Below, piece after piece: positions 1-64,000 of a stretch of DNA of 64,000 bases; the stretch's first letter is position 1; each line of letters begins with the position of its first letter. The notes under the pieces are model-generated. The model saw only the letters and a list, made by a program, of their open reading frames with translations, was not told the origin of the DNA and made no database searches. A program made the position numbers and the translations under genes. Source of the stretch: Bacillota bacterium (GTDB taxonomy: Bacteria > Bacillota > Negativicutes > DSM-13327); contig JAGFZX010000004.1 of NCBI GenBank assembly GCA_017889585.1, positions 1 through 64,000 on the forward strand. Direction: 5' to 3'.

Positions 1-95
1 TATACCTTGGGTTTGCTCCTCATTACAGTGGCGGGACCGCGCCGGCATTTCACCGGTCTTCCCTATTAAGCCCCGAAGGGCACCTATCTCAATAA
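1..95 (-). promoter_or_regulatory. Cobalamin (B12) riboswitch, cut by left window edge
   Basis: Read on the minus strand this contains the B12-box core GCGGTCCCGCCACTGTAA, preceded by GGTGAAATGCCGG and the upstream arm GGTGCCCTTCGGGGC. These are diagnostic of the AdoCbl/MeCbl riboswitch aptamer. The regulated gene lies to the left, outside the window, and is probably a B12 transport, synthesis or B12-replaceable function. It does not control the methyltransferase gene at 164-1960, which lies upstream of it on the same strand. Confidence 0.9.
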
Positions 96-163
96 TATTT
101 AATTGTCTTCTGAAAACAGTATTCTATATTTCACGTTCATGATAGCATCTTCATAGATTCATG

Positions 164-1960
164 TCAAATGTTAATTTGCTTTATTATCTTCATTATCATC
201 TCAACTCGATTAAATGGAGTAATAAAATAAAATCCCTGTACATGATCTTTCATTTTATGAGCAATTTCCACCGCGATTTCTATCCCTAGTAGCTCCGCTT
301 CTTCCTTCTCCATATTCTTGTCAAATTTATTGATAATCTCTTCTGGTATTCTTATTCCTGCCACCTCATTATTCAAGAAGTGAGCGTTGCGATAACTCAC
401 AAGGGGCATGATGCCCCCCAATATCTTAGTATTTTCATTCTGCTTTATCTGTGGTAACAAGTTGATTACATTATCGTCAAATATAGGCTGAGTCAGAAAA
501 AAACTAGCACCCATATCCATTTTTTGGGACATTCTTGTCAGTTCAACTTCAGGATTAAGTCCGTTTAAATTCAGTGCCCCTCCAATATGAATGGGCCCAC
601 CTGCAAAAACTTCTTTATTCATTGTCGTGATCAGTTCCATCAATTTGAAAGAATTAAGGTCGAATACACTTTTTATATTATTCTTATCCGCCATTGCAAT
701 GGGATCACCAGTTACGGCGAGTATATTTCTAATATTTTCAGCATAGCCAGCAAGCAAGGCTGATTTAATAGCATTTACATTTTTATCCCGGCAACAAACA
801 TGGGGTACAACTTCGATTCCGACTTCTCGTTTAATTTTAGCAGCAATCATAATTGAATCTACCCTAGCTCTTCCCATCGGGGAATCAGCAATAGTGATCA
901 CATCCACTCTAGACTCTTTGCAAATCCGAGCATTCTCTATCATCAATTCCACATCTGCATTAAATGGTGGATCTAATTCCACTGCGATAACGAATTGATT
1001 ATTTTTAACTTTTTCAGAAAAATCCTTGGGGCTATTTATTTCTAAAGAGACTCTCGAATCTTCCACTAATCTGGTTTGCGTCGCACATATTTCCGAACTG
1101 GTACGAATCAATAAACTCATTTTTTCGATATGACTAGGAGTCGTACCACAACATCCACCTAAAATTTTGACTCCTAACCCACTAATTTCTTTCATTTTCT
1201 CGGCAAAATAAGTAGGATTTTGAATGAATACGGTTCGCTCATGTATTATTTCTGGATATCCTGCATTTGGGGCAACGGCAACAATATCATTCCCAATACT
1301 AATTTTCTGCAAGGAATTATATAAATGAGTCGGCCCAATACCACAATTAAATCCATAGGCATCAATATTTTTGTTTTTCTTCATCTCAGCTACTAAATAC
1401 TCATTACTGATTCCTTTTCTAGTAAACCCTTCAGGAGTTGTTGCAAATTGAGTTAAAATAAAAACTGAGCTATCTTTTTTCTTTATATATGTAGTGATTT
1501 CCGCAAGATTCATAGCATCGCTAAAGGTTTCAAAATTGAATATTTTAACGCCCTGCTCAAGAAAAATATCCACGATAAACTTATATTCGTCTATAATAGC
1601 GACTTGATCAACCTGCATTTTATCAGCCATCTCTGGAATAGGTCCAATACTGGCGGCCACAAATATTTCTTTATTCGCTGTAGCTTTATTGGCTATATTC
1701 ACTCCAGCAACAATGATTTTTTTCACATCTGATTGTGAACTATTTAAAGCATAACGATTAGCTGAAAAAGTATTGGTTTTGATCAATTTTGCACCAGCAG
1801 CAATATATTCTTGATGAATTCTTTCGATAATTTGCGGTTCACTGATATTGGCAAACTCTGGTAAGACGTTATATTTATCAGTAATTTGAGCGTAATAGGT
1901 TCCCATAGCACCATCTGTAATCAGAATATTATTCAATAGATACTCTCTAATCATTACCAT
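164..1960 (-). CDS. Bifunctional homocysteine S-methyltransferase / 5,10-methylenetetrahydrofolate reductase (YitJ/BSH type)
   Basis: 598 aa, cytoplasmic, methionine and one-carbon metabolism. Residues about 1-290 form a homocysteine S-methyltransferase barrel. It starts with the LITDGAMGTYY motif and carries the zinc-ligand cysteines in NCGIGP (about residue 205) and GGCCGTTP (about 268). Residues about 305-598 are an MTHFR-type flavin barrel (AVELDPPFNADVE, ILAVTGDP). There is no cobalamin-binding domain, so this is not MetH. The ATG at 1960 is chosen because GGGTGG lies 6 nt upstream; a longer reading to 2005 would cover the terminator of the gene before it. The true methyl donor in this fusion family is not settled by sequence. 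Confidence 0.92.
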   Translation of the reverse strand: MVMIREYLLNNILITDGAMGTYYAQITDKYNVLPEFANISEPQIIERIHQEYIAAGAKLIKTNTFSANRYALNSSQSDVKKIIVAGVNIANKATANKEIFVAASIGPIPEMADKMQVDQVAIIDEYKFIVDIFLEQGVKIFNFETFSDAMNLAEITTYIKKKDSSVFILTQFATTPEGFTRKGISNEYLVAEMKKNKNIDAYGFNCGIGPTHLYNSLQKISIGNDIVAVAPNAGYPEIIHERTVFIQNPTYFAEKMKEISGLGVKILGGCCGTTPSHIEKMSLLIRTSSEICATQTRLVEDSRVSLEINSPKDFSEKVKNNQFVIAVELDPPFNADVELMIENARICKESRVDVITIADSPMGRARVDSIMIAAKIKREVGIEVVPHVCCRDKNVNAIKSALLAGYAENIRNILAVTGDPIAMADKNNIKSVFDLNSFKLMELITTMNKEVFAGGPIHIGGALNLNGLNPEVELTRMSQKMDMGASFFLTQPIFDDNVINLLPQIKQNENTKILGGIMPLVSYRNAHFLNNEVAGIRIPEEIINKFDKNMEKEEAELLGIEIAVEIAHKMKDHVQGFYFITPFNRVEMIMKIIKQINI

Positions 1961-1990
1961 GTCAATCCACCCTTTAAAAATAAAAATAAC

Positions 1991-2022
1991 GAAAAGGCAA
2001 AGCAATCATGCTTTGCCTTTTC
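1991..2022 (-). terminator. Rho-independent terminator of the GGDEF/HD-GYP operon
   Basis: Near-perfect hairpin GAAAAGGCAAAGC...GCTTTGCCTTTTC, followed on the minus strand by a T-rich tract. It lies just after the HD-GYP stop and before the methyltransferase ribosome binding site. Confidence 0.85.
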
Positions 2023-2072
2023 ACAATTATATCATTTTTAGTTCACATCTCATAGTCAGCACCTATCAAATT

Positions 2073-2717
2073 TTAGCCAGTAAGCAACTCCCCGTAATTT
2101 ATGCATTCCAATTCATTATTATTGACCAACCTTCTCAATACGTCAACAATCGCTGGATCAAACTGACTTCCTCGAAAACGTTCCATCTCCACCATTGCCT
2201 CACTAACATTGAGTGGAGGACGATAACTCCTCATCGATATCATAGCATCAAAAGCATCGGCTACAGAAACGATTCTAGCTCCTAAAGCAATCTCTGTCCC
2301 ACACAACTTATCAGGATAGCCTTTACCATCAAAACGTTCGTGATGATGACGCACAATATCGACAACCGAGTGAAAAACCTTAACCTTACTTACAATCTGT
2401 CCTCCAATTTCAGGATGTTGGCGAATAATCGCAAATTCACTATCTGTCAGCTTTCCAGGCTTATTAAGAATAACGTCTGGAATACCAATCTTTCCAATAT
2501 CGTGTAAGTGAGCTCCAATATGTATTCTTTCCTGCTCTATCGGTGACAATCCTATCCTTTGTGCCATTAACAAAGAAAGCTCAGCCACTCGCTGAGAATG
2601 ACCACACATATGGGCATTTTTAGCCTCTAAAGCACTAGACAAGGCATCTACCATATCATGCAAATCATCTAAAGTAATTCTATTTGGCACATTAAACATC
2701 CTTTCCAGACCTAACAT
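2073..2717 (-). CDS. HD-GYP domain protein, probable cyclic-di-GMP phosphodiesterase
   Basis: 214 aa, single HD-GYP domain with no receiver or membrane segment. It shows the HD pair in HLHDIGKIGIPD and the GYP-equivalent HHHERFDGKGYP, with a downstream VADAFDAM segment. HD-GYP proteins hydrolyse c-di-GMP to pGpG or GMP. The ATG directly follows the TAG of the upstream GGDEF gene (TAGATG), so the two are translationally coupled. A cyclase and a hydrolase are therefore made together in one operon. A terminator follows at 1991-2022. Confidence 0.9.
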   Translation of the reverse strand: MLGLERMFNVPNRITLDDLHDMVDALSSALEAKNAHMCGHSQRVAELSLLMAQRIGLSPIEQERIHIGAHLHDIGKIGIPDVILNKPGKLTDSEFAIIRQHPEIGGQIVSKVKVFHSVVDIVRHHHERFDGKGYPDKLCGTEIALGARIVSVADAFDAMISMRSYRPPLNVSEAMVEMERFRGSQFDPAIVDVLRRLVNNNELECINYGELLTG

Positions 2718-3758
2718 CTAAGCAACCTTGGTAATCGAGTGAGTATTAATATCATAAATAGATACACCATTTCGACCATTGTGCTTAGAATAATAAAGGG
2801 CCTGATCAGCATAATAATATATTTTTTCTCTGTCAAAGCAGTACAATGATTGGGGAAGTGTGCAAATACCAATAGAAACTGTCACAGCAACTTGGGTCCC
2901 GTCTAGTAAAAACTTATGTTTCCCAATCTCAATCTGAATGCGACTCGCAATACTCACCGCCTGCTCTGCTAAGGTCCCTGGCAATAGCATGGCATATTCT
3001 TCCCCGCCAATGCGGGCAGCCAAATCTCCCTCCCTGGCATTTTTCTGAATAATTTGTGCCAATTCAAATAAAACTGTATCCCCTCCTTGGTGCCCATAAG
3101 TATCATTGATTTTTTTGAAAAAATCAATGTCAATGATAAGTAATGAAATATGACGATAATTACATACTAGCTCCGTAATTTGTCGCTCTAATGTTTCAAA
3201 AAAACACCGTCTATTCGCAATGGCAGTCAAGGGATCAGTCATTGCCATAACTTGCATACGACTACAAGAGATTTCTAATTGGATCGTACGTTCTTTTAAT
3301 CTTTCTTGAACTGACATGAGTTCTGTATTAACAGAAAGCAATATTTTATTTTGTTCGTCCATGTAATTGCGTGACTGCCATAACTCATCAGCCGCATGTC
3401 TAAGATCTCTTTCCCTAATTTCGATTTGCCTTGCCATCCAATTCATATCACGCATAAGAATAATGATATCATCCTCTTCATTCCTCGATTCATTTGGCAG
3501 GGATAACAATTCTCGATAATTACCCTGTTTTACTTGATAACATAACTGTCGCATACTATCTAATGATTTTCCAACCAACCATTGCACCGTTATACTAGGC
3601 ATTATCATTGCTAATATCAAGGCACTGGCTAGAGATACTGCTTCAATTTGACTAAAGAATTTATTTGACGCGAGTGAGGAATCATAGGCCATACCAAACA
3701 TTACCCCTTGTGGAATCAACAAAATAAATAGAAAGATTAGGCGAAGCTTATTTACCAA
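2718..3758 (-). CDS. Membrane-anchored GGDEF diguanylate cyclase
   Basis: 346 aa from the TTG start. The N-terminus has two membrane segments flanking a short loop (about residues 4-22 and 40-60), then a HAMP-like linker and coiled coil, then a GGDEF domain (about 175-340). The active-site motif is RIGGEEYAMLLPG. A product-inhibition I-site RxxD (REGD) sits five residues before GGEE, as in active, feedback-inhibited cyclases. The TTG at 3758 is chosen because GGAGG lies 8 nt upstream; an ATG at 3800 is in frame but has no good ribosome binding site. It is coupled to the downstream HD-GYP gene. A Fur-like palindrome lies upstream at 3888-3915. Confidence 0.88.
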   Translation of the reverse strand: MVNKLRLIFLFILLIPQGVMFGMAYDSSLASNKFFSQIEAVSLASALILAMIMPSITVQWLVGKSLDSMRQLCYQVKQGNYRELLSLPNESRNEEDDIIILMRDMNWMARQIEIRERDLRHAADELWQSRNYMDEQNKILLSVNTELMSVQERLKERTIQLEISCSRMQVMAMTDPLTAIANRRCFFETLERQITELVCNYRHISLLIIDIDFFKKINDTYGHQGGDTVLFELAQIIQKNAREGDLAARIGGEEYAMLLPGTLAEQAVSIASRIQIEIGKHKFLLDGTQVAVTVSIGICTLPQSLYCFDREKIYYYADQALYYSKHNGRNGVSIYDINTHSITKVA

Positions 3759-3887
3759 TAATATCACCTCCAAAAGTATCGTTATTACAACTGCATTCAT
3801 GTGTACCTATTTTTCACAATAGTAACATCACTACATATCCCTGCCCGAAATATGTATCTTTTCCATCGTTCCAAACTCCGTTTTTAA

Positions 3888-3915
3888 GATAATGATATTA
3901 AAAATCCTTATCATT
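3888..3915. promoter_or_regulatory. Fur-box-like palindrome upstream of the c-di-GMP operon
   Basis: GATAATGATATTAAAAATC matches 15 of 19 positions of the GATAATGATAATCATTATC consensus. A further TTATCATT arm ends at 3915, giving AATGATA/TATCATT half-sites. It sits about 130 bp upstream of the diguanylate cyclase TTG start. No clear -35/-10 pair was assigned, so a regulatory role is inferred. Confidence 0.5.
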
Positions 3916-3972
3916 AAAAACAAAACATAACCATTGCCAATATCTATAGTTACTACTTATCCTTTATCTTGT

Positions 3973-4001
3973 AAAAAACAGCTTCTCAATAAAGAAGCTG
4001 T
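3973..4001 (-). terminator. Rho-independent terminator after the porin gene
   Basis: Hairpin ACAGCTTCT...AGAAGCTGT followed by TTTTTTAC on the minus strand, 126 bp beyond the porin stop codon. Confidence 0.85.
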
Positions 4002-4126
4002 CTACGATCTGAGAGAAAGCAATAGTGCTTTGTCTTTAAAGCAATCTTATTATTTTTCATGAACTGATTTTTACTCTTTCAAAATCTTATTATCCTATGT
4101 TTGTAACTTAATTTCTGTTACAAGAT

Positions 4127-5077
4127 TTAAAATTCGCGACTTATTGTTGCTTCAAATTTATTATTATTCTGCCCACTGCTAATGTTTTTTTGGTTCTTGT
4201 AAACAAATTCGAGAATATCAGTATCGCTTAGTTTATGAGTTATACCATAATAAAAACCCCGATTATCGTTATCAAAGTCGCTTTGTTTACCCATGTCCCC
4301 GTTAGTCTCTACTTTAAAACCAGTGATGTATGCCTCAGTCTTATCATTAAAACTGTAGTCCCAAGTTGCAACATATCCTTTGTTATCCGTACTGCTACTT
4401 GACTTTGTATATTCTGCCGTCAAACTATTACTGCCAAATTTATACTTTCCGTCCACCGCCCAGTGGTTTGTGCTTCCATTAATGCTATCTTGATAACGGC
4501 CCAAGGTAAGACCATAATTCAGGTTCGCCGCTCTATTATAGCCGACTCGGATGGCATATATCTTATTATCTTGAATTCCGGCATTATCCTCTTTCACCAA
4601 GAGTGTTGCTATCTCTGCAGCACCAATCGTACCGACAGCGGTAAGACCGTCAGCAAAGGTCTTCGTTCCAATATTTCCATCAGATCTGCTGTACAGTAGG
4701 GCGGTTGTCCCTACTGATACATCCTGACGGCCAATTTTGTATATTAGCTGCCCGCTATTGTAGGTTACTCCCCATTGGTCCAAGGCCACTACCGATTTTT
4801 TATCTTCTCCATAAGCGTCAAGATTATAATCCGCAAGTGTTGGCTGTGTTGCATATTGAGCCCCAAGACGGGCGTATAGTGACCAACCAGCCCCCAGATC
4901 TTTTTCAGCCTTAAGCTTGAAGGTACTCATTGTACCGAAAATATTTGGACTTCCATCAGCAGTATCCCTTTCGTATTTGACCGATATATCACCTGTCAAT
5001 TTTGCGGATTCAGCAAAAGCAACTGGAGTCATATAAATACTTAAACCCAATACCATAAATGAAACAATCTTTTTCAT
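4127..5077 (-). CDS. Outer-membrane beta-barrel porin
   Basis: 316 aa. A cleavable signal peptide (MKKIVSFMVLGLSIYMTPVAFA, about 22 residues) precedes a body of alternating aromatic and hydrophobic strands with Gly, Asn and Asp-rich turns. The last residue is Phe (ATISREF), the usual C-terminal signal for outer-membrane assembly. This supports a diderm host. The start is set by AGGATGG 8 nt upstream of the ATG at 5077; a TTG further upstream is less likely. It follows feoB by 70 bp with no terminator between, so it may share the iron operon or have its own promoter. Substrate cannot be told from sequence. Confidence 0.8.
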   Translation of the reverse strand: MKKIVSFMVLGLSIYMTPVAFAESAKLTGDISVKYERDTADGSPNIFGTMSTFKLKAEKDLGAGWSLYARLGAQYATQPTLADYNLDAYGEDKKSVVALDQWGVTYNSGQLIYKIGRQDVSVGTTALLYSRSDGNIGTKTFADGLTAVGTIGAAEIATLLVKEDNAGIQDNKIYAIRVGYNRAANLNYGLTLGRYQDSINGSTNHWAVDGKYKFGSNSLTAEYTKSSSSTDNKGYVATWDYSFNDKTEAYITGFKVETNGDMGKQSDFDNDNRGFYYGITHKLSDTDILEFVYKNQKNISSGQNNNKFEATISREF

Positions 5078-5147
5078 GAAATCATCCATCCTTTTCAAAA
5101 TTTAATTATGTATATAAAATGCACATTTTTAGTTAAGCGGGTTTTTA

Positions 5148-7535
5148 TTAGCTACCGAACCCTAACAATCTACCACCTTGATATACAATAAAAGTAACAA
5201 CCCACGCTAATGTTGTTAAATATACCATACTGACTGCCGGCCATTTCCACGACCCTGTCTCTCTTCTCATCACAGCAAGAGCTGCTAAACAAGGAGAATA
5301 GATAAGTACAAAAACCATCAATGCATATGCCACCAAGGGATTCATCTGTTCATCACTTTTTAGGGCTTTCGCCAAACCATGAGAATTCTCATTGCCATCT
5401 CCGATACTATAAATAGTCCCCATCGTACTGATAACAACTTCTTTGGCAGTCACACCTGACACCAGACTGATGCCAATACGCCAATCAAAACCCAGTGGTG
5501 CAATCGCTGGTTCAATCGCCTTGCCAAATTGTCCGGCATAACTTTTCTCTAGCTCTTCCCCAGATTTTTGATTTTTTATTGTGTCCTTTTCATTCTCTAT
5601 TTTCTGGGTAAGCTCCACATATTTTGCAGCATAAGAATATATTGATCCATTTTGGGCTTCAAGCTGCTGATTCTTTTCTGTTTTTTCTTCTTCTAATTTA
5701 GCATATTCCGAACTATCCTCATCTAAGTCTTTCGTCTCTGCAGCAAAATTTTCTTCCTCTTTTTGAATAATATCAATCAAAGCTGCTAATTCTTCATTTT
5801 GATCAATATTTTCAATTTCTAGTTTGGATAAAACATCTTCACTAACTTGTTGTGTATAAGCTTCCTCAGCCTGAGCTACCAAAGCATCATAATCCTTAGA
5901 GTATTCAATCTCCTTAGGATATGTTGTCAAAAACCACATCAAAATCGATGCTGCTAAAATAATGGTTCCTGCCTTCTTTAGATACAGTGTGCTGCGTTCC
6001 CACATATGAATCAATACACTCTTGGCTGTAGGCATGCGATATGGTGGTAATTCCATAACAAACGGTTCGCTTTCCCCTTTGAAAAATGTACTACGAAAAA
6101 TCCAGGCTACGATCATTGATAATATAATTCCTAAAAAATAAATAGAAAACAATACATTTCCAGCAATTTTTTCATCAAAAAATGCCGCTATTAAAATAGT
6201 ATATACGGGTAGTTTTGCACTACAACTCATCAGTGGCGTTACCAACATGGTAATAATTCGATCACGAGGATTTTCTAGTGTCCGGGTTCCCATCATGGCA
6301 GTTGCGCTGCATCCAAAGCCTAATAATAAGGGAATAAAAGATTTACCATGGAGTCCAAATCTTTTCATGATTCTATCCATGATAAACGCCGCTCTAGCCA
6401 TGTAGCCAGTGTCTTCTAGGATTGCAATTGCTAAAAACAATAACAAAATATTAGGTATGAATACAAGAACGCTACCTACACCCCCAACAACACCATCAAC
6501 AAGCAGGGATTTAAGAGGACCATCACTGATTACCGTATCTAAATATTTACTTAACATAGAAAAACCTTCATCAATCCAATCAGCTGGAATATTGCCAACT
6601 GTAAACACTAAGTTAAATACCATCCACATTAAGGCGAAAAATATGGGTAAACCAAACATTCTATTTGTCAAAATTCTATCAATTTTATCAGACATTGTTA
6701 TAGAACTTAACGCTCCAGTATTAACTGCGTACTCATATATTTTCCCAACATGTTTATAACGTTGACCTGCAATAAATAATTCAACGTCTTCTCCAAGTTT
6801 ATTATTTAATGCTAGGCGAATTTCATTAACAGCAGCTATGATATGATCCCCATTCGATAACTTGCCCACAGACTCAATGATATTAGCGTCATTCCCCAAT
6901 AATTTTAGTGCCAACCACCGCTGAGAAAAATTAAGATCTGTATGTAGAGATATGAGCAAAGGTTCCACCTTGGTAACTGCGGCTTCTACATCGCCGCCAT
7001 AATCTAGTTTAAATGAAACAACTTGCTGACTACTACTTACCTTTGCTGCAATATCTAAGAGAGTATCCATACCTTCCTTACGGGCTCCAACGGTACGAAC
7101 AACTGGGATCCCGCCTAAACCTTCTGCCAGTTTAGCATCGTTAATCTTTAAACCTGTAGATTCAGCTACATCGACCATATTTAAAGCTAGAATTAAAGGA
7201 TGACCTAACTCTAACAGTTGTACGGTTAAATATAAATTACGCTCCAAATTAGATGTATCTACAATGTCAATAACCACATCAGGCTTATCATTGACAATAA
7301 AATTACGAGTCACAATCTCTTCCAATGAATAAGCAGTCAAACTATAAGTACCAGGCAAATCTACCAGGCAAAAATCATTATTTTTAAACTTCTTAAATCC
7401 TTCCTTTTTCTCAACAGTGACACCAGGATAATTCCCTACATGCTGACGCCCTCCTGTTATATTATTAAATATAGTGGTTTTTCCTGCATTGGGGTTGCCA
7501 ACTAATGCAACTATCACTTCTTTTTTCCTCATCAT
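5148..7535 (-). CDS. feoB: Ferrous iron transport protein B
   Basis: 795 aa, inner-membrane Fe(II) transporter with an N-terminal G domain. Visible motifs are G1 GNPNAGKTT (about residue 14), G3 DLPGTYS and G4 NMVD. Helical and Gate-type membrane segments follow, including LLLGFGCSATAMMGTRT and SGVTAKEVVISTMG. The protein is longer than many FeoB because of a Glu/Lys-rich, coiled-coil-like insert at about residues 540-655, between the YPKE and SYAGQFGKAIEP segments, in what should be an extracytoplasmic loop. AAAGGGG precedes two adjacent ATG codons, so the start could be one codon later. It follows feoA by 54 bp. Confidence 0.97.
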   Translation of the reverse strand: MMRKKEVIVALVGNPNAGKTTIFNNITGGRQHVGNYPGVTVEKKEGFKKFKNNDFCLVDLPGTYSLTAYSLEEIVTRNFIVNDKPDVVIDIVDTSNLERNLYLTVQLLELGHPLILALNMVDVAESTGLKINDAKLAEGLGGIPVVRTVGARKEGMDTLLDIAAKVSSSQQVVSFKLDYGGDVEAAVTKVEPLLISLHTDLNFSQRWLALKLLGNDANIIESVGKLSNGDHIIAAVNEIRLALNNKLGEDVELFIAGQRYKHVGKIYEYAVNTGALSSITMSDKIDRILTNRMFGLPIFFALMWMVFNLVFTVGNIPADWIDEGFSMLSKYLDTVISDGPLKSLLVDGVVGGVGSVLVFIPNILLLFLAIAILEDTGYMARAAFIMDRIMKRFGLHGKSFIPLLLGFGCSATAMMGTRTLENPRDRIITMLVTPLMSCSAKLPVYTILIAAFFDEKIAGNVLFSIYFLGIILSMIVAWIFRSTFFKGESEPFVMELPPYRMPTAKSVLIHMWERSTLYLKKAGTIILAASILMWFLTTYPKEIEYSKDYDALVAQAEEAYTQQVSEDVLSKLEIENIDQNEELAALIDIIQKEEENFAAETKDLDEDSSEYAKLEEEKTEKNQQLEAQNGSIYSYAAKYVELTQKIENEKDTIKNQKSGEELEKSYAGQFGKAIEPAIAPLGFDWRIGISLVSGVTAKEVVISTMGTIYSIGDGNENSHGLAKALKSDEQMNPLVAYALMVFVLIYSPCLAALAVMRRETGSWKWPAVSMVYLTTLAWVVTFIVYQGGRLLGFGS

Positions 7536-7563
7536 TATTCCCCTTTATTCATTCAGTTTTATT

Positions 7564-7582
7564 GAAATTAATTATCGTTATC
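7564..7582. promoter_or_regulatory. Weak Fur-box-like site between feoA and feoB
   Basis: GAAATTAATTATCGTTATC matches 14 of 19 Fur-consensus positions. It is in the feoA-feoB gap, so it may be internal control or chance in AT-rich DNA. Confidence 0.3.
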
Positions 7583-7589
7583 AATGTTT

Positions 7590-7823
7590 TTATAAAATAA
7601 TTTCTATCTCAATCATTTCAGCTTCTGCTTTCCTTAATGAAAGATTAAAACCTTTTATTTTTACTTCCATAGGATCGCCAAGAGGTGCAAATTTCTGTAC
7701 TTCAACCACTGAGCCACTCACAACACCCATGTCAACAATACGCCGTTTAATCAAGCTATTACCCATTACTTTTTTCACTATACCTTTTTCTCCGGCCCTT
7801 AGATCACTAAGAAACTTATTCAT
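7590..7823 (-). CDS. feoA: Ferrous iron transport protein A
   Basis: 77 aa SH3-like FeoA protein with LSDLRAGEKGIVKKV at the N-terminus, IKRRIVDMGVVSGSVVEV in the middle and LSLRKAEAEMIEI at the end. FeoA binds and modulates the FeoB G domain. The second ATG (7823) is chosen because GAGGA lies 6 nt upstream of it, while the first ATG directly abuts GAGGA. It is followed by feoB and preceded by the STAS-like gene. Confidence 0.95.
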   Translation of the reverse strand: MNKFLSDLRAGEKGIVKKVMGNSLIKRRIVDMGVVSGSVVEVQKFAPLGDPMEVKIKGFNLSLRKAEAEMIEIEIIL

Positions 7824-7839
7824 TTTCATTCCTCACTTT

Positions 7840-7858
7840 TTTACTGATTTTCATTCTC
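7840..7858. promoter_or_regulatory. Weak Fur-box-like site upstream of feoA
   Basis: The reverse complement GAGAATGAAAATCAGTAAA matches 14 of 19 Fur-consensus positions. It sits 17 bp before the feoA start. It is weaker than the promoter-proximal box at 8282-8300. Confidence 0.35.
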
Positions 7859-7909
7859 AATTAAATAACAAAAAAATTTAGCTCTTCCTGCTTTACAAAT
7901 TCATCGTAT

Positions 7910-8167
7910 TTAATTCATGTTTGCGGGCTGCCCATTAAAGGATAGACATACACCTTGGCTCCCTAACATATTTTTCAATCCTTGCAGACATTGTTGCCCC
8001 CTGGTACTGATGTAGTATGTAGCAGAAAGTTGGATTTCTAGGTCTTTTATACCTCGCCGCACCTGGGAATTAATCATGTCGCACAAGCATTCTGCATGCT
8101 CATCATAAATATCACCTTCAATCTGAAAACTTACACATTGTTCATCAGAATCCATTTTTACTGTCAC
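7910..8167 (-). CDS. Small STAS-like (anti-anti-sigma fold) protein in the feo operon
   Basis: 85 aa. The pattern of beta strand (CVSFQIEGDIYDEH), amphipathic helix, strand (LEIQLSATYYISTRG) and helix (QQCLQGLKNML) ending in strand CLSFNG resembles a SpoIIAA/STAS fold. The usual phosphorylatable DSSG is replaced by ISTRG, so Ser/Thr phosphorylation is uncertain. GTG start with GGAGG 10 nt upstream. It is the first gene behind the Fur-controlled promoter and 87 bp before feoA. No function in iron uptake is known to me; assignment rests on fold-like pattern only. Confidence 0.65.
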   Translation of the reverse strand: MTVKMDSDEQCVSFQIEGDIYDEHAECLCDMINSQVRRGIKDLEIQLSATYYISTRGQQCLQGLKNMLGSQGVCLSFNGQPANMN

Positions 8168-8281
8168 TAATTTCCTACCTCCTACATATTTTATTGTCAG
8201 TCACAGAGCGTAAAACCAACTACATTTTTAATGCTTACGCCACCCTTGTAAAATTGCTGCTAATAAATTTTTTCTCATAGT

Positions 8282-8334
8282 GATATTGAAAATCATTCTC
8301 AATATAATATAAAACAATTATCTTACTTTGTCAA
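8282..8334 (-). promoter_or_regulatory. Sigma-70 promoter of the feo operon with overlapping Fur box
   Basis: On the minus strand TTGACA (8334-8329), a 17-nt spacer and TATATT (8311-8306) form a near-consensus promoter. Immediately downstream, GATATTGAAAATCATTCTC (8282-8300) matches 16 of 19 Fur-box positions and would cover the transcription start. This predicts iron-dependent repression of the STAS-feoA-feoB unit. Confidence 0.85.
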
Positions 8335-8454
8335 GATTTACATAGGCTTTTTTTCGATAATTTATTTCAACAATTTTATATAAATCGTCTACAAACTATT
8401 CTCCGCTCTAGATTGGATATTATGTCAAAAGCCACTCTAACATTTGAGTGGCCT

Positions 8455-8572
8455 TTGACAGCAGAATCAGAGAGTATATCACTTGCTCAATTCAAGAAGC
8501 AGGCACAGATTGCTTTAGCAGTCAAACATCCTTCCGTCCTAAGACTTGGCACAAGCCAAGTTTTCTTTATCC
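8455..8572 (-). repeat. Dispersed intergenic repeat, copy G
   Basis: On the minus strand this begins AAGAAAACTTGGCTTGTGCC, continues through ATGTTTGACTGCTAAAGC and GTGCCTGCTT, and ends GTGATATACTCTCTGATTC. It shares the hairpin head and the tail with the copies at 12805, 28364, 37597, 40762, 47050 and 52395. It shares the GACTGCTAA...GTGCCTGCTT middle module with the copy at 12805. It lies in the gap downstream of the YibE/F gene. Confidence 0.7.
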
Positions 8573-8595
8573 TGTATCAATTATACTTGTTAGAA

Positions 8596-9744
8596 TCAAT
8601 CTATTAAATCATCAATCTTAGAGCTCAACTTCCGACTCAAAAAATATGCTGTAATAGCAGCAGTTAATGGTATGGAAAAAATCAGTCCAATACTTCCTGT
8701 AAGAGCTCTGGTTATTTCAGTTGCAACCATATTTAAATTCATGACGCGCGTTAACGATACATTCTCTTGGGACATGATAAGAAAAATTAATGGCAATGAA
8801 CTACCCGTATAAGCTAGGATTAAGGTATTTGCCATTGTCCCCATTACGTCTCGGCCAACATTTGTACCCGCTTTAAATATTTCAGAAAAACCATATTGCG
8901 GACAAGAGTTTTTAATTTCATATTGAGTGGAAGCAATAGATATTGTTACATCCATGACAGCTCCTAATGATCCTAAAATAATACCCGCAAACAATACTTC
9001 TTGAAAATTAACGAAGGATAGAGTAGTGACCTTGAGCATCATTGCTTCTTCACTGTCTAGACCAGTCAAATGCATCCAGGAAATAGCTACCGCTGCCAAT
9101 ACTCCCGCAATAGTTACACCGCCTACAGTTCCTAAAATAGCACCCCATGTTTTTTGATTCCAACCGCTTATTGTTATTTGAGTGACTGTTGCAATCACCG
9201 CACAGACAAGCAATGTAGCAAGAATAAAATTCCAGTGATAATTTAATATGAACGGAATCATACCTTGAAAAACAAGAAATATAGAGAAACAAACAACAAA
9301 AAGTGTCTTAATGCCGGTCTTTATTCCTAAAAGTAATAAGGATAAAGCAAAAATACCTACTAATATGTATGTTGATGAAAGACGATTAAAATCAGCAACA
9401 TGATAATTTTTCACCGTTTGAACTTCATTTACAGCCAGAATAATTTTGTCCCCTGGACTTGGATTTATATCAAATAAAGGTTGATTGGTAAGATAATTAA
9501 TACTTTGAACTTGCTTACCAAATTCCTCTCCCGATGTCAGCTGGATCGTTAGTAGTTTCTTGCTCGTAATACCCATATTTTTATTTCCTGGAACATCTAG
9601 TGACTGCTCAGACAGAACGACTCCATTAACATATTCTACTTTCCCAGTATCATTCGATGCCACTACTACGGATACAGCACTAAGAATTAATAATGTAATA
9701 ACCGCTACTATAATGCGCATTGGAAAATTCGAATATAATTTCAT
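8596..9744 (-). CDS. YibE/F family multi-pass membrane protein
   Basis: 382 aa. An N-terminal membrane anchor (about residues 9-30) and an extracytoplasmic beta-rich segment (about 31-120) are followed by about seven membrane helices. The conserved core includes LGSLGAVMDVTISIAST and the C-terminal TGSIGLIFSIPLTAAITAYF. This matches the YibE/F family, whose biochemical role is unknown. AAGGAG lies 10 nt upstream of the ATG. It follows cooT by 47 bp and is probably cotranscribed with it and with the DUF3842 gene. Confidence 0.85.
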   Translation of the reverse strand: MKLYSNFPMRIIVAVITLLILSAVSVVVASNDTGKVEYVNGVVLSEQSLDVPGNKNMGITSKKLLTIQLTSGEEFGKQVQSINYLTNQPLFDINPSPGDKIILAVNEVQTVKNYHVADFNRLSSTYILVGIFALSLLLLGIKTGIKTLFVVCFSIFLVFQGMIPFILNYHWNFILATLLVCAVIATVTQITISGWNQKTWGAILGTVGGVTIAGVLAAVAISWMHLTGLDSEEAMMLKVTTLSFVNFQEVLFAGIILGSLGAVMDVTISIASTQYEIKNSCPQYGFSEIFKAGTNVGRDVMGTMANTLILAYTGSSLPLIFLIMSQENVSLTRVMNLNMVATEITRALTGSIGLIFSIPLTAAITAYFLSRKLSSKIDDLID

Positions 9745-9791
9745 TATAAATAGTCTCCTTAATAAATACTTGCTTCTATGATTTACAATCT

Positions 9792-9992
9792 TTAAGCATT
9801 CGTTTCAATCCGCTCTAAGATAACTCTATGATCAACTAAATGAAGCTCTTTAATGCGTGCAGCCACTATTTTGCGTTCACCAAAAATGTTTTCTAAGTAA
9901 ATTTCTCCACTTTTAGGTATGATTTTGTCTACTCTCTCAAGTAATAATTCCTCGATATTCTTATTTACTAAATAAACATTAGCTTCGCACAT
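9792..9992 (-). CDS. CooT-type nickel-binding protein
   Basis: 66 aa. It begins Met-Cys-Glu-Ala (MCEANVYL), the N-terminus typical of the CooT family, where Cys2 helps bind Ni(II). The rest is a small beta fold (SGEIYLENIFGERKIVAARI, then VDHRVILE). The ATG at 9992 is favoured because it places Cys at position 2 and has GGGGG 8 nt upstream; an in-frame GTG two codons earlier is too close to that site. It overlaps the end of the DUF3842 gene by 14 nt. The family takes its name from a CO-dehydrogenase nickel accessory, but no CODH gene is in this window. Confidence 0.85.
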   Translation of the reverse strand: MCEANVYLVNKNIEELLLERVDKIIPKSGEIYLENIFGERKIVAARIKELHLVDHRVILERIETNA

Positions 9993-10410
9993 ATTCACAG
10001 CCCCCTAAATATTTCTTTATTTGTACTATTAGAGCATCTACCAAATGAGGAAGTGGCTCAGTTTGCAGTCCTATAATATCAATATTCCCCCGATAGATAG
10101 GTATTAACAATTTACGCGCCTTACTATTCATTATTGCTTCTGCTATTTTAGGTGTAAGCTCGCCAAGCATTGAATTCGCCATAATAATACTCAATGAACC
10201 TATAATCAACTCACTATCTTTACTATTATATACAATCGCATTCTCACCTGTAGCACCTTCATTGGCTCCAGCCTTCAGCATAGCAGAAGTTGCTAGCGCA
10301 TTCGTTCCTAAGGCGAGGATATCAATCTGCTCCCGAAATTCTTTCCTCATTTTTTCAATAATGACTTTCCCCATACCTCCACCTTGTCCATCAATCACTG
10401 CAATACGCAT
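9979..10410 (-). CDS. DUF3842-type protein with N-terminal glycine-rich nucleotide-binding-like motif
   Basis: 143 aa. It starts MRIAVIDGQGGGMGK, resembling a Rossmann or P-loop start, and continues ILALGTNALATSAMLKAGA and GENAIVYNS. I recognise it as the DUF3842 family, whose function is not known. GGGAGG lies 5 nt before the ATG at 10410. The last 14 nt overlap cooT, so the two are translationally coupled, which suggests a shared role that may involve nickel. Confidence 0.75.
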   Translation of the reverse strand: MRIAVIDGQGGGMGKVIIEKMRKEFREQIDILALGTNALATSAMLKAGANEGATGENAIVYNSKDSELIIGSLSIIMANSMLGELTPKIAEAIMNSKARKLLIPIYRGNIDIIGLQTEPLPHLVDALIVQIKKYLGGCEYVRS

Positions 10411-10546
10411 AGTTACCTCCCAGACCAATTTTAACATATCCTACCTTTTTATGTTAAATGATACTCGATACAAAATTCTACATCTCAGATTGATTTTCCT
10501 CTATTAAACATTACTTTACTCTTTGTGTATCTTACATACCTTAATT

Positions 10547-10590
10547 AATAAAAGCAGCTTGTGTCCTTGATGACAGAAGCTGCTTTTATT
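10547..10590. terminator. Bidirectional terminator after the radical SAM gene
   Basis: AATAAAAGCAGCTT...AAGCTGCTTTTATT inverted repeat with A/T-rich flanks on both sides, 6 bp past the stop of the radical SAM gene. Confidence 0.85.
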
Positions 10591-10595
10591 ACTAT

Positions 10596-11501
10596 CTATT
10601 TTTCTACATTATTATAAACATCCCAATCCGTCAAAGTAGACAGCTCTGCCATCCCCCATTTAGCTTCACTAAGCAACCGTTCTTTATCACGAGGCAATGT
10701 ACCTGCCAACGCAATATAATTTGAAATATGATTACTCCGAAATAAACAATGAGCTTCATGAGGTAACTTTAGTTCACTAATGAGTTCATATAATTCCCCC
10801 ATACTTTCCGTTGGTGACAATATTTCAAATTGACCATGCTCATATTCATCTCGCAGTTCGCTACCGGGGTACATCATCAATGTCAAAGCACTTAGCATAT
10901 AAGGATGAATGGCATTAATTGCTTGGGCGGTATGATGAGCATGTGCCTTAGAGCCAATCTTGCCCGCCAGACCCACAATCACCATGACAGATAACTTGAT
11001 ACCTGATGCAACCACTCGTTGCCCTGCTTCAATAGATTGCTGAGCTGTTACACCTTTGCAAACATGACTCAGGACTTCATCATCACCTGATTCCATACCA
11101 TAATAGACCAAAGTAAGCCCAGCTTCATATAGCCGCTGAAGATCTTGAGGTGTTTTGCTCAAAATATCCTTTGGTCCAGCATAGCAAGATACCCTACGTA
11201 GTTTAGGAAAGGACTCTTTTAATATTGCGAGAATCTCCAGTAACTTATCTGTGACTAGCACCAGGGCATTGCCATCAGCCAAAAATATGCGTCGGATAAA
11301 CTTTTGATATCCTTTAGCAGCATTGACTTGTGCCATAATTTCAGCCATGGTCCGCACGCGAAAATTCACTGCTCTATACATATTGCAATAGGTACAGCGA
11401 TTATGGGAACACCCCATAGTCACCCGCAAAATAAAACTATCAGCCTCACTAGGCGGTCGAAATACCGGTCCTCCTGCAGTATCAAAATACAATATTCTCA
11501 C
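10596..11501 (-). CDS. Radical SAM protein of unknown substrate
   Basis: 301 aa. The cluster motif is GCSHNRCTYCNMY, i.e. Cys-x4-Cys-x2-Cys, at about residue 31. The SAM-binding barrel follows, with YYGMESGDDEVL and VMVIVGLAG. The N-terminus is short and there is no B12 domain. It starts with GTG 18 nt after the sfsA stop codon and lacks a strong ribosome binding site, so it probably depends on the upstream gene. The reaction cannot be assigned; the fold resembles coproporphyrinogen-oxidase-like or Elp3-like radical SAM proteins. Confidence 0.85.
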   Translation of the reverse strand: MRILYFDTAGGPVFRPPSEADSFILRVTMGCSHNRCTYCNMYRAVNFRVRTMAEIMAQVNAAKGYQKFIRRIFLADGNALVLVTDKLLEILAILKESFPKLRRVSCYAGPKDILSKTPQDLQRLYEAGLTLVYYGMESGDDEVLSHVCKGVTAQQSIEAGQRVVASGIKLSVMVIVGLAGKIGSKAHAHHTAQAINAIHPYMLSALTLMMYPGSELRDEYEHGQFEILSPTESMGELYELISELKLPHEAHCLFRSNHISNYIALAGTLPRDKERLLSEAKWGMAELSTLTDWDVYNNVEK

Positions 11502-11519
11502 TCATTTCACGTTTTTGTC

Positions 11520-12203
11520 TCATAAAATAGGCACCCTAGTCCCTAAAACAATTTCATCTTCATGAACAACAGAGTCATATGCAAGCAGTGTAACACCTTT
11601 TGTCCTCGCTAGCGCCAATGCCTTAGCAAAATTTTCATCCATTTTTACATTCGGTCTAAAACAGTTTACATCCTTCATCTGGATCAGAAAAAAAATAATT
11701 CCCCCATATCCAGCCTCGACAGCTTTGATCATTTCATAAACATGCTTAGTACCCCGGACTGTAGGAGCATCAGGAAACATGACTATCCCCTCATCTTCAA
11801 GGGTTACGCCCTTGACTTCAATAAACTTCTTTTGCTGAGCAGACTCACAATAGATATCAAATCTTGAATTTCCATAAGTTACTTCCCTTTTCATCTTGTC
11901 TGACAGTCCTAATTCCGAAATACTTCCTGTTTGTAAAGCTTCAAAAACAACATGATTCGGCACCTGAGAATCAATATTGATAAGTCGATGACCTTTATAA
12001 ACAGCAATTAAAGAATAGGCTGTTTTTCGCTCTGGATTTTGCGATGGTTCCAATATAACCACTACCCCAGCAATTAATAATTCTCTACATCTTCCAGTAT
12101 TTTTGACATGGACAATATGCTCTATATGGTCAATTAAAACATGGGCAATAAATCGATTGACACGTTTTATAAAGATCCCCTGTATGATATTTTTATATTT
12201 CAT
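11520..12203 (-). CDS. sfsA: SfsA family protein (sugar fermentation stimulation / DNA-RNA nuclease homologue)
   Basis: 227 aa, usual length for SfsA. Typical features are RFIAHVLIDHIEHIVHVKNT near the N-terminus, GRCRELL, and the nuclease-like core FDIYCES...KKFIEVKGVTLED...MFPDAPTVRGTKHV. The FIEVKG and FPDAPTxRGxKH motifs are diagnostic. It lies between msrB (17-nt gap) and the radical SAM gene (18-nt gap) in one minus-strand run. Its physiological role is not clear even in model organisms. Confidence 0.93.
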   Translation of the reverse strand: MKYKNIIQGIFIKRVNRFIAHVLIDHIEHIVHVKNTGRCRELLIAGVVVILEPSQNPERKTAYSLIAVYKGHRLINIDSQVPNHVVFEALQTGSISELGLSDKMKREVTYGNSRFDIYCESAQQKKFIEVKGVTLEDEGIVMFPDAPTVRGTKHVYEMIKAVEAGYGGIIFFLIQMKDVNCFRPNVKMDENFAKALALARTKGVTLLAYDSVVHEDEIVLGTRVPIL

Positions 12204-12220
12204 AAAGCACCACTGCCATC

Positions 12221-12673
12221 TTAATGGGCCTTGAAAAGATCCACATATTCACCATACCCTTCTTTTACCAAGTCTTCTTTCGCGATGAAGCGTAAGGCTG
12301 CTGAGTTAATACAATATCGTAATCCTGTTGGCGTCGGTCCATCATTAAATACATGACCCAAATGAGACTCTGCCTCTTTACTGCGCACCTCAATGCGATT
12401 CATTCCATAGCTATCATCAGTCCTCTTGATAATTCGGTCTTCTGATAAAGGTTTAGTAAAGCTTGGCCAACCGCAACTTGACTGATATTTATCCATGGAG
12501 CTAAATAAAGGCTCACCAGATACAATATCAACATAAATACCAGCATGGTTATGATTCCAATATTCATTGTCAAATGATAGCTCAGTTCCTTGGTTTTGTG
12601 TTACCTCATATTGCAACTTGGTCAGTCTTTTTTTCAATTCTTCTTTATCGTCCCAAGGTTTTTTTTCATTCAT
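12221..12673 (-). CDS. msrB: Peptide-methionine (R)-S-oxide reductase
   Basis: 150 aa, repairs methionine-R-sulfoxide in proteins. It contains SSCGWPSF, the [10 protein letters not shown] loop and the catalytic [11 protein letters not shown] motif. The CxxC pairs that bind structural zinc in many MsrB proteins are absent, so this is a zinc-free form. The ATG at 12673 is chosen because GGGGGG lies 5 nt upstream. No MsrA is in the window. It heads a three-gene run with sfsA and the radical SAM gene. Confidence 0.94.
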
Positions 12674-12804
12674 TAAAGCCCCCCCTTTTATCATAAAACC
12701 TCAATATTATCTTCTGGCAAATAGGGTAGCTAATAAATACATTATAATAGCAATAATAAATACTGCAACTATATCACCAAATTTTTATATGTTAAATACT
12801 ATAT

Positions 12805-12935
12805 AAGAAAAGACTTGGCTTCAGGCACGTCCTCAGACGCAGACAGAAGAATGTTCGACTGCTAACGCATCGAACAAAGCGACTGTGCCTGCTTTTGGGA
12901 ATCGAGAAAGTGCTATACTTTCTGATTCCGTAAAA
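12805..12935 (+). repeat. Dispersed intergenic repeat, copy A (composite form)
   Basis: Begins AAGAAAAGACTTGGC, then CCTCAGACGCAGACAGAAG, a middle module ATGTTCGACTGCTAACGC...GTGCCTGCTTTTGG, and ends GAATCGAGAAAGTG...CTTTCTGATTCCGT. The middle module also occurs in copy G and in the inverted-repeat element at 52611-52720. The copy ends about 40 bp before the start of the serine protease gene. Confidence 0.75.
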
Positions 12936-12974
12936 GCAGCAAATCACACCCCTAAGAAGGGAGTATATTTATTA

Positions 12975-14018
12975 ATGAATGATGAGATAAAGATGATGTT
13001 GTCAGCAGCTGATTTAGCTGCCCTACAACAAGTACACAGTGAAGTTGTGGAGGAATTCCTATACCCCGATAATCTACGAGTCAATGTTGTCGGTCTAGGC
13101 GTCGGGGTTAAATGGAAAAATAATCAGCCAACAGGTACGCCAGCCTTGATGGTTCTAGTCACTCATAAGGTCGAAAAATATAAACTCCCCAAAGCCAGCT
13201 TACTACCACCAATCCTGAAAGGCATGGACATAGATGTTATTCCAGTAGGAAGGTTAACTGCCAAAGCCGGCAGCTCAATATTATCTAATAAAGCCTCTGG
13301 CCTTACCCAGCATATCCGTCCAGTACAAGGAGGCTACAGTATCGGCCATATGGATATTACTGCCGGAACCATTGCCACATGTGTCTATGATTTGCTACCA
13401 CAAGGTATAGGCATACCAAAAAAATATTACATCTTGAGCAATAATCATGTCCTAGCCAATAAAAACAATGCTCGCCCTGGTGATCCGATTGTTCAACCCG
13501 GACCTATAGATGGTGGATGTTGCCCTTTTGATACCATTGCCAACTTAAGCAGATTTATTCCCATTGATTTTGAACCCTTTGTTCCTCGCTATCTACACGA
13601 TAATATTGTCGATGCCGCCATTGCCCAAGGCCAGTTGCATAATCTAGATAGAGCCATTAGCTGGATGGGTTATGTAGGCGGTTGGCTACCCCAGGAAAAA
13701 GTAAAAGTCGGTATGATCGTACAAAAAACCGGTCGTACGACAGGTTTTACCCGAGGCAGAATACTGGCAACCAATACCACTGTTGATGTTTCTTACTCTG
13801 GTGGCAAAACAGCCCGCTTCAAAGATCAAATTGTCAATACCGCCATGACCTCCGGCGGTGATTCAGGCTCACTGCTAGTTACCCTCATTGATCATATCCC
13901 CTTCGCAGTCGGCCTACATTTTGCCAGTTCCTCGTCCACGAGTATTGCCAATCAGATTGAGCATGTACGCTCACTACTCAAAGTAGAAATCGCCGAAAAT
14001 AGCATTTATCAAAAATAA
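12975..14018 (+). CDS. Trypsin-like serine protease, cytoplasmic or non-classical
   Basis: 347 aa. A chymotrypsin-fold protease is suggested by a possible triad: His in LSNNHVLA, Asp in NIVDAAIA and Ser in TSGGDSGSLL, in the correct order. An N-terminal domain of about 120 residues (VNVVGLGVGVKW, TPALMVLVTHKV) precedes it. There is no signal peptide. The ATG at 12975 is favoured by GGGAG about 11 nt upstream; a longer reading would start inside repeat copy A. It resembles bacterial Nal1-like uncharacterised proteases; the target is unknown. Confidence 0.75.
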   Translation: MNDEIKMMLSAADLAALQQVHSEVVEEFLYPDNLRVNVVGLGVGVKWKNNQPTGTPALMVLVTHKVEKYKLPKASLLPPILKGMDIDVIPVGRLTAKAGSSILSNKASGLTQHIRPVQGGYSIGHMDITAGTIATCVYDLLPQGIGIPKKYYILSNNHVLANKNNARPGDPIVQPGPIDGGCCPFDTIANLSRFIPIDFEPFVPRYLHDNIVDAAIAQGQLHNLDRAISWMGYVGGWLPQEKVKVGMIVQKTGRTTGFTRGRILATNTTVDVSYSGGKTARFKDQIVNTAMTSGGDSGSLLVTLIDHIPFAVGLHFASSSSTSIANQIEHVRSLLKVEIAENSIYQK

Positions 14019-14031
14019 ATAATAATAACTT

Positions 14032-14062
14032 ATACCGCCATAATAGAGCGGTATTTTCTTTG
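14032..14062 (+). terminator. Terminator of the serine protease gene
   Basis: ATACCGC...GCGGTAT hairpin followed by TTTTCTTT, 14 bp past the stop codon. Confidence 0.85.
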
Positions 14063-14246
14063 CAATCGTATGTCTAGCCGCCTAGACCAATAAGAGGCTA
14101 GCGTGATAGTGAATTTAGCCTGCGCCATCCGGATTCCTTAGCAACTAGCAATCGATTCTATAATTGATATTTCTTTCACAAAAAGGATAATTTTTACTAT
14201 TGTCGAATTACATGTAAAAAGACTTTAAGTTACAAGGAGGGATATG

Positions 14247-16241
14247 ATGCTTAAAAGCATGCACTTAAATTTGTCAAGTAAACTCATCCTATGCTTCGTT
14301 CTTGTAAGCATAGTCATTATTTGCGCTACCGTTGTCCCAGCACTCTTTCTATTTTCGGGTACAATGCAGAAAATCACTGAGGATAGGGCCATACAGGGCA
14401 TGGAGGGGTTAAACTCAATTCTGGAAACCTATAAAAAAAATGCTATCAGCCATGGTGCCGTTTTGGCTACCAACCCTCTTGTCATCTCAGCCATCGAAAG
14501 CAAGAATACCGCTTTAGTGCTCTCTGTACTACAGCCGCTAGTAAATGAAGCTAAGCTTGACTTTGCCACGATTACCGACAACAAAGGTGTAGTCATAGCT
14601 CGGACGCACGCACCGGATAAAAAAGGTGATATGGTCACCAACCAAGTCAATATCCAGAAGGCAATCCAAGGAACAGCCTTTGCCTCTATTGAGCCTGGGA
14701 CTGAGGTCAAACTATCTGCTCGGGCCGGTATACCTATCAAAAATGAAAAAGGCGAACTTGTAGGGGTGATTTCGGTTGGCTACAACGTAGCAAAAAATGA
14801 AGCTGTAGATCAAGCTAAAGCCCTGTTTAAGACTGATACAACGCTCTTTTTGGGCGATGTACGTGTTTCCACAACGATAACAAAGGACGGCCAACGCGTT
14901 GTTGGAACAAAATTAAATGAAGCAATTGCGGCAAAGGTTTTGAAAGAGGGACAACGCTATGTAGGCGAGGCAGAAATACTGGGGACGAATTACGTTACTA
15001 CATATATGCCACTTCTAAGCGCTGACAACAAGCCCATAGGAGTCATATTCGCCGGACAAAAATTTTCTGAGGCGATTGAAGCTCAAAACAAGTTGCTCCT
15101 TACCATTGCTGGCATTTCATGCATAGCCATCCTTTGTATAATCTTTATCGCAGTAGTTATTGCAAGCAGGATCGTTAAACCCATTAAGTCGCTGGTACAA
15201 TCTGTTGGCATTGTAGCATCTGGCGACTTAACTCAACAGGTACCTGTTACGTCATCTGATGAAATTGGAACTCTCGCTACTGACTTTAACAAGATGGTAA
15301 GACAGCTTAGATCTCTTATAACTAAAGTAAATGACCTAGCTCAATCTGTTGGAGCGTCATCAGAAGAACTAACCGCCAGTGCAGATCAATCTGCGCAGGC
15401 GGCAAACCAAATCGCAATCTCCATCACAGACATAGCCCATGACACGGAACGGCAATTAACTGCTGTAAACGACACATCGACAATCGTTGAGCAAATTTCG
15501 GCCGGGATAGAAGAAGTGGCTGCAAACTCCAATAGTGTTGCTGCATCTTCAGACGAAACTTCTATGACCGCAAAAGATGGTGGACAGGCAATAGAGACTG
15601 CCGTTGCTCAAATGACTATGATTGAGGCTACAGTTGCAGAAACATCTACTAAGGTTAGCAAGCTAGGGGATCGCTCTAAAGAAATTGGGCAAATCGTCGA
15701 TACTATTCGCGCCATCGCTGACCAAACAAACTTATTAGCTCTTAATGCTGCGATTGAAGCGGCAAGAGCTGGTGATGCAGGACGTGGATTCGCTGTCGTA
15801 GCAGAAGAAGTACGCAAATTGGCTGAGCAGTCACAAGATGCCGCTAAACAAATTGCATCTTTAATCACCGAAATCCAACATGAAACCGGGGAAACAGTTA
15901 TATCAATGCATGAAGGTATGCAGCAGGTAGCTCTCGGAAGCCAGGTTGTAACACACGCTGGTCAATCTTTTAACAACATTGCTGCGTCAGTAGAAAAAGT
16001 GACTTCGCAAATAAGAGACATCTCCGCGGCTATTCAGCAAATGGCAACTGGCAGTCGACAAATAGTCATGTCTGTCCGAGAAATTGAGGAAATATCCAAG
16101 CGCAATGCTGGAAAAACGCAAAGCGTGTCTGCTGCAACTGAAGAACAATCAGCTTCAATTCAGGAAGTAGCGTCGTCAAGCCAAGCTCTTGCCGGAGTAG
16201 CCGACGAACTCCAGATTGCAGTATCAGTATTTAAAGTATAA
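14247..16241 (+). CDS. Methyl-accepting chemotaxis protein
   Basis: 664 aa. It has a membrane segment at about residues 12-34, an extracytoplasmic Cache-type sensor domain (about 40-285, with [18 protein letters not shown]), a second membrane segment (about 288-310), HAMP (about 312-365) and a cytoplasmic signalling domain. The hairpin tip contains [20 protein letters not shown], the conserved CheW/CheA contact. GGAGG at 14236-14240 favours the second of two adjacent ATG codons. It is a single-gene unit bounded by terminators. The ligand is unknown. Confidence 0.95.
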
Positions 16242-16314
16242 ATCAATATTAACATTAAAAGACACTATTTCACCTAATACAGTTTACAAATATCCTGTAT
16301 TGCTCATACGTAAG

Positions 16315-16359
16315 CGTCAAACAAACCCCACCTTGAAAAAAGACGGGGTTTGTTTGGCG
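16315..16359 (+). terminator. Terminator of the chemoreceptor gene
   Basis: Long inverted repeat CGTCAAACAAACCCC...GGGGTTTGTTTGGCG with one mismatch. The following T-run is modest. It could also serve the small minus-strand reading frame just beyond. Confidence 0.75.
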
Positions 16360-16364
16360 TTCTA

Positions 16365-16520
16365 TTAGATAGTACCACCAAGGTCTATTATTTGTTGTTT
16401 AGCTGTTTCAATATCAGGATTACTACTCATTTTATAAAAGCTACCAAGATCTATCATGCTTACAATACACACAGTCATTAGTAAAACAGTGATGACAGCA
16501 ATCACGATCAGAATCAACAA
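16365..16520 (-). CDS. Possible 51-aa single-pass membrane protein
   Basis: From a TTG at 16520 (or 16517) the frame encodes a hydrophobic helix (LILIVIAVITVLLMTVCIV) followed by a polar tail (KMSSNPDIETAKQQIIDLGGTI). The helix-then-tail layout looks designed, but there is no clear ribosome binding site and no ATG near the beginning. It ends next to the chemoreceptor terminator. No family recognised. Confidence 0.35.
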   Translation of the reverse strand: MLILIVIAVITVLLMTVCIVSMIDLGSFYKMSSNPDIETAKQQIIDLGGTI

Positions 16521-16591
16521 TCATTTTTTATCAAAATAATATATTATATTTATTACATAATATGTGTTTTGATAAAAATGTCCTACAATGG

Positions 16592-16617
16592 CGTAAAAGA
16601 AAAGGAGCCTTACGGCT
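16592..16617 (-). terminator. Minus-strand terminator
   Basis: GAGCC-GTAA-GGCTC hairpin followed by CTTTTCTTTTAC on the minus strand. It probably ends transcription of the 70-aa gene at 16751-16963. Confidence 0.6.
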
Positions 16618-16750
16618 CACTATCATAACAACCTTTAGTTTTGTCTTATATACCCAATAATGCCCACACAATGTAAATGTAATTAAGCTATCGATACAAA
16701 CTGTTGTGATTATAATAAGCAATTATCGCCCACAACTGATGCTTATTATA

Positions 16751-16963
16751 TTAGAAGCCAGATTCTTGAATTTCTAACTCAGTTTCGGTTGCTATTTCTT
16801 CAACATCTTTAACTGTCGGCAAATCAACTCCTATTTGCTCACCACCATTTTTTAAGATAATATACCCCGATCCATCTGTATTCTGAAATAGCCCATCAGG
16901 AATATACCCAGAATTTTTAAAGCTCACTACTTCTTCTAATGTTGACATGGAATTTGAACTCAT
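16751..16963 (-). CDS. Hypothetical 70-aa acidic protein
   Basis: Starts MSSNSMSTLEEVVSF, has a Gly/Asn-rich centre (LFQNTDGSGYIILKNGG) and an acidic tail (VEEIATETELEIQESGF). GGGAG lies about 12 nt upstream of the ATG at 16963. No signal peptide or membrane segment. I do not recognise the family. It stands alone between short AT-rich gaps. Confidence 0.6.
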   Translation of the reverse strand: MSSNSMSTLEEVVSFKNSGYIPDGLFQNTDGSGYIILKNGGEQIGVDLPTVKDVEEIATETELEIQESGF

Positions 16964-17084
16964 TAAAACACACTCCCTTTTACCAATTAAATACATAATT
17001 CGATAAAAGATAAATAATTCCTCTAATAAAACCGTATAAAATATATATTTTGTTATATGCTATATTCAAAAAAGGAGGTTTATT

Positions 17085-17222
17085 ATGGATTACGAAAACA
17101 ACAAACTTCAACATACGGAATGTCACTTTTGTGGCCAAGATAAGAAATGCTTCGTACAAGTTGAATCTGATGAACAACATATAATATGCCCAATATGTTT
17201 ACTTACTGGAGATAGTGATTAA
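17085..17222 (+). CDS. 45-aa zinc-ribbon-like protein
   Basis: The frame MDYENNKLQHTECHFCGQ...IICPICLLTGDSD carries two CxxC pairs (CHFC, CPIC) about 24 residues apart, plus one extra Cys, as in small zinc ribbons. A perfect AAAGGAGG lies 7 nt upstream of the ATG. The codons are clean to a TAA. It may bind zinc and act as a small regulator or nucleic-acid-binding protein, but no function is known. Confidence 0.72.
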   Translation: MDYENNKLQHTECHFCGQDKKCFVQVESDEQHIICPICLLTGDSD

Positions 17223-17362
17223 TCGCTAAAAAACCGCCTATATTTGCATGCGTCGACTGTTAAGTAATCGTATTAAAATAATGAATTGACCTGTTGTATG
17301 ATACTCACCTCCTGAAATTAGGTTCATATAATGTATTAATCGACGATAAAGGAGGAATACTT

Positions 17363-17467
17363 ATGGGCTTCGGTTTTGGAAGCGGGCGCGGTGGCGGCTT
17401 CATTATTATTATAATTATCCTCTTGTTACTTTTCAGTTTTGTTGACGATTCTTCCTCTAGTTGCTAA
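17363..17467 (+). CDS. 34-aa Gly-rich membrane peptide, YjcZ-like
   Basis: MGFGFGSGRGGGF followed by a run of Ile and Leu (a membrane helix) and a short DDSSSSC tail. AAAGGAGG lies 7 nt upstream of the ATG, and a strong terminator follows at 17508-17541. The layout of a Gly-rich head and one helix resembles the YjcZ-type sporulation peptides of Bacillus, but similarity at this length is weak. The terminal Cys is unusual. Confidence 0.7.
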   Translation: MGFGFGSGRGGGFIIIIIILLLLFSFVDDSSSSC

Positions 17468-17507
17468 TTTATCCAGACTATCCACGAATCTAAATTGCTC
17501 CCTTACA

Positions 17508-17541
17508 ACCACGCTTCGCCAAAGCGTGGTTTGTATTTTTT
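17508..17541 (+). terminator. Terminator of the 34-aa peptide gene
   Basis: AACCACGCTT...AAGCGTGGTT hairpin followed by TGTATTTTTT, 40 bp past the stop codon. Confidence 0.88.
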
Positions 17542-17583
17542 GTAAAATAAAAGCGCCCCATAGTCAGTACGCTTTTATTTTAC
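17542..17583 (-). terminator. Terminator facing the 65-aa gene
   Basis: GTAAAATAAAAGCG...CGCTTTTATTTTAC inverted repeat downstream of the minus-strand gene at 17631-17828. It abuts the plus-strand terminator before it. Confidence 0.75.
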
Positions 17584-17630
17584 AAATCTATTTAGTTTGA
17601 AAAGCTGTATGATTTTAAGTCGTATAATAG

Positions 17631-17828
17631 TTAAACCGCAAATGCTGGCAGTATAGCAACCTGTACACCACCCACAAATAATTCAACACTAAACATAGTA
17701 TTTGATTGCAATGTCACATATCCATTATCATTGTCAACCCCAATCACATCAACAATCATATCTGCTGGTTGATTTAACACTTTGTACTCAGTGCCAAGAC
17801 TGAGCCTACCTGACCATTCGTATTCCAT
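17631..17828 (-). CDS. Hypothetical 65-aa beta-rich protein
   Basis: MEYEWSGRLSLGTEYKVLN, then VDVIGVDNDNGYVTLQSN and a hydrophobic C-terminus. The pattern suggests a small all-beta fold. GAGGAGG lies 5 nt before the ATG. No family recognised. A terminator follows at 17542-17583. Confidence 0.65.
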   Translation of the reverse strand: MEYEWSGRLSLGTEYKVLNQPADMIVDVIGVDNDNGYVTLQSNTMFSVELFVGGVQVAILPAFAV

Positions 17829-18420
17829 TATTACCTCCTCATGGCAAATAAATTATCATCCTCGTAGCTACCAATAATAGTACGCATGCATGGTAAGCCA
17901 TTATCTACTCGATCATAATAACACCCCCATAATTTATATCCACTGGGGTGTTATTTTATACCTATTTCCAAAACCACACCCTAAGAAGCTACACTAGGGA
18001 CCTAACCCTATACTTCCACAACGTTTTAACAGTTCAATATAATAGTGTACCCATAGTAATTATCACAACTCAAAAACAAAGCCGATAAATCATTACCAGC
18101 GACCCGAACCACATAATAACTACCTACCTTCTGGTATATTATTACCAGTTTGTCAGATTAAGCGTTAGAAATTTATCTTTTAAAATTTAATAGTAAAACT
18201 CATCCTAATATATACCCTCTCCATATCATAGTTTTATAAAGAGATCTAATAATCTAACTTTCTAATTATTTATGATTTTTAAGTAAATGAAAAAAGCCAC
18301 TACTGTGACTGATAGTGGCTTTTAGTGATGATTCGGTACGTTGTCAACTGATTTGCTATTTATACATTATTATATCAGCTATCCGAAAAAACAGGAGAGC
18401 TCATAACCACCCACATTTTC
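17829..18420. other. Gene-poor stretch with two terminator-like hairpins
   Basis: No supported gene. AATAACACCCC...GGGGTGTTATT (17918-17955) and AAAAAGCCACTA...TAGTGGCTTTT (18291-18323) are terminator-like; the second serves the minus-strand gene at 18421. The remainder is AT-rich with no feature I can support. Confidence 0.6.
18291..18323 (-). terminator. Terminator of the charged exported protein gene
   Basis: AAAAAGCCACTA...TAGTGGCTTTT hairpin with a T-run on the minus strand, about 100 bp past the stop at 18421. Confidence 0.75.
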
Positions 18421-18759
18421 TTATTTATCAAGAATCAAATCCAGAATGTCATGGGCAATTCGTCTCAAATTTTCTTCATGACGATCCTTTTCATGACGCT
18501 GACGTTCATGCCACTCTCGTTCATTCTCATGAGGACGCCGTCTCATCTCACGTTCATGTCGTTCATTTTCAATACGTTCTCGTTCTTGCCGATCTTGATG
18601 ACGATCTTGATGCCGATCTCTATCATACCGATCATCTTGTTGCTGCATGGGAGCTAGATTATTGTGTAGTGGTGAGGCTTCTATTACTGAAACACCTAGG
18701 CCTATTTGCATCATACCTATCATTGAAAAAACGGCTATTTTTTCAACTATGCTTTTCAT
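18421..18759 (-). CDS. Exported His/Arg/Glu/Asp-rich low-complexity protein
   Basis: 112 aa. A signal peptide (MKSIVEKIAVFSMIGMMQIG then LGVSVIEAS) is followed by about 55 residues built almost wholly from D, R, H, Q and E in short repeats (DRHQDRHQDRQERER, HERQRHEKDRHEEN), ending in a short amphipathic helix (IAHDILDLILDK). GGAGG lies 10 nt upstream of the ATG. The His-rich charged region could bind metals or buffer charge in the periplasm. No family identified. Confidence 0.7.
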   Translation of the reverse strand: MKSIVEKIAVFSMIGMMQIGLGVSVIEASPLHNNLAPMQQQDDRYDRDRHQDRHQDRQERERIENERHEREMRRRPHENEREWHERQRHEKDRHEENLRRIAHDILDLILDK

Positions 18760-19090
18760 GGTTAAATAACCTCCTTTTATATAAATGTATTGTAGCATTA
18801 CAATGTCACAGGATTGTTACAGTAATAATGTATTTTACTAACTAAACAAAAAAAGCCCTCCTATTAAATTACAGGTGACTCTCAACCAATACTATATACC
18901 TAGGATAACAGGTCTACGCTCAATAAGTGCGGTTGGCGGATAGCCGTTCTTCACACCGGAGCCGTTTTTTGATATAAACTTTATTCTAAACGATTTTATA
19001 ATATTAAATGTATAGAATAGTAATTAAAGAATTGTAGTCAATTCTCCTATTTGATTGCAGGAGGATAGATAAAATGGAGAGTGATAAGTA
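18760..19090. other. Intergenic region with a GC-rich structured stretch
   Basis: Mostly AT-rich. Around 18920-18972 there is a markedly GC-rich plus-strand stretch, AGTGCGGTTGGCGGATAGCC then GAGCCG followed by a T6 run. CGGTT can pair with AGCCG around an internal GGC-GGATA-GCC hairpin, so it could be a terminator or the end of a small RNA. No riboswitch class matched. Confidence 0.3.
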
Positions 19091-19354
19091 ATGAATAGCA
19101 ATTTGATTGATTTTTCTAAGTTTATGCCTCATGAACAAGCTAGTATAGACAGCGAAGCCGCTAAAAAATATTTTATTAGTGAGGTTTTGCCTTATGTATG
19201 TATGGCTAGTTTGCAAAGACTAATCACCGCAAATGCTTCTGGCAATTCACAATTAGTACGACTCGAAATAATGAGAATGTACGTTGAGTCGGAGCTAATA
19301 AAACCAACAATGACAGAAATAAATAGTTTGAAATTATTTTTTTCCGAATCTTAA
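19091..19354 (+). CDS. Hypothetical 87-aa protein
   Basis: Begins MNSNLIDFSKFMPHEQ; mixed helical, with no signal peptide or motifs I recognise. GGAG lies about 11 nt upstream. Directly before it, GGAGG and an ATG open a five-codon frame (MESDK) whose TAA overlaps this ATG as TAATG, a possible leader for translational re-initiation. A strong terminator follows at 19466-19513. Confidence 0.6.
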   Translation: MNSNLIDFSKFMPHEQASIDSEAAKKYFISEVLPYVCMASLQRLITANASGNSQLVRLEIMRMYVESELIKPTMTEINSLKLFFSES

Positions 19355-19465
19355 GCTCTCCCTTGGTCCATTTACGAATCAGATATGGATAAGATAAATT
19401 CTATTTGTATAGGGTATTCTAAATTACTAAAATTTATATTCCGGTCACTCAGAACAACATTAAGT

Positions 19466-19513
19466 AAAGAAACAGAAATATCTCCGTAAAATTTGAGATA
19501 TTTCTGTTTCTTT
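19466..19513. terminator. Strong hairpin terminator
   Basis: Perfect 19-bp inverted repeat AAAGAAACAGAAATATCTC / GAGATATTTCTGTTTCTTT, followed by T on the plus strand. It closes the 87-aa gene and marks the edge of the decayed region. Confidence 0.85.
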
Positions 19514-19724
19514 TGATATACTTAGTCTCTTTTTTTGTAATTGTATACTGCTTACCATATCGACCTTAAAACTGAACCCTATCGGGTTATGCGGACATTA
19601 TAAATGGGTGGTTTCTTCTAATTTCATACATTAACCGTGAAATACTACCTTAGAAGCTATGACGTCTCCTGGTATTATAATAGTCAAAGAAGCCTGTGAA
19701 GACAAATTTGATCAGATACTCCCA

Positions 19725-19950
19725 CTACCCTTTACATGTATCATGTGCTACTTTCGCGATCTGATCCCATGTTTGTTTGTAGGAACTTGATTCGCTGGTG
19801 AGTGTAAGTTCTTTCTCTGCGCGAGTGACTGCAGTGTAGAGCCACCGTGGGTTGTGTCTGAAGGCATCTTGGTGAACGAAGATTTTTCCCCTTTGGCTGA
19901 CTGGATCTCATTGATGAGATCAGTGTAGACAGTTTTGCTGATCATAGAAG
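19725..19950 (-). pseudogene. Remnant of a UvrD_C_2-type helicase C-terminus
   Basis: One minus-strand frame reads AFRHNPRWLYTAVTRAEKEL, followed by TLTSESSSYKQTWDQIAKVA and a TAG at 19725. YTAVTRA is the motif VI signature of UvrD/RecD-like superfamily 1 helicases. An upstream piece (INEIQSAKGE) is in another frame, so the copy is frameshifted. Nothing of the ATPase core remains. It marks decayed foreign or recombination DNA. Confidence 0.7.
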
Positions 19951-20020
19951 ATTTATCAACGAAATGAATCCAGTAGCATGCGAAATATGGCTAGTTGCCC
20001 CTCGTAAGATACGCTCTCCC

Positions 20021-20941
20021 TTACTTGGGACCATGAGTGTATGGCAAATACCATTTAGGAATTACTGTTTGAAATCCATCATACCATTCCAAAACATCAC
20101 TTGCCTGTTTACGCATGATATCAATCTGTTCTTTTCCAAATGGAATAGCCCAAGGCACAGAAGAAAGTATGTTAGTTGCAATATAAAGTGCCATTAATCT
20201 AAAAAATACTTCCGGCACGTTATTTCCAAAGTAATCATTAATACGCCCTGACGCAAATGCGTTACTTTCGTCCGCACACCATACAATACGGTTAAAATCC
20301 TCCCAAGGATCGCCATAATCAAGTCTGTCAAAATCTATAATTCCTACTTCACCATGTTTAGTGACTATCATATTTCCAATATGATAATCACCGTGCTGAA
20401 ATGTTTGCGGACGACTATCCAAGAGATACCTATTCTTCTCAATATAATCTACAATCTGGTCTGCACCATAAATTTCAATACCACATGCTTGATACTGATT
20501 GATATTACGATCAATTTTACGATTAAAACGTTTTGTCCACAAAATGTGATTTCCCGATACAGCGATTGAATGCATTTTTCTTAATGCCTCACCCGCTTTC
20601 ATTCCGAAATTATACTGTTCTTTATCACTCAATGTGTGAAGTAATTCTTTCAAATCTACCCCTTCAAGCCAAGTGAGCAGGAAATAGACATGTTTCCCAT
20701 CATTGCAAACACCAAAATCAATTGGTCTTGAGATTAAGACATCCACTTCATCAAGCCTTTTCATTGTCTCATAATCTTTTTTTCTAATTTCATATTTGGA
20801 TATATCTGAAACACGCAACAACAATTGTATTCCCTCATCGGTTACTATATGATATTTCTTATCATCAGACCAGCCCTTATTAATTGGTTCAATTATTTTC
20901 CATTTATGCACGCCTGATACTTCACGAAACATTTGTTTCAT
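20021..20941 (-). CDS. Aminoglycoside phosphotransferase (APH) family kinase
   Basis: 306 aa, protein-kinase-like fold. The catalytic loop is QHGDYHIGNM (about residue 183) and the metal-binding motif is GIIDFDRLDYGDP (about 203). The N-lobe is present (INKGWSDDKKYHI). APH-family enzymes phosphorylate antibiotics or small metabolites; the substrate is not predictable here. GGAATGG lies 7 nt upstream of the ATG. It sits in the island between pseudogenes and, 117 bp from a second small kinase gene, may form a pair with it. Confidence 0.85.
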   Translation of the reverse strand: MKQMFREVSGVHKWKIIEPINKGWSDDKKYHIVTDEGIQLLLRVSDISKYEIRKKDYETMKRLDEVDVLISRPIDFGVCNDGKHVYFLLTWLEGVDLKELLHTLSDKEQYNFGMKAGEALRKMHSIAVSGNHILWTKRFNRKIDRNINQYQACGIEIYGADQIVDYIEKNRYLLDSRPQTFQHGDYHIGNMIVTKHGEVGIIDFDRLDYGDPWEDFNRIVWCADESNAFASGRINDYFGNNVPEVFFRLMALYIATNILSSVPWAIPFGKEQIDIMRKQASDVLEWYDGFQTVIPKWYLPYTHGPK

Positions 20942-21058
20942 TATCTAACCATTCCTTTCGCTTTACTCAAGGCACAAACCAATGAAATTAAGGACCGACT
21001 AATACATCTTAATGTAAATACTGCTTACAAACTACATAACACTGGCTTTGCACCTTCA

Positions 21059-21679
21059 TCACTTTACTTCTATTAAGCTGGCTTCATCGTGATCTAATAT
21101 ATTGCTTGCTTTCTCTAGCAGCTCAGCTTCTAATAAACATCTTGTCACTTTGATATAGTTATTTGCAGTTGTAAGATCATCAAATAGCTTCTTATTATGC
21201 CATATACTTCTTTGGAGAAATTTCTCTTTCACCACATCTTCATTAGACGCCCCTTGATAGAACTCTCTATTAGCATTCAGCCTGTAATCTAAAACATTTT
21301 GATCACAAATAAGCCATATATTTTTTACATTTTGGCTTTTAAATTCATTTACTAAACTCGGATACAAAGCCCAGCCTTCAATAATAATTGGCGTTCCCCA
21401 TTCACTATGAATTTTAACTAAACGTTTTACAGCAGGCCATATTTTTTGATGATACTCCCACGCATCTAAACATAAATCTTCGATTGATTTTTTTATATAA
21501 TATTCGCGATAATCCAGATCTTTTATAGGATTAATATCAGCCATTGTCTGTAATATCTCTCCAATATCGTCAGTTGAGATGCAATTATATTCATATCGTG
21601 CTGCCAACTTAATTGCTAAGGTTGTCTTACCACTCATGGGACTACCACCAATGATAATGACCTTCACATTCTTATACAA
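21059..21679 (-). CDS. P-loop small-molecule kinase (AAA_33 / phosphoglycerate-kinase-like)
   Basis: About 206 aa. A Walker A motif GGSPMSGKTT at about residue 12 and a lid-like basic region are seen. The rest (IIIEGWALYPSLV, IWLICDQ) fits a nucleoside- or sugar-kinase-like P-loop fold. GGGAGG lies only 1 nt before the ATG at 21685 but 7 nt before a TTG two codons later, so the TTG is preferred. It precedes the APH-family gene on the same strand. Substrate unknown. Confidence 0.75.
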   Translation of the reverse strand: MYKNVKVIIIGGSPMSGKTTLAIKLAARYEYNCISTDDIGEILQTMADINPIKDLDYREYYIKKSIEDLCLDAWEYHQKIWPAVKRLVKIHSEWGTPIIIEGWALYPSLVNEFKSQNVKNIWLICDQNVLDYRLNANREFYQGASNEDVVKEKFLQRSIWHNKKLFDDLTTANNYIKVTRCLLEAELLEKASNILDHDEASLIEVK

Positions 21680-21890
21680 GCACATTCCTCCCAGAAACTC
21701 AGTTCAGTTCGACTCGCTGATCCGCAACTTTGCAAATCCACCTTTTCTTGCTCATTCAAAATTAACTAGGGATCTCTATATCATCAGCAACGGCTAATTC
21801 GCCGATCGACATGTTACGGTGATTACCTTCTCCGTATCAATAACAATGGCGAATTTTGTTCCTTATATATATAACCTAAATCTGATAGTT

Positions 21891-22262
21891 TTATATTTTA
21901 TGATTGTTCCCTATCCTATACACACGAATACGTTTTTCACCACTTGCAGGTTCAAGCAATCCTTTTTCAATCCAGCCCTGAGCCCACTTTATTATAGTAC
22001 GGGAATTAACATCTTTAAATTCCCCGCTCAATATCTTTGAGAGTATTTTCCCCGTCCTTCAGAAACACAAGCTTTTGTACTACTTTATCTTTGGAATCCA
22101 CGTTGCGTATTCTTAGATCAATTTGATCATTTAATTGAGACTGTGCCGACAACGCCACCTTTTGAAATGCCCGTTCCATGATTCAATAAAGTAATCTATC
22201 CAAGGAGTTAAATCAGAGGCATTCCGCCCATCATAATATAGCGAAACCCATTTGTAAATTAG
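21891..22262 (-). pseudogene. Broken Fic-family protein, C-terminal part
   Basis: Fragments in different frames join into a Fic-type C-terminus: YYDGRNASDLTPWIDYFIES, then MERAFQKVALSAQSQLNDQ with GENTLKDI, then a winged-helix-like DVNSRTIIKWAQGWIEKG and GEKRIRVYRIGNNHKI ending at a TAA. DLTPWIDYFI is typical of the region after the Fic core. At least two frameshifts are needed and the HPFxxGNG core is absent. It is therefore a dead remnant of an AMP-transferase-type gene. Confidence 0.75.
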
Positions 22263-22409
22263 CAAACTATAGGTTTTCCCCTATTATAATCATTTCAATA
22301 TCCAATTAGACATATGATTACTTCAATGATATCATATGAAACAGAAGAGTACTTGAGGACAACCTCATCTCATGATCTTATACTATTAATACAACAGGAG
22401 GAAGAAAAA

Positions 22410-22826
22410 ATGAGCATTAGCGCAAGAAATCAATTAGCTGGAAAAATCGAATCAATCCAAGAAGGTGCAGTAAATTCTATCGTTACATTAAAATTGGATT
22501 GCGGTACAAAAGTTAGTTCTACCATCTCTAAAGAAGCAGTAGCTGATCTTGGACTTACTTCTGGTAAAGCAGCAACAGCTGTAATTAAAGCTACAGAAGT
22601 AATGATCGGTATCGGTGAATTAAAAATCAGCGCAAGAAATCAGATCGCCGGTGAAATTGCAGCAGTTACAGAAGGCGTAGTAAATGCAACTGTAACTTTT
22701 AAAACTGATGGCGGTAATACGCTTACTGCTACTATTTCCTTAGCCGCAGTGAAAGAATTAAGACTTGCAGTTGGTGTGAAAGCGAAAGCTATTGTAAAAT
22801 CCACATCAGTTATGCTAGCTGTATAA
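22410..22826 (+). CDS. Molbindin: two tandem Mop (TOBE) domains, molybdate/tungstate binding
   Basis: 138 aa. Two about 68-residue repeats each start ISARNQ(L/I)AGKI or ISARNQIAGEI and end VMIG or VMLAV, the hallmark of Mop domains in ModE, ModC and ModG. There is no ATPase or DNA-binding domain, so it is a storage or buffering molbindin. GGAGG lies 8 nt before the ATG at 22410. A clear terminator follows. No Mo transporter or Mo enzyme is in the window. Confidence 0.93.
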   Translation: MSISARNQLAGKIESIQEGAVNSIVTLKLDCGTKVSSTISKEAVADLGLTSGKAATAVIKATEVMIGIGELKISARNQIAGEIAAVTEGVVNATVTFKTDGGNTLTATISLAAVKELRLAVGVKAKAIVKSTSVMLAV

Positions 22827-22862
22827 ATCACAAACAAATCTATAAATACTCGACTCAAGTTA

Positions 22863-22920
22863 AAGATCCTTGTAGATTTTCACACGCAAACATAGCGTTA
22901 TAAATCTACAAGGATTTTTA
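22863..22920 (+). terminator. Terminator between the molbindin and LysR genes
   Basis: AAGATCCTTGTAGATTT...AAATCTACAAGGATTTTT. Long inverted repeat with a T-run on the plus strand; it may also serve the opposing LysR gene. Confidence 0.85.
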
Positions 22921-22927
22921 TATTTCA

Positions 22928-23799
22928 TTATAAATTATGACATATTTTTATAAAATCCTGTATAGCGTCTGTCAATAACTTATTTTTATGATATACAATC
23001 GCCAGCTTTCGGTTTTGCTCCATATCTTTCACTTTGAGTTCTTTTAACGATCCTGAAGCAATATACTCTTTTACTAGCTGAAAAGGCACTACAGCAACGC
23101 CAAACTTTTTTTTGCAGCATTAATTAAGGCTGTCGTACTGGTACTTTCCCAATATGGATTAGTAAATAATCCCAGTTGATTCATCTTGGATTCAAATAAA
23201 TCTCTGACGCCAGCTCCCTTTTCCCGCAATAAGAGAGGTTCATTCGCAATATCATGTACAGTTATAATTTCTTTCTTAAATAGATGACATTCAGGATCAG
23301 CAACAATCACAATTTTGTCATCATAAAACATGTCTTGAACCAGGTCAGATGTATTCTCCATTTCTTCAATAACACCAAGATCTAACTCATTTTTTCTAAG
23401 CATTTCCTTAATAACATAAGATTTATTTACGATTATCTTGATTTCAGAATCTAGATATAGCCTCTTGAATTGTTCGATACATTTATGTATTAAGAATGTA
23501 CCAGCGGTATAATTAGCCCCTATTAAAAGTTTCTTCTTAAGAGAATTTTCTCGAAGACTCTCTTCCATATCATCAACAAGCTTGATGATATGGTTAGCAT
23601 ATTGATATAATTTTTCTCCAGATGAAGTAGTATATAGTTTCCGGGATAACCGTTCAAACAAAACGACTTTATACTGGGATTCAAGTTCTTGGATTGCTTG
23701 GCTTACTGTCGGCTGTGTTATAAATAATTTATTTGCTGCAGCAGTCATATTTTTTTCATCATATACTGTTACAAATATTTTTAAATGTCGTATTGTCAT
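22928..23799 (-). pseudogene. LysR-family regulator split by a frameshift at an A8 run
   Basis: The first 230 or so codons encode an N-terminal winged HTH (AAANKLFITQPTVSQAIQEL) and most of a LysR substrate-binding domain. The frame then hits an 8-bp A run at about 23106-23113 and stops at TAG after a few residues. Shifting one base restores KKFGVAVVPFQLVKEYIASG through to LTDAIQDFIKICHNL and a TAA at 22928. The full product would be about 290 aa, normal for LysR. It may be a real mutation, phase variation, programmed slippage or a sequencing error. Confidence 0.8.
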
Positions 23800-23921
23800 C
23801 TCAGCTAATCAACTCCTACAAAACGCGCCCATAGTACGCAATCTTAATTAAGATTCTAATCTTTAGCCTTAGCTGCAAGAAGGCATATTTTTCCCATTAA
23901 ATGGTAACTATTTAAAACTAC

Positions 23922-24047
23922 TTAGTTAAATACGCAAGCCACTTCATATGACTCAACAAATTTATATGAAAAAGGAAACACCGGACTGATGTCAACAAGA
24001 TGAACTGCGCCCTCTAAAGTAGACAATGCTATAAAAAGCTCTTTCAA
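23922..24047 (-). CDS. Possible 41-aa ORF or gene remnant
   Basis: From a TTG at 24047 (AGAGG 5 nt upstream) the frame reads LKELFIALSTLEGAVHLVD then ISPVFPFSYKFVESYEVACV. It looks like the C-terminus of a larger lost gene more than a complete protein. No family recognised. The rest of 23800-24166 shows nothing I can support. Confidence 0.25.
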   Translation of the reverse strand: MKELFIALSTLEGAVHLVDISPVFPFSYKFVESYEVACVFN

Positions 24048-24166
24048 TGTGTCCTCTCAGAAGTTGAGTTTTTTAATAAACTTATGGGTGTGGCTGATTA
24101 GGAAATTATCAGGCTGTTGACAGCTTCTAATTATTGTAAATTTACTGAGTAGTGGTACCAAAACCG

Positions 24167-25258
24167 TTATTTGGGTGTAGAGTACTTTAGTAAATCTTCT
24201 ACTTCCTGTTCAGTCAATTCATAATGGTAAAATATCCGATAGAAGTTTTTTGTCTCAGCTTTAATATCTATTTTTACGTAATCAGCGTAAAGCAGGTTGG
24301 CCAGCCACTTAATGCCTATAATCCGATTTATGGAAGGCGGCCGGTCAAGCCAGCTAAACGGTTGGTTGGGTATTTTGTACACCTGATGTTCTTTGACAGC
24401 CTTAATGTTTTTCCAAGAAGAATTATCTTTAATAAATTCTGGTAAGTTCCCTTCCTCACCCTTCATTTTCCCAACTAAAATCACATCCGGATTCCAGAAC
24501 ATCACCTTTTCCAACGAAACAGCAGCCTGCCCTACATCCATCGGTACTTTGGCTACATTGATGCCCTGAACAAAGTCAAGCACCTCGTTATGTCTTGACC
24601 CATCTGCGATTGTATTCAAGCCTGTTTCTCCCTCGGCATAATACACGCGCAGCCGTTTTTCTTCTGGTATTTTTGCCACTGATAACTTAATTTCACTAAT
24701 CGTATTACGGCAATAATTTGCCAATACTTTAGCTCGCTCCTTATCTCCCAGTAACTCACCCATAAATTCATATGTTTTATCCAACTGCGACAGATTGCTG
24801 GTAAATACTATGACCGGAATGCCCAGTTGTTCCTGTAGTATATCAGCATTGGAAGCGGCGGCAACATCGTCCGAAGCTTCCATTGTTGTTGATAAGATAA
24901 TATCTGGAGCAGCTTTTACAACCTTTTCCCTGACAGCGTTGTTATTCTCGGCACCATTCATTCCGCCAAGTACTGGCAGATTTCGATACTGTTCCAAGAC
25001 ATATTTGCTGTCTTTTGCAGACATACCGGCTTGCCCGATGAGTTTGGACGGATCAATGGAGTAGACGAATATCGTACCAACAGCACTGGTAGCATAAACC
25101 TTCTTAACATCACTGGGTATGGTCACTTTTCGTCCAATCATGTCAGTAATTTCCCTTTTGGCTATTACGGTGCTGTTGAATCTAGTTAGCTCTTTTCCGC
25201 AAGCTGTTAATAATATCGAGATCAGAATTATGCTAATAAGTGCTGTTAGTTTTCTCAA
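24167..25258 (-). CDS. ABC-transporter substrate-binding lipoprotein, iron-siderophore/cobalamin type
   Basis: 363 aa. It starts MRKLTALISIILISILLTACG, a lipoprotein signal with lipobox LTAC. The mature part begins REITDMIGRKVTIPSDVKKV, the usual opening of Fe3+-siderophore/B12 periplasmic binding proteins, and shows NPDVILVGKM later. The TTG start at 25258 has GGAGG 6 nt upstream. No cognate permease or ATPase is adjacent; the partner gene just before it is a methyltransferase (50-nt gap). The ligand is therefore unknown. Confidence 0.85.
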   Translation of the reverse strand: MRKLTALISIILISILLTACGKELTRFNSTVIAKREITDMIGRKVTIPSDVKKVYATSAVGTIFVYSIDPSKLIGQAGMSAKDSKYVLEQYRNLPVLGGMNGAENNNAVREKVVKAAPDIILSTTMEASDDVAAASNADILQEQLGIPVIVFTSNLSQLDKTYEFMGELLGDKERAKVLANYCRNTISEIKLSVAKIPEEKRLRVYYAEGETGLNTIADGSRHNEVLDFVQGINVAKVPMDVGQAAVSLEKVMFWNPDVILVGKMKGEEGNLPEFIKDNSSWKNIKAVKEHQVYKIPNQPFSWLDRPPSINRIIGIKWLANLLYADYVKIDIKAETKNFYRIFYHYELTEQEVEDLLKYSTPK

Positions 25259-25308
25259 AATATGCCTCCCTTTATATTTTTTGTATTGATACTTTCTACT
25301 ACCAGCAT

Positions 25309-26130
25309 TTATACCGTCCAAAAAATCCATGCTAGTTTGGTCTGCGATTTTTCTGTGATTAAGCCATTGCTAGCAACGCTACTAAGATAATCAGCGATCC
25401 GCTTTTGCATGTCCGCACTTACTGGCTTTCTCCACCTTAACTGAGTACAATATGTTTCCACCGCCTGTTCAACAGTTAATGCCTGTTCCAAGTCGGTGTC
25501 GTGATATATGATCTCCGGATAGTAACCGGCCAGAAACAGAATATTCAAGGCATAATACAGATTATTGCCCCGGCGCGGCGGCTCTCCACCGCAAATAGTA
25601 CGGTATAGCTGATCGCCAATTTCATCTTTCCTTTCTATAAAGCCACTCATAAAACAATAGCCCTTACTCGCCTCACACATTTTGAGCAAAGCATCACCAC
25701 CGCTGATAGCCGGAGACATCGATGCGAACACTAAGTCGTATTCTTTCCGCCAGCCCCTGGCATCAAGATCAACAGATTCCCATGCAACCGTTTCATAATA
25801 AGCATGATTCAGGTATTTATTGGCTGTGTTTCGTTTTGCATATTGAATCATTTTTGATGAAATATCAATTCCCGTCACTTGTTTAGCCCTTTTGGCAAAC
25901 TCACTAGAATATCTCCCCGGACCGCAACCAATGTCGAGAATTTGGGTTTCATCATTAAAAATGTTACGCTCTTCTAAAAATTTCAACAACTTATCTTTCC
26001 TTGTGTCAAAACCACCGCTAACATGACGCTGAAAATCTTCCACCCTCGAATCCCAGAATTCTGGAGACTGTTCCATGTTGAACAAAGCATTTTCTTCCTT
26101 CCATAATCTAGCAAAATCATTGATATTCAC
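25309..26130 (-). CDS. Class I SAM-dependent methyltransferase
   Basis: 273 aa. Motif I is LDIGCGPGRYSSEFA at about residue 66, followed by VTGIDISSKMI and a downstream VFASMSPAISGG region. The N-terminal 50 residues (FARLWKEENALFNMEQSPEF, then WDSRV) are helical. Directly upstream of the binding lipoprotein, so possibly cotranscribed. The substrate might be a metal-chelating or thiol compound linked to that transporter, but this is inference from position only. Confidence 0.85.
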   Translation of the reverse strand: MNINDFARLWKEENALFNMEQSPEFWDSRVEDFQRHVSGGFDTRKDKLLKFLEERNIFNDETQILDIGCGPGRYSSEFAKRAKQVTGIDISSKMIQYAKRNTANKYLNHAYYETVAWESVDLDARGWRKEYDLVFASMSPAISGGDALLKMCEASKGYCFMSGFIERKDEIGDQLYRTICGGEPPRRGNNLYYALNILFLAGYYPEIIYHDTDLEQALTVEQAVETYCTQLRWRKPVSADMQKRIADYLSSVASNGLITEKSQTKLAWIFWTV

Positions 26131-26862
26131 AAATCATCCCCCCTGTTCATAACCATCAAGCCATTAGGACAGATCTATTCGCATACGGTCTAAACTATCT
26201 CGTATAGTCGCATTTTCGAAGTTATCCAACCTACTCAACGACTTTTTCTGAATATGGTCTCTCTGCACTGTCTTTATATAGTGTCAACTTGTTAATATTT
26301 ACTTCCCAACAGTCACCATCCTTCTCCAATACTTAGCACAAATAAATTCCCATACAGTCATTCCCTTTTTACATTCGACCAGACCGAATTAACCAAACAC
26401 AAACTAACTAAATGCAATAATATGTATTGTTTATGATGTTTTTTATAGGTTTACTTTGTTAATTCTGCATCAATTTGAATAACCCTGCAAATTTTTCTAA
26501 ATTAAAGTCATATTATAAAAGACTATACGACGTACAAAGTGAGCCAAGGTCGTATAGAGTAAGCCAGTGAGGGAATTGGAGAAGTTTACCTTGCTGGACC
26601 CATTGATTGATTAGAACCCCTGTTCTTCTAAGAGAACAATGCATTTTCTCAACAGAGCCGATTAGGACTAGTATTAACTCTTCATCCCCTATCAGCTTCA
26701 CTCATTGATGAGTGTAAACCATATGATGTTGCAGAGTGTTCACCGTGTATCACTTTCCTCTGAGGTCATTACTCGCTTCATTGGCATTATGAATTAATCC
26801 GGTTTTTTGCACACCTTTCGTCAATCTTGATTTATTTCGCTCTTGTATCGACGTTACCATGA
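26131..26862. other. Gene-free AT-rich stretch inside the decayed island
   Basis: About 730 bp with no frame carrying a recognisable family, ribosome binding site or codon pattern. The only longer frame (about 26513-26701, minus) shows no coding support. Its right part leads directly into the broken integrase. Confidence 0.5.
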
Positions 26863-27174
26863 TACGGAGATCACTTCGCTTATTGGGGAAACCCACCCGC
26901 CCATCCTGATAGATTTAATACATGACTACGGAAATTTGCCATAAAACATGATCTACCATACATCACGCCACATAGTTTCCCATATATGGCAGACACTTAT
27001 TTAGCTACTGGTGGTGTCGATCTGCGAACAGTTGCAGGGAAAATAGGTCATGCTAATTCAACTACTACCCAACTGGTATACAGCCATCTTGTAAAATCTG
27101 CTGAAAAAGAAACAGCTGATATGATGGACTCTTTCATTCAAGCCATTACAAAAAAAATAAAAAGCACAGGCTAA
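26863..27174 (+). pseudogene. Broken tyrosine recombinase (integrase), C-terminal part
   Basis: One frame reads YWGNPPAHPDRFNT, a TGA at 26923, then LRKFAIKHDLPYITPHSFPY and MADTYLATGGVDLRTVAGKI, ending in TTTQLVYSHLVKSAEKETAD. This is the catalytic C-terminus of a phage/ICE-type integrase. The TGA replaces what is normally Trp (NTWLRKF). The HxLRH box reads HSFPY, so the catalytic Arg and His are lost. The Tyr (VYSH) remains. It lies 120 bp from the 3' end of tRNA-Arg, a classic integration site. Confidence 0.85.
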
Positions 27175-27195
27175 AATAACTTGTGCTTTTTGCTT
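27159..27195 (+). terminator. Terminator after the integrase remnant
   Basis: AAAAAGCAC...GTGCTTTTT hairpin overlapping the stop region of the integrase remnant. Confidence 0.75.
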
Positions 27196-27259
27196 TCGTT
27201 TGTACTGATTGGTGTTAAATTTTAAGCTTTAAGAGACAGAATAAGGGACAGTTGACATA

Positions 27260-27285
27260 AAAAACCTCCGCAGAACCTGCGAAGG
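27260..27285 (-). terminator. Terminator of tRNA-Arg
   Basis: CCTTCGCAGG-TT-CTGCGGAGG hairpin followed by TTTTTTATG on the minus strand, just past the tRNA 3' end. Confidence 0.85.
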
Positions 27286-27296
27286 CGTGATTACAA

Positions 27297-27373
27297 TGGT
27301 GACCCCGGAGGGATTCGAACCCCCGACCTATTGATTCGAAGTCAAACGCTCTATCCAGCTGAGCTACGGAGCC
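27297..27373 (-). tRNA. tRNA-Arg (anticodon TCG)
   Basis: Minus-strand cloverleaf: acceptor GGCTCCG/CGGGGTC, D arm GCTC...GAGC, anticodon loop CTTCGAA giving TCG (reads CGA), T arm GGGGG-TTCGAAT-CCCTC, encoded CCA. The anticodon stem has one T-T mismatch at its outer pair. The 3' side faces the broken integrase. Confidence 0.96.
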
Positions 27374-27602
27374 ATTTAAGATATTTAATTTAACTACTCT
27401 ATTATATCTAAGACAACCTAAAATGTCAATCAGGACTAATAATCACTTTTATGATAACATTAATTATAATTAAATTCTACACTTTTTAGGCGGTGGTTAT
27501 CCTATGAAAAAATTTTGTTATCATTATTGGAGATACTAATATCATCGGAAAATTGCTCTATAATAAACCATTTAATGGGTTTCTAACTAAAGGAGAATTG
27601 AC

Positions 27603-28334
27603 ATGTTCAATCTTGCTACTCTTTACAATTGGTTTCATAATTACTACTGCAATTTTTATTCTTCTGACCCTGACATCATGAATATGGTGCGGCTTAAAGA
27701 GCATCATAGCGTCATGGTTGCCAAGTATGCACGAGGATTAGCAGAGAGCATTGGGTTATCTGCTGAAGAAATTGATCTAGCAGAAATTATCGGCCTCCTA
27801 CACGATATCGCCAGAAGCGAGCAAGCCCACTGTAAGACCTTTAACGACTCTATCTCTTTTGATCACGGTGATAGAGGCGTTTTAAGACTTGAAGAAGCAG
27901 GCATACTAGATGCACTTGACTGTGAATCACAAGAAATAATTTTATTTTCTATTAAATATCACAATAAGATGACAGTGCCCAGTTCTAATCCTGATAAAAT
28001 GTTATTTACAAGTATAATTAGAGATGCTGATAAACTCGATATATTTAGAAATCTGCCGCCTGTACGGGCAGAACATAATTACTCCCCTGCTTTAGTGGAA
28101 TTGCTAAGAAAGGGTAGAGTTCTTCCATACTCTGAGGTAAAAACGACAGCAGACAAAAGACTAATACGATTAGGCTGGTTGTACGACATTAATTATCAAT
28201 GGACACTCGCCCAATTAATCAATGAAAGCTATGCCAGTGAACTAGTAAGGTCGTTGCCAAACGCTCCTCCATTTGATGAGATAAAAGATAATTTTAGAGC
28301 GTATATCATAGCAAAGCTGTCTGCAAATCCATAA
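27603..28334 (+). CDS. HD-domain phosphohydrolase
   Basis: 243 aa. HD-superfamily core: His in LKEHHSVMVAKYA, HD pair in IGLLHDIAR, a further SIKYHNK and RDADKLDIF. The metal ligands H...HD...D are all present. There is no GYP motif, so it is not a c-di-GMP enzyme; it may act on nucleotides. AGGAG lies 7 nt before the ATG. Single-gene plus-strand unit. Confidence 0.85.
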   Translation: MFNLATLYNWFHNYYCNFYSSDPDIMNMVRLKEHHSVMVAKYARGLAESIGLSAEEIDLAEIIGLLHDIARSEQAHCKTFNDSISFDHGDRGVLRLEEAGILDALDCESQEIILFSIKYHNKMTVPSSNPDKMLFTSIIRDADKLDIFRNLPPVRAEHNYSPALVELLRKGRVLPYSEVKTTADKRLIRLGWLYDINYQWTLAQLINESYASELVRSLPNAPPFDEIKDNFRAYIIAKLSANP

Positions 28335-28363
28335 GGTCTATACAATCGGTTTCTGATCGTATT

Positions 28364-28459
28364 CAGACTTAATTCGACCAAGTCCTCAAACGCAAATAGA
28401 AACCTTAGTCGTTCTTACCTGGAATCGAGAAATTGAGATACTTTCTGATTCCGCAGAAA
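28364..28459 (+). repeat. Dispersed intergenic repeat, copy C
   Basis: AGACTTAATTCGACCAAGTC, CTCAAACGCAAATAGAAACC, TTAGTCGTTCTTACCTGGAA, then TCGAGAAATTGAGATACTTT and CTGATTCCGCAGAAA. It is nearly the same as copy B in opposite orientation. Confidence 0.8.
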
Positions 28460-28495
28460 CACCAGCAAATCCTTAGATTTGCTGGTGTTATTGTT
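28460..28495. terminator. Hairpin terminator after repeat C / DJ-1 gene
   Basis: CACCAGCAAATC...GATTTGCTGGTG with T-rich flank. A near copy of this hairpin occurs at 34961-34992. Confidence 0.75.
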
Positions 28496-28513
28496 TCACT
28501 ACTTATACCTTAC

Positions 28514-29062
28514 CTAAGCGATAATCATCTGGCTTTTCAAGCTATTTGCCACTTCTAACCCCTTCAATAATTCTACTATTTTCAGTGCAAATTCAAAAGA
28601 TGTACCCGGTCCACGAGAGGTAATGATCTTTCCATCAACAATAACACTAGCTGAACTGCTTATATCTGCCCCTGTCAGCTGTGACTCACAGCCAGGATAG
28701 CAAACAGCTGATTTTCCTGTCAAAAGCCCAAGCTTACCTAAAACTGTTGGTGCTGCGCAAATGGCTGCAATCCATTTGCCGCTCATGAATTGCTTTGTTA
28801 GTTGTTCATTTAAACCAACATGCTCAGCCATGTTTTGAGTCCCTTGACCGCCACCTGGCAAGATGATCATGTCTACATCTTTATAATCAACATTTTCAAA
28901 TAAAACGTCTGCCATAACTCCAATATGATGAGCACCAACTACTTCTTTTTTGCCCATAATAGAAACCATTTGTACTTTAATATCTGCTCTTCGGAGAATA
29001 TCAACTACGCTGATTGCTTCAATTTCCTCAAATCCATCAGCCAAATGCATACATACTTTCAT
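28514..29062 (-). CDS. DJ-1/PfpI family protein
   Basis: 182 aa, YajL/ThiJ type. The nucleophile elbow is AAICAAPTVLGKLG (Cys about 101) and the supporting Glu is in DGFEEIEA (about 12). LPGGGQGTQN is also typical. Family activities include glyoxalase and deglycase-like stress protection. It follows the HD gene by 18 bp on the same strand, a likely two-gene operon. Confidence 0.92.
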   Translation of the reverse strand: MKVCMHLADGFEEIEAISVVDILRRADIKVQMVSIMGKKEVVGAHHIGVMADVLFENVDYKDVDMIILPGGGQGTQNMAEHVGLNEQLTKQFMSGKWIAAICAAPTVLGKLGLLTGKSAVCYPGCESQLTGADISSSASVIVDGKIITSRGPGTSFEFALKIVELLKGLEVANSLKSQMIIA

Positions 29063-29080
29063 TATTCTTCACATCCTCCA

Positions 29081-29626
29081 TTATAAATTTTCTTGATAGT
29101 CTTTCGCCAATGCCTCCGTCACAAATCCAATATGTTCCTGCAAATCTACGCCTAACATTTCTGCACTTTGGATGATAGTCTCACGATTGACAGCTCTAGC
29201 AAACGCTTTATCTTTCATTTTTTTCATAACTGATTTAATTTGCACATTAGCCAGACTCTTATCAGGGCGAACAAGTGCACAAGCAATAACAAAACCTGTT
29301 AACTCATCAACAGCAAGCAAGGTTTTTTGTAAACGACTCCTCTGTGGCTCCCAGTCTCTAGCATGGGACTGAATATCAATCACAAATTGATCTGTATAGC
29401 CATGTGGCTTTAATAAATTCCCTGTTTGATTGGTATGATCTTCAGGATATTTTTCAAAATCAACATCATGAAGTAGACCTACAGCACCCCAGTATTCTAC
29501 ATCTTCACCAAATTTCTCTGCATATGCACGCATAGCAATTTCTACTGCTTGGCAATGATTGAGCAGCGGCGTTTCTTTAACGTGATCAGTTAATATCCGC
29601 CAAGCTTTTTCTCTCGTTGTATCCAT
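29081..29626 (-). CDS. HD-domain predicted hydrolase
   Basis: 181 aa. Motifs are NHCQAVEIAMRAYA, the HD pair in VGLLHDVDFEKYPEDH, then DIQSHARDW and LLAVDELTGFVIA. This is the widespread COG2316-type HD family; its activity is not established. It is the first gene of the operon with DJ-1. A short fragment matching its C-terminus occurs at 35025-35087. Confidence 0.85.
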   Translation of the reverse strand: MDTTREKAWRILTDHVKETPLLNHCQAVEIAMRAYAEKFGEDVEYWGAVGLLHDVDFEKYPEDHTNQTGNLLKPHGYTDQFVIDIQSHARDWEPQRSRLQKTLLAVDELTGFVIACALVRPDKSLANVQIKSVMKKMKDKAFARAVNRETIIQSAEMLGVDLQEHIGFVTEALAKDYQENL

Positions 29627-29721
29627 TTGTTATCCTCCAATTGTATCTATTATTTATCCCTATATAATACCATATTACCCCTTTTTTGCCACCATTAAAC
29701 CTAATCCACGCATGGGTACAG

Positions 29722-30762
29722 TCAGCCACCAAACGTAGCAGTTTCAGTCCCCCTCTTGACTTCTAGAATCTCAGGAAGTCCCTTTATAAAAGCAAGTACC
29801 AGTTTGGGATCAAAATGACGCCCGCTAGTATTCTTAATTTCCTCTATTGCCGCAGCTTCAGACCATGCTTTTTTATATGGACGATCACTCGTCAATGCGT
29901 CAAATACATCGGCTAACATCACAATACGACTGGCAAGAGGTATATCCTCTCCCGCTAATCCATAGGGATACCCCGTCCCATCCCATTTTTCATGATGGGT
30001 AAGTGCCACCTGCCTAGCCATTTTCAGTAAGTCTGAAGGATGTTCGCCAATAATCTTAGCGCCAACAGTGGTATGGGTTTTCATAACTTCCCATTCGTCC
30101 TTATCCAACTTACCAGCTTTTAATAAAATTCGATCAGGGATGCCAATCTTGCCAACATCATGCATGGGTGACGCCTGCAACAAAAGATCCGCTTCTTCCT
30201 TATCTAATCCAGCGACCAATGCAATAATACGAGAATAGTGACTTATCCTGAAAATATGGTTTCCTGTTTCCTCATCCCGATATTCCGATGCTGCGCCAAG
30301 ACAATGGATAATGCGGCGACGGGTATCATGAATTTCAGCTGTGCGCTCCATGACTTTTTTCTCTAATAGCCGGTTATGGTCCAAAAGAGCCAAGTGTGTT
30401 TTTACCCTAGCTAGAACAATCAACGGGCTTACAGGTTTGGCAATATAGTCCACCGCTCCCAGTTCAAATCCTTTAGCTTCATTTTCTACTTCATCCATCG
30501 CCGTCACGAAAATAACGGGAATATTACGAGTGGCCAGGTTATCCTTCAACTGCTGACATACTTCGTAACCACTCATCCCAGGCATCATAATATCCAACAA
30601 TATTAAATCTGGCGGATGAGGTGCCATGGCAATTTTTAAAGCCATAGTGCCATTGGTTGCTACTTTAACCTGATAAGTAGGGCGTAATATTTCACTTAGA
30701 ACATCAATGTTTGTTGGTATATCGTCAACAACCAAAATAATCTGTTTCTCTACTTGTTCCAT
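29722..30762 (-). CDS. Response regulator with HD-GYP output (RpfG type)
   Basis: 346 aa. Residues about 5-120 are a receiver with the acidic pair (VVDD), phospho-Asp in LILLDIMMPGMSG (about 55) and IAKPVSP. Residues about 145-330 are HD-GYP with MHDVGKIGIPD and HHEKWDGTGYP. It should degrade c-di-GMP when phosphorylated. The ATG at 30762 has GAGG 8 nt upstream. It lies 61 bp after the hybrid kinase gene, its likely partner. Confidence 0.95.
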   Translation of the reverse strand: MEQVEKQIILVVDDIPTNIDVLSEILRPTYQVKVATNGTMALKIAMAPHPPDLILLDIMMPGMSGYEVCQQLKDNLATRNIPVIFVTAMDEVENEAKGFELGAVDYIAKPVSPLIVLARVKTHLALLDHNRLLEKKVMERTAEIHDTRRRIIHCLGAASEYRDEETGNHIFRISHYSRIIALVAGLDKEEADLLLQASPMHDVGKIGIPDRILLKAGKLDKDEWEVMKTHTTVGAKIIGEHPSDLLKMARQVALTHHEKWDGTGYPYGLAGEDIPLASRIVMLADVFDALTSDRPYKKAWSEAAAIEEIKNTSGRHFDPKLVLAFIKGLPEILEVKRGTETATFGG

Positions 30763-30823
30763 AATAATCACCTCTCCTTGTGTGATATGTATTATTCTTC
30801 AGAAATAACAATAGTAATATCTT

Positions 30824-33800
30824 CTATTGCATAGACTTTGCAATCTCATTTAATTGTTCTAGAGCTCTTTCAAAATCATAATTTTTAATCAAAACCTCGA
30901 TTGTTTTGAATTCTGCTTGATATGTATTGGCTACTGGTAGTGCCTTTAACTCCTCAAAAACCGCTGTCGCCTCCGTGTCATAGTTTGCAAGATAACCTTG
31001 CAAACTTTCTATCAGTGCCTTGCTATATTTGCAATTACCAACGTTCTCCACCCTAATATCTCTTGGATGAGAGACAATTGATGCTGCTATACTTTGTTCA
31101 AGACCCCTGATAGATGCCAGCACATTAAGTAAAGTACTAGAAAAAGAATCCATCTGAAAAGCGATTTTTTCAAATTGGCGTTTTTTGATACTCACTTCCA
31201 ATTCTTGCGTTGCGACATACAAATGATCAGCACCAATATTACCAGCGACTCCTTTGAGAGTGTGCAAAATCATTTCAGCACGTGCATAATCACCCTCTCG
31301 AAGTGCCGCCTGAAGGCTTTCAATAGTCCCTTCATTATTCTCCAGGAACAATAAAAGAAGCTTATAGTAAAGTCTCCTATTTCCCCCAACCCGTACCAAA
31401 GCACTTTCTACATCAAAACCCTGCAAGGATAAAACATTAACTGCAGCTTCTTGTTCTATACTCTGGAGCTCAGTTTTTTTTAAATCCAGGGTAGTCGATT
31501 GAGGCTTCACCCACTTGCAGATAGTATTAAACATTTGTTCAATATCGATGGGTTTAAATATAGAATCATTCATCCCAGCTGAAAGATATGCTTGTATTCT
31601 TTCGCCAACAACATCGGCTGTCATGGCGATGATCGGCAGCTGGAGAAAACGATGGTCATTGCGTATCAGTCGGGTGGCTTCCAAACCATCCATCTCCGGC
31701 ATTTGGATGTCCATCAATATTCCATCAAACTCCAGTTGCCGTACCATCTGGACAGCCTCTCGTCCATTCCTGGCAATTGATACAATTATATGTTTCTCCT
31801 GCATGATCTCTCGAGCTACTTGCAAATTGATTTCATTATCCTCAACCAGCAATATTCTAGCGCCCCTCAATTTATCCCACTCTTCATGATCTGGAACTTG
31901 TCCTGACAGAGAACAAGATGGCTGGCATTTATCTTTGTCAAACACCTCCATGACAGCATTAAACAAAACTGAAGGAGTAGTTGGCTTGATTAAAAATCCT
32001 TCCAAATTTAGATCTTTCGCCTGTTTTCTAATATCATCACCACTATGGGAGGTCACCATGATAATTGGTATGACAGAACCCTTAAAATATTCCCGTATAC
32101 GTCGCGCAGTCTCAATCCCATCCATATCAGGCATCATCCAGTCCAGTAAAATGAGATCAAAAGGTTCTTGTGCTACCCTCAATTGACGAATACCGTCCTC
32201 TCCTGAGGCCGCCAGAGACACTTGAAACGTTAGCTTCTCTAGAATTTCTTTAAAGGCCAAACAAGAACTCTCATTATCGTCAATTACCAATACTTTCAAG
32301 TTTTTAAGATTATTTTTGGAAAAGCACTGTTGCTCTTCTTTCCCATATGACTCAAAATTGGCTGTAAAAATAAATTCGCTCCCCTGTCCAGAAGAACTTT
32401 TTACATGAATAGCTCCCCCCATCATTTCTACTAACTGTTTACTAATCACCAGTCCTAAACCAGTCCCCCCATATTTGCGAGTCGTGGATCCATCAGCCTG
32501 GGTAAATGCATTAAATAAACGTCCTTTTTCCTGTTCGTTCATACCGATACCTGTATCACGCACTGCAAATTCTAGTTGAACTCTATTTGATTCTTGTGTT
32601 ATTAGCTTGACAGAAAGGACAACCTCGCCTTGATGGGTAAACTTCAAAGCATTACTTAACAGATTCAACAAAATCTGTTGTAGACGATGAGGATCTCCTT
32701 TGAGGCGCATAGGTACAACCTTGGCTACGTTTAATACCATTTCCAAGCCCTTTTCCTCCGCCTTGGAATTGAGAATTGCTATAACATCCTCCATGACTTG
32801 CCACAAGTTAAACTGGATATTTTCCATAGTAAGTTTTCCCGCTGCAAATTTGGAAAAATCAAGAATATTATCAATAATCCCCATCAATGACTGGGATGAA
32901 ACAGAAATTTTCTGCAAATAATCCCGTTGTTTTGGTACCAAATCAGTCTGCAAAGCCAGATGAGTCAGCCCGATCACCGCATTCATGGGGGTACGGATTT
33001 CATGGCTCATATTAGCCAGAAAATCCCCTTTGGCTTTATTACTCATCTCAGCTTCCACTTTAGCTTGTAGCAGTTCTTCTTCCATTTGCTTCTGCTCGGT
33101 AATATCCTCTTTAATCGCAATAAAATTAATAATTTGGCCCGAGTCATCTATTATCGAAGAAATAGAAGCTCGTTCCCAATATTGCTTACCTTCTTTCGTT
33201 TTGTTGAGAAAATCACCTTTCCATATATCACCAGATAGAATTGTCTGCCAAAGTTCTTGATAAAAAGAGTGTGGCAAGCTTCCCGATTTTAGAATTCTAG
33301 GATTTTTTCCCACAACCTCCTCTGATCGATAATGAGTTCTTTCACAAAACTTAGAATTTACATATTCAATTCTTCCCTTTCGATTTGTGATTACCACAGA
33401 AACAGGACTTTGCTCTACAGCTTGAGATAGCTTGCGTAGTTCTTTATCAACTTTTCGATGCTCTGTTATATCTTCTCCTGAAGAGAGCATACCAATTGGC
33501 CGCCCCGTTTTATCATAAATTAAAACATTATGCCAGGTCATCAGTTTCTCTGTGCCATCTTTCAAGCGGATTAGACATTCGTAAAACTCTATTAATTCTA
33601 TTTCTTGATTCATCATTTTTCGAAATTCAGTTTTCTTAATCTCCATATCCTGCTGGCAAATAACATGAGTAAACCAGTTTTTTCCTATCATCTCATCTTC
33701 AAAATATCCTAGTAATCGTAGTCCTGCTTTGTTAATCAAATTTATCTTCTCATCTTCACCAACTACTACAATGACTGACCCAGCAATATTAAGATAACGC

Positions 33801-34711
33801 TGGGCTTTTTCTTGTTCTATTCGTAAGGCTTCTTCCCCTTGCTTGCGTTCCATTAACAAGCCAAGTTGCTCACCAATTTTCTCAGCAAAAGCAAGAACGT
33901 CTTCACCCAGTTGTTCCATTTTGTGAGCGAAGAATTCAAGAACAGCCACCACCTCTCCATTTGCAAAGATCGGAAAGGCAAACCCCGCATTAATGCCAAT
34001 ACTTGCCGCCACTGATGCACGAGGAAAATTTATACTCCTAGTAATATCTTCTATGATAATGGCTTTTTTCTCCAGCAAGACCATACCTGGCAGCCCAACC
34101 CCTAATACAAAATGTTTTTTTTCCGTACTATTTATAAAATCCTGACATACTATAGGATTTTCTATATACCACATGGAAGTTGAAATCAATTCTGATTTAT
34201 TATCAGGGGAAATTATATGTACATGACCAATAGGCCATTTCATATTTTTTGCAATACTGCGGATAGCCACTAATAAAACTTCTTCCGTATTGTCATCTGC
34301 ATTTGCCGCACTAGCAATTTCTTTTACCAAGTGAGCTCGTTCTTCACTACGTTGCAATAATCGATTGGCGATTTTCAGCTCATGTGTCCGCACTTCTACC
34401 AGTTCTTCTAAGTGATCCCGATACTTTGCCACTTCTTGCTCTCCCTGTATACGATTCATAAAACCTCGTGCTAATAAATAGCAGCAAATAGCTACTCCAC
34501 TGCATAAAAAAAGCCAAAGAATTGCCAATGGTTCTAACGTAACTTTAGAGAATTCTTCTGTTCTTATATTATTAATGATTCTTTGTTTTTCAATTTGGTA
34601 AAAAAGCACTATCGCCGCTGTTGCAATAAATAACAGAGGAAAAAACATCGTCGCAAATACTTTCAAAAAAGCTGTTCTATTACTAGATGTCCTAGCAATT
34701 ATTGAATTCAT
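30824..34711 (-). CDS. Hybrid sensor histidine kinase with GAF, PAS, two receivers and Hpt
   Basis: 1295 aa, inner-membrane phosphorelay kinase. Order: two membrane helices (about 17-39 and 60-84), coiled coil, GAF (about 125-290), two PAS domains (about 305-420 and 425-545), HisKA with SHEIRTPMNA (His about 570), HATPase with GGTGLGLVISKQL, receiver 1 (LLDWMMPDMDG, about 853), receiver 2 (ILMDIQMPEMDG, about 997), and a C-terminal Hpt with ILHTLKGVAGNIGA (about 1149). GAGGTG lies 7 nt before the ATG. The internal relay probably passes phosphate to the REC-HD-GYP encoded next. Confidence 0.95.
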   Translation of the reverse strand: MNSIIARTSSNRTAFLKVFATMFFPLLFIATAAIVLFYQIEKQRIINNIRTEEFSKVTLEPLAILWLFLCSGVAICCYLLARGFMNRIQGEQEVAKYRDHLEELVEVRTHELKIANRLLQRSEERAHLVKEIASAANADDNTEEVLLVAIRSIAKNMKWPIGHVHIISPDNKSELISTSMWYIENPIVCQDFINSTEKKHFVLGVGLPGMVLLEKKAIIIEDITRSINFPRASVAASIGINAGFAFPIFANGEVVAVLEFFAHKMEQLGEDVLAFAEKIGEQLGLLMERKQGEEALRIEQEKAQRYLNIAGSVIVVVGEDEKINLINKAGLRLLGYFEDEMIGKNWFTHVICQQDMEIKKTEFRKMMNQEIELIEFYECLIRLKDGTEKLMTWHNVLIYDKTGRPIGMLSSGEDITEHRKVDKELRKLSQAVEQSPVSVVITNRKGRIEYVNSKFCERTHYRSEEVVGKNPRILKSGSLPHSFYQELWQTILSGDIWKGDFLNKTKEGKQYWERASISSIIDDSGQIINFIAIKEDITEQKQMEEELLQAKVEAEMSNKAKGDFLANMSHEIRTPMNAVIGLTHLALQTDLVPKQRDYLQKISVSSQSLMGIIDNILDFSKFAAGKLTMENIQFNLWQVMEDVIAILNSKAEEKGLEMVLNVAKVVPMRLKGDPHRLQQILLNLLSNALKFTHQGEVVLSVKLITQESNRVQLEFAVRDTGIGMNEQEKGRLFNAFTQADGSTTRKYGGTGLGLVISKQLVEMMGGAIHVKSSSGQGSEFIFTANFESYGKEEQQCFSKNNLKNLKVLVIDDNESSCLAFKEILEKLTFQVSLAASGEDGIRQLRVAQEPFDLILLDWMMPDMDGIETARRIREYFKGSVIPIIMVTSHSGDDIRKQAKDLNLEGFLIKPTTPSVLFNAVMEVFDKDKCQPSCSLSGQVPDHEEWDKLRGARILLVEDNEINLQVAREIMQEKHIIVSIARNGREAVQMVRQLEFDGILMDIQMPEMDGLEATRLIRNDHRFLQLPIIAMTADVVGERIQAYLSAGMNDSIFKPIDIEQMFNTICKWVKPQSTTLDLKKTELQSIEQEAAVNVLSLQGFDVESALVRVGGNRRLYYKLLLLFLENNEGTIESLQAALREGDYARAEMILHTLKGVAGNIGADHLYVATQELEVSIKKRQFEKIAFQMDSFSSTLLNVLASIRGLEQSIAASIVSHPRDIRVENVGNCKYSKALIESLQGYLANYDTEATAVFEELKALPVANTYQAEFKTIEVLIKNYDFERALEQLNEIAKSMQ

Positions 34712-34960
34712 TTTTATTCACCTCGCTTCAGAATAACTTTATTACCTTATTTTATCATTTTTATGCAGATGTGTCTTTGTTCTACATCTATTTCCCAAGT
34801 TTTTATCATATAAACAATTTTTTTGTATAATAACAGAGTATCCTCTCAACATATGTCGTTCTTTGCGTTCAACTAAGAATCACAATAAATAATTCTATTT
34901 TCTATTAAGTATCACAATAAGCTGACATTCCTCAGCGGCTTCTTATTATATTCCAGCTCA

Positions 34961-34992
34961 AAAAAACCAGCAAATCCTAAGATTCGCTGGTT
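34961..34992 (-). terminator. Terminator downstream of fliB-like gene
   Basis: AACCAGCGAATC-TTAG-GATTTGCTGGTT hairpin followed by TTTTTT on the minus strand. Closely similar to the hairpin at 28460-28495. Confidence 0.8.
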
Positions 34993-35024
34993 CTGCTGTT
35001 TAACTACTCTTTACGCATCCTTCA

Positions 35025-35087
35025 TTATAGCTCTTGTGGATAGTCTTTTGCCAATGTTTCATTCACAAATTCAACATGTTGCTGAAA
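35025..35087 (-). pseudogene. Fragment of an HD-hydrolase C-terminus
   Basis: The minus-strand frame QQHVEFVNETLAKDYPQEL followed by TAA matches the last residues of the HD gene at 29081 (EHIGFVTEALAKDYQENL). Only this tail remains. Together with the copied hairpin at 34961 it indicates a duplicated and deleted segment. Confidence 0.6.
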
Positions 35088-35112
35088 ATTATCGTTATGT
35101 TATCATTTTTAT

Positions 35113-36075
35113 CTAGCCATGTCTTTCTTTATGCACAAATAATGCCCTCCGATTATGACTGTACTCAAATTCTACTTCCATAATAATAGACTTTGTACAT
35201 TCCATATCTACAATTGGATCTGTTACAACTTTCCGAGCAATCTTAATACGTTGCCAGATGTTCTCTAGTAGTTGTATAGTAGGCTGTAATCCATATATAT
35301 AGAAAGGTTTTTTAAAAATAAAGTTCACAAAGAAGTTTTCCAGCACAATATCAGGGATATAGTAATTGAGTTCTTGTTCTGCAGTCATCTTCCCATCTAA
35401 AAGCTCATAATTGTCAACAAATACTTTAGTTATTTGCTGACCAAGGGATTGATCCCGAGTTAAACAGTTTATTGCCTGAGCAGTATCTTTGATCATCTGT
35501 AAACGTTCCCAAACTTGGATACTTCTACATTGCATAATATCAATAAAATGTTGCTCTAGTTCAAAATAGTACCGTAGGGGATTCCAGACAGGTTGTTGTT
35601 CGGGATAAACATGTACTACATCATTATTGGAAGGGATCGTAATAGGATTCCTCTCTGACCGAATAATAGTAAGAGGCGCAATACGGCTTGCCATTCTGAT
35701 CACTGCTGGGCAACTAAAACTAAGAGTTAGCTCAGTACCTCGCGCCGTATTCATGGGATAACGGGGAAATATCTGACACACATGATCAAGATGATGATGA
35801 CCTGCCTCTACTTGTAGTAGGCAACGATTATTTTCATCCAAGAACCAGCATCCGCCGGTGGCTTTTTTTTCGATATAAGCATATTCTCCTAGTCCACTTT
35901 TATCTATAAGCCGTTTAAATATTTGGGCAAACGCCTCACCTCTGCCTGTCTTCATAAACAGCTGGGCATTGCGTTGATAGCTATCCTCATCAAGAGTTAC
36001 CAACCAATCATTAAGGCAACATGAACCACACATTTCACAGCTAAAGTCTTCTATAATATCTAGATAAATATACAT
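35113..36075 (-). CDS. FliB-like flagellin lysine-N-methylase
   Basis: 320 aa. The cysteine layout is typical: CEMCGSCCLNDW near the N-terminus, GGCWFLDENNRC, HVCQIFPRYP and FSCPAV. These are the FliB/YkgJ-like cluster cysteines, likely metal-binding. FliB methylates lysines of flagellin. The ATG at 36075 has GGATGG 9 nt upstream. No flagellin gene is in the window. An alternative is another member of the cysteine-cluster family. Confidence 0.78.
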   Translation of the reverse strand: MYIYLDIIEDFSCEMCGSCCLNDWLVTLDEDSYQRNAQLFMKTGRGEAFAQIFKRLIDKSGLGEYAYIEKKATGGCWFLDENNRCLLQVEAGHHHLDHVCQIFPRYPMNTARGTELTLSFSCPAVIRMASRIAPLTIIRSERNPITIPSNNDVVHVYPEQQPVWNPLRYYFELEQHFIDIMQCRSIQVWERLQMIKDTAQAINCLTRDQSLGQQITKVFVDNYELLDGKMTAEQELNYYIPDIVLENFFVNFIFKKPFYIYGLQPTIQLLENIWQRIKIARKVVTDPIVDMECTKSIIMEVEFEYSHNRRALFVHKERHG

Positions 36076-36344
36076 CAAATAATTCCATCCTAACTATAAT
36101 TTTTTAGGAAATCAAAATTAACACTATATTTTTCTACACCCACTTATTAAATACCTTCATCTACGACCATTATCAGAATACACCATGAATAATTTTAAAT
36201 TTCCAAAGGAAAATCCCACTAAATGTCGAAATATTTATTATATGTAATTTTCAATGTAGAATAGGTGATCTGGTGAAAAAAATCAACTAGAGCATGATGC
36301 AATATTCCGGATTTACTTACCGCTCCCAAAGGAGGATTTATCAA

Positions 36345-37460
36345 ATGGAGTCCTTAGATAGTTTTCTGTTTGAAGAAGACAGATTGAAATTTTCTCGAAA
36401 CAACGAAAACATAAAACTTGCATCAAAACAAGACAGTTGGAAAATCCTCATTGTGGATGATGAAGAGGACGTGCACGCAGTAACCCGTATGGCCCTGCGA
36501 CGATTGGTCTTTGAGGGACGCAATATGGAGTTTTTAAGTGCCTACTCCGCAGCAGAAGCCAAAGAAATGCTCTATATTCATTCTAATATAGCAGTTATAC
36601 TGCTCGATGTGGTCATGGAAGATGATACCGCTGGGCTATCCTTGGTTAGCTATATCCGTAGGAAGCTGGGTAATACCATGGTGCGAATTATTATTCGAAC
36701 TGGTAATCCCGGTCAAGCCCTTGAAGAACATGTTATCATGGATTATGATATTAATGATTATCGAGAAAAAACAGAACTAACCACTCAACGCTTACGAACC
36801 GCAATAGTTACTGCTCTGCGATCTTTTCGAGATCTTTCTACTATTGATGCCCTAAATCTAGAAATCGAGGACACACAAAAAGAACTTGTTTTTGCTTTAG
36901 GTGAAATTGCTGAATCCCGTTCTTCTGAAACCAGTAATCATGTTAAAAGAGTTGGTAAAATAGCCAAAATTTTAGCATCAAAGTATAAATTACCAGATTA
37001 TGAGACTGAAATATTAAGACTCGCAGCTTCTATGCATGACCTAGGTAAATTGGCGATACACGATTCCATTCTAGCTAAACCTGGCCCTTTAACATTAGAA
37101 GAGTTTGCAACTATGAAGGCACATTCTGAAATGGGTTATGAAATGCTAAAAGCCTCTAAGAGGCCGTTGCTGCAAGTAGCTGCCATCATTGCACACCAGC
37201 ACCATGAAAATTATGATGGAACAGGCTATCCCCAAAGGCTAAAAGGCAAAGAAATTCATCTTTATAGCCGCATCGTTGCCCTTGCTGACGTTTTTGATGC
37301 CTTAGGAAATGAAAGAGCCTATAAAGCGCCATGGCCAAATGATAAAATTAAAGATTATATTAAGGAGCAAGCAGGCAAGAAATTTGATCCCCATATCGTA
37401 ACATTATTTTTACAAAACTTTAGTGCTATTTCCGCGGTACGAGAAATGTTCCCTGATTAA
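36345..37460 (+). CDS. Response regulator with HD-GYP output
   Basis: 371 aa. Receiver at about residues 32-160 with VDDEEDVHAV and phospho-Asp in VILLDVVMEDD; the sequence after the Asp is unusual (VMEDDTAG instead of MPxMDG). HD-GYP domain at about 185-365 with MHDLGKLAIHD and HHENYDGTGYP. GGAGG 9 nt upstream selects the ATG at 36345. No kinase is next to it on the plus strand, so the partner is unknown. Ends before a perfect terminator at 37557. Confidence 0.94.
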   Translation: MESLDSFLFEEDRLKFSRNNENIKLASKQDSWKILIVDDEEDVHAVTRMALRRLVFEGRNMEFLSAYSAAEAKEMLYIHSNIAVILLDVVMEDDTAGLSLVSYIRRKLGNTMVRIIIRTGNPGQALEEHVIMDYDINDYREKTELTTQRLRTAIVTALRSFRDLSTIDALNLEIEDTQKELVFALGEIAESRSSETSNHVKRVGKIAKILASKYKLPDYETEILRLAASMHDLGKLAIHDSILAKPGPLTLEEFATMKAHSEMGYEMLKASKRPLLQVAAIIAHQHHENYDGTGYPQRLKGKEIHLYSRIVALADVFDALGNERAYKAPWPNDKIKDYIKEQAGKKFDPHIVTLFLQNFSAISAVREMFPD

Positions 37461-37556
37461 GGGATCTAATTCTGAAATTTAGGGAATTTTAAACCCATTC
37501 CATTTCGCGTATCAGTGTTTTCACGCCAAAAGATTATAATTTTTGATATTACAATA

Positions 37557-37598
37557 AAATCCTGCAATACCTTATTATAAGGCATTGCAGGATTTTCA
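37557..37598 (+). terminator. Terminator after the second REC-HD-GYP gene
   Basis: AAAATCCTGCAAT...ATTGCAGGATTTT inverted repeat, abutting repeat copy B. Confidence 0.8.
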
Positions 37599-37694
37599 CG
37601 GAATCAGAAAGCATCTCACTTTCTCGATCCCAAGTAAGAACGACTAAGGCTTCTGCCTGCGTCTGAGGACTTGGCATAAGCCAAGTCTTTTCTT
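37597..37694 (-). repeat. Dispersed intergenic repeat, copy B (fullest simple form)
   Basis: Minus strand: AAGAAAAGACTTGGCTTATG, CCAAGTCCTCAGACGCAGGC, AGAAGCCTTAGTCGTTCTTA, CTTGGGATCGAGAAAGTGAG, ATGCTTTCTGATTCCGTG. It forms an AAGACTTGGC/GCCAAGTC hairpin at one end and an AGAAAGTG/CTTTCT partial hairpin at the other. It lies between the convergent REC-HD-GYP and thiM genes. Confidence 0.85.
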
Positions 37695-37698
37695 AACA

Positions 37699-38511
37699 TT
37701 AACCTTTATTTATCTTGCCAGCTTCCAGAATCATTTTAGGCGTCAATGTGGATACGGCGTCGAACAACCTCATCCGAAAAGTGCCGATGCCTTCTCCAGC
37801 CTGTAGTGAATGCTGCGCCAATTCCCCGGCCAATCCCATCATCATGATTCCTGCTGCCGCTCCAGTGAAGCAGTCATTTATTGCTCCGCAGAAACAGCCA
37901 ATTAGAGAAGTTGCCATACAACCAGTACCAGTTACCTGAGATAGCATGGGATGTCCGTTATCAATACGAACTATTCTATCTCCCTGGGCAATTATATCCC
38001 GCTTACCTGTTATTGCAATAACAGCAGCAAGCTTCTGCGAGAGTTCCTGAGCTACCTGTTCCCCATCTTCCGCGCTAGCCACGGAATCCACCCCTTTGAT
38101 GGTTTCCTGAAAACCAGCAATAATCTTAATCTCTGACATATTTCCCCTGATGACTGAAGGGCAGACCTCACGAATAATTCTCTCGGCAGTACCGGTACGC
38201 AATTTTGTCGCACCTACCCCGACTGGATCAAATATAATAGGGATACCCATTTGCCGGGCCTTTTTGCCAGCAACCAACATGGATTCAATGGTCCGCGAAT
38301 TGAGAGTGCCTATGTTAAGGACGAGTGATCCAGCAAAAGACACCATTTCCTCTACCTCACCTATATCGTCAGCCATAACTGGTGAGGCACCAATAGCTAG
38401 GGTCATATTGGCACAATCATTAACCGTCACATAATTGGTAATATGATGAATCAGCGGTTTCTTGTCCTTTATCCCCCGCAAATTTTCAGCTATACTTTGC
38501 AATATTTCCAT
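37699..38511 (-). CDS. thiM: Hydroxyethylthiazole kinase
   Basis: 270 aa, phosphorylates 4-methyl-5-hydroxyethylthiazole in thiamine salvage. Shows PLIHHITNYVTVNDCAN, ASPVMADD, DPVGVGA and the ribokinase-type anion hole VTGTGCMATS. The ATG at 38511 has GGGGG about 11 nt upstream; an ATG six codons earlier is possible. It overlaps the 3' end of cytX and is third in the TPP-riboswitch operon. Confidence 0.96.
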   Translation of the reverse strand: MEILQSIAENLRGIKDKKPLIHHITNYVTVNDCANMTLAIGASPVMADDIGEVEEMVSFAGSLVLNIGTLNSRTIESMLVAGKKARQMGIPIIFDPVGVGATKLRTGTAERIIREVCPSVIRGNMSEIKIIAGFQETIKGVDSVASAEDGEQVAQELSQKLAAVIAITGKRDIIAQGDRIVRIDNGHPMLSQVTGTGCMATSLIGCFCGAINDCFTGAAAGIMMMGLAGELAQHSLQAGEGIGTFRMRLFDAVSTLTPKMILEAGKINKG

Positions 38512-39704
38512 TGTTTCGTATACCCCCATATTATTTTATATAGCAGTGCTGTTATCAGCATCACCGGTATGGTGGCCCCGATGACAAACTCCATAGAAAT
38601 GAATTGATAATATAAATATATTCCCAAGGCCCATACGCCAATTGCTGACCAGTTCACAAGCAGATCAGCTTGCACCTGTCGATTTTTAAGAATAAAATAA
38701 TCTGTCAATAGTATGGCAAATAGGGGAGCAAAAACAGACCCAATCGCCATTAAAAAATTCTCATAATTTTCTATATCTACCCATAGAGCTAGGAAAATGC
38801 CAATCAGTGTCATGATAAGCGCCACCAGCTTTTCATTCAGCTGCGGAAAAATATTGGCAAAACTGACGCCAGCTGAATAGGCATCTAGAAAGGTAGTAGT
38901 TACCGTGGAGAGTATGACGACGCCTAGTGCCGACAAGCCCATATTAGCTGCTAACATCATGGCTGAAGGTTCGGGATTGTTGGCTACGATTGCAGCACCT
39001 AATCCGATAGTATACATCCAACAACTTCCCACAAAGTAACCAATTCCGCTACCCAAAGCCCCACTCTTTTTGTCCTTAGCGAAACGAGTGTAGTCGGCAA
39101 TCAATGGCAGCCAGGATAGGGGCATAATTACACTTAGTTCTAAGGCTTCGCCGAAAGATAACCCTCCAGCAGAGGGAACGCTAAAAACAATACCGTCTTT
39201 AAAAACAACAGTACTGAGGACTATTGTTACGCCAAATAGCAAAAAAACTGCTACCATATTGGCTTTCTTCAAACCGCCCTCGCGACCAAGGGCAATCCAC
39301 AAGAGCACCAGTCCGCCGATAACCACACTCCATAACTGAAGATAATCCATCCCCCACATCGCTTTTGCAATTTCATTAGCCGACCGTGCGGCGGAAATGA
39401 TCATTACTGCCGTCCAGCCTACTAGCTGCAATACATTCAGCACCGAGAACAGATAGGAACCATATGCCCCAAAAGAAATACGAGTAGAAACAAGTGCAGG
39501 AATTCTTTCCCGAGCGCCAATCAAACCCGCCAATACGAGCAAGATGGTACCCACTAGATGACCGACAATAATGGCCACCATTCCACTTTGAAAACCGAGA
39601 GGAGCCAGCAATCCTCCTGTCATAATTTCTGCAATAGAAACAGCAGCGCCAAACCAGAGAAACAAATAATTATTAAAACTTAAAGTATTAGTATTTTCAT
39701 TCAT
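38490..39704 (-). CDS. cytX: Hydroxymethylpyrimidine transporter, NCS1 family (CytX)
   Basis: 404 aa with about 12 membrane helices. The NCS1 signature area (FLWFGAAVSIAEIMTGG, VGTILLVLAGLIGARERIP) and its position between thiD and thiM identify it as the HMP/pyrimidine importer CytX. Overlaps thiD by 8 nt and thiM by about 20 nt, so tightly coupled. Regulated by the TPP riboswitch upstream of thiD. Confidence 0.92.
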   Translation of the reverse strand: MNENTNTLSFNNYLFLWFGAAVSIAEIMTGGLLAPLGFQSGMVAIIVGHLVGTILLVLAGLIGARERIPALVSTRISFGAYGSYLFSVLNVLQLVGWTAVMIISAARSANEIAKAMWGMDYLQLWSVVIGGLVLLWIALGREGGLKKANMVAVFLLFGVTIVLSTVVFKDGIVFSVPSAGGLSFGEALELSVIMPLSWLPLIADYTRFAKDKKSGALGSGIGYFVGSCWMYTIGLGAAIVANNPEPSAMMLAANMGLSALGVVILSTVTTTFLDAYSAGVSFANIFPQLNEKLVALIMTLIGIFLALWVDIENYENFLMAIGSVFAPLFAILLTDYFILKNRQVQADLLVNWSAIGVWALGIYLYYQFISMEFVIGATIPVMLITALLYKIIWGYTKQWKYCKV

Positions 39705-40506
39705 CCTTTAACATACCCGCCTTTTGATATAAATTGTAAAAATGATGAACCGGGCCTACGCCCTTACCGATGGGAAAAGAATGCTCAATTGCTGTGGTGA
39801 TATACTCCTTACCGCAGGCAACCGCCTCATAGGCATTATATCCCCTTGCTAAATTAGCAGCGATAGCGGCAGAAAGTGTACAGCCTGTGCCATGAGTATT
39901 TTTCGTCGCAATGCGTGGGCTAGTTAAATATTGAAAATTATCACCATCAAAGAGGATATCTGTAGCATCCTCTTCTCTATGGCCACCCTTTAATAGTACA
40001 TACTTGGGTCCTATACTATGAATGATCCGAGCTGCTGCTTCCATATCCTCCAGGCTAGTAATCCCAATTCCTGCTATTTCTTCCGCCTCAGGTATATTAG
40101 GCGTTACGATAGTTGCCAAAGGCAATAGGCATGATATCATGGCTTCCACTGCGTCTGGCTTGAGCAAATAGTAACCGCTTTTTGAGATCATCACTGGATC
40201 GACTACAATATTAGTAGCATTATATTTAGTGAGCCCAGCAGCAACAACCCGGATAGTTTCACTACGGGAGACCATGCCGATCTTTACCCCATCTACTGTA
40301 ATATCATCAAAAATAGCGGCTATCTGCTTTTCAATCACATCCACATCAATATCCTGGACGGCAAATACCCCTTGAGTATTTTGCGCTGTTACCGCTGTAA
40401 TAACGCTCATACCAAACACTCCATTGGCAGAAAAGGACTTCAAATCAGCCTGTATCCCTGCCCCACCACTAGAATCTGAACCAGCAATTGTCAATACTTT
40501 CTTCAT
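39697..40506 (-). CDS. thiD: Hydroxymethylpyrimidine/phosphomethylpyrimidine kinase
   Basis: 269 aa, phosphorylates HMP and HMP-P for thiamine synthesis. Motifs: [15 protein letters not shown] at the N-terminus, [24 protein letters not shown] and [14 protein letters not shown]. Ribosome binding site AGGAGG upstream. First gene after the TPP riboswitch. ThiE is not nearby, so the final coupling step is encoded elsewhere. Confidence 0.97.
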
Positions 40507-40551
40507 GTAAATTCCTCCTGTATATAAGTTAAATTAAATATTAAATAAAAT

Positions 40552-40582
40552 GAAAAAGCCCATCCGTAAGGATGCGCTTTTG
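40552..40582 (-). terminator. Expression-platform terminator of the TPP riboswitch
   Basis: AAAAGCGCATCC...GGATGGGCTTTT followed by TCATTTTATTT on the minus strand, between the aptamer and thiD. It is the likely switch of transcription termination. Confidence 0.85.
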
Positions 40583-40602
40583 CTTCTGTAATATGCAAAA
40601 AC

Positions 40603-40699
40603 CCTATCGTTCCCTACGCTGGCATTACCCAGATCAGGTTAAAGGGTCATAGATTTCATCAGATCTATCTCTCAGCCGGCCTTTCTAGCTCCCCTTGAC
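40603..40699 (-). promoter_or_regulatory. TPP riboswitch (THI element)
   Basis: Minus strand contains GGCCGGCTGAGAG, GACCCTTTAACCTGATCTGG and GTAATGCCAGCGTAGGGAA, the conserved thi-box core. It controls thiD-cytX-thiM. Confidence 0.97.
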
Positions 40700-40761
40700 A
40701 CATCAACTATTCTTTTGATGTTCATATTAACATATTTGGCTTATATTCTCAACCACAAAAT

Positions 40762-40829
40762 AAGAAAAGACTTGGATTGTGCCAAGTCCTCAGATGCTGA
40801 CAGAAGTCTTAGTTGCCCTTACTTGGAAT
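40762..40829 (+). repeat. Dispersed intergenic repeat, copy D (truncated)
   Basis: AAGAAAAGACTTGGATTGTG, CCAAGTCCTCAGATGCTGAC, AGAAGTCTTAGTTGCCCTTA, CTTGGAAT, then unrelated sequence. The tail hairpin is missing. Confidence 0.8.
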
Positions 40830-40855
40830 AAATAAATATCAAATCTTATTTGCTA

Positions 40856-42034
40856 TTACCTGCGCGCATTCTCCTTCTCCGCTTTCTTAACTACATTCAT
40901 AGCATAAACCCTAGCTTGATTACCTGCCTCCAAGGCTTTATTAGGTGAATATAGTGCAATCACTGACTCTATTGACTGACTAGAATACCCTTGCTCTAAC
41001 ATCGTCTGCGCTATTTCGCAATCAACTTTGGCATTCACTTCACTTCCCACATTTCTTGCAACAAAAAGGTTTAGACGATATTGATATTCTTGTATTGCCA
41101 AACTCTCTTTATCTTGCTTCGGTGCCACTGCTACATTACCTTGCTCCTTAACAGAACTTTGCCAAGGAGCCAGGTCTAATCCTTTTACATCTGCTATATT
41201 AACATCATAAAGCTTAGATTCATCACTAAACTTTACCTCAGAAAAATCAGCAGCAGTTAAACTTACGTTTCTAAATTCATTAACACTGCTTAAAGTAACC
41301 GCTCTAAAGTCAACGCCGTCTAAATTACAGTCTGCAAAACGCCCATACTCAATTTCAGATTGTTTAAAATCCGAATTTTCTAAAGTACTCTTTTCAAAAG
41401 TAACATTAGCAATTTTTGCTTTAGCCAACACAGATTTTTGCATTTCACAATCGGTAAAAATCATTGAGTACAAATCTGCATTTTCCAAAGAGGCATTCGT
41501 AAATTTACAATCTTTCATTTGACTCTCAATAATAGAAGCATTATTAAAATTAGCGTTCCTAAAATTAACGTTTTCTCCGAATAACCAACTAATCTTTGAT
41601 CCGCTCAAATCAGCATCATTTAAGTTGACATCTTTAAATACATTTAAATTACTAAATTCTACATTCGCACTCTTTAAGCTTGCATTTGCTAGGTTGCTCT
41701 CTTTAATACCCACGCCTTCGATTTTAACATGAGACAAATTTACTTTTTGCATTGCACAACCAGTAAAATCAACCATAGATAAATCTGCCTTTTCAAAATT
41801 TCCTCCAATCAAAAGACCATTCTTAAACTCACCTTGCTTAATTATAGTCTCACTAAAATTAACACCACTTAGATTGCACTCTTCAAAATTAACACCTTCG
41901 AGTTTTCTGCCAGATAAATCAAGTCCACTTAGATCGCAATATTTAAAATTAATTTGCAATCCGTCCTGTTTTTCCTCAATAATTTGGTTTAAATTCTCTT
42001 GGGTCATTTTTTTAAAAATTTCCTCTCGTCCCAT
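40856..42034 (-). CDS. Pentapeptide-repeat protein with helical C-terminal domain
   Basis: 392 aa. Residues about 30-285 are tandem A(D/N)LxX pentapeptides (CDLSGLDLSGRKLEGVNFEE, NANFNNASIIES), which fold as a right-handed beta helix. Residues about 300-392 are helical and charged (LEQGYSSQSIESVIALYSPN). No membrane segment. Some such proteins mimic DNA and protect gyrase, but most are uncharacterised. GGAGG lies 10 nt before the ATG. Stand-alone gene. Confidence 0.9.
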   Translation of the reverse strand: MGREEIFKKMTQENLNQIIEEKQDGLQINFKYCDLSGLDLSGRKLEGVNFEECNLSGVNFSETIIKQGEFKNGLLIGGNFEKADLSMVDFTGCAMQKVNLSHVKIEGVGIKESNLANASLKSANVEFSNLNVFKDVNLNDADLSGSKISWLFGENVNFRNANFNNASIIESQMKDCKFTNASLENADLYSMIFTDCEMQKSVLAKAKIANVTFEKSTLENSDFKQSEIEYGRFADCNLDGVDFRAVTLSSVNEFRNVSLTAADFSEVKFSDESKLYDVNIADVKGLDLAPWQSSVKEQGNVAVAPKQDKESLAIQEYQYRLNLFVARNVGSEVNAKVDCEIAQTMLEQGYSSQSIESVIALYSPNKALEAGNQARVYAMNVVKKAEKENARR

Positions 42035-42376
42035 CTACCTAAAACCTCCTTGCCTTCGTATCTCCATCGTTCTACTTCTTATTTATCAGGCGAGTTTAAA
42101 ATCTTAGTGCAACAATATGTAAAACAATAAACAATTTCCTTCTTACCATAGTTGAGAGTAAGGGATCAAGAGTTATACAAAAAGAAGGTAGCTATGGTTG
42201 CCTGTTCCCCCTAGCTTACGAATTCACTTATCGTAAAAAGATAGCTCTCTATTATATTCGCTATTGCACGATAATATCCTTGCAGTAAGTGTCAGCCTTT
42301 TATTGTTTTAAGTACCTACATCATTAGCTAGAATTTAAAACTATTACAAAAATAATTCCAGTCCGAAATTATAATG

Positions 42377-42534
42377 TTATGCGTTCGCTGATATCTGAAG
42401 TATCCACTCAGTTATCGAATGATCATCGGATGATGTACGAGAGAGGACTGAAGCTCACCCGCACAACAATTATGAGATGGGTTCACCAATATTCTCCGCT
42501 ATTTGATAAAATAATAAGAAAACACCTTAGGTAA
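42377..42534 (+). mobile_element. IS6-family transposase remnant
   Basis: Two frames together read CVR(stop)YLKYPLSYR and MMYERGLKLTRTTIMRWVHQ followed by YSPLFDKIIRKHLR. Intact IS6/IS26-group transposases read VRWYLxYPLSYRDLEEMM...TIxRWV here. A Trp codon has become TGA and there is a frameshift. No terminal inverted repeats or catalytic DDE part were found. Confidence 0.75.
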
Positions 42535-42540
42535 ACATAA

Positions 42541-42585
42541 AAATATGCTGAATTTTAGTTAAAAAATGCAGCATATTTATTTTTT
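42541..42585. terminator. Terminator of the DUF885 gene
   Basis: AAATATGCTG...CAGCATATTT inverted repeat with T-rich flank on both strands, immediately after the stop at 42588. Confidence 0.8.
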
Positions 42586-42587
42586 CA

Positions 42588-44291
42588 CTATAACAACTTA
42601 TTATGTTCAAATATTCGACGTAGAAAACTCAGCGGCATATTACCAGATTCTAAGTATACTTTATGAAATACCTTATCCAGCTCTATGTCGTCAAGCTGAC
42701 CTTTTTGGGCTTTAGCCAAATCACTTTTCAATTCCCACACCAGCTTATTTCCCATAAGGTAACAGAGTGGATATGATCGTTCCTGTGAATACCAATTCAG
42801 CTCAGCCTGTACTCTATCAGAAACAAAACCAGTGACTTTCTGCAATAACTTGCCAGCATTGATAAAAGGATCTGTCGAAGATAGATCAACATCAATACCT
42901 ACATCAAGGTAATTTTTATCACCTGTCATAAAATATAAATCAATGGCTACTCTAGCACCGATTCTGGCAATATCACGCTTTGCCGTAAATCGCGCTTCAT
43001 CAGTCAGGTCACCCATGTATCCAATATTGAGCATATAATCCTCTAGCATTGTTGTCCAACCTTCGGCGTGCTCCATGGCGTTACAATGTCTCCGTACAAT
43101 CGAGGGATGATTACAAGCTGTTGCTAGCTGTAGGTGATGTCCTGGAATGCCCTCATGAATCATCATGGAAGGAATAGAAAGCTCAGTATGCTCATCAAGT
43201 AATTTATCACTTAATGTCAAATAAACAATACTAGTTTTTACACCATCTCTAAAGGGTGGTGGGGAAACCATGGCACCCGCCGGAATAGAAGGGGCCATGA
43301 AAGCAGGTGTCTGCATAATCAGCATCTTTTGTTCTGTAAATATAGGGAATAAATTTCTTGCCTGAAGATAGCCTAGAATCTTATCCCGTTCCTGTACATA
43401 CCGGCTAATTACATCATTTAGATTACCTGTATTCTCTAGTTTTACTCGATACTGCTTGTTCAAGAAGCATTGTAATTCTTCAACACTAGTACTGGGGATC
43501 AACTGATATTTATCGACGAGTTTTATACGCAGTTCTTCAATTTCTCTGGCAACATTCATTAAAAATTCTGCTGACAGAGCATGCAGTTCATCCAATGATT
43601 GATCAATTCCCCGTAATTTTATCAGCTTACTAGCTTGTTCTTGTCCAATAAATAGAGTAGTAGTTGTTGCCATAGCTTGCAGCTCTTTTATATAGTTTTC
43701 TAATGCCAACTCAGCTTGTTTATGAGCTACTGCCAGCCTCTTGAGCTGTGGATATTTTTCTTCTTGTGCCCAATTATAAATAGTGCTAAACAATTCTGGC
43801 AGATTTGTTACTTTTTCAATATCTATATCAACCCAACGTTTGACTGGTGTATCTAGTCTGTTAATTAGCTTTTCCAAGTACTCAGGAACTTTTTCCAGAC
43901 GAGCTGTAATATTACTTAGCCGCTCCCAAGCCGGTCTAGGATCATTAATAAACATGAGAAACAAGCCATCACTGATATCATTGCCAGCTGTTGGCTTCTG
44001 CTGCAACTCAGTTTTTTCATTAAAGGTATAAGTATTACTGTATATTTCAAATTCTACCCCTAGTATAGCTAGATCCAAATCAAGCATTTGATCAAATTCT
44101 AATACGCCCCGGGGAAAACTGCGAAGCTCTGTCAGTAATTTTTCTCCATCTTTTACTGTTGATGCAATACTATCCAGACTAGGATCTGGTAAATCATCCA
44201 AATGTTTATTGACACCTAGACTTATACACGCATTCCCATCCCGCGTAAAATAATCGTGAAATTTATGAATTAAAACATCATATTCTTTCAT
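42588..44291 (-). CDS. DUF885 family protein, probable zinc metallopeptidase
   Basis: 567 aa, no signal peptide. The active-site-like motif is MIHEGIPGHHLQLA (about residue 375), a HExxH-type variant typical of DUF885. HAEGWTTMLEDYML further on gives another conserved Glu. Family members are predicted carboxypeptidase-like zinc enzymes. The ATG at 44291 has GGAGG 8 nt upstream. Its leader (44357-44466) looks structured. Single gene. Confidence 0.88.
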   Translation of the reverse strand: MKEYDVLIHKFHDYFTRDGNACISLGVNKHLDDLPDPSLDSIASTVKDGEKLLTELRSFPRGVLEFDQMLDLDLAILGVEFEIYSNTYTFNEKTELQQKPTAGNDISDGLFLMFINDPRPAWERLSNITARLEKVPEYLEKLINRLDTPVKRWVDIDIEKVTNLPELFSTIYNWAQEEKYPQLKRLAVAHKQAELALENYIKELQAMATTTTLFIGQEQASKLIKLRGIDQSLDELHALSAEFLMNVAREIEELRIKLVDKYQLIPSTSVEELQCFLNKQYRVKLENTGNLNDVISRYVQERDKILGYLQARNLFPIFTEQKMLIMQTPAFMAPSIPAGAMVSPPPFRDGVKTSIVYLTLSDKLLDEHTELSIPSMMIHEGIPGHHLQLATACNHPSIVRRHCNAMEHAEGWTTMLEDYMLNIGYMGDLTDEARFTAKRDIARIGARVAIDLYFMTGDKNYLDVGIDVDLSSTDPFINAGKLLQKVTGFVSDRVQAELNWYSQERSYPLCYLMGNKLVWELKSDLAKAQKGQLDDIELDKVFHKVYLESGNMPLSFLRRIFEHNKLL

Positions 44292-44356
44292 TTTAATAAC
44301 CTCCACTCTATAGTTTGAGTTGCATTAATATCCCACTATATTCCCCTTTGCTTTTC

Positions 44357-44466
44357 CATTTTATCCAATTTGAAGGGTGCCGCATCGCTGCCTAGCATCT
44401 TGGCATTTACTCGGACTGGACTTTCACCAGCTAGTAAATTATAGTTTACCCCGCCACGCTCTGATT
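44357..44466 (-). other. Structured leader-like RNA upstream of the DUF885 gene
   Basis: On the minus strand GTAAA-CTATAA-TTTAC, CTGG-TGAAAGT-CCAG and GCC-AAGATGCTA-GGC form three short hairpins within 75 nt, after a copy of the repeat tail GAATCAGAG. The CTGGTGAAAGTCCAG part recalls group II intron domain I and some riboswitches, but I cannot match a class. It could be a leader regulator or an intron scrap. Confidence 0.3.
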
Positions 44467-44470
44467 CCGC

Positions 44471-44504
44471 AAAAAAGCCTTCCGGATTCCGGAAGGCTTT
44501 TTTT
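44471..44504. terminator. Bidirectional terminator downstream of fabV
   Basis: Perfect AAAAAAGCCTTCCGGA/TCCGGAAGGCTTTTTT hairpin, 12 bp past the FabV stop. Confidence 0.92.
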
Positions 44505-44516
44505 ATCCACCATATC

Positions 44517-45707
44517 CTAGCCGTTAATGCTAGGAATATCTAGCTGGATATCCTGTTCTTCATCATAGTCTACGCCAGCAAATCCGAAACCAAACAAACG
44601 AAAGAAATCATTACGATACCCTGCCACATCCGAAACTTCAGCTACATTTTCTGTCGAAACTTTTTCCCATAATGCTAACACTTCTGTTTGAACATCTTCT
44701 CGCATTTCCCAGTCATCCAGACGAATTCTGCCCTTTTCATCCAATGGTATTGTGGATGAAGATAATTTTTCCGCAAAGAGGCGATAGATTTGTTCAATAC
44801 AGTTCTCGTGAATGCCTTTCTCCTTCATAACCTTAAATAACAAAGACATATATAGCGGCATTCCAGGAATTGCAGTACTGGCTTGAGTAACCAGCGCTTT
44901 CTGTACGGAAACAAATGCCTTACCCCCCAGCTTGCTAAGCCCGGTATTAATTTTTTTTGCAGAAAATTCCAAATCATTTTTGGCTTTGCCGATAGTACCT
45001 TCCCTATATATCGGATAGGTAATTTCCGGTCCAATATAGGAATAACTGATTGTAGTCGCCCCATCAGCAAGGACCCCTCCATCACGCAAAGCTTCTATCC
45101 ACATTTCCCAATCTTCGCCACCCATAACACCTACGGTCTGTCTTACTTCTTCATCGGTAGCCGGCTCAACAGTGATCTCAGATACCTTCTCCTTATGAAA
45201 ATCAATCATTTTGCTAGAAAAAGGCTTGCCTACAGGCTTAATCGAAGAAACCAAAGTTTCCCCATTAATTGGATGTATTCGTCTTGGTGCGGCTAGACTA
45301 TAAACAACCAAGTCAATCTGCCCCAAATCTTTTTTTATTAGCGCTATGGCTTGTTCCTTTACTGCTGTAGAAAAAGCATCACCATTAATACTCTTCGCAT
45401 AACAATTGGCTTCCTTTGCTGCTTTCTCAAATTCTACCATGTTATACCATCCAGCTGTAGCTGTCTTATTATCACTAGCAGGTCTTTCAAAAAACACACC
45501 GATTGTACTGGCTCCGCAGCAAAAAGTCGAAACAATCCTCGAAGCCAATCCATAACCTGTTGATGATCCAATCACAAGAACATTTTGGGGACCTTTTATT
45601 GACCTTTGCTTTTGTACATAGCTAATTTGTTCCTTAACTGAGCGAGCACACCCCTTCGGATGGGCTGTAGTACAAATAAATCCTTTAAATTTTGGTTTAA
45701 TAATCAC
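44517..45707 (-). CDS. fabV: Trans-2-enoyl-CoA/enoyl-ACP reductase, FabV/TER type
   Basis: 396 aa, reduces the enoyl double bond using NADH in fatty-acid synthesis or butyrate-like pathways. N-terminus MIIKPKFKGFICTTAHPKGC, NAD-binding LVIGSSTGYGLASR, and the Tyr-x8-Lys pair in ITYPIYREGTIGKAK. The GTG at 45707 is chosen because it gives the family's MIIKP start and has AAGGAG 6 nt upstream. FabV is triclosan-insensitive in other bacteria. No other fab genes lie next to it; an aldo/keto reductase is upstream. Confidence 0.96.
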   Translation of the reverse strand: MIIKPKFKGFICTTAHPKGCARSVKEQISYVQKQRSIKGPQNVLVIGSSTGYGLASRIVSTFCCGASTIGVFFERPASDNKTATAGWYNMVEFEKAAKEANCYAKSINGDAFSTAVKEQAIALIKKDLGQIDLVVYSLAAPRRIHPINGETLVSSIKPVGKPFSSKMIDFHKEKVSEITVEPATDEEVRQTVGVMGGEDWEMWIEALRDGGVLADGATTISYSYIGPEITYPIYREGTIGKAKNDLEFSAKKINTGLSKLGGKAFVSVQKALVTQASTAIPGMPLYMSLLFKVMKEKGIHENCIEQIYRLFAEKLSSSTIPLDEKGRIRLDDWEMREDVQTEVLALWEKVSTENVAEVSDVAGYRNDFFRLFGFGFAGVDYDEEQDIQLDIPSING

Positions 45708-45783
45708 GATTATCTCCTTCTTCTTTAGCCAAATTTCGGTTTTTTGTTTAGATTCAGTTATAAAAGCACATCTTTTTATCCTT

Positions 45784-46806
45784 CTATTTCTTATGTGCTT
45801 GGTAAAACTCATCATATTTTTTTAGTTCCCGTTTCAAAAGGTTTGGAGTATCAAGACCATAAGGGCAATTATTTTTACAGCGTCCACACTCAATACATTG
45901 ATTGATCAAACTCATTTTTTCTCTAAAGCTGTTTTCTAAGAAGGGTTGATACGGGGCTCTTCCTAGAAGCAATGATATTCTTGCTTGGGTGGGTATTTCG
46001 ATTCCTGCTGGACACGGCATACAATATCCACATCCACGACAAAAATCTCCCGCCAATTCAGCTCTGTCCTTCTCAATAATCTTCCACATGGCTTCATCCA
46101 ATACTGGAGGGTTCTTTTCCAAGGCTATAAATTCTTCCAGTTGACTCATCTTCTGAATACCCCAAATCGGCACTACATTATCAAACTGCCTTAAGAAGGC
46201 AAACGCAGCAGAGGCACTTGTAATTAATCCACCTGATAAAGCTTTCATTGCGATAACCCCAACGTCTCTTTTCTTGCACACATCAATAAGCTTTAGTTCT
46301 TCAATAGATGAAAGAGTATTCAGGGGAAATTGAATAGTGTCGTACAGATTTGATTCTGCCGCTTGTATGGCCGTTTTTATATTATGGTTTGTAAACCCAA
46401 TAAAACGGATCATTCCTTTTTGCTTTGCCTCTAATAATCCTGTATAAAGGCTTTTCGGATCTTCATGATTTGATATGTCTTTAGGATTATGCAATTGAAA
46501 AATATCTATGTAATCTGTTTTCAAATTCTTCAGGCTGGTTTCTAAATGGCTAAACAATGTTTTCTTGTCCTTAGCTTGGCTTTTTGTCGCTATAATAATA
46601 TTACTTCGTACATCGGAAAAGGCATAGCCAATTTTCTCTTCACTATCAGTATACATTCGTGCCGTATCAAAGAAGTTTATTCCACTGTCGTAAGCCTTCC
46701 TCAAAATGGCTTTTGTTTCTTCAAAGGAAATTCGTTGTATCGGTAAAGCACCAAATCCACTCTTACTTACCATTAAATTTGTACGGCCTAACCTTATTTT
46801 ATCCAT
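45784..46806 (-). CDS. Aldo/keto reductase with C-terminal ferredoxin-like domain
   Basis: 340 aa. AKR barrel at about 1-255 with the tetrad Asp and Tyr in FDTARMYTDSE, Lys in IATKSQ and His in FQLHNP. The C-terminus (about 258-330) has cysteine clusters CRGCGYCMPCP and CIECGRCKNNCP, i.e. two 4Fe-4S-type sites. This fusion occurs in anaerobes. Substrate unknown. It lies 76 bp upstream of fabV on the same strand. Confidence 0.92.
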   Translation of the reverse strand: MDKIRLGRTNLMVSKSGFGALPIQRISFEETKAILRKAYDSGINFFDTARMYTDSEEKIGYAFSDVRSNIIIATKSQAKDKKTLFSHLETSLKNLKTDYIDIFQLHNPKDISNHEDPKSLYTGLLEAKQKGMIRFIGFTNHNIKTAIQAAESNLYDTIQFPLNTLSSIEELKLIDVCKKRDVGVIAMKALSGGLITSASAAFAFLRQFDNVVPIWGIQKMSQLEEFIALEKNPPVLDEAMWKIIEKDRAELAGDFCRGCGYCMPCPAGIEIPTQARISLLLGRAPYQPFLENSFREKMSLINQCIECGRCKNNCPYGLDTPNLLKRELKKYDEFYQAHKK

Positions 46807-47049
46807 AAATAAAATTCCCTCACTTAATCTTCAATTATTTATCATAAAACAGTTAAAAGAGTATCAGAAAAGAGGCAGGAACGAGTTCACTTCGATTATA
46901 GCATATATTTACAAATAAACAGAAAGTTATTCCTAAATAATTGAACTTATTTTTCGTTAGCAGCAATTTTCATTTATATAATACATACAAGGAACAGTGA
47001 GACTTATAAGCAACAAAATTCATTCTAAACTCATACTTCTGATATATTA

Positions 47050-47129
47050 TAAAAAAACTTGATTCGCGCCAAGCCTTAGTTGCCCTTACTTGGAATGGGA
47101 AAGTATTCTACTTCCTAATTCCGTCAAAA
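47050..47129 (+). repeat. Dispersed intergenic repeat, copy E (internally deleted)
   Basis: AAAAAAACTTGATTCGCGCC, AAGCCTTAGTTGCCCTTACT, TGGAATGGGAAAGTATTCTA, CTTCCTAATTCCGTCAAAAT. The CAGACGC...AGAAG segment present in copies A, B and C is missing, as in copy F. Confidence 0.75.
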
Positions 47130-47130
47130 T

Positions 47131-47162
47131 AAGGAGACAGTCTACATGTAGACCATCTCCTT
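47131..47162. terminator. Terminator of the ABC-F gene
   Basis: AAGGAGAcagTCTAC/GTAGAccATCTCCTT hairpin directly after the ABC-F stop at 47168. Confidence 0.8.
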
Positions 47163-47167
47163 TTATC

Positions 47168-48757
47168 CTAGACCGATTGTTTGCTTTCTAAATATTCATC
47201 ATAGGTCATGCGTTTGTCAATAAGACCATCAGGCGTAATTTCCATAATCCGATTAGCAATAGTTTGTACAAACTCATGATCATGGGCCACAAATAGCATG
47301 GTTCCTTCAAAACTAATCAGACCATTATTGAGAGAAGTAATGGATTCCAAATCCAAATGGTTTGTTGGCTCATCAAATATTAACACATTAGCGCCACTGA
47401 GCATCATCTTGGACAGCATACACCGTACTTTTTCGCCACCAGACAACACATTGGCTTCTTTTTGGCTTTCCTCACCAGAAAACAGCATACGACCCAAAAA
47501 CCCTCGAACAAAAGTTTCATCAGGGTCGCGAGAAAATTGTCGTAACCAATCCACAAGATTTAAGTTGCTATCAAAATACTCCGCATTATCTCTTGGAAAA
47601 TAAGCTTGAGAAGTGGTAATACCCCATTTGAATTCACCGCTATCTGATTCCATTTCACCCATTAATATTTTAAATAAAGTGGTTTTTGCCACACTATTTG
47701 GACCAACAAAGGCGATCTTATCACCTTTCGTTACAATAAAGCTAACATTATCAAGAACCTTTTCACCATCAATGGTCTTACTGATATTTTCAACAGTAAG
47801 CAGTTGATCCCCTGCTTCACGGTCAGGCTTGAAAGCAATGTAAGGATACTTACGAGAAGATGGTTTTATATCTTCTAGTGTCAATTTTTCCAACTGTTTT
47901 TTACGTGATGTTGCTTGCTTAGATTTAGAAGCATTAGCACTAAAACGCTGAATAAAGCTTTGCAATTCTTTCATTTTTTCATCGGTCTTTCTATTGGCTT
48001 CTTTAGCCATCTTCAAAGCCAATTCGCTAGATTGACGCCAGAAATCATAGTTTCCCACATACATTTGAATATTGTTAAAATCAATATCAGCAATATGGGT
48101 ACAAACTTTATTCAAAAAATGACGATCATGGGATACTACAATAACAGTATTATCAAAATTATATAGAAATTCTTCTAACCACTTAATAGAATCTACATCA
48201 AGATGATTTGTTGGTTCATCCAATAACAAAATATGTGGGCTGCCAAACAGAGCCTGAGCTAGCAGTACCCTTACCTTTTCATTACCGCCTAAATCTTTCA
48301 TTAATTTATAATGATATTCTTCGCCAATCCCCAGACCCATTAGCATTTTAGCGGCTTCAGTCTCAGCATCCCAGCCATTGAGTTCAGCAAATTCGCCTTC
48401 AAGCTCGCCTACTTTGATACCATCTTCATCGGTAAAATCAGCTTTTGAATATAATGCTTCTTTAGCTTCCATGATCTCATACAGTCTGGCATGCCCCATG
48501 ATAACTGTTTTTAATACTTCAATTTCATCAAATTCATAATGATTTTGTTTTAAAACAGCCAATCGCTCGCCTGGTGTAATACAAACCTCACCAGAACTTG
48601 GCTCAATTTCACCAGATAGTATTTTTAAGAAGGTCGATTTTCCTGTACCATTTGCACCAATTAAACCATAGCAATTGCCTGCCGTAAATTTTATATTGAC
48701 GTCCTCAAATAACGCCCGTTTTCCATAACGCAAAGTTAATTTACTTGTACTAATCAT
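47168..48757 (-). CDS. ABC-F family ATPase (YbiT/YkpA type)
   Basis: 529 aa, two ATPase domains with a linker (about 240-320) and no membrane segments, so a ribosome-acting ABC-F protein. Domain 1: Walker A GANGTGKST, Walker B ILLLDEPTNHLD. Domain 2: signature LSGGEKVRC, Walker B VLIFDEPTNHLD. Two motifs deviate: the domain 1 signature is LGGNEK not LSGGEK, and the domain 2 Walker A is GPNSVAKTT. I recall similar changes in YbiT-type relatives, so they may be normal for the subfamily. Isolated gene. Confidence 0.93.
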   Translation of the reverse strand: MISTSKLTLRYGKRALFEDVNIKFTAGNCYGLIGANGTGKSTFLKILSGEIEPSSGEVCITPGERLAVLKQNHYEFDEIEVLKTVIMGHARLYEIMEAKEALYSKADFTDEDGIKVGELEGEFAELNGWDAETEAAKMLMGLGIGEEYHYKLMKDLGGNEKVRVLLAQALFGSPHILLLDEPTNHLDVDSIKWLEEFLYNFDNTVIVVSHDRHFLNKVCTHIADIDFNNIQMYVGNYDFWRQSSELALKMAKEANRKTDEKMKELQSFIQRFSANASKSKQATSRKKQLEKLTLEDIKPSSRKYPYIAFKPDREAGDQLLTVENISKTIDGEKVLDNVSFIVTKGDKIAFVGPNSVAKTTLFKILMGEMESDSGEFKWGITTSQAYFPRDNAEYFDSNLNLVDWLRQFSRDPDETFVRGFLGRMLFSGEESQKEANVLSGGEKVRCMLSKMMLSGANVLIFDEPTNHLDLESITSLNNGLISFEGTMLFVAHDHEFVQTIANRIMEITPDGLIDKRMTYDEYLESKQSV

Positions 48758-48814
48758 GTTTTCATCAGCCTTCCTTTTTATAAATGGTACATAATAATTC
48801 TCTATTAACAGAAA

Positions 48815-48841
48815 TAAAGAGCCTAAGTAGGCTCTTTATTT
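48815..48841. terminator. Terminator of the 68-aa gene
   Basis: AAAGAGCCTA/TAGGCTCTTT hairpin with T-rich flanks, directly after the stop at 48844. Confidence 0.8.
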
Positions 48842-48843
48842 AT

Positions 48844-49050
48844 TTACTTACTGTATGCAAAGGAAAAATCATTCGCTAGCTTTTCATAGTTTTCTAAAAC
48901 ATTAACTATTCTAAGTTGCTCAGCAACATTTGCTTGTTCTATATCGTTATTTTCCATCACGGTTTGCATAATACGCTTCACCTGAAATGGATAATAACCT
49001 AAGACCATCAACTTCTGACGAAGCTGACAGATACGCTGTTCGATATTCAT
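48844..49050 (-). CDS. Hypothetical 68-aa helical protein
   Basis: MNIEQRICQLRQKLMVLGYY, then PFQVKRIMQTVMENNDIEQA and an acidic helical tail. GGGGG lies about 8 nt before the ATG at 49050. No motif or membrane segment recognised. Followed by its own terminator. Confidence 0.65.
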   Translation of the reverse strand: MNIEQRICQLRQKLMVLGYYPFQVKRIMQTVMENNDIEQANVAEQLRIVNVLENYEKLANDFSFAYSK

Positions 49051-49366
49051 TTCTAATCCCCCTAATAACCTATAATGTATAGCAGTCATTAATATACAAC
49101 GCAACTTTGCAATTTATAACCACTATGTACTTAATCAACATTACTACTACTTTATAGGATATAGAGATATAGGATCAGCCAGTCCTTTGCCTACAATCAA
49201 CTTCTTAAATCATCACAGCGACACTTTACTGTGAAACGCTAGGTAGCTTTTGTAAAAACATCTACTTTCCATCATATAAATATAAGCCTGCCAACATAAC
49301 AACTTATAGTAATCATTATTGATCTTCCGATATTATATCATGAACTGATAGTCAGGTCAAGTTTTT

Positions 49367-49870
49367 TTATACACAATCAAACTGATATAACACAACCCTA
49401 TTCTGTTTTAAGCTTTCTGACACATCTATGATTCGTTGATTAGCTGAACCTTTAAACAGTAACTCATAACTTTTTAGCGAGAGTTCAAACTTGCCATCAA
49501 CCAGCACATCAATATACTGCAAAAGCTGTCGACAATCAGGTCTATCCAGTAATTCTTCAAAAGTAAATCCAGTATAACACCAAATATTAGTGCCATGCTC
49601 TTTAAGTTGACTGGCAATTGCAGCGCAACTTGCTGCCTGAATCATGGGATCCCCCCCGGAAAAAGTCACCCCTGATTGCATCTGCACTGCCAGAATTTCT
49701 TGTACTAGCTCATCAATATCCTGCTCATACCCACCCGCAAAATCATGAGTATCAGGATTATGACACCCCGCGCAGTCATGAGAACAGCCCTGACACCAAA
49801 TCACGGTTCTCAGCCCACGTCCGTCAACAACTGAATCTGTAACAATTGGCGAAGACAAACGAATTTTCAT
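49367..49870 (-). CDS. nrdG: Anaerobic ribonucleotide reductase activase
   Basis: 167 aa radical SAM enzyme that generates the glycyl radical on NrdD. Cluster motif GCSHDCAGCHNP (Cys-x3-Cys-x2-Cys), plus VTFSGGDPM. It lies 102 bp downstream of nrdD with a hairpin (49918-49959) between, which may set the ratio of the two proteins. Confidence 0.96.
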   Translation of the reverse strand: MKIRLSSPIVTDSVVDGRGLRTVIWCQGCSHDCAGCHNPDTHDFAGGYEQDIDELVQEILAVQMQSGVTFSGGDPMIQAASCAAIASQLKEHGTNIWCYTGFTFEELLDRPDCRQLLQYIDVLVDGKFELSLKSYELLFKGSANQRIIDVSESLKQNRVVLYQFDCV

Positions 49871-49917
49871 TATAGAACCCCTTCTAATAAATTATTATAC
49901 TCGGCAATCGTCATATA

Positions 49918-49959
49918 CAAACACTCCTGCAAAGCATCTCAGCCTTGCAGGAGTGTTTG
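49918..49959. terminator. Hairpin between nrdD and nrdG
   Basis: CAAACACTCCTGCAA/TTGCAGGAGTGTTTG 15-bp perfect stem. It lies in the nrdD-nrdG gap, so it is a partial terminator or processing site if the two are cotranscribed. Confidence 0.7.
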
Positions 49960-49972
49960 CTCTTAAAATCGA

Positions 49973-52366
49973 TCAGTTTCTAGCACCATGCTTAACCCGG
50001 TCTTTTTCTTCAGCACGTTTACCATCATTCCATTTATCCATTGTACCCACCAGATAACCAGTAATACGGCGAATGCGTTCAAAGTTCATAGTATTTTCGC
50101 CTTCCGCGCGTCCGCATCTAGGACAATTATCACCAATGACTCCTGTAAAACCGCACACTGGATCACGATCAACAGGGTGATTAATTGACCCATAGCCAAT
50201 ACCACTTTCTTTCATTTTGCGTACAACAACTTCAAAAGCATCAAGATTCTTTACTAAATCACCATCGAGCTCAATATAGGTAATATGGCCAGCATTTGTC
50301 ATAGCATGATAAGGAGCCTCTAGCTCAATCTTTCGAGCAGCCGAAATTTTATAATATACTGGAACATGAAAACTATTAGTATAATAATCTCGATCTGTTA
50401 CGCCTTCAATAATGCCGTATTTCTTACTGTCAATTTTTACAAACCGACCTGACAAGCCTTCAGCTGGCGTAGCAATTAAGGAAAAGTTGAGTTGATATTT
50501 GCCTGCTGCTTCATCTATACGCTTTCTCATATGTCCAATAATGTCAAGACCAGCAGATTGAGCAGCCTCCGACTGGCCATGATGCTCGCCAAAAAGGGCT
50601 TTCAGTGTTTCAGCCAATCCAATAAATCCAACTGTTAAGGTACCATGCTTGATTACATCTTCAAGCGTATCTTCCCAACCTAATTTATCTGAATCAAGCC
50701 AGATTTTTTGCCCCATTAAGAAAGGAAAGTTTTTAACTTTTTTGCGTTTCTGAATTTCATACCGTTCTAATATCTGCTGAATAACTAGCTCAATAAGATC
50801 ATCTAATTCGGCATAGAAACCATCTAGATCGGGCTCATTTCTTTGTTCTAAAACAATCCCGTGCTTAATGCCCAGGCGTGGCAAGTTAATACTGGTAAAA
50901 GAATTATTACCTCGACCAAAAATAATACCGTCTGATTCAGGAAAAACCGAACCAACTACCCTTGTTCTACACCCCATGGTAGCAATTTCCGTTTCCGGAC
51001 GACCTGGTCTATAATATTGTAAATTAAAAGGGGCATCAACAAATACGAAGTTAGGAAATAATCGTTTCGCCGACACACGACAAGATAGTTTAAATAAATC
51101 ATAATTAGGATCTTCTGGATTATAATTGATACCCTCTTTAACTTTGAAAATGCTGATTGGGAAAATAGCTGTTTCCCCATAACCCAGACCTGCTTCTACT
51201 GATAGCAGAAACTGTTCAACCACTAAACGACCTTCTGGGGTAATATCGGTACCAAAATTAATACTACTGAACGGCACTTGTGCCCCAGCTCTTGAATGCA
51301 TGGTGTTAAGGTTATGCAAAAATCCTTCCATAGCCTGATATGTTTTCTTCACCGTTTCTTTTTTAGCAAAACGATAGGTAAGCTCTTGAATTTTCTTTAT
51401 CTCATCAGCAGTTACCCCCATTTGCCCCTCTGCCAAAGCTGCTTTCAGACGCAATGATTCATGAATATGATAGTCCTCATACTCTTTATCACCAATGCGC
51501 GGATAATCAATATGTTCATCGCTATAGGAGTTGACAGTACATGCAACCACTTGTTCAATTGCATCTTCAGTTAGTTCCTCAAAATCTATCATCAAAATTT
51601 TTCTCATATTTTCTGAGTATAATTTAACAAAAGTTTTGGCGACACCAGCAGCCAGACCATAATCAAAATTTGGGATAGATTGCCCGCCATGCTGGTCATT
51701 TTGATTACTTTGAATGGCAATAGCTGCCAGCGCTGCATAGCTCATAATATCTTGTGGTTCCCGCAAGTGTCCATGTCCTGTGGAAAATCCATTTCTAAAT
51801 AACTTTTTAATATCAATTTGGCAACAAGTCAAAGTTCCAATGGCTTCAAAATCCATATCATGGATATGAATATAGCCTGATTGGTGGGCTTTGGCATACT
51901 CAGGTTTTAATATATGGTGAATCGCAAATTGTTTTGACCCTGTTGCACCATACTGAAGCATTGTTCCCATGGCTGTATTACCATCAACATTGGCATTTTC
52001 TCTTTTCCCGTCAACTTGTTCAGCATCTTTAAAGGTAATGTCTTTATAATCCATCATCAGCCGCATATTTGCTTCGCGCACCTGAGTACGCTTAGCTCGG
52101 TATGCAATATATTTTTTAGCCACAGCTACTTCGTCAGATTGAAGTAATACATCTTCTACAATATCTTGTATTTCCTCTACTGACAAACTATGTACCAGCT
52201 TAGCCTCAATACACTTAAATACCTTATCTGATAATGCCTGCAATTTTCCGTCTTCTACTATGCCGTCAAAGTTCTCCGTATATGCTTTTTTAATCGCTGC
52301 ATAAATTTTTTCAACCTTAAGTTCAACCTCACGACCATCACGCTTAATCACTTGAAAATTGCTCAT
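49973..52366 (-). CDS. nrdD: Anaerobic ribonucleoside-triphosphate reductase
   Basis: 797 aa, makes dNTPs without oxygen. N-terminal ATP-cone (about 1-95, FQVIKRDGREVELKVEKIY), large catalytic barrel, C-terminal zinc cysteines in DPVCGFTG and NCPRCGR, and glycyl-radical segment RRITGYLVGT. GGGTGG 5 nt upstream selects the ATG at 52366. The leader contains repeat copy F; no NrdR-box pair was recognised. Confidence 0.97.
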   Translation of the reverse strand: MSNFQVIKRDGREVELKVEKIYAAIKKAYTENFDGIVEDGKLQALSDKVFKCIEAKLVHSLSVEEIQDIVEDVLLQSDEVAVAKKYIAYRAKRTQVREANMRLMMDYKDITFKDAEQVDGKRENANVDGNTAMGTMLQYGATGSKQFAIHHILKPEYAKAHQSGYIHIHDMDFEAIGTLTCCQIDIKKLFRNGFSTGHGHLREPQDIMSYAALAAIAIQSNQNDQHGGQSIPNFDYGLAAGVAKTFVKLYSENMRKILMIDFEELTEDAIEQVVACTVNSYSDEHIDYPRIGDKEYEDYHIHESLRLKAALAEGQMGVTADEIKKIQELTYRFAKKETVKKTYQAMEGFLHNLNTMHSRAGAQVPFSSINFGTDITPEGRLVVEQFLLSVEAGLGYGETAIFPISIFKVKEGINYNPEDPNYDLFKLSCRVSAKRLFPNFVFVDAPFNLQYYRPGRPETEIATMGCRTRVVGSVFPESDGIIFGRGNNSFTSINLPRLGIKHGIVLEQRNEPDLDGFYAELDDLIELVIQQILERYEIQKRKKVKNFPFLMGQKIWLDSDKLGWEDTLEDVIKHGTLTVGFIGLAETLKALFGEHHGQSEAAQSAGLDIIGHMRKRIDEAAGKYQLNFSLIATPAEGLSGRFVKIDSKKYGIIEGVTDRDYYTNSFHVPVYYKISAARKIELEAPYHAMTNAGHITYIELDGDLVKNLDAFEVVVRKMKESGIGYGSINHPVDRDPVCGFTGVIGDNCPRCGRAEGENTMNFERIRRITGYLVGTMDKWNDGKRAEEKDRVKHGARN

Positions 52367-52394
52367 AATTACCACCCTGTACATAAGATTTTAT

Positions 52395-52467
52395 AAAAAA
52401 AACTTGGCTTGCGCCAAGTCTTAGTTGCCCTTACTTGGAATTTGTTATACTTTCTGCCTCTGTAAAA
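52395..52467 (+). repeat. Dispersed intergenic repeat, copy F (internally deleted)
   Basis: AAAAAACTTGGCTTGCGCCA, AGTCTTAGTTGCCCTTACTT, GGAATTTGTTATACTTTCTG, CCTCTGTAAAAAT. It is in the nrdD leader region and shares the internal deletion of copy E. Confidence 0.75.
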
Positions 52468-52610
52468 ATTGGATTTAATTAGTATCATAGAAAGATAGTA
52501 AAAATACGAACAAATTGATAATGATTCTTTGTAGATAATTATATCATATTATTTTTTTTTTACTAGTCTTGACTATATTTTTTCCCTAGCATTTCTATTT
52601 TTTATCAAAT

Positions 52611-52720
52611 CGAAAAGATTAGGCGCAAACAAATAGATGCTCGATTGCTAACATATCGAACAAAGCCCATCACATCGTCGCTGAAGCGTCGTGTGTCTGC
52701 TTTTGTGCCTAATCTTTTCC
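52611..52720 (+). repeat. MITE-like element with terminal inverted repeats
   Basis: GAAAAGATTAGGCGCAAA at the left and TTTTGTGCCTAATCTTTTCC at the right are near-perfect inverted repeats enclosing about 70 bp. The interior (ATGCTCGATTGCTAACATAT, CGAACAAAGC, GTGTGTCTGCTTTTG) matches the middle module of repeat copy A at 12850. An inner GACGCTTCAGCGACGATG-type palindrome is also present. No ORF. Confidence 0.7.
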
Positions 52721-52823
52721 GCATAATAACACTCAGAAAAACCTAATACTTTCACTACATTATATATTTTGTACACCGCAATTGCAACCATCCAGAAGCA
52801 TAGGAAAAGGGCTATATATCAGG

Positions 52824-54467
52824 TTAAACTGACTTAAATAACCCAAACCTACGTAATATGATTGCCATACGCACACCAATGAGAGGCATCTGTTTGATAT
52901 CCTCTTCACCAATACCACCTAACAGTAAAAGTACAGCACCGTATACGATACCACCGAAGAATATCCCCATCACCGTAGCTAAGGCACTGCTAGCAGTTTC
53001 AATCATCATCACATCATAAGTTATATAGATTACGCCCCCCATAGCAGTTGCCGCCATAATAGTCTTCACTAAGCTTTTAATATCCATGACAAATCCTACA
53101 TAACGATTTACGAAATACATATTCAAAATTGCACCTATGCCAAAATCAGCTACAGTTGCCCATGATGCCCCTTTAATCCCTAAGGTCGGCATAGCAGTAA
53201 GCCCCCAATTCATAGCAACCTTAAAGACAACAGCAATCCCCATGTTGATAACCGGAATAGAGGTATGCCCCATGCCTTGTAACACGCCAGTCGTAACCTG
53301 GTGTATGCCTAACAAAAAAATCCCTACTGATATGATGCTAATGGAATGGCTAGCCTCAGGTGCATTATAAACTAATTGAGAAATGGGTTCAGCCAGTAAC
53401 CATAAGGCAACAAAACCAGGAATAGTAACTAAATTAGAAATTCGCATTGCCGAGGCAGTCTGCTGATAAATTCGGTTCTTATCATTAAGCGCAAAGGATT
53501 CAGAGATTGCTGGTACCAGACTAATACATAATGCGGCAGTTAAAATTGTTGATAAATTCAGTAATGGTACCGCCATACCTGTCAGATAACCAAATAATTC
53601 TGTAGCTTGTTCTACTGTATACCCTGCTACCTCTAATCGTGCCGGAACAATAAACAGATCCAAATTTGCTACGATTGGCAGCATAAGACTAGATAGCGAC
53701 ACAGGCAAAGCCAACTTGGCAATCCGTTTAATAATACTAATACCTGATTCTTGAGGGTTTGTTTGATTTTGCTTTTCGATTTTATCTTTAAAATTCTTAT
53801 TCAACTTCCAATAGTAATAAATCAGCACAAGTAGACCAGCTACCGCCCCAGGAGCAGCACCAAGACTAGCTCCGCCTGCCGCATATTCCAGGCCCTTTGG
53901 CAATAACCAACTGGCAAATATGAGCATTGTAATGACCCTAACTAATTGTTCAACAATCTGTGAAATAGCTGTAGGTGTCATTATTTGACAGCCTTGCAAA
54001 TACCCACGGAAACTGGATAAAATAGTAACAAAAAATACGGCCGGTGCTAAAGCAAGTAGTGCATAATAAGCCCGGGCATCATGAATAAACTGGTATTTAA
54101 TTAACAATTCAGCACCAAAATATAATAATAAACTAAAGAATAACCCTGTCAATGTCAATACTGTTAAAGAAATGTGAAAAACACGATTAGCACCCCTAAA
54201 ATCATTTAGTGCTAGCTTTTCAGCAGTAATAATAGAAATAGCTATCGGGATACCGGCAGAAGATACACTCAGTGCTAGAAGATATATGGGAAAGGCCATC
54301 TGATATAAACCAATTCCCTCCCCGCCTAACACCCGTGATAAAATAATCCAATTTAAAAAACCAATCACTTTTACAACAATTCCGCCCACCGTTAAGATCA
54401 ATGTGCCTTTTAGAAAGGAATTACTATGTTTTTTAATTACTGGTGTTTGTTCTCTTGATTCCGTCAT
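52824..54467 (-). CDS. MurJ/SpoVB-type lipid flippase (polysaccharide biosynthesis/MATE-like)
   Basis: 547 aa with about 14 membrane helices, MOP superfamily. The N-terminal FLKGTLILTVGGIVVKVIGF and SRVLGGEGIGLYQMAFPIYL are typical of SpoVB/YtgP flippases, which handle lipid-linked cell-wall precursors. SpoVB is a sporulation cortex gene in Bacillus; YtgP is vegetative, and sequence alone does not separate them here. Isolated gene with a minus-strand neighbour (DedA) 86 bp upstream. Confidence 0.85.
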   Translation of the reverse strand: MTESREQTPVIKKHSNSFLKGTLILTVGGIVVKVIGFLNWIILSRVLGGEGIGLYQMAFPIYLLALSVSSAGIPIAISIITAEKLALNDFRGANRVFHISLTVLTLTGLFFSLLLYFGAELLIKYQFIHDARAYYALLALAPAVFFVTILSSFRGYLQGCQIMTPTAISQIVEQLVRVITMLIFASWLLPKGLEYAAGGASLGAAPGAVAGLLVLIYYYWKLNKNFKDKIEKQNQTNPQESGISIIKRIAKLALPVSLSSLMLPIVANLDLFIVPARLEVAGYTVEQATELFGYLTGMAVPLLNLSTILTAALCISLVPAISESFALNDKNRIYQQTASAMRISNLVTIPGFVALWLLAEPISQLVYNAPEASHSISIISVGIFLLGIHQVTTGVLQGMGHTSIPVINMGIAVVFKVAMNWGLTAMPTLGIKGASWATVADFGIGAILNMYFVNRYVGFVMDIKSLVKTIMAATAMGGVIYITYDVMMIETASSALATVMGIFFGGIVYGAVLLLLGGIGEEDIKQMPLIGVRMAIILRRFGLFKSV

Positions 54468-54553
54468 TTTCTATATCCTTCGCTCCATAATATGATGTTA
54501 TTATTCACTCTATCTGCTATTACTACCCTATATTATTGACAATATACTATACC

Positions 54554-55150
54554 TCAAGTAGTAGATCGCTTTCTTATTATATAATAAATCGCCAAAATAA
54601 ACAGCCCACCCGCTACAACTAAACTAGCCTCATGACCTATCGTACGCATTGTAGGCCAATTTTCCCCGAGTAGCATCCCTACATAAACAAGAGCAATCGT
54701 CCAAGGTACCGACCCTAAAATCGTGTATAAGACAAATTTAACAAAGTTAACCCTTGCAAATCCGGCAGGTAGCGAGATAAATGTACGGACAACAGGCAAT
54801 AATCGTGCCACTAGTACTGTTATTAAACCATAACGATCAAACCACTTCTGGGCCATCGCTACATTCTTCTCAGATAAAAATACATACCTTCCATACTTTA
54901 GGACAAAGGTTGGTCCGCCATAATAACCTATCAAGTAAGACACGATAGAGCCCATCAATCCGCCTACTACGCCAGCGATAACGGCCAACTTAAAGTCCAT
55001 TCTCCCGAGAAAAACAAGATAACCGGTGAAACCAAAAATGAGTTCACTAGGAATCGGTATATTGGCACTTTCCAGTGCCATCCCTATCAGAATAGCAGGG
55101 TAACCCCATATATCAATAAAATCAATCACCATTTGAAATATCTGCTCCAT
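54554..55150 (-). CDS. DedA family membrane protein
   Basis: 198 aa, about 5 membrane helices. Conserved motifs are ALESANIPIPSE with the key Glu, GSIVSYLIGYYGG, and RYGLITVLVARLLPVVRTF then PAGFARVNF. DedA proteins help maintain membrane potential and recycle undecaprenyl phosphate. Plausibly linked to the cell-wall flippase gene downstream. Confidence 0.94.
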   Translation of the reverse strand: MEQIFQMVIDFIDIWGYPAILIGMALESANIPIPSELIFGFTGYLVFLGRMDFKLAVIAGVVGGLMGSIVSYLIGYYGGPTFVLKYGRYVFLSEKNVAMAQKWFDRYGLITVLVARLLPVVRTFISLPAGFARVNFVKFVLYTILGSVPWTIALVYVGMLLGENWPTMRTIGHEASLVVAGGLFILAIYYIIRKRSTT

Positions 55151-55300
55151 GAATAGCCTCCCTAAAACAACAACCGTGATAAGAGTAGCTCCACCACTAT
55201 ATGTGAATATAGAATAGACTTGCCATACACTACATAGAGATTTTAGTCTTTTTATGTCTCTTTTGCAAACATTATCAATATTTTTTAGAAAAACACATAG

Positions 55301-55660
55301 TTAACGCTTCCACCAACTATAGATAGCTAACAGACCACCTAATATCGTTGTTAATCTTTGGTATTCCTTAATTGTTTGAAATGTTGCTAAGATATATATT
55401 AATCCCCCAATCATCGCTACTGAAGCTAAGTAATACATTACCCTCTCTACTTTAGACCTATTAGTTGGCGCCTTCTTTGGAAAAATCCTTTTATACCATG
55501 GTGCTGAGCCAAGTGGCTGCCCCCTCGTACTACGCAAAATTTTCTCATCAATAACAGGAATAGGCTGAGTGTCTCCCGAACGATCTCTGAGTTGCCGACC
55601 ACACTTACGGCAGTATCTTACATTATAATGAATTTTATTACCGCAAAAATCACAATACAT
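55301..55660 (-). CDS. Zinc-ribbon membrane protein
   Basis: 119 aa. N-terminal zinc ribbon CDFCGNK...YCRKCGRQL (two CxxC pairs), a basic linker, then two membrane helices (about 70-110). The ATG at 55660 has GAGG 5 nt upstream. Widespread small zinc-ribbon membrane proteins of unknown function. Confidence 0.8.
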   Translation of the reverse strand: MYCDFCGNKIHYNVRYCRKCGRQLRDRSGDTQPIPVIDEKILRSTRGQPLGSAPWYKRIFPKKAPTNRSKVERVMYYLASVAMIGGLIYILATFQTIKEYQRLTTILGGLLAIYSWWKR

Positions 55661-55796
55661 AATTGCCTCGCACAATAATTTTTTTCTAGTTTTCCCAATA
55701 TTTTCAAAATAAATCATGAACTTAACATCCGCTCTACTAAAACCTCCGTCTGGTCATAAAGGAAACTTGTCTTGCGCTACAATTATCCACTCTAGC

Positions 55797-55828
55797 GCAA
55801 AAAACCGCATCCCAAAGATACGGTTTTA
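55797..55828 (-). terminator. Terminator of the poly-gamma-glutamate operon
   Basis: AAAACCGTATC...GATGCGGTTTT followed by TTGCG, 64 bp after the response-regulator stop at 55892. Confidence 0.85.
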
Positions 55829-55891
55829 AATAAATATTATATGGGGATGCTGATACCCATACAATGTTTATTTCTTAAAGAATAGGACTAT

Positions 55892-56515
55892 TTATAACTT
55901 ATATTTATATTTATTGCGTGGCCGTCCGACTTTTCCATAATCACAGATCACAAACAATTCATCCTTAGCAACCATGTATTGCAGATAACGAACTGACGTC
56001 TGATAGGCTAACCCCACATTTCGTGCTACATCTTCAATATAGAATCCATCTGGCGCCGAAATACAATAATCTGCTATCATCTGCAAGGTAACTTGATTAA
56101 TCCCTTTACTAACCATGAAATGCTCTTGAACTTCACGCTGTTTTTCCAATAATTTAAGATGAACATTAATTCTCGCTACAAGATCAGGAACTCGAATCGG
56201 TTTATTCGCAAAATCATTAGCTCCTGCATCTAAAAATTCGTCAGCAAGTTCTTGACGGTCGTCAACTGTTAAAACAATAATAGGAACCTTTCTATCTATT
56301 GTCCGTATCTGCTTTACTGTTACTATCCCATTCTGCTGGGGCATATGGTAATCCATCAATATTAAATCAGGCTTTAGTGTTTTCACCTTACTTACGCCCA
56401 CAATACTATTAGGCTCGGTATAAATATGCCAGCCTACGGTTGCTCCAATCGCTCCTATCGTATAAAGAATATCTTTATCATCATCAACTACTAATATCGA
56501 TGTTTTTTTCGCCAT
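55892..56515 (-). CDS. Response regulator with CitB/DcuR-like winged-helix output
   Basis: 207 aa. Receiver (about 5-120): acidic VVDDDKD, phospho-Asp in LILMDYHMPQQNG, Lys in ANKPIRV. Output (about 140-207): helix-turn-helix with VARNVGLAYQTSVRYLQYMV then DYGKVGRPRNKY, the pattern of CitB/DcuR regulators that control dicarboxylate use. It starts 4 bp after the sensor kinase stop and is the last gene of the pgs run. Confidence 0.93.
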   Translation of the reverse strand: MAKKTSILVVDDDKDILYTIGAIGATVGWHIYTEPNSIVGVSKVKTLKPDLILMDYHMPQQNGIVTVKQIRTIDRKVPIIVLTVDDRQELADEFLDAGANDFANKPIRVPDLVARINVHLKLLEKQREVQEHFMVSKGINQVTLQMIADYCISAPDGFYIEDVARNVGLAYQTSVRYLQYMVAKDELFVICDYGKVGRPRNKYKYKL

Positions 56516-56519
56516 ACTA

Positions 56520-57869
56520 CTACACCCCCGGCAACGTAATTATAACTTTCGCTCCACCATCAACATTGTTACCAATACCAATTTGGCCACCATGTTTCTC
56601 AATGACATTACGTACAAATGGCAAACCCAGACCAGAAGATTTTTTCGTGGAAAAACCGATCTCCCAAACCAGTACACTCTGATCCTCCATAAGGCCCTGT
56701 CCATTGTCGATAACAACAATAGATACCTCGCCTCCCTCAATTTTTTCCACTACAACACGAATACAGCCTGTATCTTTTTCTACCGCTTCGAGAGCATTTT
56801 CCAAAATATTTATGATCGCACGTGTCAATTTAATTTTGTTAGCATGTACTAATGAGTTGTCCTTTATAATCAAATGAAACTCTGCAATACTATTAAGCTG
56901 TGGTACATGAGCCACTGCATATTCAATCAATTCTCTGATTGCTATAATCTGTTTACTATCATCCTGAAGCAATTCATTAATCATTACATTCATTTTATCT
57001 ACCATATCACTGATATAACTAGCGTGTTTCTTAACCACTTCTTGATTATCAGAAATAGCAATCACTCCTGCCAAACCTTGTATACTTGTTAACGGAGTTT
57101 TCAAATCATGAACAAGAGACTGTATCTCCCTAAGGGATCTGTTTTCGATACTTTGCAACTGTAGCTGATTATTCAAATGTTCAATTTCCAAAGCATGCTC
57201 CACAGCCTTAATTTCTCTCATATAAATATTAAGTAGTCGGGCAATAATAAATGCATTACCTACAAAAATAATACAAAGACAAATACCAGTAACGTTCAAA
57301 AAATTATCCGCTGTATTTAGCAGAGCAATATCCTTTAAATACATTGATACATTACCCCGTCCAAAGCCATATGCTGTTAAAAACGGTACAATATCTAACC
57401 ATTCTACACCAAACAGCAGTAATGTAAATACTGTGACTTTATGTACAACACTGCGAGCCATATTGCGGTTTCTATTTACAATCATAATCGCAAAAACCAA
57501 CGTCATAGCTGGAACTCCAAAATCATAAGCAATATTATAAATCAGATAAATGACTTGATAAATAACGGGAATTAGGAATAAAATAAATATTTTAAACCAA
57601 CGACTACGTTTTGTATCAAAAATACCTAATCCTTCACCAACTAACAGTATCCCAATATAAATAGGCAGCGCACGCAAGGTATTCAGTACCACCAACCGTA
57701 CAGAAGCAAACAATAAGCTTGCAGTACTGCCTGTAGCAATACTGTGCTCAGCGAAAGGCAATATGCCAAAATCTTTAACTTTTATCATCCAAGGAGCCAA
57801 TAACCCCAGTATGACACAGCTTATTCCCCAGATAATCAAACGTCGATTCCCTTGTACGATAACGCTCAT
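56520..57869 (-). CDS. Multi-TM sensor histidine kinase of the pgs operon
   Basis: 449 aa. About seven membrane helices in residues 1-215, with no sizeable periplasmic domain, then a short coiled coil, the phospho-His in LVHDLKTPLTSI and an HATPase (NILENALEAVE, DNGQGL, SGLGLPFVRNVIE). It likely senses something in the membrane or cytoplasm. The ATG at 57869 overlaps the PgsW gene's stop codon region by 4 nt (ATGA). The next gene is its response regulator. Confidence 0.92.
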   Translation of the reverse strand: MSVIVQGNRRLIIWGISCVILGLLAPWMIKVKDFGILPFAEHSIATGSTASLLFASVRLVVLNTLRALPIYIGILLVGEGLGIFDTKRSRWFKIFILFLIPVIYQVIYLIYNIAYDFGVPAMTLVFAIMIVNRNRNMARSVVHKVTVFTLLLFGVEWLDIVPFLTAYGFGRGNVSMYLKDIALLNTADNFLNVTGICLCIIFVGNAFIIARLLNIYMREIKAVEHALEIEHLNNQLQLQSIENRSLREIQSLVHDLKTPLTSIQGLAGVIAISDNQEVVKKHASYISDMVDKMNVMINELLQDDSKQIIAIRELIEYAVAHVPQLNSIAEFHLIIKDNSLVHANKIKLTRAIINILENALEAVEKDTGCIRVVVEKIEGGEVSIVVIDNGQGLMEDQSVLVWEIGFSTKKSSGLGLPFVRNVIEKHGGQIGIGNNVDGGAKVIITLPGV

Positions 57870-58876
57870 AGCTTCCACCACACCTTCTGCTTGCCATACC
57901 ACATACACACTACAACACCAATAATCCAAACAGCAATCATCACCCGTAAATATAAGGGTACCCTGATAGACCAAAACACTCGGCTATGACCCACTTCTCC
58001 AGAATGTATATCATAATGAGCAGCTAATCGATTTATGTTAATAAAATGAATTACTCCACGATTGGAATTTATAAACTCTGCCGCCAATCCTCCTGTTATG
58101 GGATGATAAGGCTGATACCCCTGTGTTAATCCCTGACGCAGCAACGCATCATGTCCATGTTCACCAAAGATAACATGGCTACCACCAACATTGACCAACA
58201 CTTTGGGCAAACTCCCATTATTCTTAGTCTTATACAGTTCTATGCGCCTCTGAATAGCATCTGCAAGGGTACTACCACCAATTAGAGGTACTCCTGAACG
58301 TTCAATCGCAACATCTATCATTGCCAATCCTTCAGCAGTCAATCCATTTCCCTGATCCTCTCCGCCACCACGCCCTACAGCACTAGATCTCCAGGACCAA
58401 ACTCCCTCATCAATCAGCATTTTCTCCATATCAAGCCAAGTAAAATCCGGTCGATTTGCCCCCCATGTAGAAGCACCCACTGAACTTACGATAACTGGTT
58501 TTGCCCCGATAGCATCAATTGCCGCTATCACCGCAATATTTAAAGCTGGAAATGAACTTGACATATTTACAGCTACATTATCACCAGCATGTACTCCTGC
58601 ACTATGGAGCATATCCACAGCAACAGCAGCAAAGTCTGGATTAGTCGATAATATTTTAGCATCATGAGCCCCGAGGGTAGTGGTAATAGGAGTATACTCT
58701 TCACCAATCAGCATTGGACCAATTACTTTTTGCGCCTGAATTGCCATTAAAGTAGCATTCATCTTGGTATTATAATCCTGGCTATACTGCCAAGAAGTAA
58801 GTTTGGAGCAAATAAGAAAAAACAACACATTAACTGACAGCAATACTATAGCAGGAAGATTTCGCTTTGCTACCAC
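57866..58876 (-). CDS. Poly-gamma-glutamate system protein, PgsW type
   Basis: 336 aa. One N-terminal membrane helix (about 8-27), an extracytoplasmic domain (GAKPVIVSSVGASTWGANRP, LPKVLVNVGGSHVIFG) and a C-terminal helix (about 312-330). It belongs to the uncharacterised family that accompanies PgsB and PgsC in some diderm Firmicutes and Fusobacteria, in place of PgsA. The GTG at 58876 has GGAGGGG 5 nt upstream and overlaps pgsC's TAG by 7 nt. Its role in the complex is unknown; a polymer export or anchoring role is inferred. Confidence 0.75.
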   Translation of the reverse strand: MVAKRNLPAIVLLSVNVLFFLICSKLTSWQYSQDYNTKMNATLMAIQAQKVIGPMLIGEEYTPITTTLGAHDAKILSTNPDFAAVAVDMLHSAGVHAGDNVAVNMSSSFPALNIAVIAAIDAIGAKPVIVSSVGASTWGANRPDFTWLDMEKMLIDEGVWSWRSSAVGRGGGEDQGNGLTAEGLAMIDVAIERSGVPLIGGSTLADAIQRRIELYKTKNNGSLPKVLVNVGGSHVIFGEHGHDALLRQGLTQGYQPYHPITGGLAAEFINSNRGVIHFININRLAAHYDIHSGEVGHSRVFWSIRVPLYLRVMIAVWIIGVVVCMWYGKQKVWWKL

Positions 58877-59307
58877 AGCATCCCCTCCCCAGCCAAAACA
58901 ATAAGGCGAGTCATTAACACTGCAACCGTCAGCCACAGAATCGTCCAGCCAATTCCTTGACGCGAAAAATCTCGCGCAATCAATCCTGGAATCAAATAAC
59001 CAATGATCATAATTCCATGATCTGATATGGATCTAACCATAAATAATCCAGAAATCATTTGGCTAATGACCATTCCCGTAATAATATATATAGCAAATAG
59101 TCTTCTACCATATAGCAGCATATGTGATTGGACTTTTTTTACAATTCCATGTGTCAGTAATGCGATGATCATCGTTCCTATTAACCAACTGGGCTGCAGG
59201 GCAAACATCGCCAGATAGCCAGCAACAACAACTCCACCTGCCGAAAATCCAGTAAATTCTGTAATTAAGAGAGAAACCGCAATTCCGGAGAACAAAAATA
59301 CATGCAT
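58870..59307 (-). CDS. pgsC: Poly-gamma-glutamate synthase subunit PgsC/CapC
   Basis: 145 aa, about five membrane helices, with the family's SGIAVSLLITEFTGFSAGGV near the start and GYLIPGLIARDFSRQG near the end. PgsC forms the synthase with PgsB. It starts 5 bp after pgsB's stop and overlaps the next gene. Confidence 0.92.
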   Translation of the reverse strand: MHVFLFSGIAVSLLITEFTGFSAGGVVVAGYLAMFALQPSWLIGTMIIALLTHGIVKKVQSHMLLYGRRLFAIYIITGMVISQMISGLFMVRSISDHGIMIIGYLIPGLIARDFSRQGIGWTILWLTVAVLMTRLIVLAGEGMLW

Positions 59308-59312
59308 AAACC

Positions 59313-60461
59313 TTATCCTCCGCTCAAATTCCCCATAAATTCTTGGGGTAACCCTTTCATATTTCCTGCTGCGAAAATAATAATTCGATCCTCAGAGCAT
59401 TTTTCTATAATAGATTCCAATTCACTAAACTTTGGCTTGTCGGATAAACAATATATCTCACCCGATTCCTTGCACAACTTCTTCAATAACGAACTGGCAA
59501 AATCTCGATCCCCAGCCACAACAAAACTACCTTTATGAACGGAACTTAACATTTTACATAATTGAGCAGTACGATACTGTCGATCTGAACGACAATTAAG
59601 CAATACAACTGCTCTGCCCTCTAACGGCATGCAATGATTCCAGAGCCATAAAGTTGATTCTGGATCATTGGCAGCTAGTGCATTGACAATGGTCACCCTT
59701 TTATTACTCACCATTAATTCTGTTATCGTTAAGTTTCCAGCATCCGCAGTAGCTTTACGCATACCATCAATCGCTACCACAACATCAACCCCAGCTAATT
59801 CACAAACCCTTAACGCAATAGCCACATTATCTGGAATAATCTCATACCCAAAATCTTGCAAATATGTAGCGTCCAATTGTTCGCCAGCAACTGCAAACAT
59901 TTCCGTCCCGCCAATAACTGGTTCCAATAATGTTCTAGCTTCCTGCGTAGTAACAAGTTTTCCATTCTCTGGAATGGTATTACTAAGGGCCATGGCAATT
60001 TTTTCAAGACCATCCCCCATTACATCTTCGTGATCGGCTCTGATATTTGTAATAACGCCAATATGAGATTTAATCAAACGGCTCTCGCAAAACTTTTGCA
60101 GTTCAGGGTTTATTGCCATACACTCCACAACAATGGCATTAGCACCACAAGCAACTGCCTGCTTTATCACACTAATATTTTCTATTATATTAGCAGGGCC
60201 TTTACGCTTAATATATTGCTCACTACCATCAGGAAAAATCATTTTAGCCTCAGTACCTGTTGTTTTGCCAACTACTTTGTATCCACCAGCACCAAGTCCT
60301 GCCGCAATCAGTCGTGTTACACTAGACTTGCCTCTCGTACCATTGACATGAATACGTAGTGGTAACTTTCGTAAATTTTTCTCATGATTACTAGCTTCCA
60401 AATAGAAATACCCATACATTACCAACAACACTATAGCATAAAAATATATTTCATTATTCAT
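59313..60461 (-). CDS. pgsB: Poly-gamma-glutamate synthase subunit PgsB/CapB
   Basis: 382 aa, amide ligase of the Mur-ligase superfamily that joins glutamates by gamma bonds. N-terminal membrane helix, then ATP site VNGTRGKSSVTRL (about residue 39), IRADHEDVMGDG and a C-terminal Mur-ligase-like domain. First of the tightly packed pgsB-pgsC-pgsW-kinase-regulator run. No pgsA/capA or pgsE is visible. Confidence 0.95.
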   Translation of the reverse strand: MNNEIYFYAIVLLVMYGYFYLEASNHEKNLRKLPLRIHVNGTRGKSSVTRLIAAGLGAGGYKVVGKTTGTEAKMIFPDGSEQYIKRKGPANIIENISVIKQAVACGANAIVVECMAINPELQKFCESRLIKSHIGVITNIRADHEDVMGDGLEKIAMALSNTIPENGKLVTTQEARTLLEPVIGGTEMFAVAGEQLDATYLQDFGYEIIPDNVAIALRVCELAGVDVVVAIDGMRKATADAGNLTITELMVSNKRVTIVNALAANDPESTLWLWNHCMPLEGRAVVLLNCRSDRQYRTAQLCKMLSSVHKGSFVVAGDRDFASSLLKKLCKESGEIYCLSDKPKFSELESIIEKCSEDRIIIFAAGNMKGLPQEFMGNLSGG

Positions 60462-60520
60462 TACAAACTAATCAGCCTCACTTGCCAGCCTTTAATAAAA
60501 CTTCTGTTACCATATCGTTA

Positions 60521-61351
60521 TCATTTATCAATAACACCCTGGCTAGATACTAGAAATTTAGCAATTTCAAAACTGAAATTCACTCGATCTTCAAGTGGCT
60601 GATCACTACTTGTTTCTACTGTAAAAGCTGGAACTTTTAATACTGTATTGGCATAATGAACCGTACTGCCAACGATAGGATTGGCGAGTACCGAAAATTT
60701 CTTTTTTGCCTCGGTAATTTGCTTGTTAATATGCTCCACTGCATCCATAGCTAAAAGAGCACTCGTATCATCCGTACCTGGCAAAATAGTCTCACCAACC
60801 GATTTGGAATCTACAGCATTAAAGGCATATCCTTCATGCAAATCAAGTACCATCGCCACCTGATATTTTTTCATCAACTGAACGATATCATAAGTAAGCC
60901 TTTCTGCGGGAGTACCATCGCTTTTCCCAGGATAAGCACGATTCAAATCTTCTATTTCAGGCAATGTGCGTTCATTGGCATCTAGCGCTACATTATTCGC
61001 CCTAGGAATGACAATTAACTTACCCCTCAGTACTGGTATCTCCATAAATTTACTTGCGGCTAACGAGCCGGCTGGCTCATTGCCATGGATACCACCCACC
61101 ACCATAACAGTTGGTCCTTCTATAACAGATTCATAAATATATGCCTTGCTCGTATATGGAGTACCTGGTACCAACTCTACGACGGTCTTCTTAACCTCGG
61201 CCCGTGGTTGACCCACTTGAGCTGTTTGACTATCTTGACTGCTCGAACTAGAACTTTGATTGCCTACAGTTCCACAACCAGTAAAAAAAATGATTATACT
61301 AAATAATACACTAATCCACAAAATAGGTTTTTTATCAAAATTCGTTATCAT
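60521..61351 (-). CDS. Lipoprotein AstE/AspA-like zinc hydrolase, candidate polyglutamate-degrading enzyme
   Basis: 276 aa. Lipoprotein signal ending FFTGC, a Ser-rich tether, then the succinylglutamate desuccinylase/aspartoacylase fold: zinc ligands in VGGIHGNEPAG (HxxE) and LDLHEGYAF (His), catalytic Glu in AFTVETSSDQ, and DLNRAYPGK. The M86 phage enzyme PghP, a related carboxypeptidase-like fold, hydrolyses gamma-polyglutamate, which makes that role plausible. GAGGG lies 10 nt before the ATG at 61351. It sits 59 bp before pgsB. Confidence 0.82.
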   Translation of the reverse strand: MITNFDKKPILWISVLFSIIIFFTGCGTVGNQSSSSSSQDSQTAQVGQPRAEVKKTVVELVPGTPYTSKAYIYESVIEGPTVMVVGGIHGNEPAGSLAASKFMEIPVLRGKLIVIPRANNVALDANERTLPEIEDLNRAYPGKSDGTPAERLTYDIVQLMKKYQVAMVLDLHEGYAFNAVDSKSVGETILPGTDDTSALLAMDAVEHINKQITEAKKKFSVLANPIVGSTVHYANTVLKVPAFTVETSSDQPLEDRVNFSFEIAKFLVSSQGVIDK

Positions 61352-61403
61352 TATATATAATCCCTCTATTACATTTTTAATAATAATAATTCCATAATAA
61401 AGT

Positions 61404-61440
61404 TTCTGCTGTGTCACGAATGTAACACAGCAGATTTTTT
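61404..61440. terminator. Hairpin between the two hydrolase genes
   Basis: TCTGCTGTGT...ACACAGCAGA perfect stem with TTTTTT on the plus-strand side; on the minus strand only AAACTTTATT follows. It may reduce read-through or mark an RNA-processing site within the operon. Confidence 0.55.
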
Positions 61441-62551
61441 ATAGATAAGCTCCCATGCCCTTTGCTGTAAGCTCTTGATATGTAGGAAGATTTATAATCT
61501 TAATCTGTTGTGGCATTTTTTGATTATATACATTGACTAATTCCATGATAGCAGATACATGTCTAGCTACTCGCACCTCAATAGGATGGCCCTGCTCATC
61601 AAATGGTACAAACAATCGTCCCATTTTGCCAGCTTGCACATATAAGGGATCACGACCATTTAAAATGCTTTCGTCACTAATTTTACCACGCAAACGTCCT
61701 TGTGCAGGATTAGAGGTTTCCATCAGTATCGCAAGAGTATCGGTAGCATCTCCCCATTCTCGGTGAGATAAACCACGTAGCTTAACAGGAGATGGTTCAA
61801 TTCTCATATCTACGGCATCCATCTGTAAGTTCATTGTGGCTTCTGCGGCAATATCCATTGCTCGGTCATGAGCAACAATAGCATTAATAACGGGATACTC
61901 AGGGGATGCTTCATGTAGGTCAATCGACATATTGACTTTTTCACTTTTAATTACTTGCATAATACCATATGCCACTTTTTCGGTCAGATTACCATCAGGT
62001 CGACCAGGATATGCGCGATTTAAGTTCCGCGTATCACTACCTGCTAAGGTTTGTCCTGAACCACTATGTACATAAATGTCAGGATCTGGCCACTGGTCAA
62101 TCGGATTGGTGGCACGTGAACCATAACGGAAAGTTCTGTCACCTTGAGCTGTTTGGATTTTTAAATAAGATGGAGTCCCTTCCATATGATCAGAATGACT
62201 AAAGGCACTATTATTAGCCCTTGGAATAATGATCATCCTGCCTGTAGTTAGTTTAGCATTTTCAATCATTAAAATTGCACTAAGATAACCTGATGGTTCG
62301 TTAGGATGAGTCCCCCCAAGCACCATAAGCGTTCCACCTGGGTTACCACTATCTAAGACATAGATATCTGTATCACCACTTGTGCCTTTTAAATCTGCAA
62401 AATAATCACTTAAATGCTTGATTACTGTAACGCCTGCCCCTGATTTAATTATCTCTGGAGTCTCCCGGGCAATAAATGCGGGAGTGACAACCCCAATAAT
62501 CGCTAAGACAAAAACTAATAAAAAGCTCGCCGTTTTATAACTTCCTTGCAT
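61439..62551 (-). CDS. Exported AstE/AspA-like zinc hydrolase, second paralogue
   Basis: 370 aa. N-terminal hydrophobic signal/anchor (about 8-28), then the same fold: zinc ligands in LGGTHPNEPSG (HxxE) and SIDLHEASPEY (His), catalytic Glu in LMETSNPAQ, RNLNRAYPGRPDG. Longer than the lipoprotein copy, with an insert after the first motif and a C-terminal extension. GGAGG lies 8 nt before the ATG at 62551. It follows the 48-aa membrane protein by 13 bp. Confidence 0.82.
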   Translation of the reverse strand: MQGSYKTASFLLVFVLAIIGVVTPAFIARETPEIIKSGAGVTVIKHLSDYFADLKGTSGDTDIYVLDSGNPGGTLMVLGGTHPNEPSGYLSAILMIENAKLTTGRMIIIPRANNSAFSHSDHMEGTPSYLKIQTAQGDRTFRYGSRATNPIDQWPDPDIYVHSGSGQTLAGSDTRNLNRAYPGRPDGNLTEKVAYGIMQVIKSEKVNMSIDLHEASPEYPVINAIVAHDRAMDIAAEATMNLQMDAVDMRIEPSPVKLRGLSHREWGDATDTLAILMETSNPAQGRLRGKISDESILNGRDPLYVQAGKMGRLFVPFDEQGHPIEVRVARHVSAIMELVNVYNQKMPQQIKIINLPTYQELTAKGMGAYL

Positions 62552-62564
62552 TATCAATACCTCC

Positions 62565-62711
62565 TTACACTACCATAAACAATCGCAATATAAATGGAAT
62601 CAGTGTCATAGCTGCCATACATTGTATCTTAATGTCTTTTTGTGTGAACATTTCCCACATTACAGCAACTAATACTAATAGCACAATCAGCTGATAAACC
62701 ACTTTCATCAT
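62565..62711 (-). CDS. 48-aa membrane protein between permease and hydrolase genes
   Basis: MMKVVYQLIVLLVLVAVMWE, a charged turn (MFTQKDIK), then a second hydrophobic helix (MAAMTLIPFILRLFMVV). GGGGG lies 8 nt before the first ATG. The gap on both sides is about 12 nt. It could be a tiny accessory subunit of the permease, taking the place of DctQ, but no family is recognised. Confidence 0.75.
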   Translation of the reverse strand: MMKVVYQLIVLLVLVAVMWEMFTQKDIKIQCMAAMTLIPFILRLFMVV

Positions 62712-62723
62712 ATCAATTACCCC

Positions 62724-63995
62724 CTAAAATATAATTTTGGCAATGGGTTCCGCAAAAACAAGCATTAGCACACCAACTACAAGGGCAAATAGGATAGGAA
62801 CAAAACAAGGGCGAATCAGCTTGCCATAATTCGGTTCACCAATAACTTGTGCCGCAATGGTAGGTGTCAATGCTACCGGTGGCATAAAACTACCCATAGC
62901 CGCAATCAGAGATAATGCTGAGATTGTAATAATTTGGTTTGAGCCAAGTAGAGCCAAGGCAAATGGCACACCAAGTACGCTCGCCGAACCAAATACTGAA
63001 ATCCCACCAAAAGCTGGCATACTAACCACAATGCCAACAAGCATTAAATACGCTGGTATACTGAGCATGTTTACAACAATAAAACCACGTAATCCAATCA
63101 ATGTCATAATTTCGATTAACATTCCAACACCAATCAACAAGCTAACAACAGGTAGGATCTCACTCACACCCTGCTTAACAGCCTGAGGCACGTTAAGCTT
63201 ACGACCAGTGAAAACAGCAATAATAATAGCTACTAAAAAGGTCGGTGGCATACCTGGATCAGGGATACTTTGAGGGAAAACTTTAGGGAAAATCATTAGA
63301 ATCAACATGACAATGAGTGGTGAATAAAGGAGTAAACTGCTTTCGGTTTTTTCTTGCCTCAGCTTTGCTACAAGGCCTTTCAAATCTGCTTTTTTTGCAT
63401 ATGAATAACCTAAGTACAACGTGGTAATAATGGCTAGTGGAACTGTTACCAAAAATAACACCGTGTTAAATCCCAAATAAGGAACATCCATACCAGCTCC
63501 AATAATCATCACAATAATATTAACAGGTGGAGCAATCATGCCATAAACTGAAGCCATAGTGATAACGGCTCCTACAATATGCCTTGGCATGTTTAGCTGC
63601 AATAATACTGGCGCCAATAAAACCCCCGTACTCAGTACCGACGCTGCACAAGAACCTGTAATTGCACCTGGGAACATAATCAACAGGGTAATAACAATCA
63701 AAAATGTTATCGGTGAATCGCCGAATTTTAAAATCAAATCTCTAGTTAAAGCATTCAATAAACCATTTTTTTCGATAACCTTCATAAATATCATAGCAGT
63801 GATTAATACCAAAGACACATCCAAATAGCCAAACATACCATTTATGAGGTTTTCTAATATTGTTAAATTAAAATGACCTGCTGTCAAAGCAAGAACAATA
63901 CTTGTAATCGCTAGAGAAAAACCTACAGGCATTTTTAGCCACATTGCCAATCCCGCAAAAGTTGCAAGCATTAAAATTAATAGAAATATTTCCAC
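62724..63995 (-). CDS. TRAP-type large permease (DctM family); start near right window edge
   Basis: 423 aa, about 12 membrane helices. The DctM-like segments MFPGAITGSCAASVLSTGVL, ASVYGMIAPPVN, and the C-terminal GSFMPPVALTPT are visible. It imports organic acids, probably driven by an ion gradient. DctP and DctQ partners are absent downstream; they may lie upstream, outside the window. The GTG at 63995 is the first visible start, and no in-frame stop is seen in the 5 bases before the edge, so the start is not certain. Confidence 0.85.
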   Translation of the reverse strand: MEIFLLILMLATFAGLAMWLKMPVGFSLAITSIVLALTAGHFNLTILENLINGMFGYLDVSLVLITAMIFMKVIEKNGLLNALTRDLILKFGDSPITFLIVITLLIMFPGAITGSCAASVLSTGVLLAPVLLQLNMPRHIVGAVITMASVYGMIAPPVNIIVMIIGAGMDVPYLGFNTVLFLVTVPLAIITTLYLGYSYAKKADLKGLVAKLRQEKTESSLLLYSPLIVMLILMIFPKVFPQSIPDPGMPPTFLVAIIIAVFTGRKLNVPQAVKQGVSEILPVVSLLIGVGMLIEIMTLIGLRGFIVVNMLSIPAYLMLVGIVVSMPAFGGISVFGSASVLGVPFALALLGSNQIITISALSLIAAMGSFMPPVALTPTIAAQVIGEPNYGKLIRPCFVPILFALVVGVLMLVFAEPIAKIIF

Positions 63996-64000
63996 AGATA

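Follow-up and report, generated by a model that had tools for sequence, protein, structure and literature searches.

Poly-gamma-glutamate (PGA) is known as a capsule, a slime and an industrial polymer, and the genes for its synthesis, degradation and regulation are usually described apart. The locus considered here raises the question of whether a single gene cluster can make PGA, cut it, re-import the products and sense some state of this cycle. For the window (the whole 64,000-nucleotide stretch of DNA analysed) and related genomes we computed gene content, conservation, co-occurrence, and an upstream DNA element and its specificity, and found the catalytic residues of the hydrolases intact and the lid loop of a gamma-glutamyltransferase (GGT) absent.

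Gene content and organization of the locus

A sequence-only reading had described a nine-gene minus-strand run, and all nine genes were found on this strand in the window and borne out by family (profile) models, which identified every gene except that of the 48-aa protein (Table 1). The cluster runs past the window end (position 64,000), with DUF6305 and GGT next on the same strand, and the locus is one of 11 genes, nine inside the window and two just past its edge. From pgsB to the regulator gene the genes are separated by a 5-nt gap, two overlaps and a 4-nt gap, in agreement with the earlier description of genes that overlap or lie within 5 bp. The junction between hyd1 and hyd2 carries a perfect hairpin that is terminator-like with a weak U tract. 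Hairpins at this junction are also present in the relative genome G036 and in Clostridium tetanomorphum, and in one of these three lineages a group II intron is inserted just past the hairpin. Because the hairpins recur in three lineages, the cluster probably comprises at least two transcription units. Hits in a sigma-70 promoter scan were no more frequent than in shuffled sequences.

Table 1. Positions and supporting evidence of the genes and DNA features of the locus (window positions unless marked as contig positions).
Feature	Position	Strand	Evidence
Response regulator, putatively CitB/DpiA-like	55892..56515	-	Response_reg 77.6 bits
Multi-TM histidine kinase	56520..57974	-	HisKA 34 bits, HATPase_c 66 bits
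PgsW	57866..58936	-	TIGR04332 257 bits (cut-off 100); overlaps pgsC
PgsC, membrane synthase subunit	58870..59307	-	TIGR04011 100.2 bits (cut-off 96.5); PF14102 97.5 bits
PgsB, Mur-ligase-like PGA synthase subunit	59313..60461	-	TIGR04012 369 bits (cut-off 223)
Hyd2, lipoprotein, AstE/M99-type zinc hydrolase	60521..61417	-	AstE_AspA_cat 63.5 bits; Peptidase_M99 36.5 bits (cut-off 27)
13-bp perfect hairpin, Hyd1-Hyd2 junction	61405..61434 (L013 6406-6435)	-	Hairpin scan; folding energy -21.4 kcal/mol (z -7.4)
Hyd1, membrane-anchored zinc carboxypeptidase-fold hydrolase	61439..62557	-	AstE_AspA_cat 32.5 bits
48-aa small membrane protein	62565..62711	-	Conserved position after DctM
DctM-like multi-TM permease	62724..63998	-	PF06808 42 bits (cut-off 23.8)
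DUF6305 lipoprotein	contig 64119-64745	-	Family model over cut-off
23-bp element, upstream of DUF6305	contig 64816-64838		
GGT, lipoprotein	contig 64975-66705	-	TIGR00066 526 bits (cut-off 358)
23-bp element, upstream of GGT	contig 66779-66801		

Conservation and co-occurrence

The block, with the order GGT, DUF6305, DctM, 48-aa protein, Hyd1, Hyd2, PgsB, PgsC, PgsW, kinase and regulator, is repeated in several families of the Negativicutes and also in Clostridia, C. tetanomorphum among them. Variants include an Asp/Glu racemase gene 3' of the regulator gene (G036) and, in gut Clostridia, a C69 peptidase in place of GGT; in G030 the genes for cutting, uptake and sensing are on a different contig from the synthase genes. 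If the proposed cycle is real, the hydrolases and permease should be co-conserved with pgsBC. Among 381 Negativicutes genomes, Hyd1 was present in 11 of the 12 with PgsW and in none of the 369 others (Fisher p 2e-20, before kinship correction), PgsW-less genomes from the same families were also without Hyd1, and the order is kept into Clostridia. The PgsW proteins of the extended clusters form one clade (support 100/100), in which a KSB1 locus is the sole core-type row.

Identical order across families and phyla argues that the arrangement is not due to chance. An ordinary pgsBC locus lying next to unrelated hydrolase, transporter and two-component genes would agree with the division of the run into separate units by hairpins, but not with the order kept across several families into Clostridia, the near-perfect co-occurrence or the specific element that the clusters share; this explanation is already contradicted by the co-occurrence test, and we regard it as scarcely credible.

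In the relative G028, a GlmS-GlmL-GlmE-Mal-CitDEF glutamate-fermentation operon is located between GGT and Hyd1, and the glutamate mutase/methylaspartate fermentation pathway is classically associated with C. tetanomorphum (PMC4682846). Glutamate mutase was encoded in 4 of the 12 PgsW genomes versus 37 of the 369 others (p 0.03, not corrected for kinship); with so weak an association it was rejected as a genome-wide partner, and the methylaspartate link is not universal among PgsW genomes.

The synthase

PgsB, which contains the ATP-binding loop GTRGKSS, and PgsC both score above their equivalog cut-offs, PgsC narrowly so for TIGR04011, and PGA production itself is predicted. The AF2 model of PgsW (pLDDT 91) has two TM helices (residues 27-46 and 328-348) flanking a large alpha/beta domain. 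It had no fold match in the PDB at E<=0.001, with best TM-scores below 0.3, so no function can be read from its fold; PgsW is likely the third synthase subunit, replacing PgsA. The earlier statement that PgsA is missing holds for the cluster, in which family models detected no PGA_cap (PgsA/CapA) protein, but not for the genome, which encodes a PGA_cap protein elsewhere (G000:C102), unlinked to the cluster.

The extracytoplasmic hydrolases

All three hydrolases of the locus look envelope-bound, having lipoboxes or a TM anchor. The AF2 model of Hyd1 (pLDDT 89) has an N-terminal helix (residues 7-32) and matches M14/AstE enzymes in Foldseek (best E 3e-8), and as modelled the protein belongs to the M14/AstE carboxypeptidase fold group. 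Residues H84, E87, N178, R181, H215, E216 and E280 are invariant in 19 Hyd1 sequences, as are H111, E114, R160, H194 and E195 in 15 sequences of Hyd2, whose lipobox is FTGC. The nearest solved structures of Hyd2 by profile are AstE-like enzymes and Csd4, a peptidoglycan carboxypeptidase that cleaves at a gamma-D-Glu bond. Both hydrolases have the HxxE...H metal site, substrate Arg and catalytic Glu of the AstE/AspA-M14 enzymes. Profiles, Hyd1 fold and invariant metal-site residues thus agree with the initial description of two AstE/AspA-like zinc hydrolases. The kinship to the M86 phage hydrolase PghP that had been added to this description was not upheld: Hyd2 resembles Csd4/AstE, neither protein matched PF05908 (the PghP/M86 model) at E<=0.01, and PghP did not appear among the top 50 structures matched by the Hyd1 fold. 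PghP is related to these hydrolases at superfamily level at most.

GGT is the sole gamma-glutamyltransferase of this genome. It has Thr395 as catalytic residue, lacks the lid loop and can be aligned in that region with Bacillus GGTs without a gap, and is much more similar to Bacillus and E. coli GGTs (E 4e-124 and 7.5e-117) than to CapD (E 3e-51); the other sampled Negativicutes proteins of the GGT family either carry the lid or belong to a different type. Lid-less GGTs are PGA degraders (PMC8062742), and by family, catalytic Thr and missing lid loop the protein is predicted to belong to this Bacillus-type class.

Two alternatives depend on what these enzymes act on. PgsBCW might make another gamma-linked or envelope molecule instead of PGA, with Hyd1 and Hyd2 acting on peptidoglycan stem peptides, which also contain a gamma-D-Glu bond. 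This would suit the closeness of Hyd2 to Csd4, the lack of a solved structural relative of PgsW, and the capBCA genes of Francisella, for which PGA has not been demonstrated and no capsule role was found (PMC2897883, PMC4688374). PgsB, however, lies far above its equivalog cut-off, and a lid-less GGT and embedded glutamate-fermentation genes suit a glutamate polymer, which makes this alternative highly doubtful. The locus might also serve capsule maturation: PgsBCW would make surface PGA, a CapD-like GGT would anchor the chains to peptidoglycan or the envelope, Hyd1 and Hyd2 would trim their length or free misplaced chains, and the permease would recover by-products only. CapD, a GGT relative, does anchor PGA in B. 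anthracis (PMC8062742), and the apparent envelope location of the three hydrolases is compatible with such a role. We nevertheless consider it unlikely, as the GGT is far closer in sequence to Bacillus and E. coli GGTs than to CapD, and anchoring needs no permease, fermentation operon or separable uptake-plus-sensor module.

Uptake and regulation

The TRAP-type permease of the sequence-only reading was recovered as a DctM subunit with a modest match, whose true start is at the window edge or slightly past it, but family models detected neither DctP nor DctQ among the cluster genes. In the extended clusters DctM is followed by the gene for the 48-aa protein and by Hyd1, and a homologue of this small protein is encoded immediately 3' of DctM in all extended clusters covering DctM, from Negativicutes to Clostridia, which argues that this gene is real; its product is probably a permease partner. 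Neither DUF6305 nor DctM had a meaningful match among solved structures.

The kinase is conserved as a cluster partner; its ORF is listed from a TTG, and a likelier start is the ATG at 57869, which overlaps the stop codon of PgsW. The regulator has a clear receiver domain and an HTH_64 (DpiA-like) score of 18.7 bits, under the cut-off of 27. A 23-bp direct-repeat element, AGATAAAWAWGAKAAAAARTAGG, was found upstream of GGT and/or DUF6305 in every kinase/regulator cluster with upstream DNA covered, and occurs at exactly two sites in this 4.24-Mb genome, upstream of GGT and of DUF6305. Its co-occurrence with the pair makes the regulator a candidate binder of the element, which renders the regulon visible in any genome. 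As the element is located before GGT and DUF6305, the kinase and regulator probably control the cut and uptake genes, not the whole cycle that had been proposed earlier.

The position of the element before the cut and uptake genes is also what one would expect if the locus mainly fed on foreign gamma-glutamyl polymers or peptides, with PgsBCW yielding little, perhaps a sensor-priming oligomer. Glutamate-fermenting hosts, three exported hydrolases and a permease agree with such scavenging. A pure scavenger should, however, often lack the synthase, whereas Hyd1 in Negativicutes never occurs without PgsW, and DctM and Hyd1 are paired away from pgsBC only in two distant non-Firmicutes loci (L107, L108). 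Scavenging is accordingly quite improbable as the main function.

Proposed function

We consider it probable that this is a locus for making and recycling PGA, with synthesis by PgsBCW, cutting, re-import and two-component control. As a functional unit, the earlier 'make, cut, re-import, sense' finds good support, with polymer, cleavage and transport as predicted parts. For polymer identity, substrates, transport direction, signal and regulator binding we infer the following. PgsB, PgsC and PgsW would join glutamates via gamma-carboxyl bonds and pass the chain through the inner membrane, outside of which Hyd1, Hyd2 and the lid-less GGT would act as gamma-glutamyl hydrolases that shorten it. 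The resulting oligomers and glutamate would be re-imported by the DctM-like permease and its 48-aa partner, perhaps assisted by the DUF6305 lipoprotein, and could be catabolised by glutamate-fermenting hosts. The multi-TM kinase would sense some state, and binding of the putatively CitB-like regulator to the element before GGT and DUF6305 would switch the cut and uptake genes. GGT, the operator-like element and, in the G028 cluster, the fermentation operon give more weight to cutting, feeding and sensing.

A more tentative possibility is that the locus provides anaerobes with an extracytoplasmic glutamate store, in which surplus glutamate is polymerised as PGA and later cut, re-imported and fermented under a private two-component system and operator. 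If so, PGA would be a rechargeable reserve of carbon, nitrogen and energy and not a capsule, a question that is directly testable in the culturable C. tetanomorphum DSM 4474. The locus also offers a function hypothesis for PgsW, DUF6305 and the 48-aa protein. In the open-access literature, where absence is weak evidence, we found no description of this PGA wiring, nothing on DUF6305 or on PGA in C. tetanomorphum, a single paper with the TIGR04332 name, and nothing useful for Negativicutes.

Comparison with known systems

The PgsB/PgsC synthase core is common to this cluster and Bacillus subtilis (pgsBCAE, PgdS and Ggt). B. subtilis is also similar in having a lid-less GGT that degrades PGA to glutamate at starvation (PMC8062742) and pgsBCA under two-component control (DegSU, ComPA; PMC5751247). 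The present cluster differs by having PgsW and no PgsA or PgsE, AstE/M99-like hydrolases instead of PgdS, and a permease, a dedicated kinase and regulator and its own element inside the locus. The B. anthracis cap operon likewise links the synthase to a GGT-family enzyme, but it lacks a permease and zinc hydrolases, and its CapD anchors the polymer to peptidoglycan, whereas the GGT here is much more closely related to Bacillus and E. coli GGTs. Francisella capBCA has the same B-C-third gene order and is likened by name only, its third gene being called 'poly-gamma-glutamate system protein', as TIGR04332 is in NCBIfam (PMC5362203); only three synthase-type genes are described there.

Among the hydrolases, the zinc peptidase PghP of phages (M86, PF05908) is a relative of carboxypeptidase A (PMC4497714) and thus shares the broad fold group of Hyd1. 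Hyd2 scores over the M99 and AstE cut-offs and conserves the metal and Arg residues of Csd4 (peptidase M99) and AstE/AspA/DoeB, whose genomic context differs from its own. Core PgsB-C-W loci, which occur among others in Cloacimonadota, Eisenbacteria and Zixibacteria, have the same synthase without hydrolase, permease or kinase, followed by the secreted genes X (54 of 66 loci) and Y (47 of 66), which were in none of the extended clusters. In these other diderm phyla, the PgsBCW core may be paired with X and Y as possible exporters, while in the anaerobes described here synthesis, cutting, uptake and control are one conserved, partly modular unit.

Gene content and window edge

All nine genes listed by the sequence-only reading, from the TRAP-type permease DctM and a 48-aa membrane protein through the zinc hydrolases Hyd1 and Hyd2, PgsB, PgsC and PgsW to a kinase and a CitB-like regulator, were found on the minus strand, and all except the 48-aa protein matched a family model (8/9). 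Its tight packing from PgsB to the response regulator also held, with neighbours overlapping or 4-5 nt apart. PgsB exceeded the NCBI equivalog cut-off, PgsC did so barely, and the PgsW-type protein scored far above that of TIGR04332. The kinase ORF as listed opens with TTG, 109 nt within PgsW; on reading the sequence, the ATG at 57869, which overlaps the PgsW stop codon, is the likelier start. The window covers bases 1-64000 of the 108238 in contig 82 (assembly of 134 contigs, 84% complete), and the cluster runs past its edge with two more same-strand genes at the extended locus (L013), encoding a DUF6305 lipoprotein and a gamma-glutamyltransferase (GGT), the one GGT found in this genome (G000). 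Beyond GGT come genes for an SbmA/ABC transporter and an SDH_alpha-type protein, which were not found in the related clusters and probably lie outside the system. The zinc-ribbon protein at the other end had no counterpart adjoining the clusters of the relatives examined.

Coordinates of features in the studied genome (contig, window) and in loci of other genomes (L-numbers)
Feature	Position	Strand	Remark
GGT lipoprotein	contig 64975-66705	as cluster	PF01019 541 bits, TIGR00066 526 bits
DUF6305 lipoprotein	contig 64119-64745	as cluster	153 bits
Small zinc-ribbon membrane protein	window 55301-55717	-	downstream of regulator
TPP riboswitch	window 40593-40705	-	ordinary
tRNA-Arg(TCG)	window 27297-27373	-	ordinary
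Cobalamin riboswitch	window 1-102	-	cut off; ordinary
Element upstream of SLH-domain OmpM-like gene	L113:11808		G028
Element upstream of AAT-family hydrolase gene	L178 about 1501		G028
Two small secreted proteins	L113:244-567, 10140-10442		G028
Group II intron and reverse transcriptase	L021:5939-7757		G045
Second PgsW-like protein region	L107:3439-8647		G386

Conservation and co-occurrence

With minor variations, the order GGT, DUF6305, DctM, 48-aa protein, Hyd1, Hyd2, PgsB, PgsC, PgsW, kinase, regulator is repeated in several families of Negativicutes, in Clostridium tetanomorphum DSM 4474, Marinisporobacter, Tepidanaerobacter and other Bacillota, some of these clusters lying on contigs that end before the upstream genes. 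Gut Clostridia (Oscillospiraceae, Lachnospiraceae, Eubacteriales) retain DUF6305, DctM, Hyd1 and PgsBCW; kinase, regulator and Hyd2 are missing there, and a C69 peptidase occupies the GGT position. Among 381 Negativicutes genomes, 12 encoded PgsW, and a strong Hyd1 (E below 1e-180) turned up in 11 of these and in no other genome (Fisher p 2e-20, kinship among genomes ignored); the remaining PgsW genome, G041, is 73% complete. PgsW-less genomes from the same families also lacked Hyd1, in agreement with the proposed co-conservation of hydrolases and pgsBC. A rival explanation of the hydrolase and uptake genes is that they scavenge foreign polymer.

In the PgsW tree, the 15 proteins of extended clusters (PgsBCW with hydrolase/permease genes) and two of G030/G041 form one clade (support 100/100), which also holds, on a long branch, the KSB1 row L052 from a core-type locus (PgsB-C-W without hydrolase, permease or kinase). 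A Comamonadaceae MAG (L063, record labelled Pseudomonadota) encodes two GGTs and two Hyd1 copies without kinase or regulator, reflecting either transfer or a mis-binned contig. Besides its own pgsBCW locus, genome G386 has at a separate place, between GGT and DctM-Hyd1, another PgsW-like protein that is very distant (118 bits).

Synthase and hydrolases

The high-confidence PgsW model (pLDDT 91) shows an alpha/beta domain flanked by two TM helices, and comparison with solved structures gave no convincing relative. PgsA, noted as missing from the cluster, is also missing from these related loci, from which we infer that PgsW is a third synthase subunit. A product other than poly-gamma-glutamate (PGA) is a rival reading of PgsBCW; the main caution is Francisella capBCA, whose third gene bears the same family name as PgsW and whose product has never been demonstrated as PGA. 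Core-type loci of Cloacimonadota, Eisenbacteria, Zixibacteria, KSB1 and others have two genes for secreted proteins, X and Y, after PgsB-C-W (examples: L035, L043, L044, L053, L054, L070, L076, L093). X (about 300 aa) was present in 54 and Y (about 370 aa, outer-membrane-barrel-like as judged by eye) in 47 of 66 core-type loci; neither had a Pfam match above cut-off in the copies scanned, and both are missing from every extended cluster. Together they are a possible polymer export route in diderms.

The cluster GGT retains the catalytic Thr (T395). It has no lid loop: at that place it aligns gap-free with Bacillus GGTs and is 10 residues short of the E. coli enzyme. GGTs of other clusters are also lid-less, and the remaining GGT-family proteins among the sampled genomes of this class either have the lid or belong to a distinct type. 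GGTs without a lid are described as the type that degrades PGA, and B. subtilis GGT with an added lid loop prefers glutamine over PGA (PMC8062742). The rival assignment is a CapD-like GGT that anchors capsule. Hyd1 is predicted with high confidence to be a membrane-anchored M14/AstE-type zinc carboxypeptidase. Hyd2 scored above the M99 and AstE/AspA cut-offs, and among solved structures Csd4 and AstE-like proteins come closest; since Csd4 cleaves the gamma-D-Glu-mDAP bond, a gamma-glutamyl substrate is plausible for Hyd2. Metal and substrate residues of both hydrolases are invariant across the aligned sequences. Neither matched the family of the phage PGA hydrolase PghP (M86), which the sequence-only reading had named as related.

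A direct-repeat element

Upstream of GGT and/or DUF6305 lies a 23-bp element, AGATAAAWAWGAKAAAAARTAGG, a GAKAAA direct repeat with a spacing of about 9 bp that ends usually 49-115 bp (in one case 318) before the start codon. Because it was first picked out by eye in upstream regions of the clusters, its presence there is not independent evidence; the tests are genome-wide specificity (up to two mismatches) and genomes added later. In the 4.24 Mb of the studied genome there are just two sites, both in the cluster; G036 and G045 have two each, G028 four, and G059, G079 and G087 one each, all within the cluster. G030 has one, preceding its uptake module, and none preceding the synthase. In G391, whose cluster contig begins at DctM, the best site precedes GGT on a separate contig, and the Marinisporobacter sites all have two mismatches, two of them lying within the cluster. 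The four cluster genomes without kinase/regulator had zero sites, 14 clusterless relatives gave two weak matches, the reversed control pattern about ten over 40 genomes, and core-type loci (926 kb) six to a shorter pattern. The simplest reading is that the regulator encoded in the cluster would bind at this element.

In G028, copies are also found upstream of two other genes, one for an OmpM-like protein with an SLH domain and one for an AAT-family hydrolase, so an outer-membrane porin and a further amide hydrolase may belong to the regulon. Two further copies each precede a gene for a small secreted protein; the two proteins are similar in sequence, and the one scanned matched Ada_Zn_binding.

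Modularity and transcription units

The locus is modular: in G030 it is split between two contigs, the first with Hyd2-PgsB-PgsC-PgsW and the second with DUF6305-DctM-Hyd1-GGT-kinase-regulator (L109). Strong hairpins (between -21 and -35 kcal/mol, z scores between -7 and -10) occupy the Hyd1/Hyd2 junction in the studied genome, G036 and C. tetanomorphum, and the studied genome has another, of 16 bp, between GGT and DUF6305. Terminators are known targets of certain group II introns of bacteria (class C). G045 carries a group II intron, complete with reverse transcriptase, just past the Hyd1-Hyd2 hairpin; in the sister genome G036 the hairpin is present and the intron is not. Given the split modules, hairpins and intron site, at least two transcription units are expected rather than a single transcript.

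Proposed function and comparison with known systems

The best reading is that PGA is made, cut and re-imported, with cut and uptake genes under two-component control. PgsBCW would polymerise PGA outward, GGT, Hyd1 and Hyd2 would cleave it, DctM and the 48-aa protein, perhaps with DUF6305, would import the product, and the two-component system would switch the cut and uptake genes. In G028 the GGT-Hyd1 interval holds, on the same strand, GlmS, GlmL, GlmE, methylaspartate ammonia-lyase and citramalate/citrate lyase CitDEF, a methylaspartate-pathway set, and in G036 an Asp/Glu racemase follows the regulator. The whole cluster is present in C. tetanomorphum, a classic methylaspartate glutamate fermenter (PMC4682846). 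As the pathway is not universal (4/12 PgsW genomes), this fermentation is one use of the system and not a defining part. In the open-access literature, outside which most subscription papers lie, we found no description of PgsBC and PgsW combined with a permease, AstE/M99 hydrolases, a private two-component system and its own element; the component parts are of known kinds.
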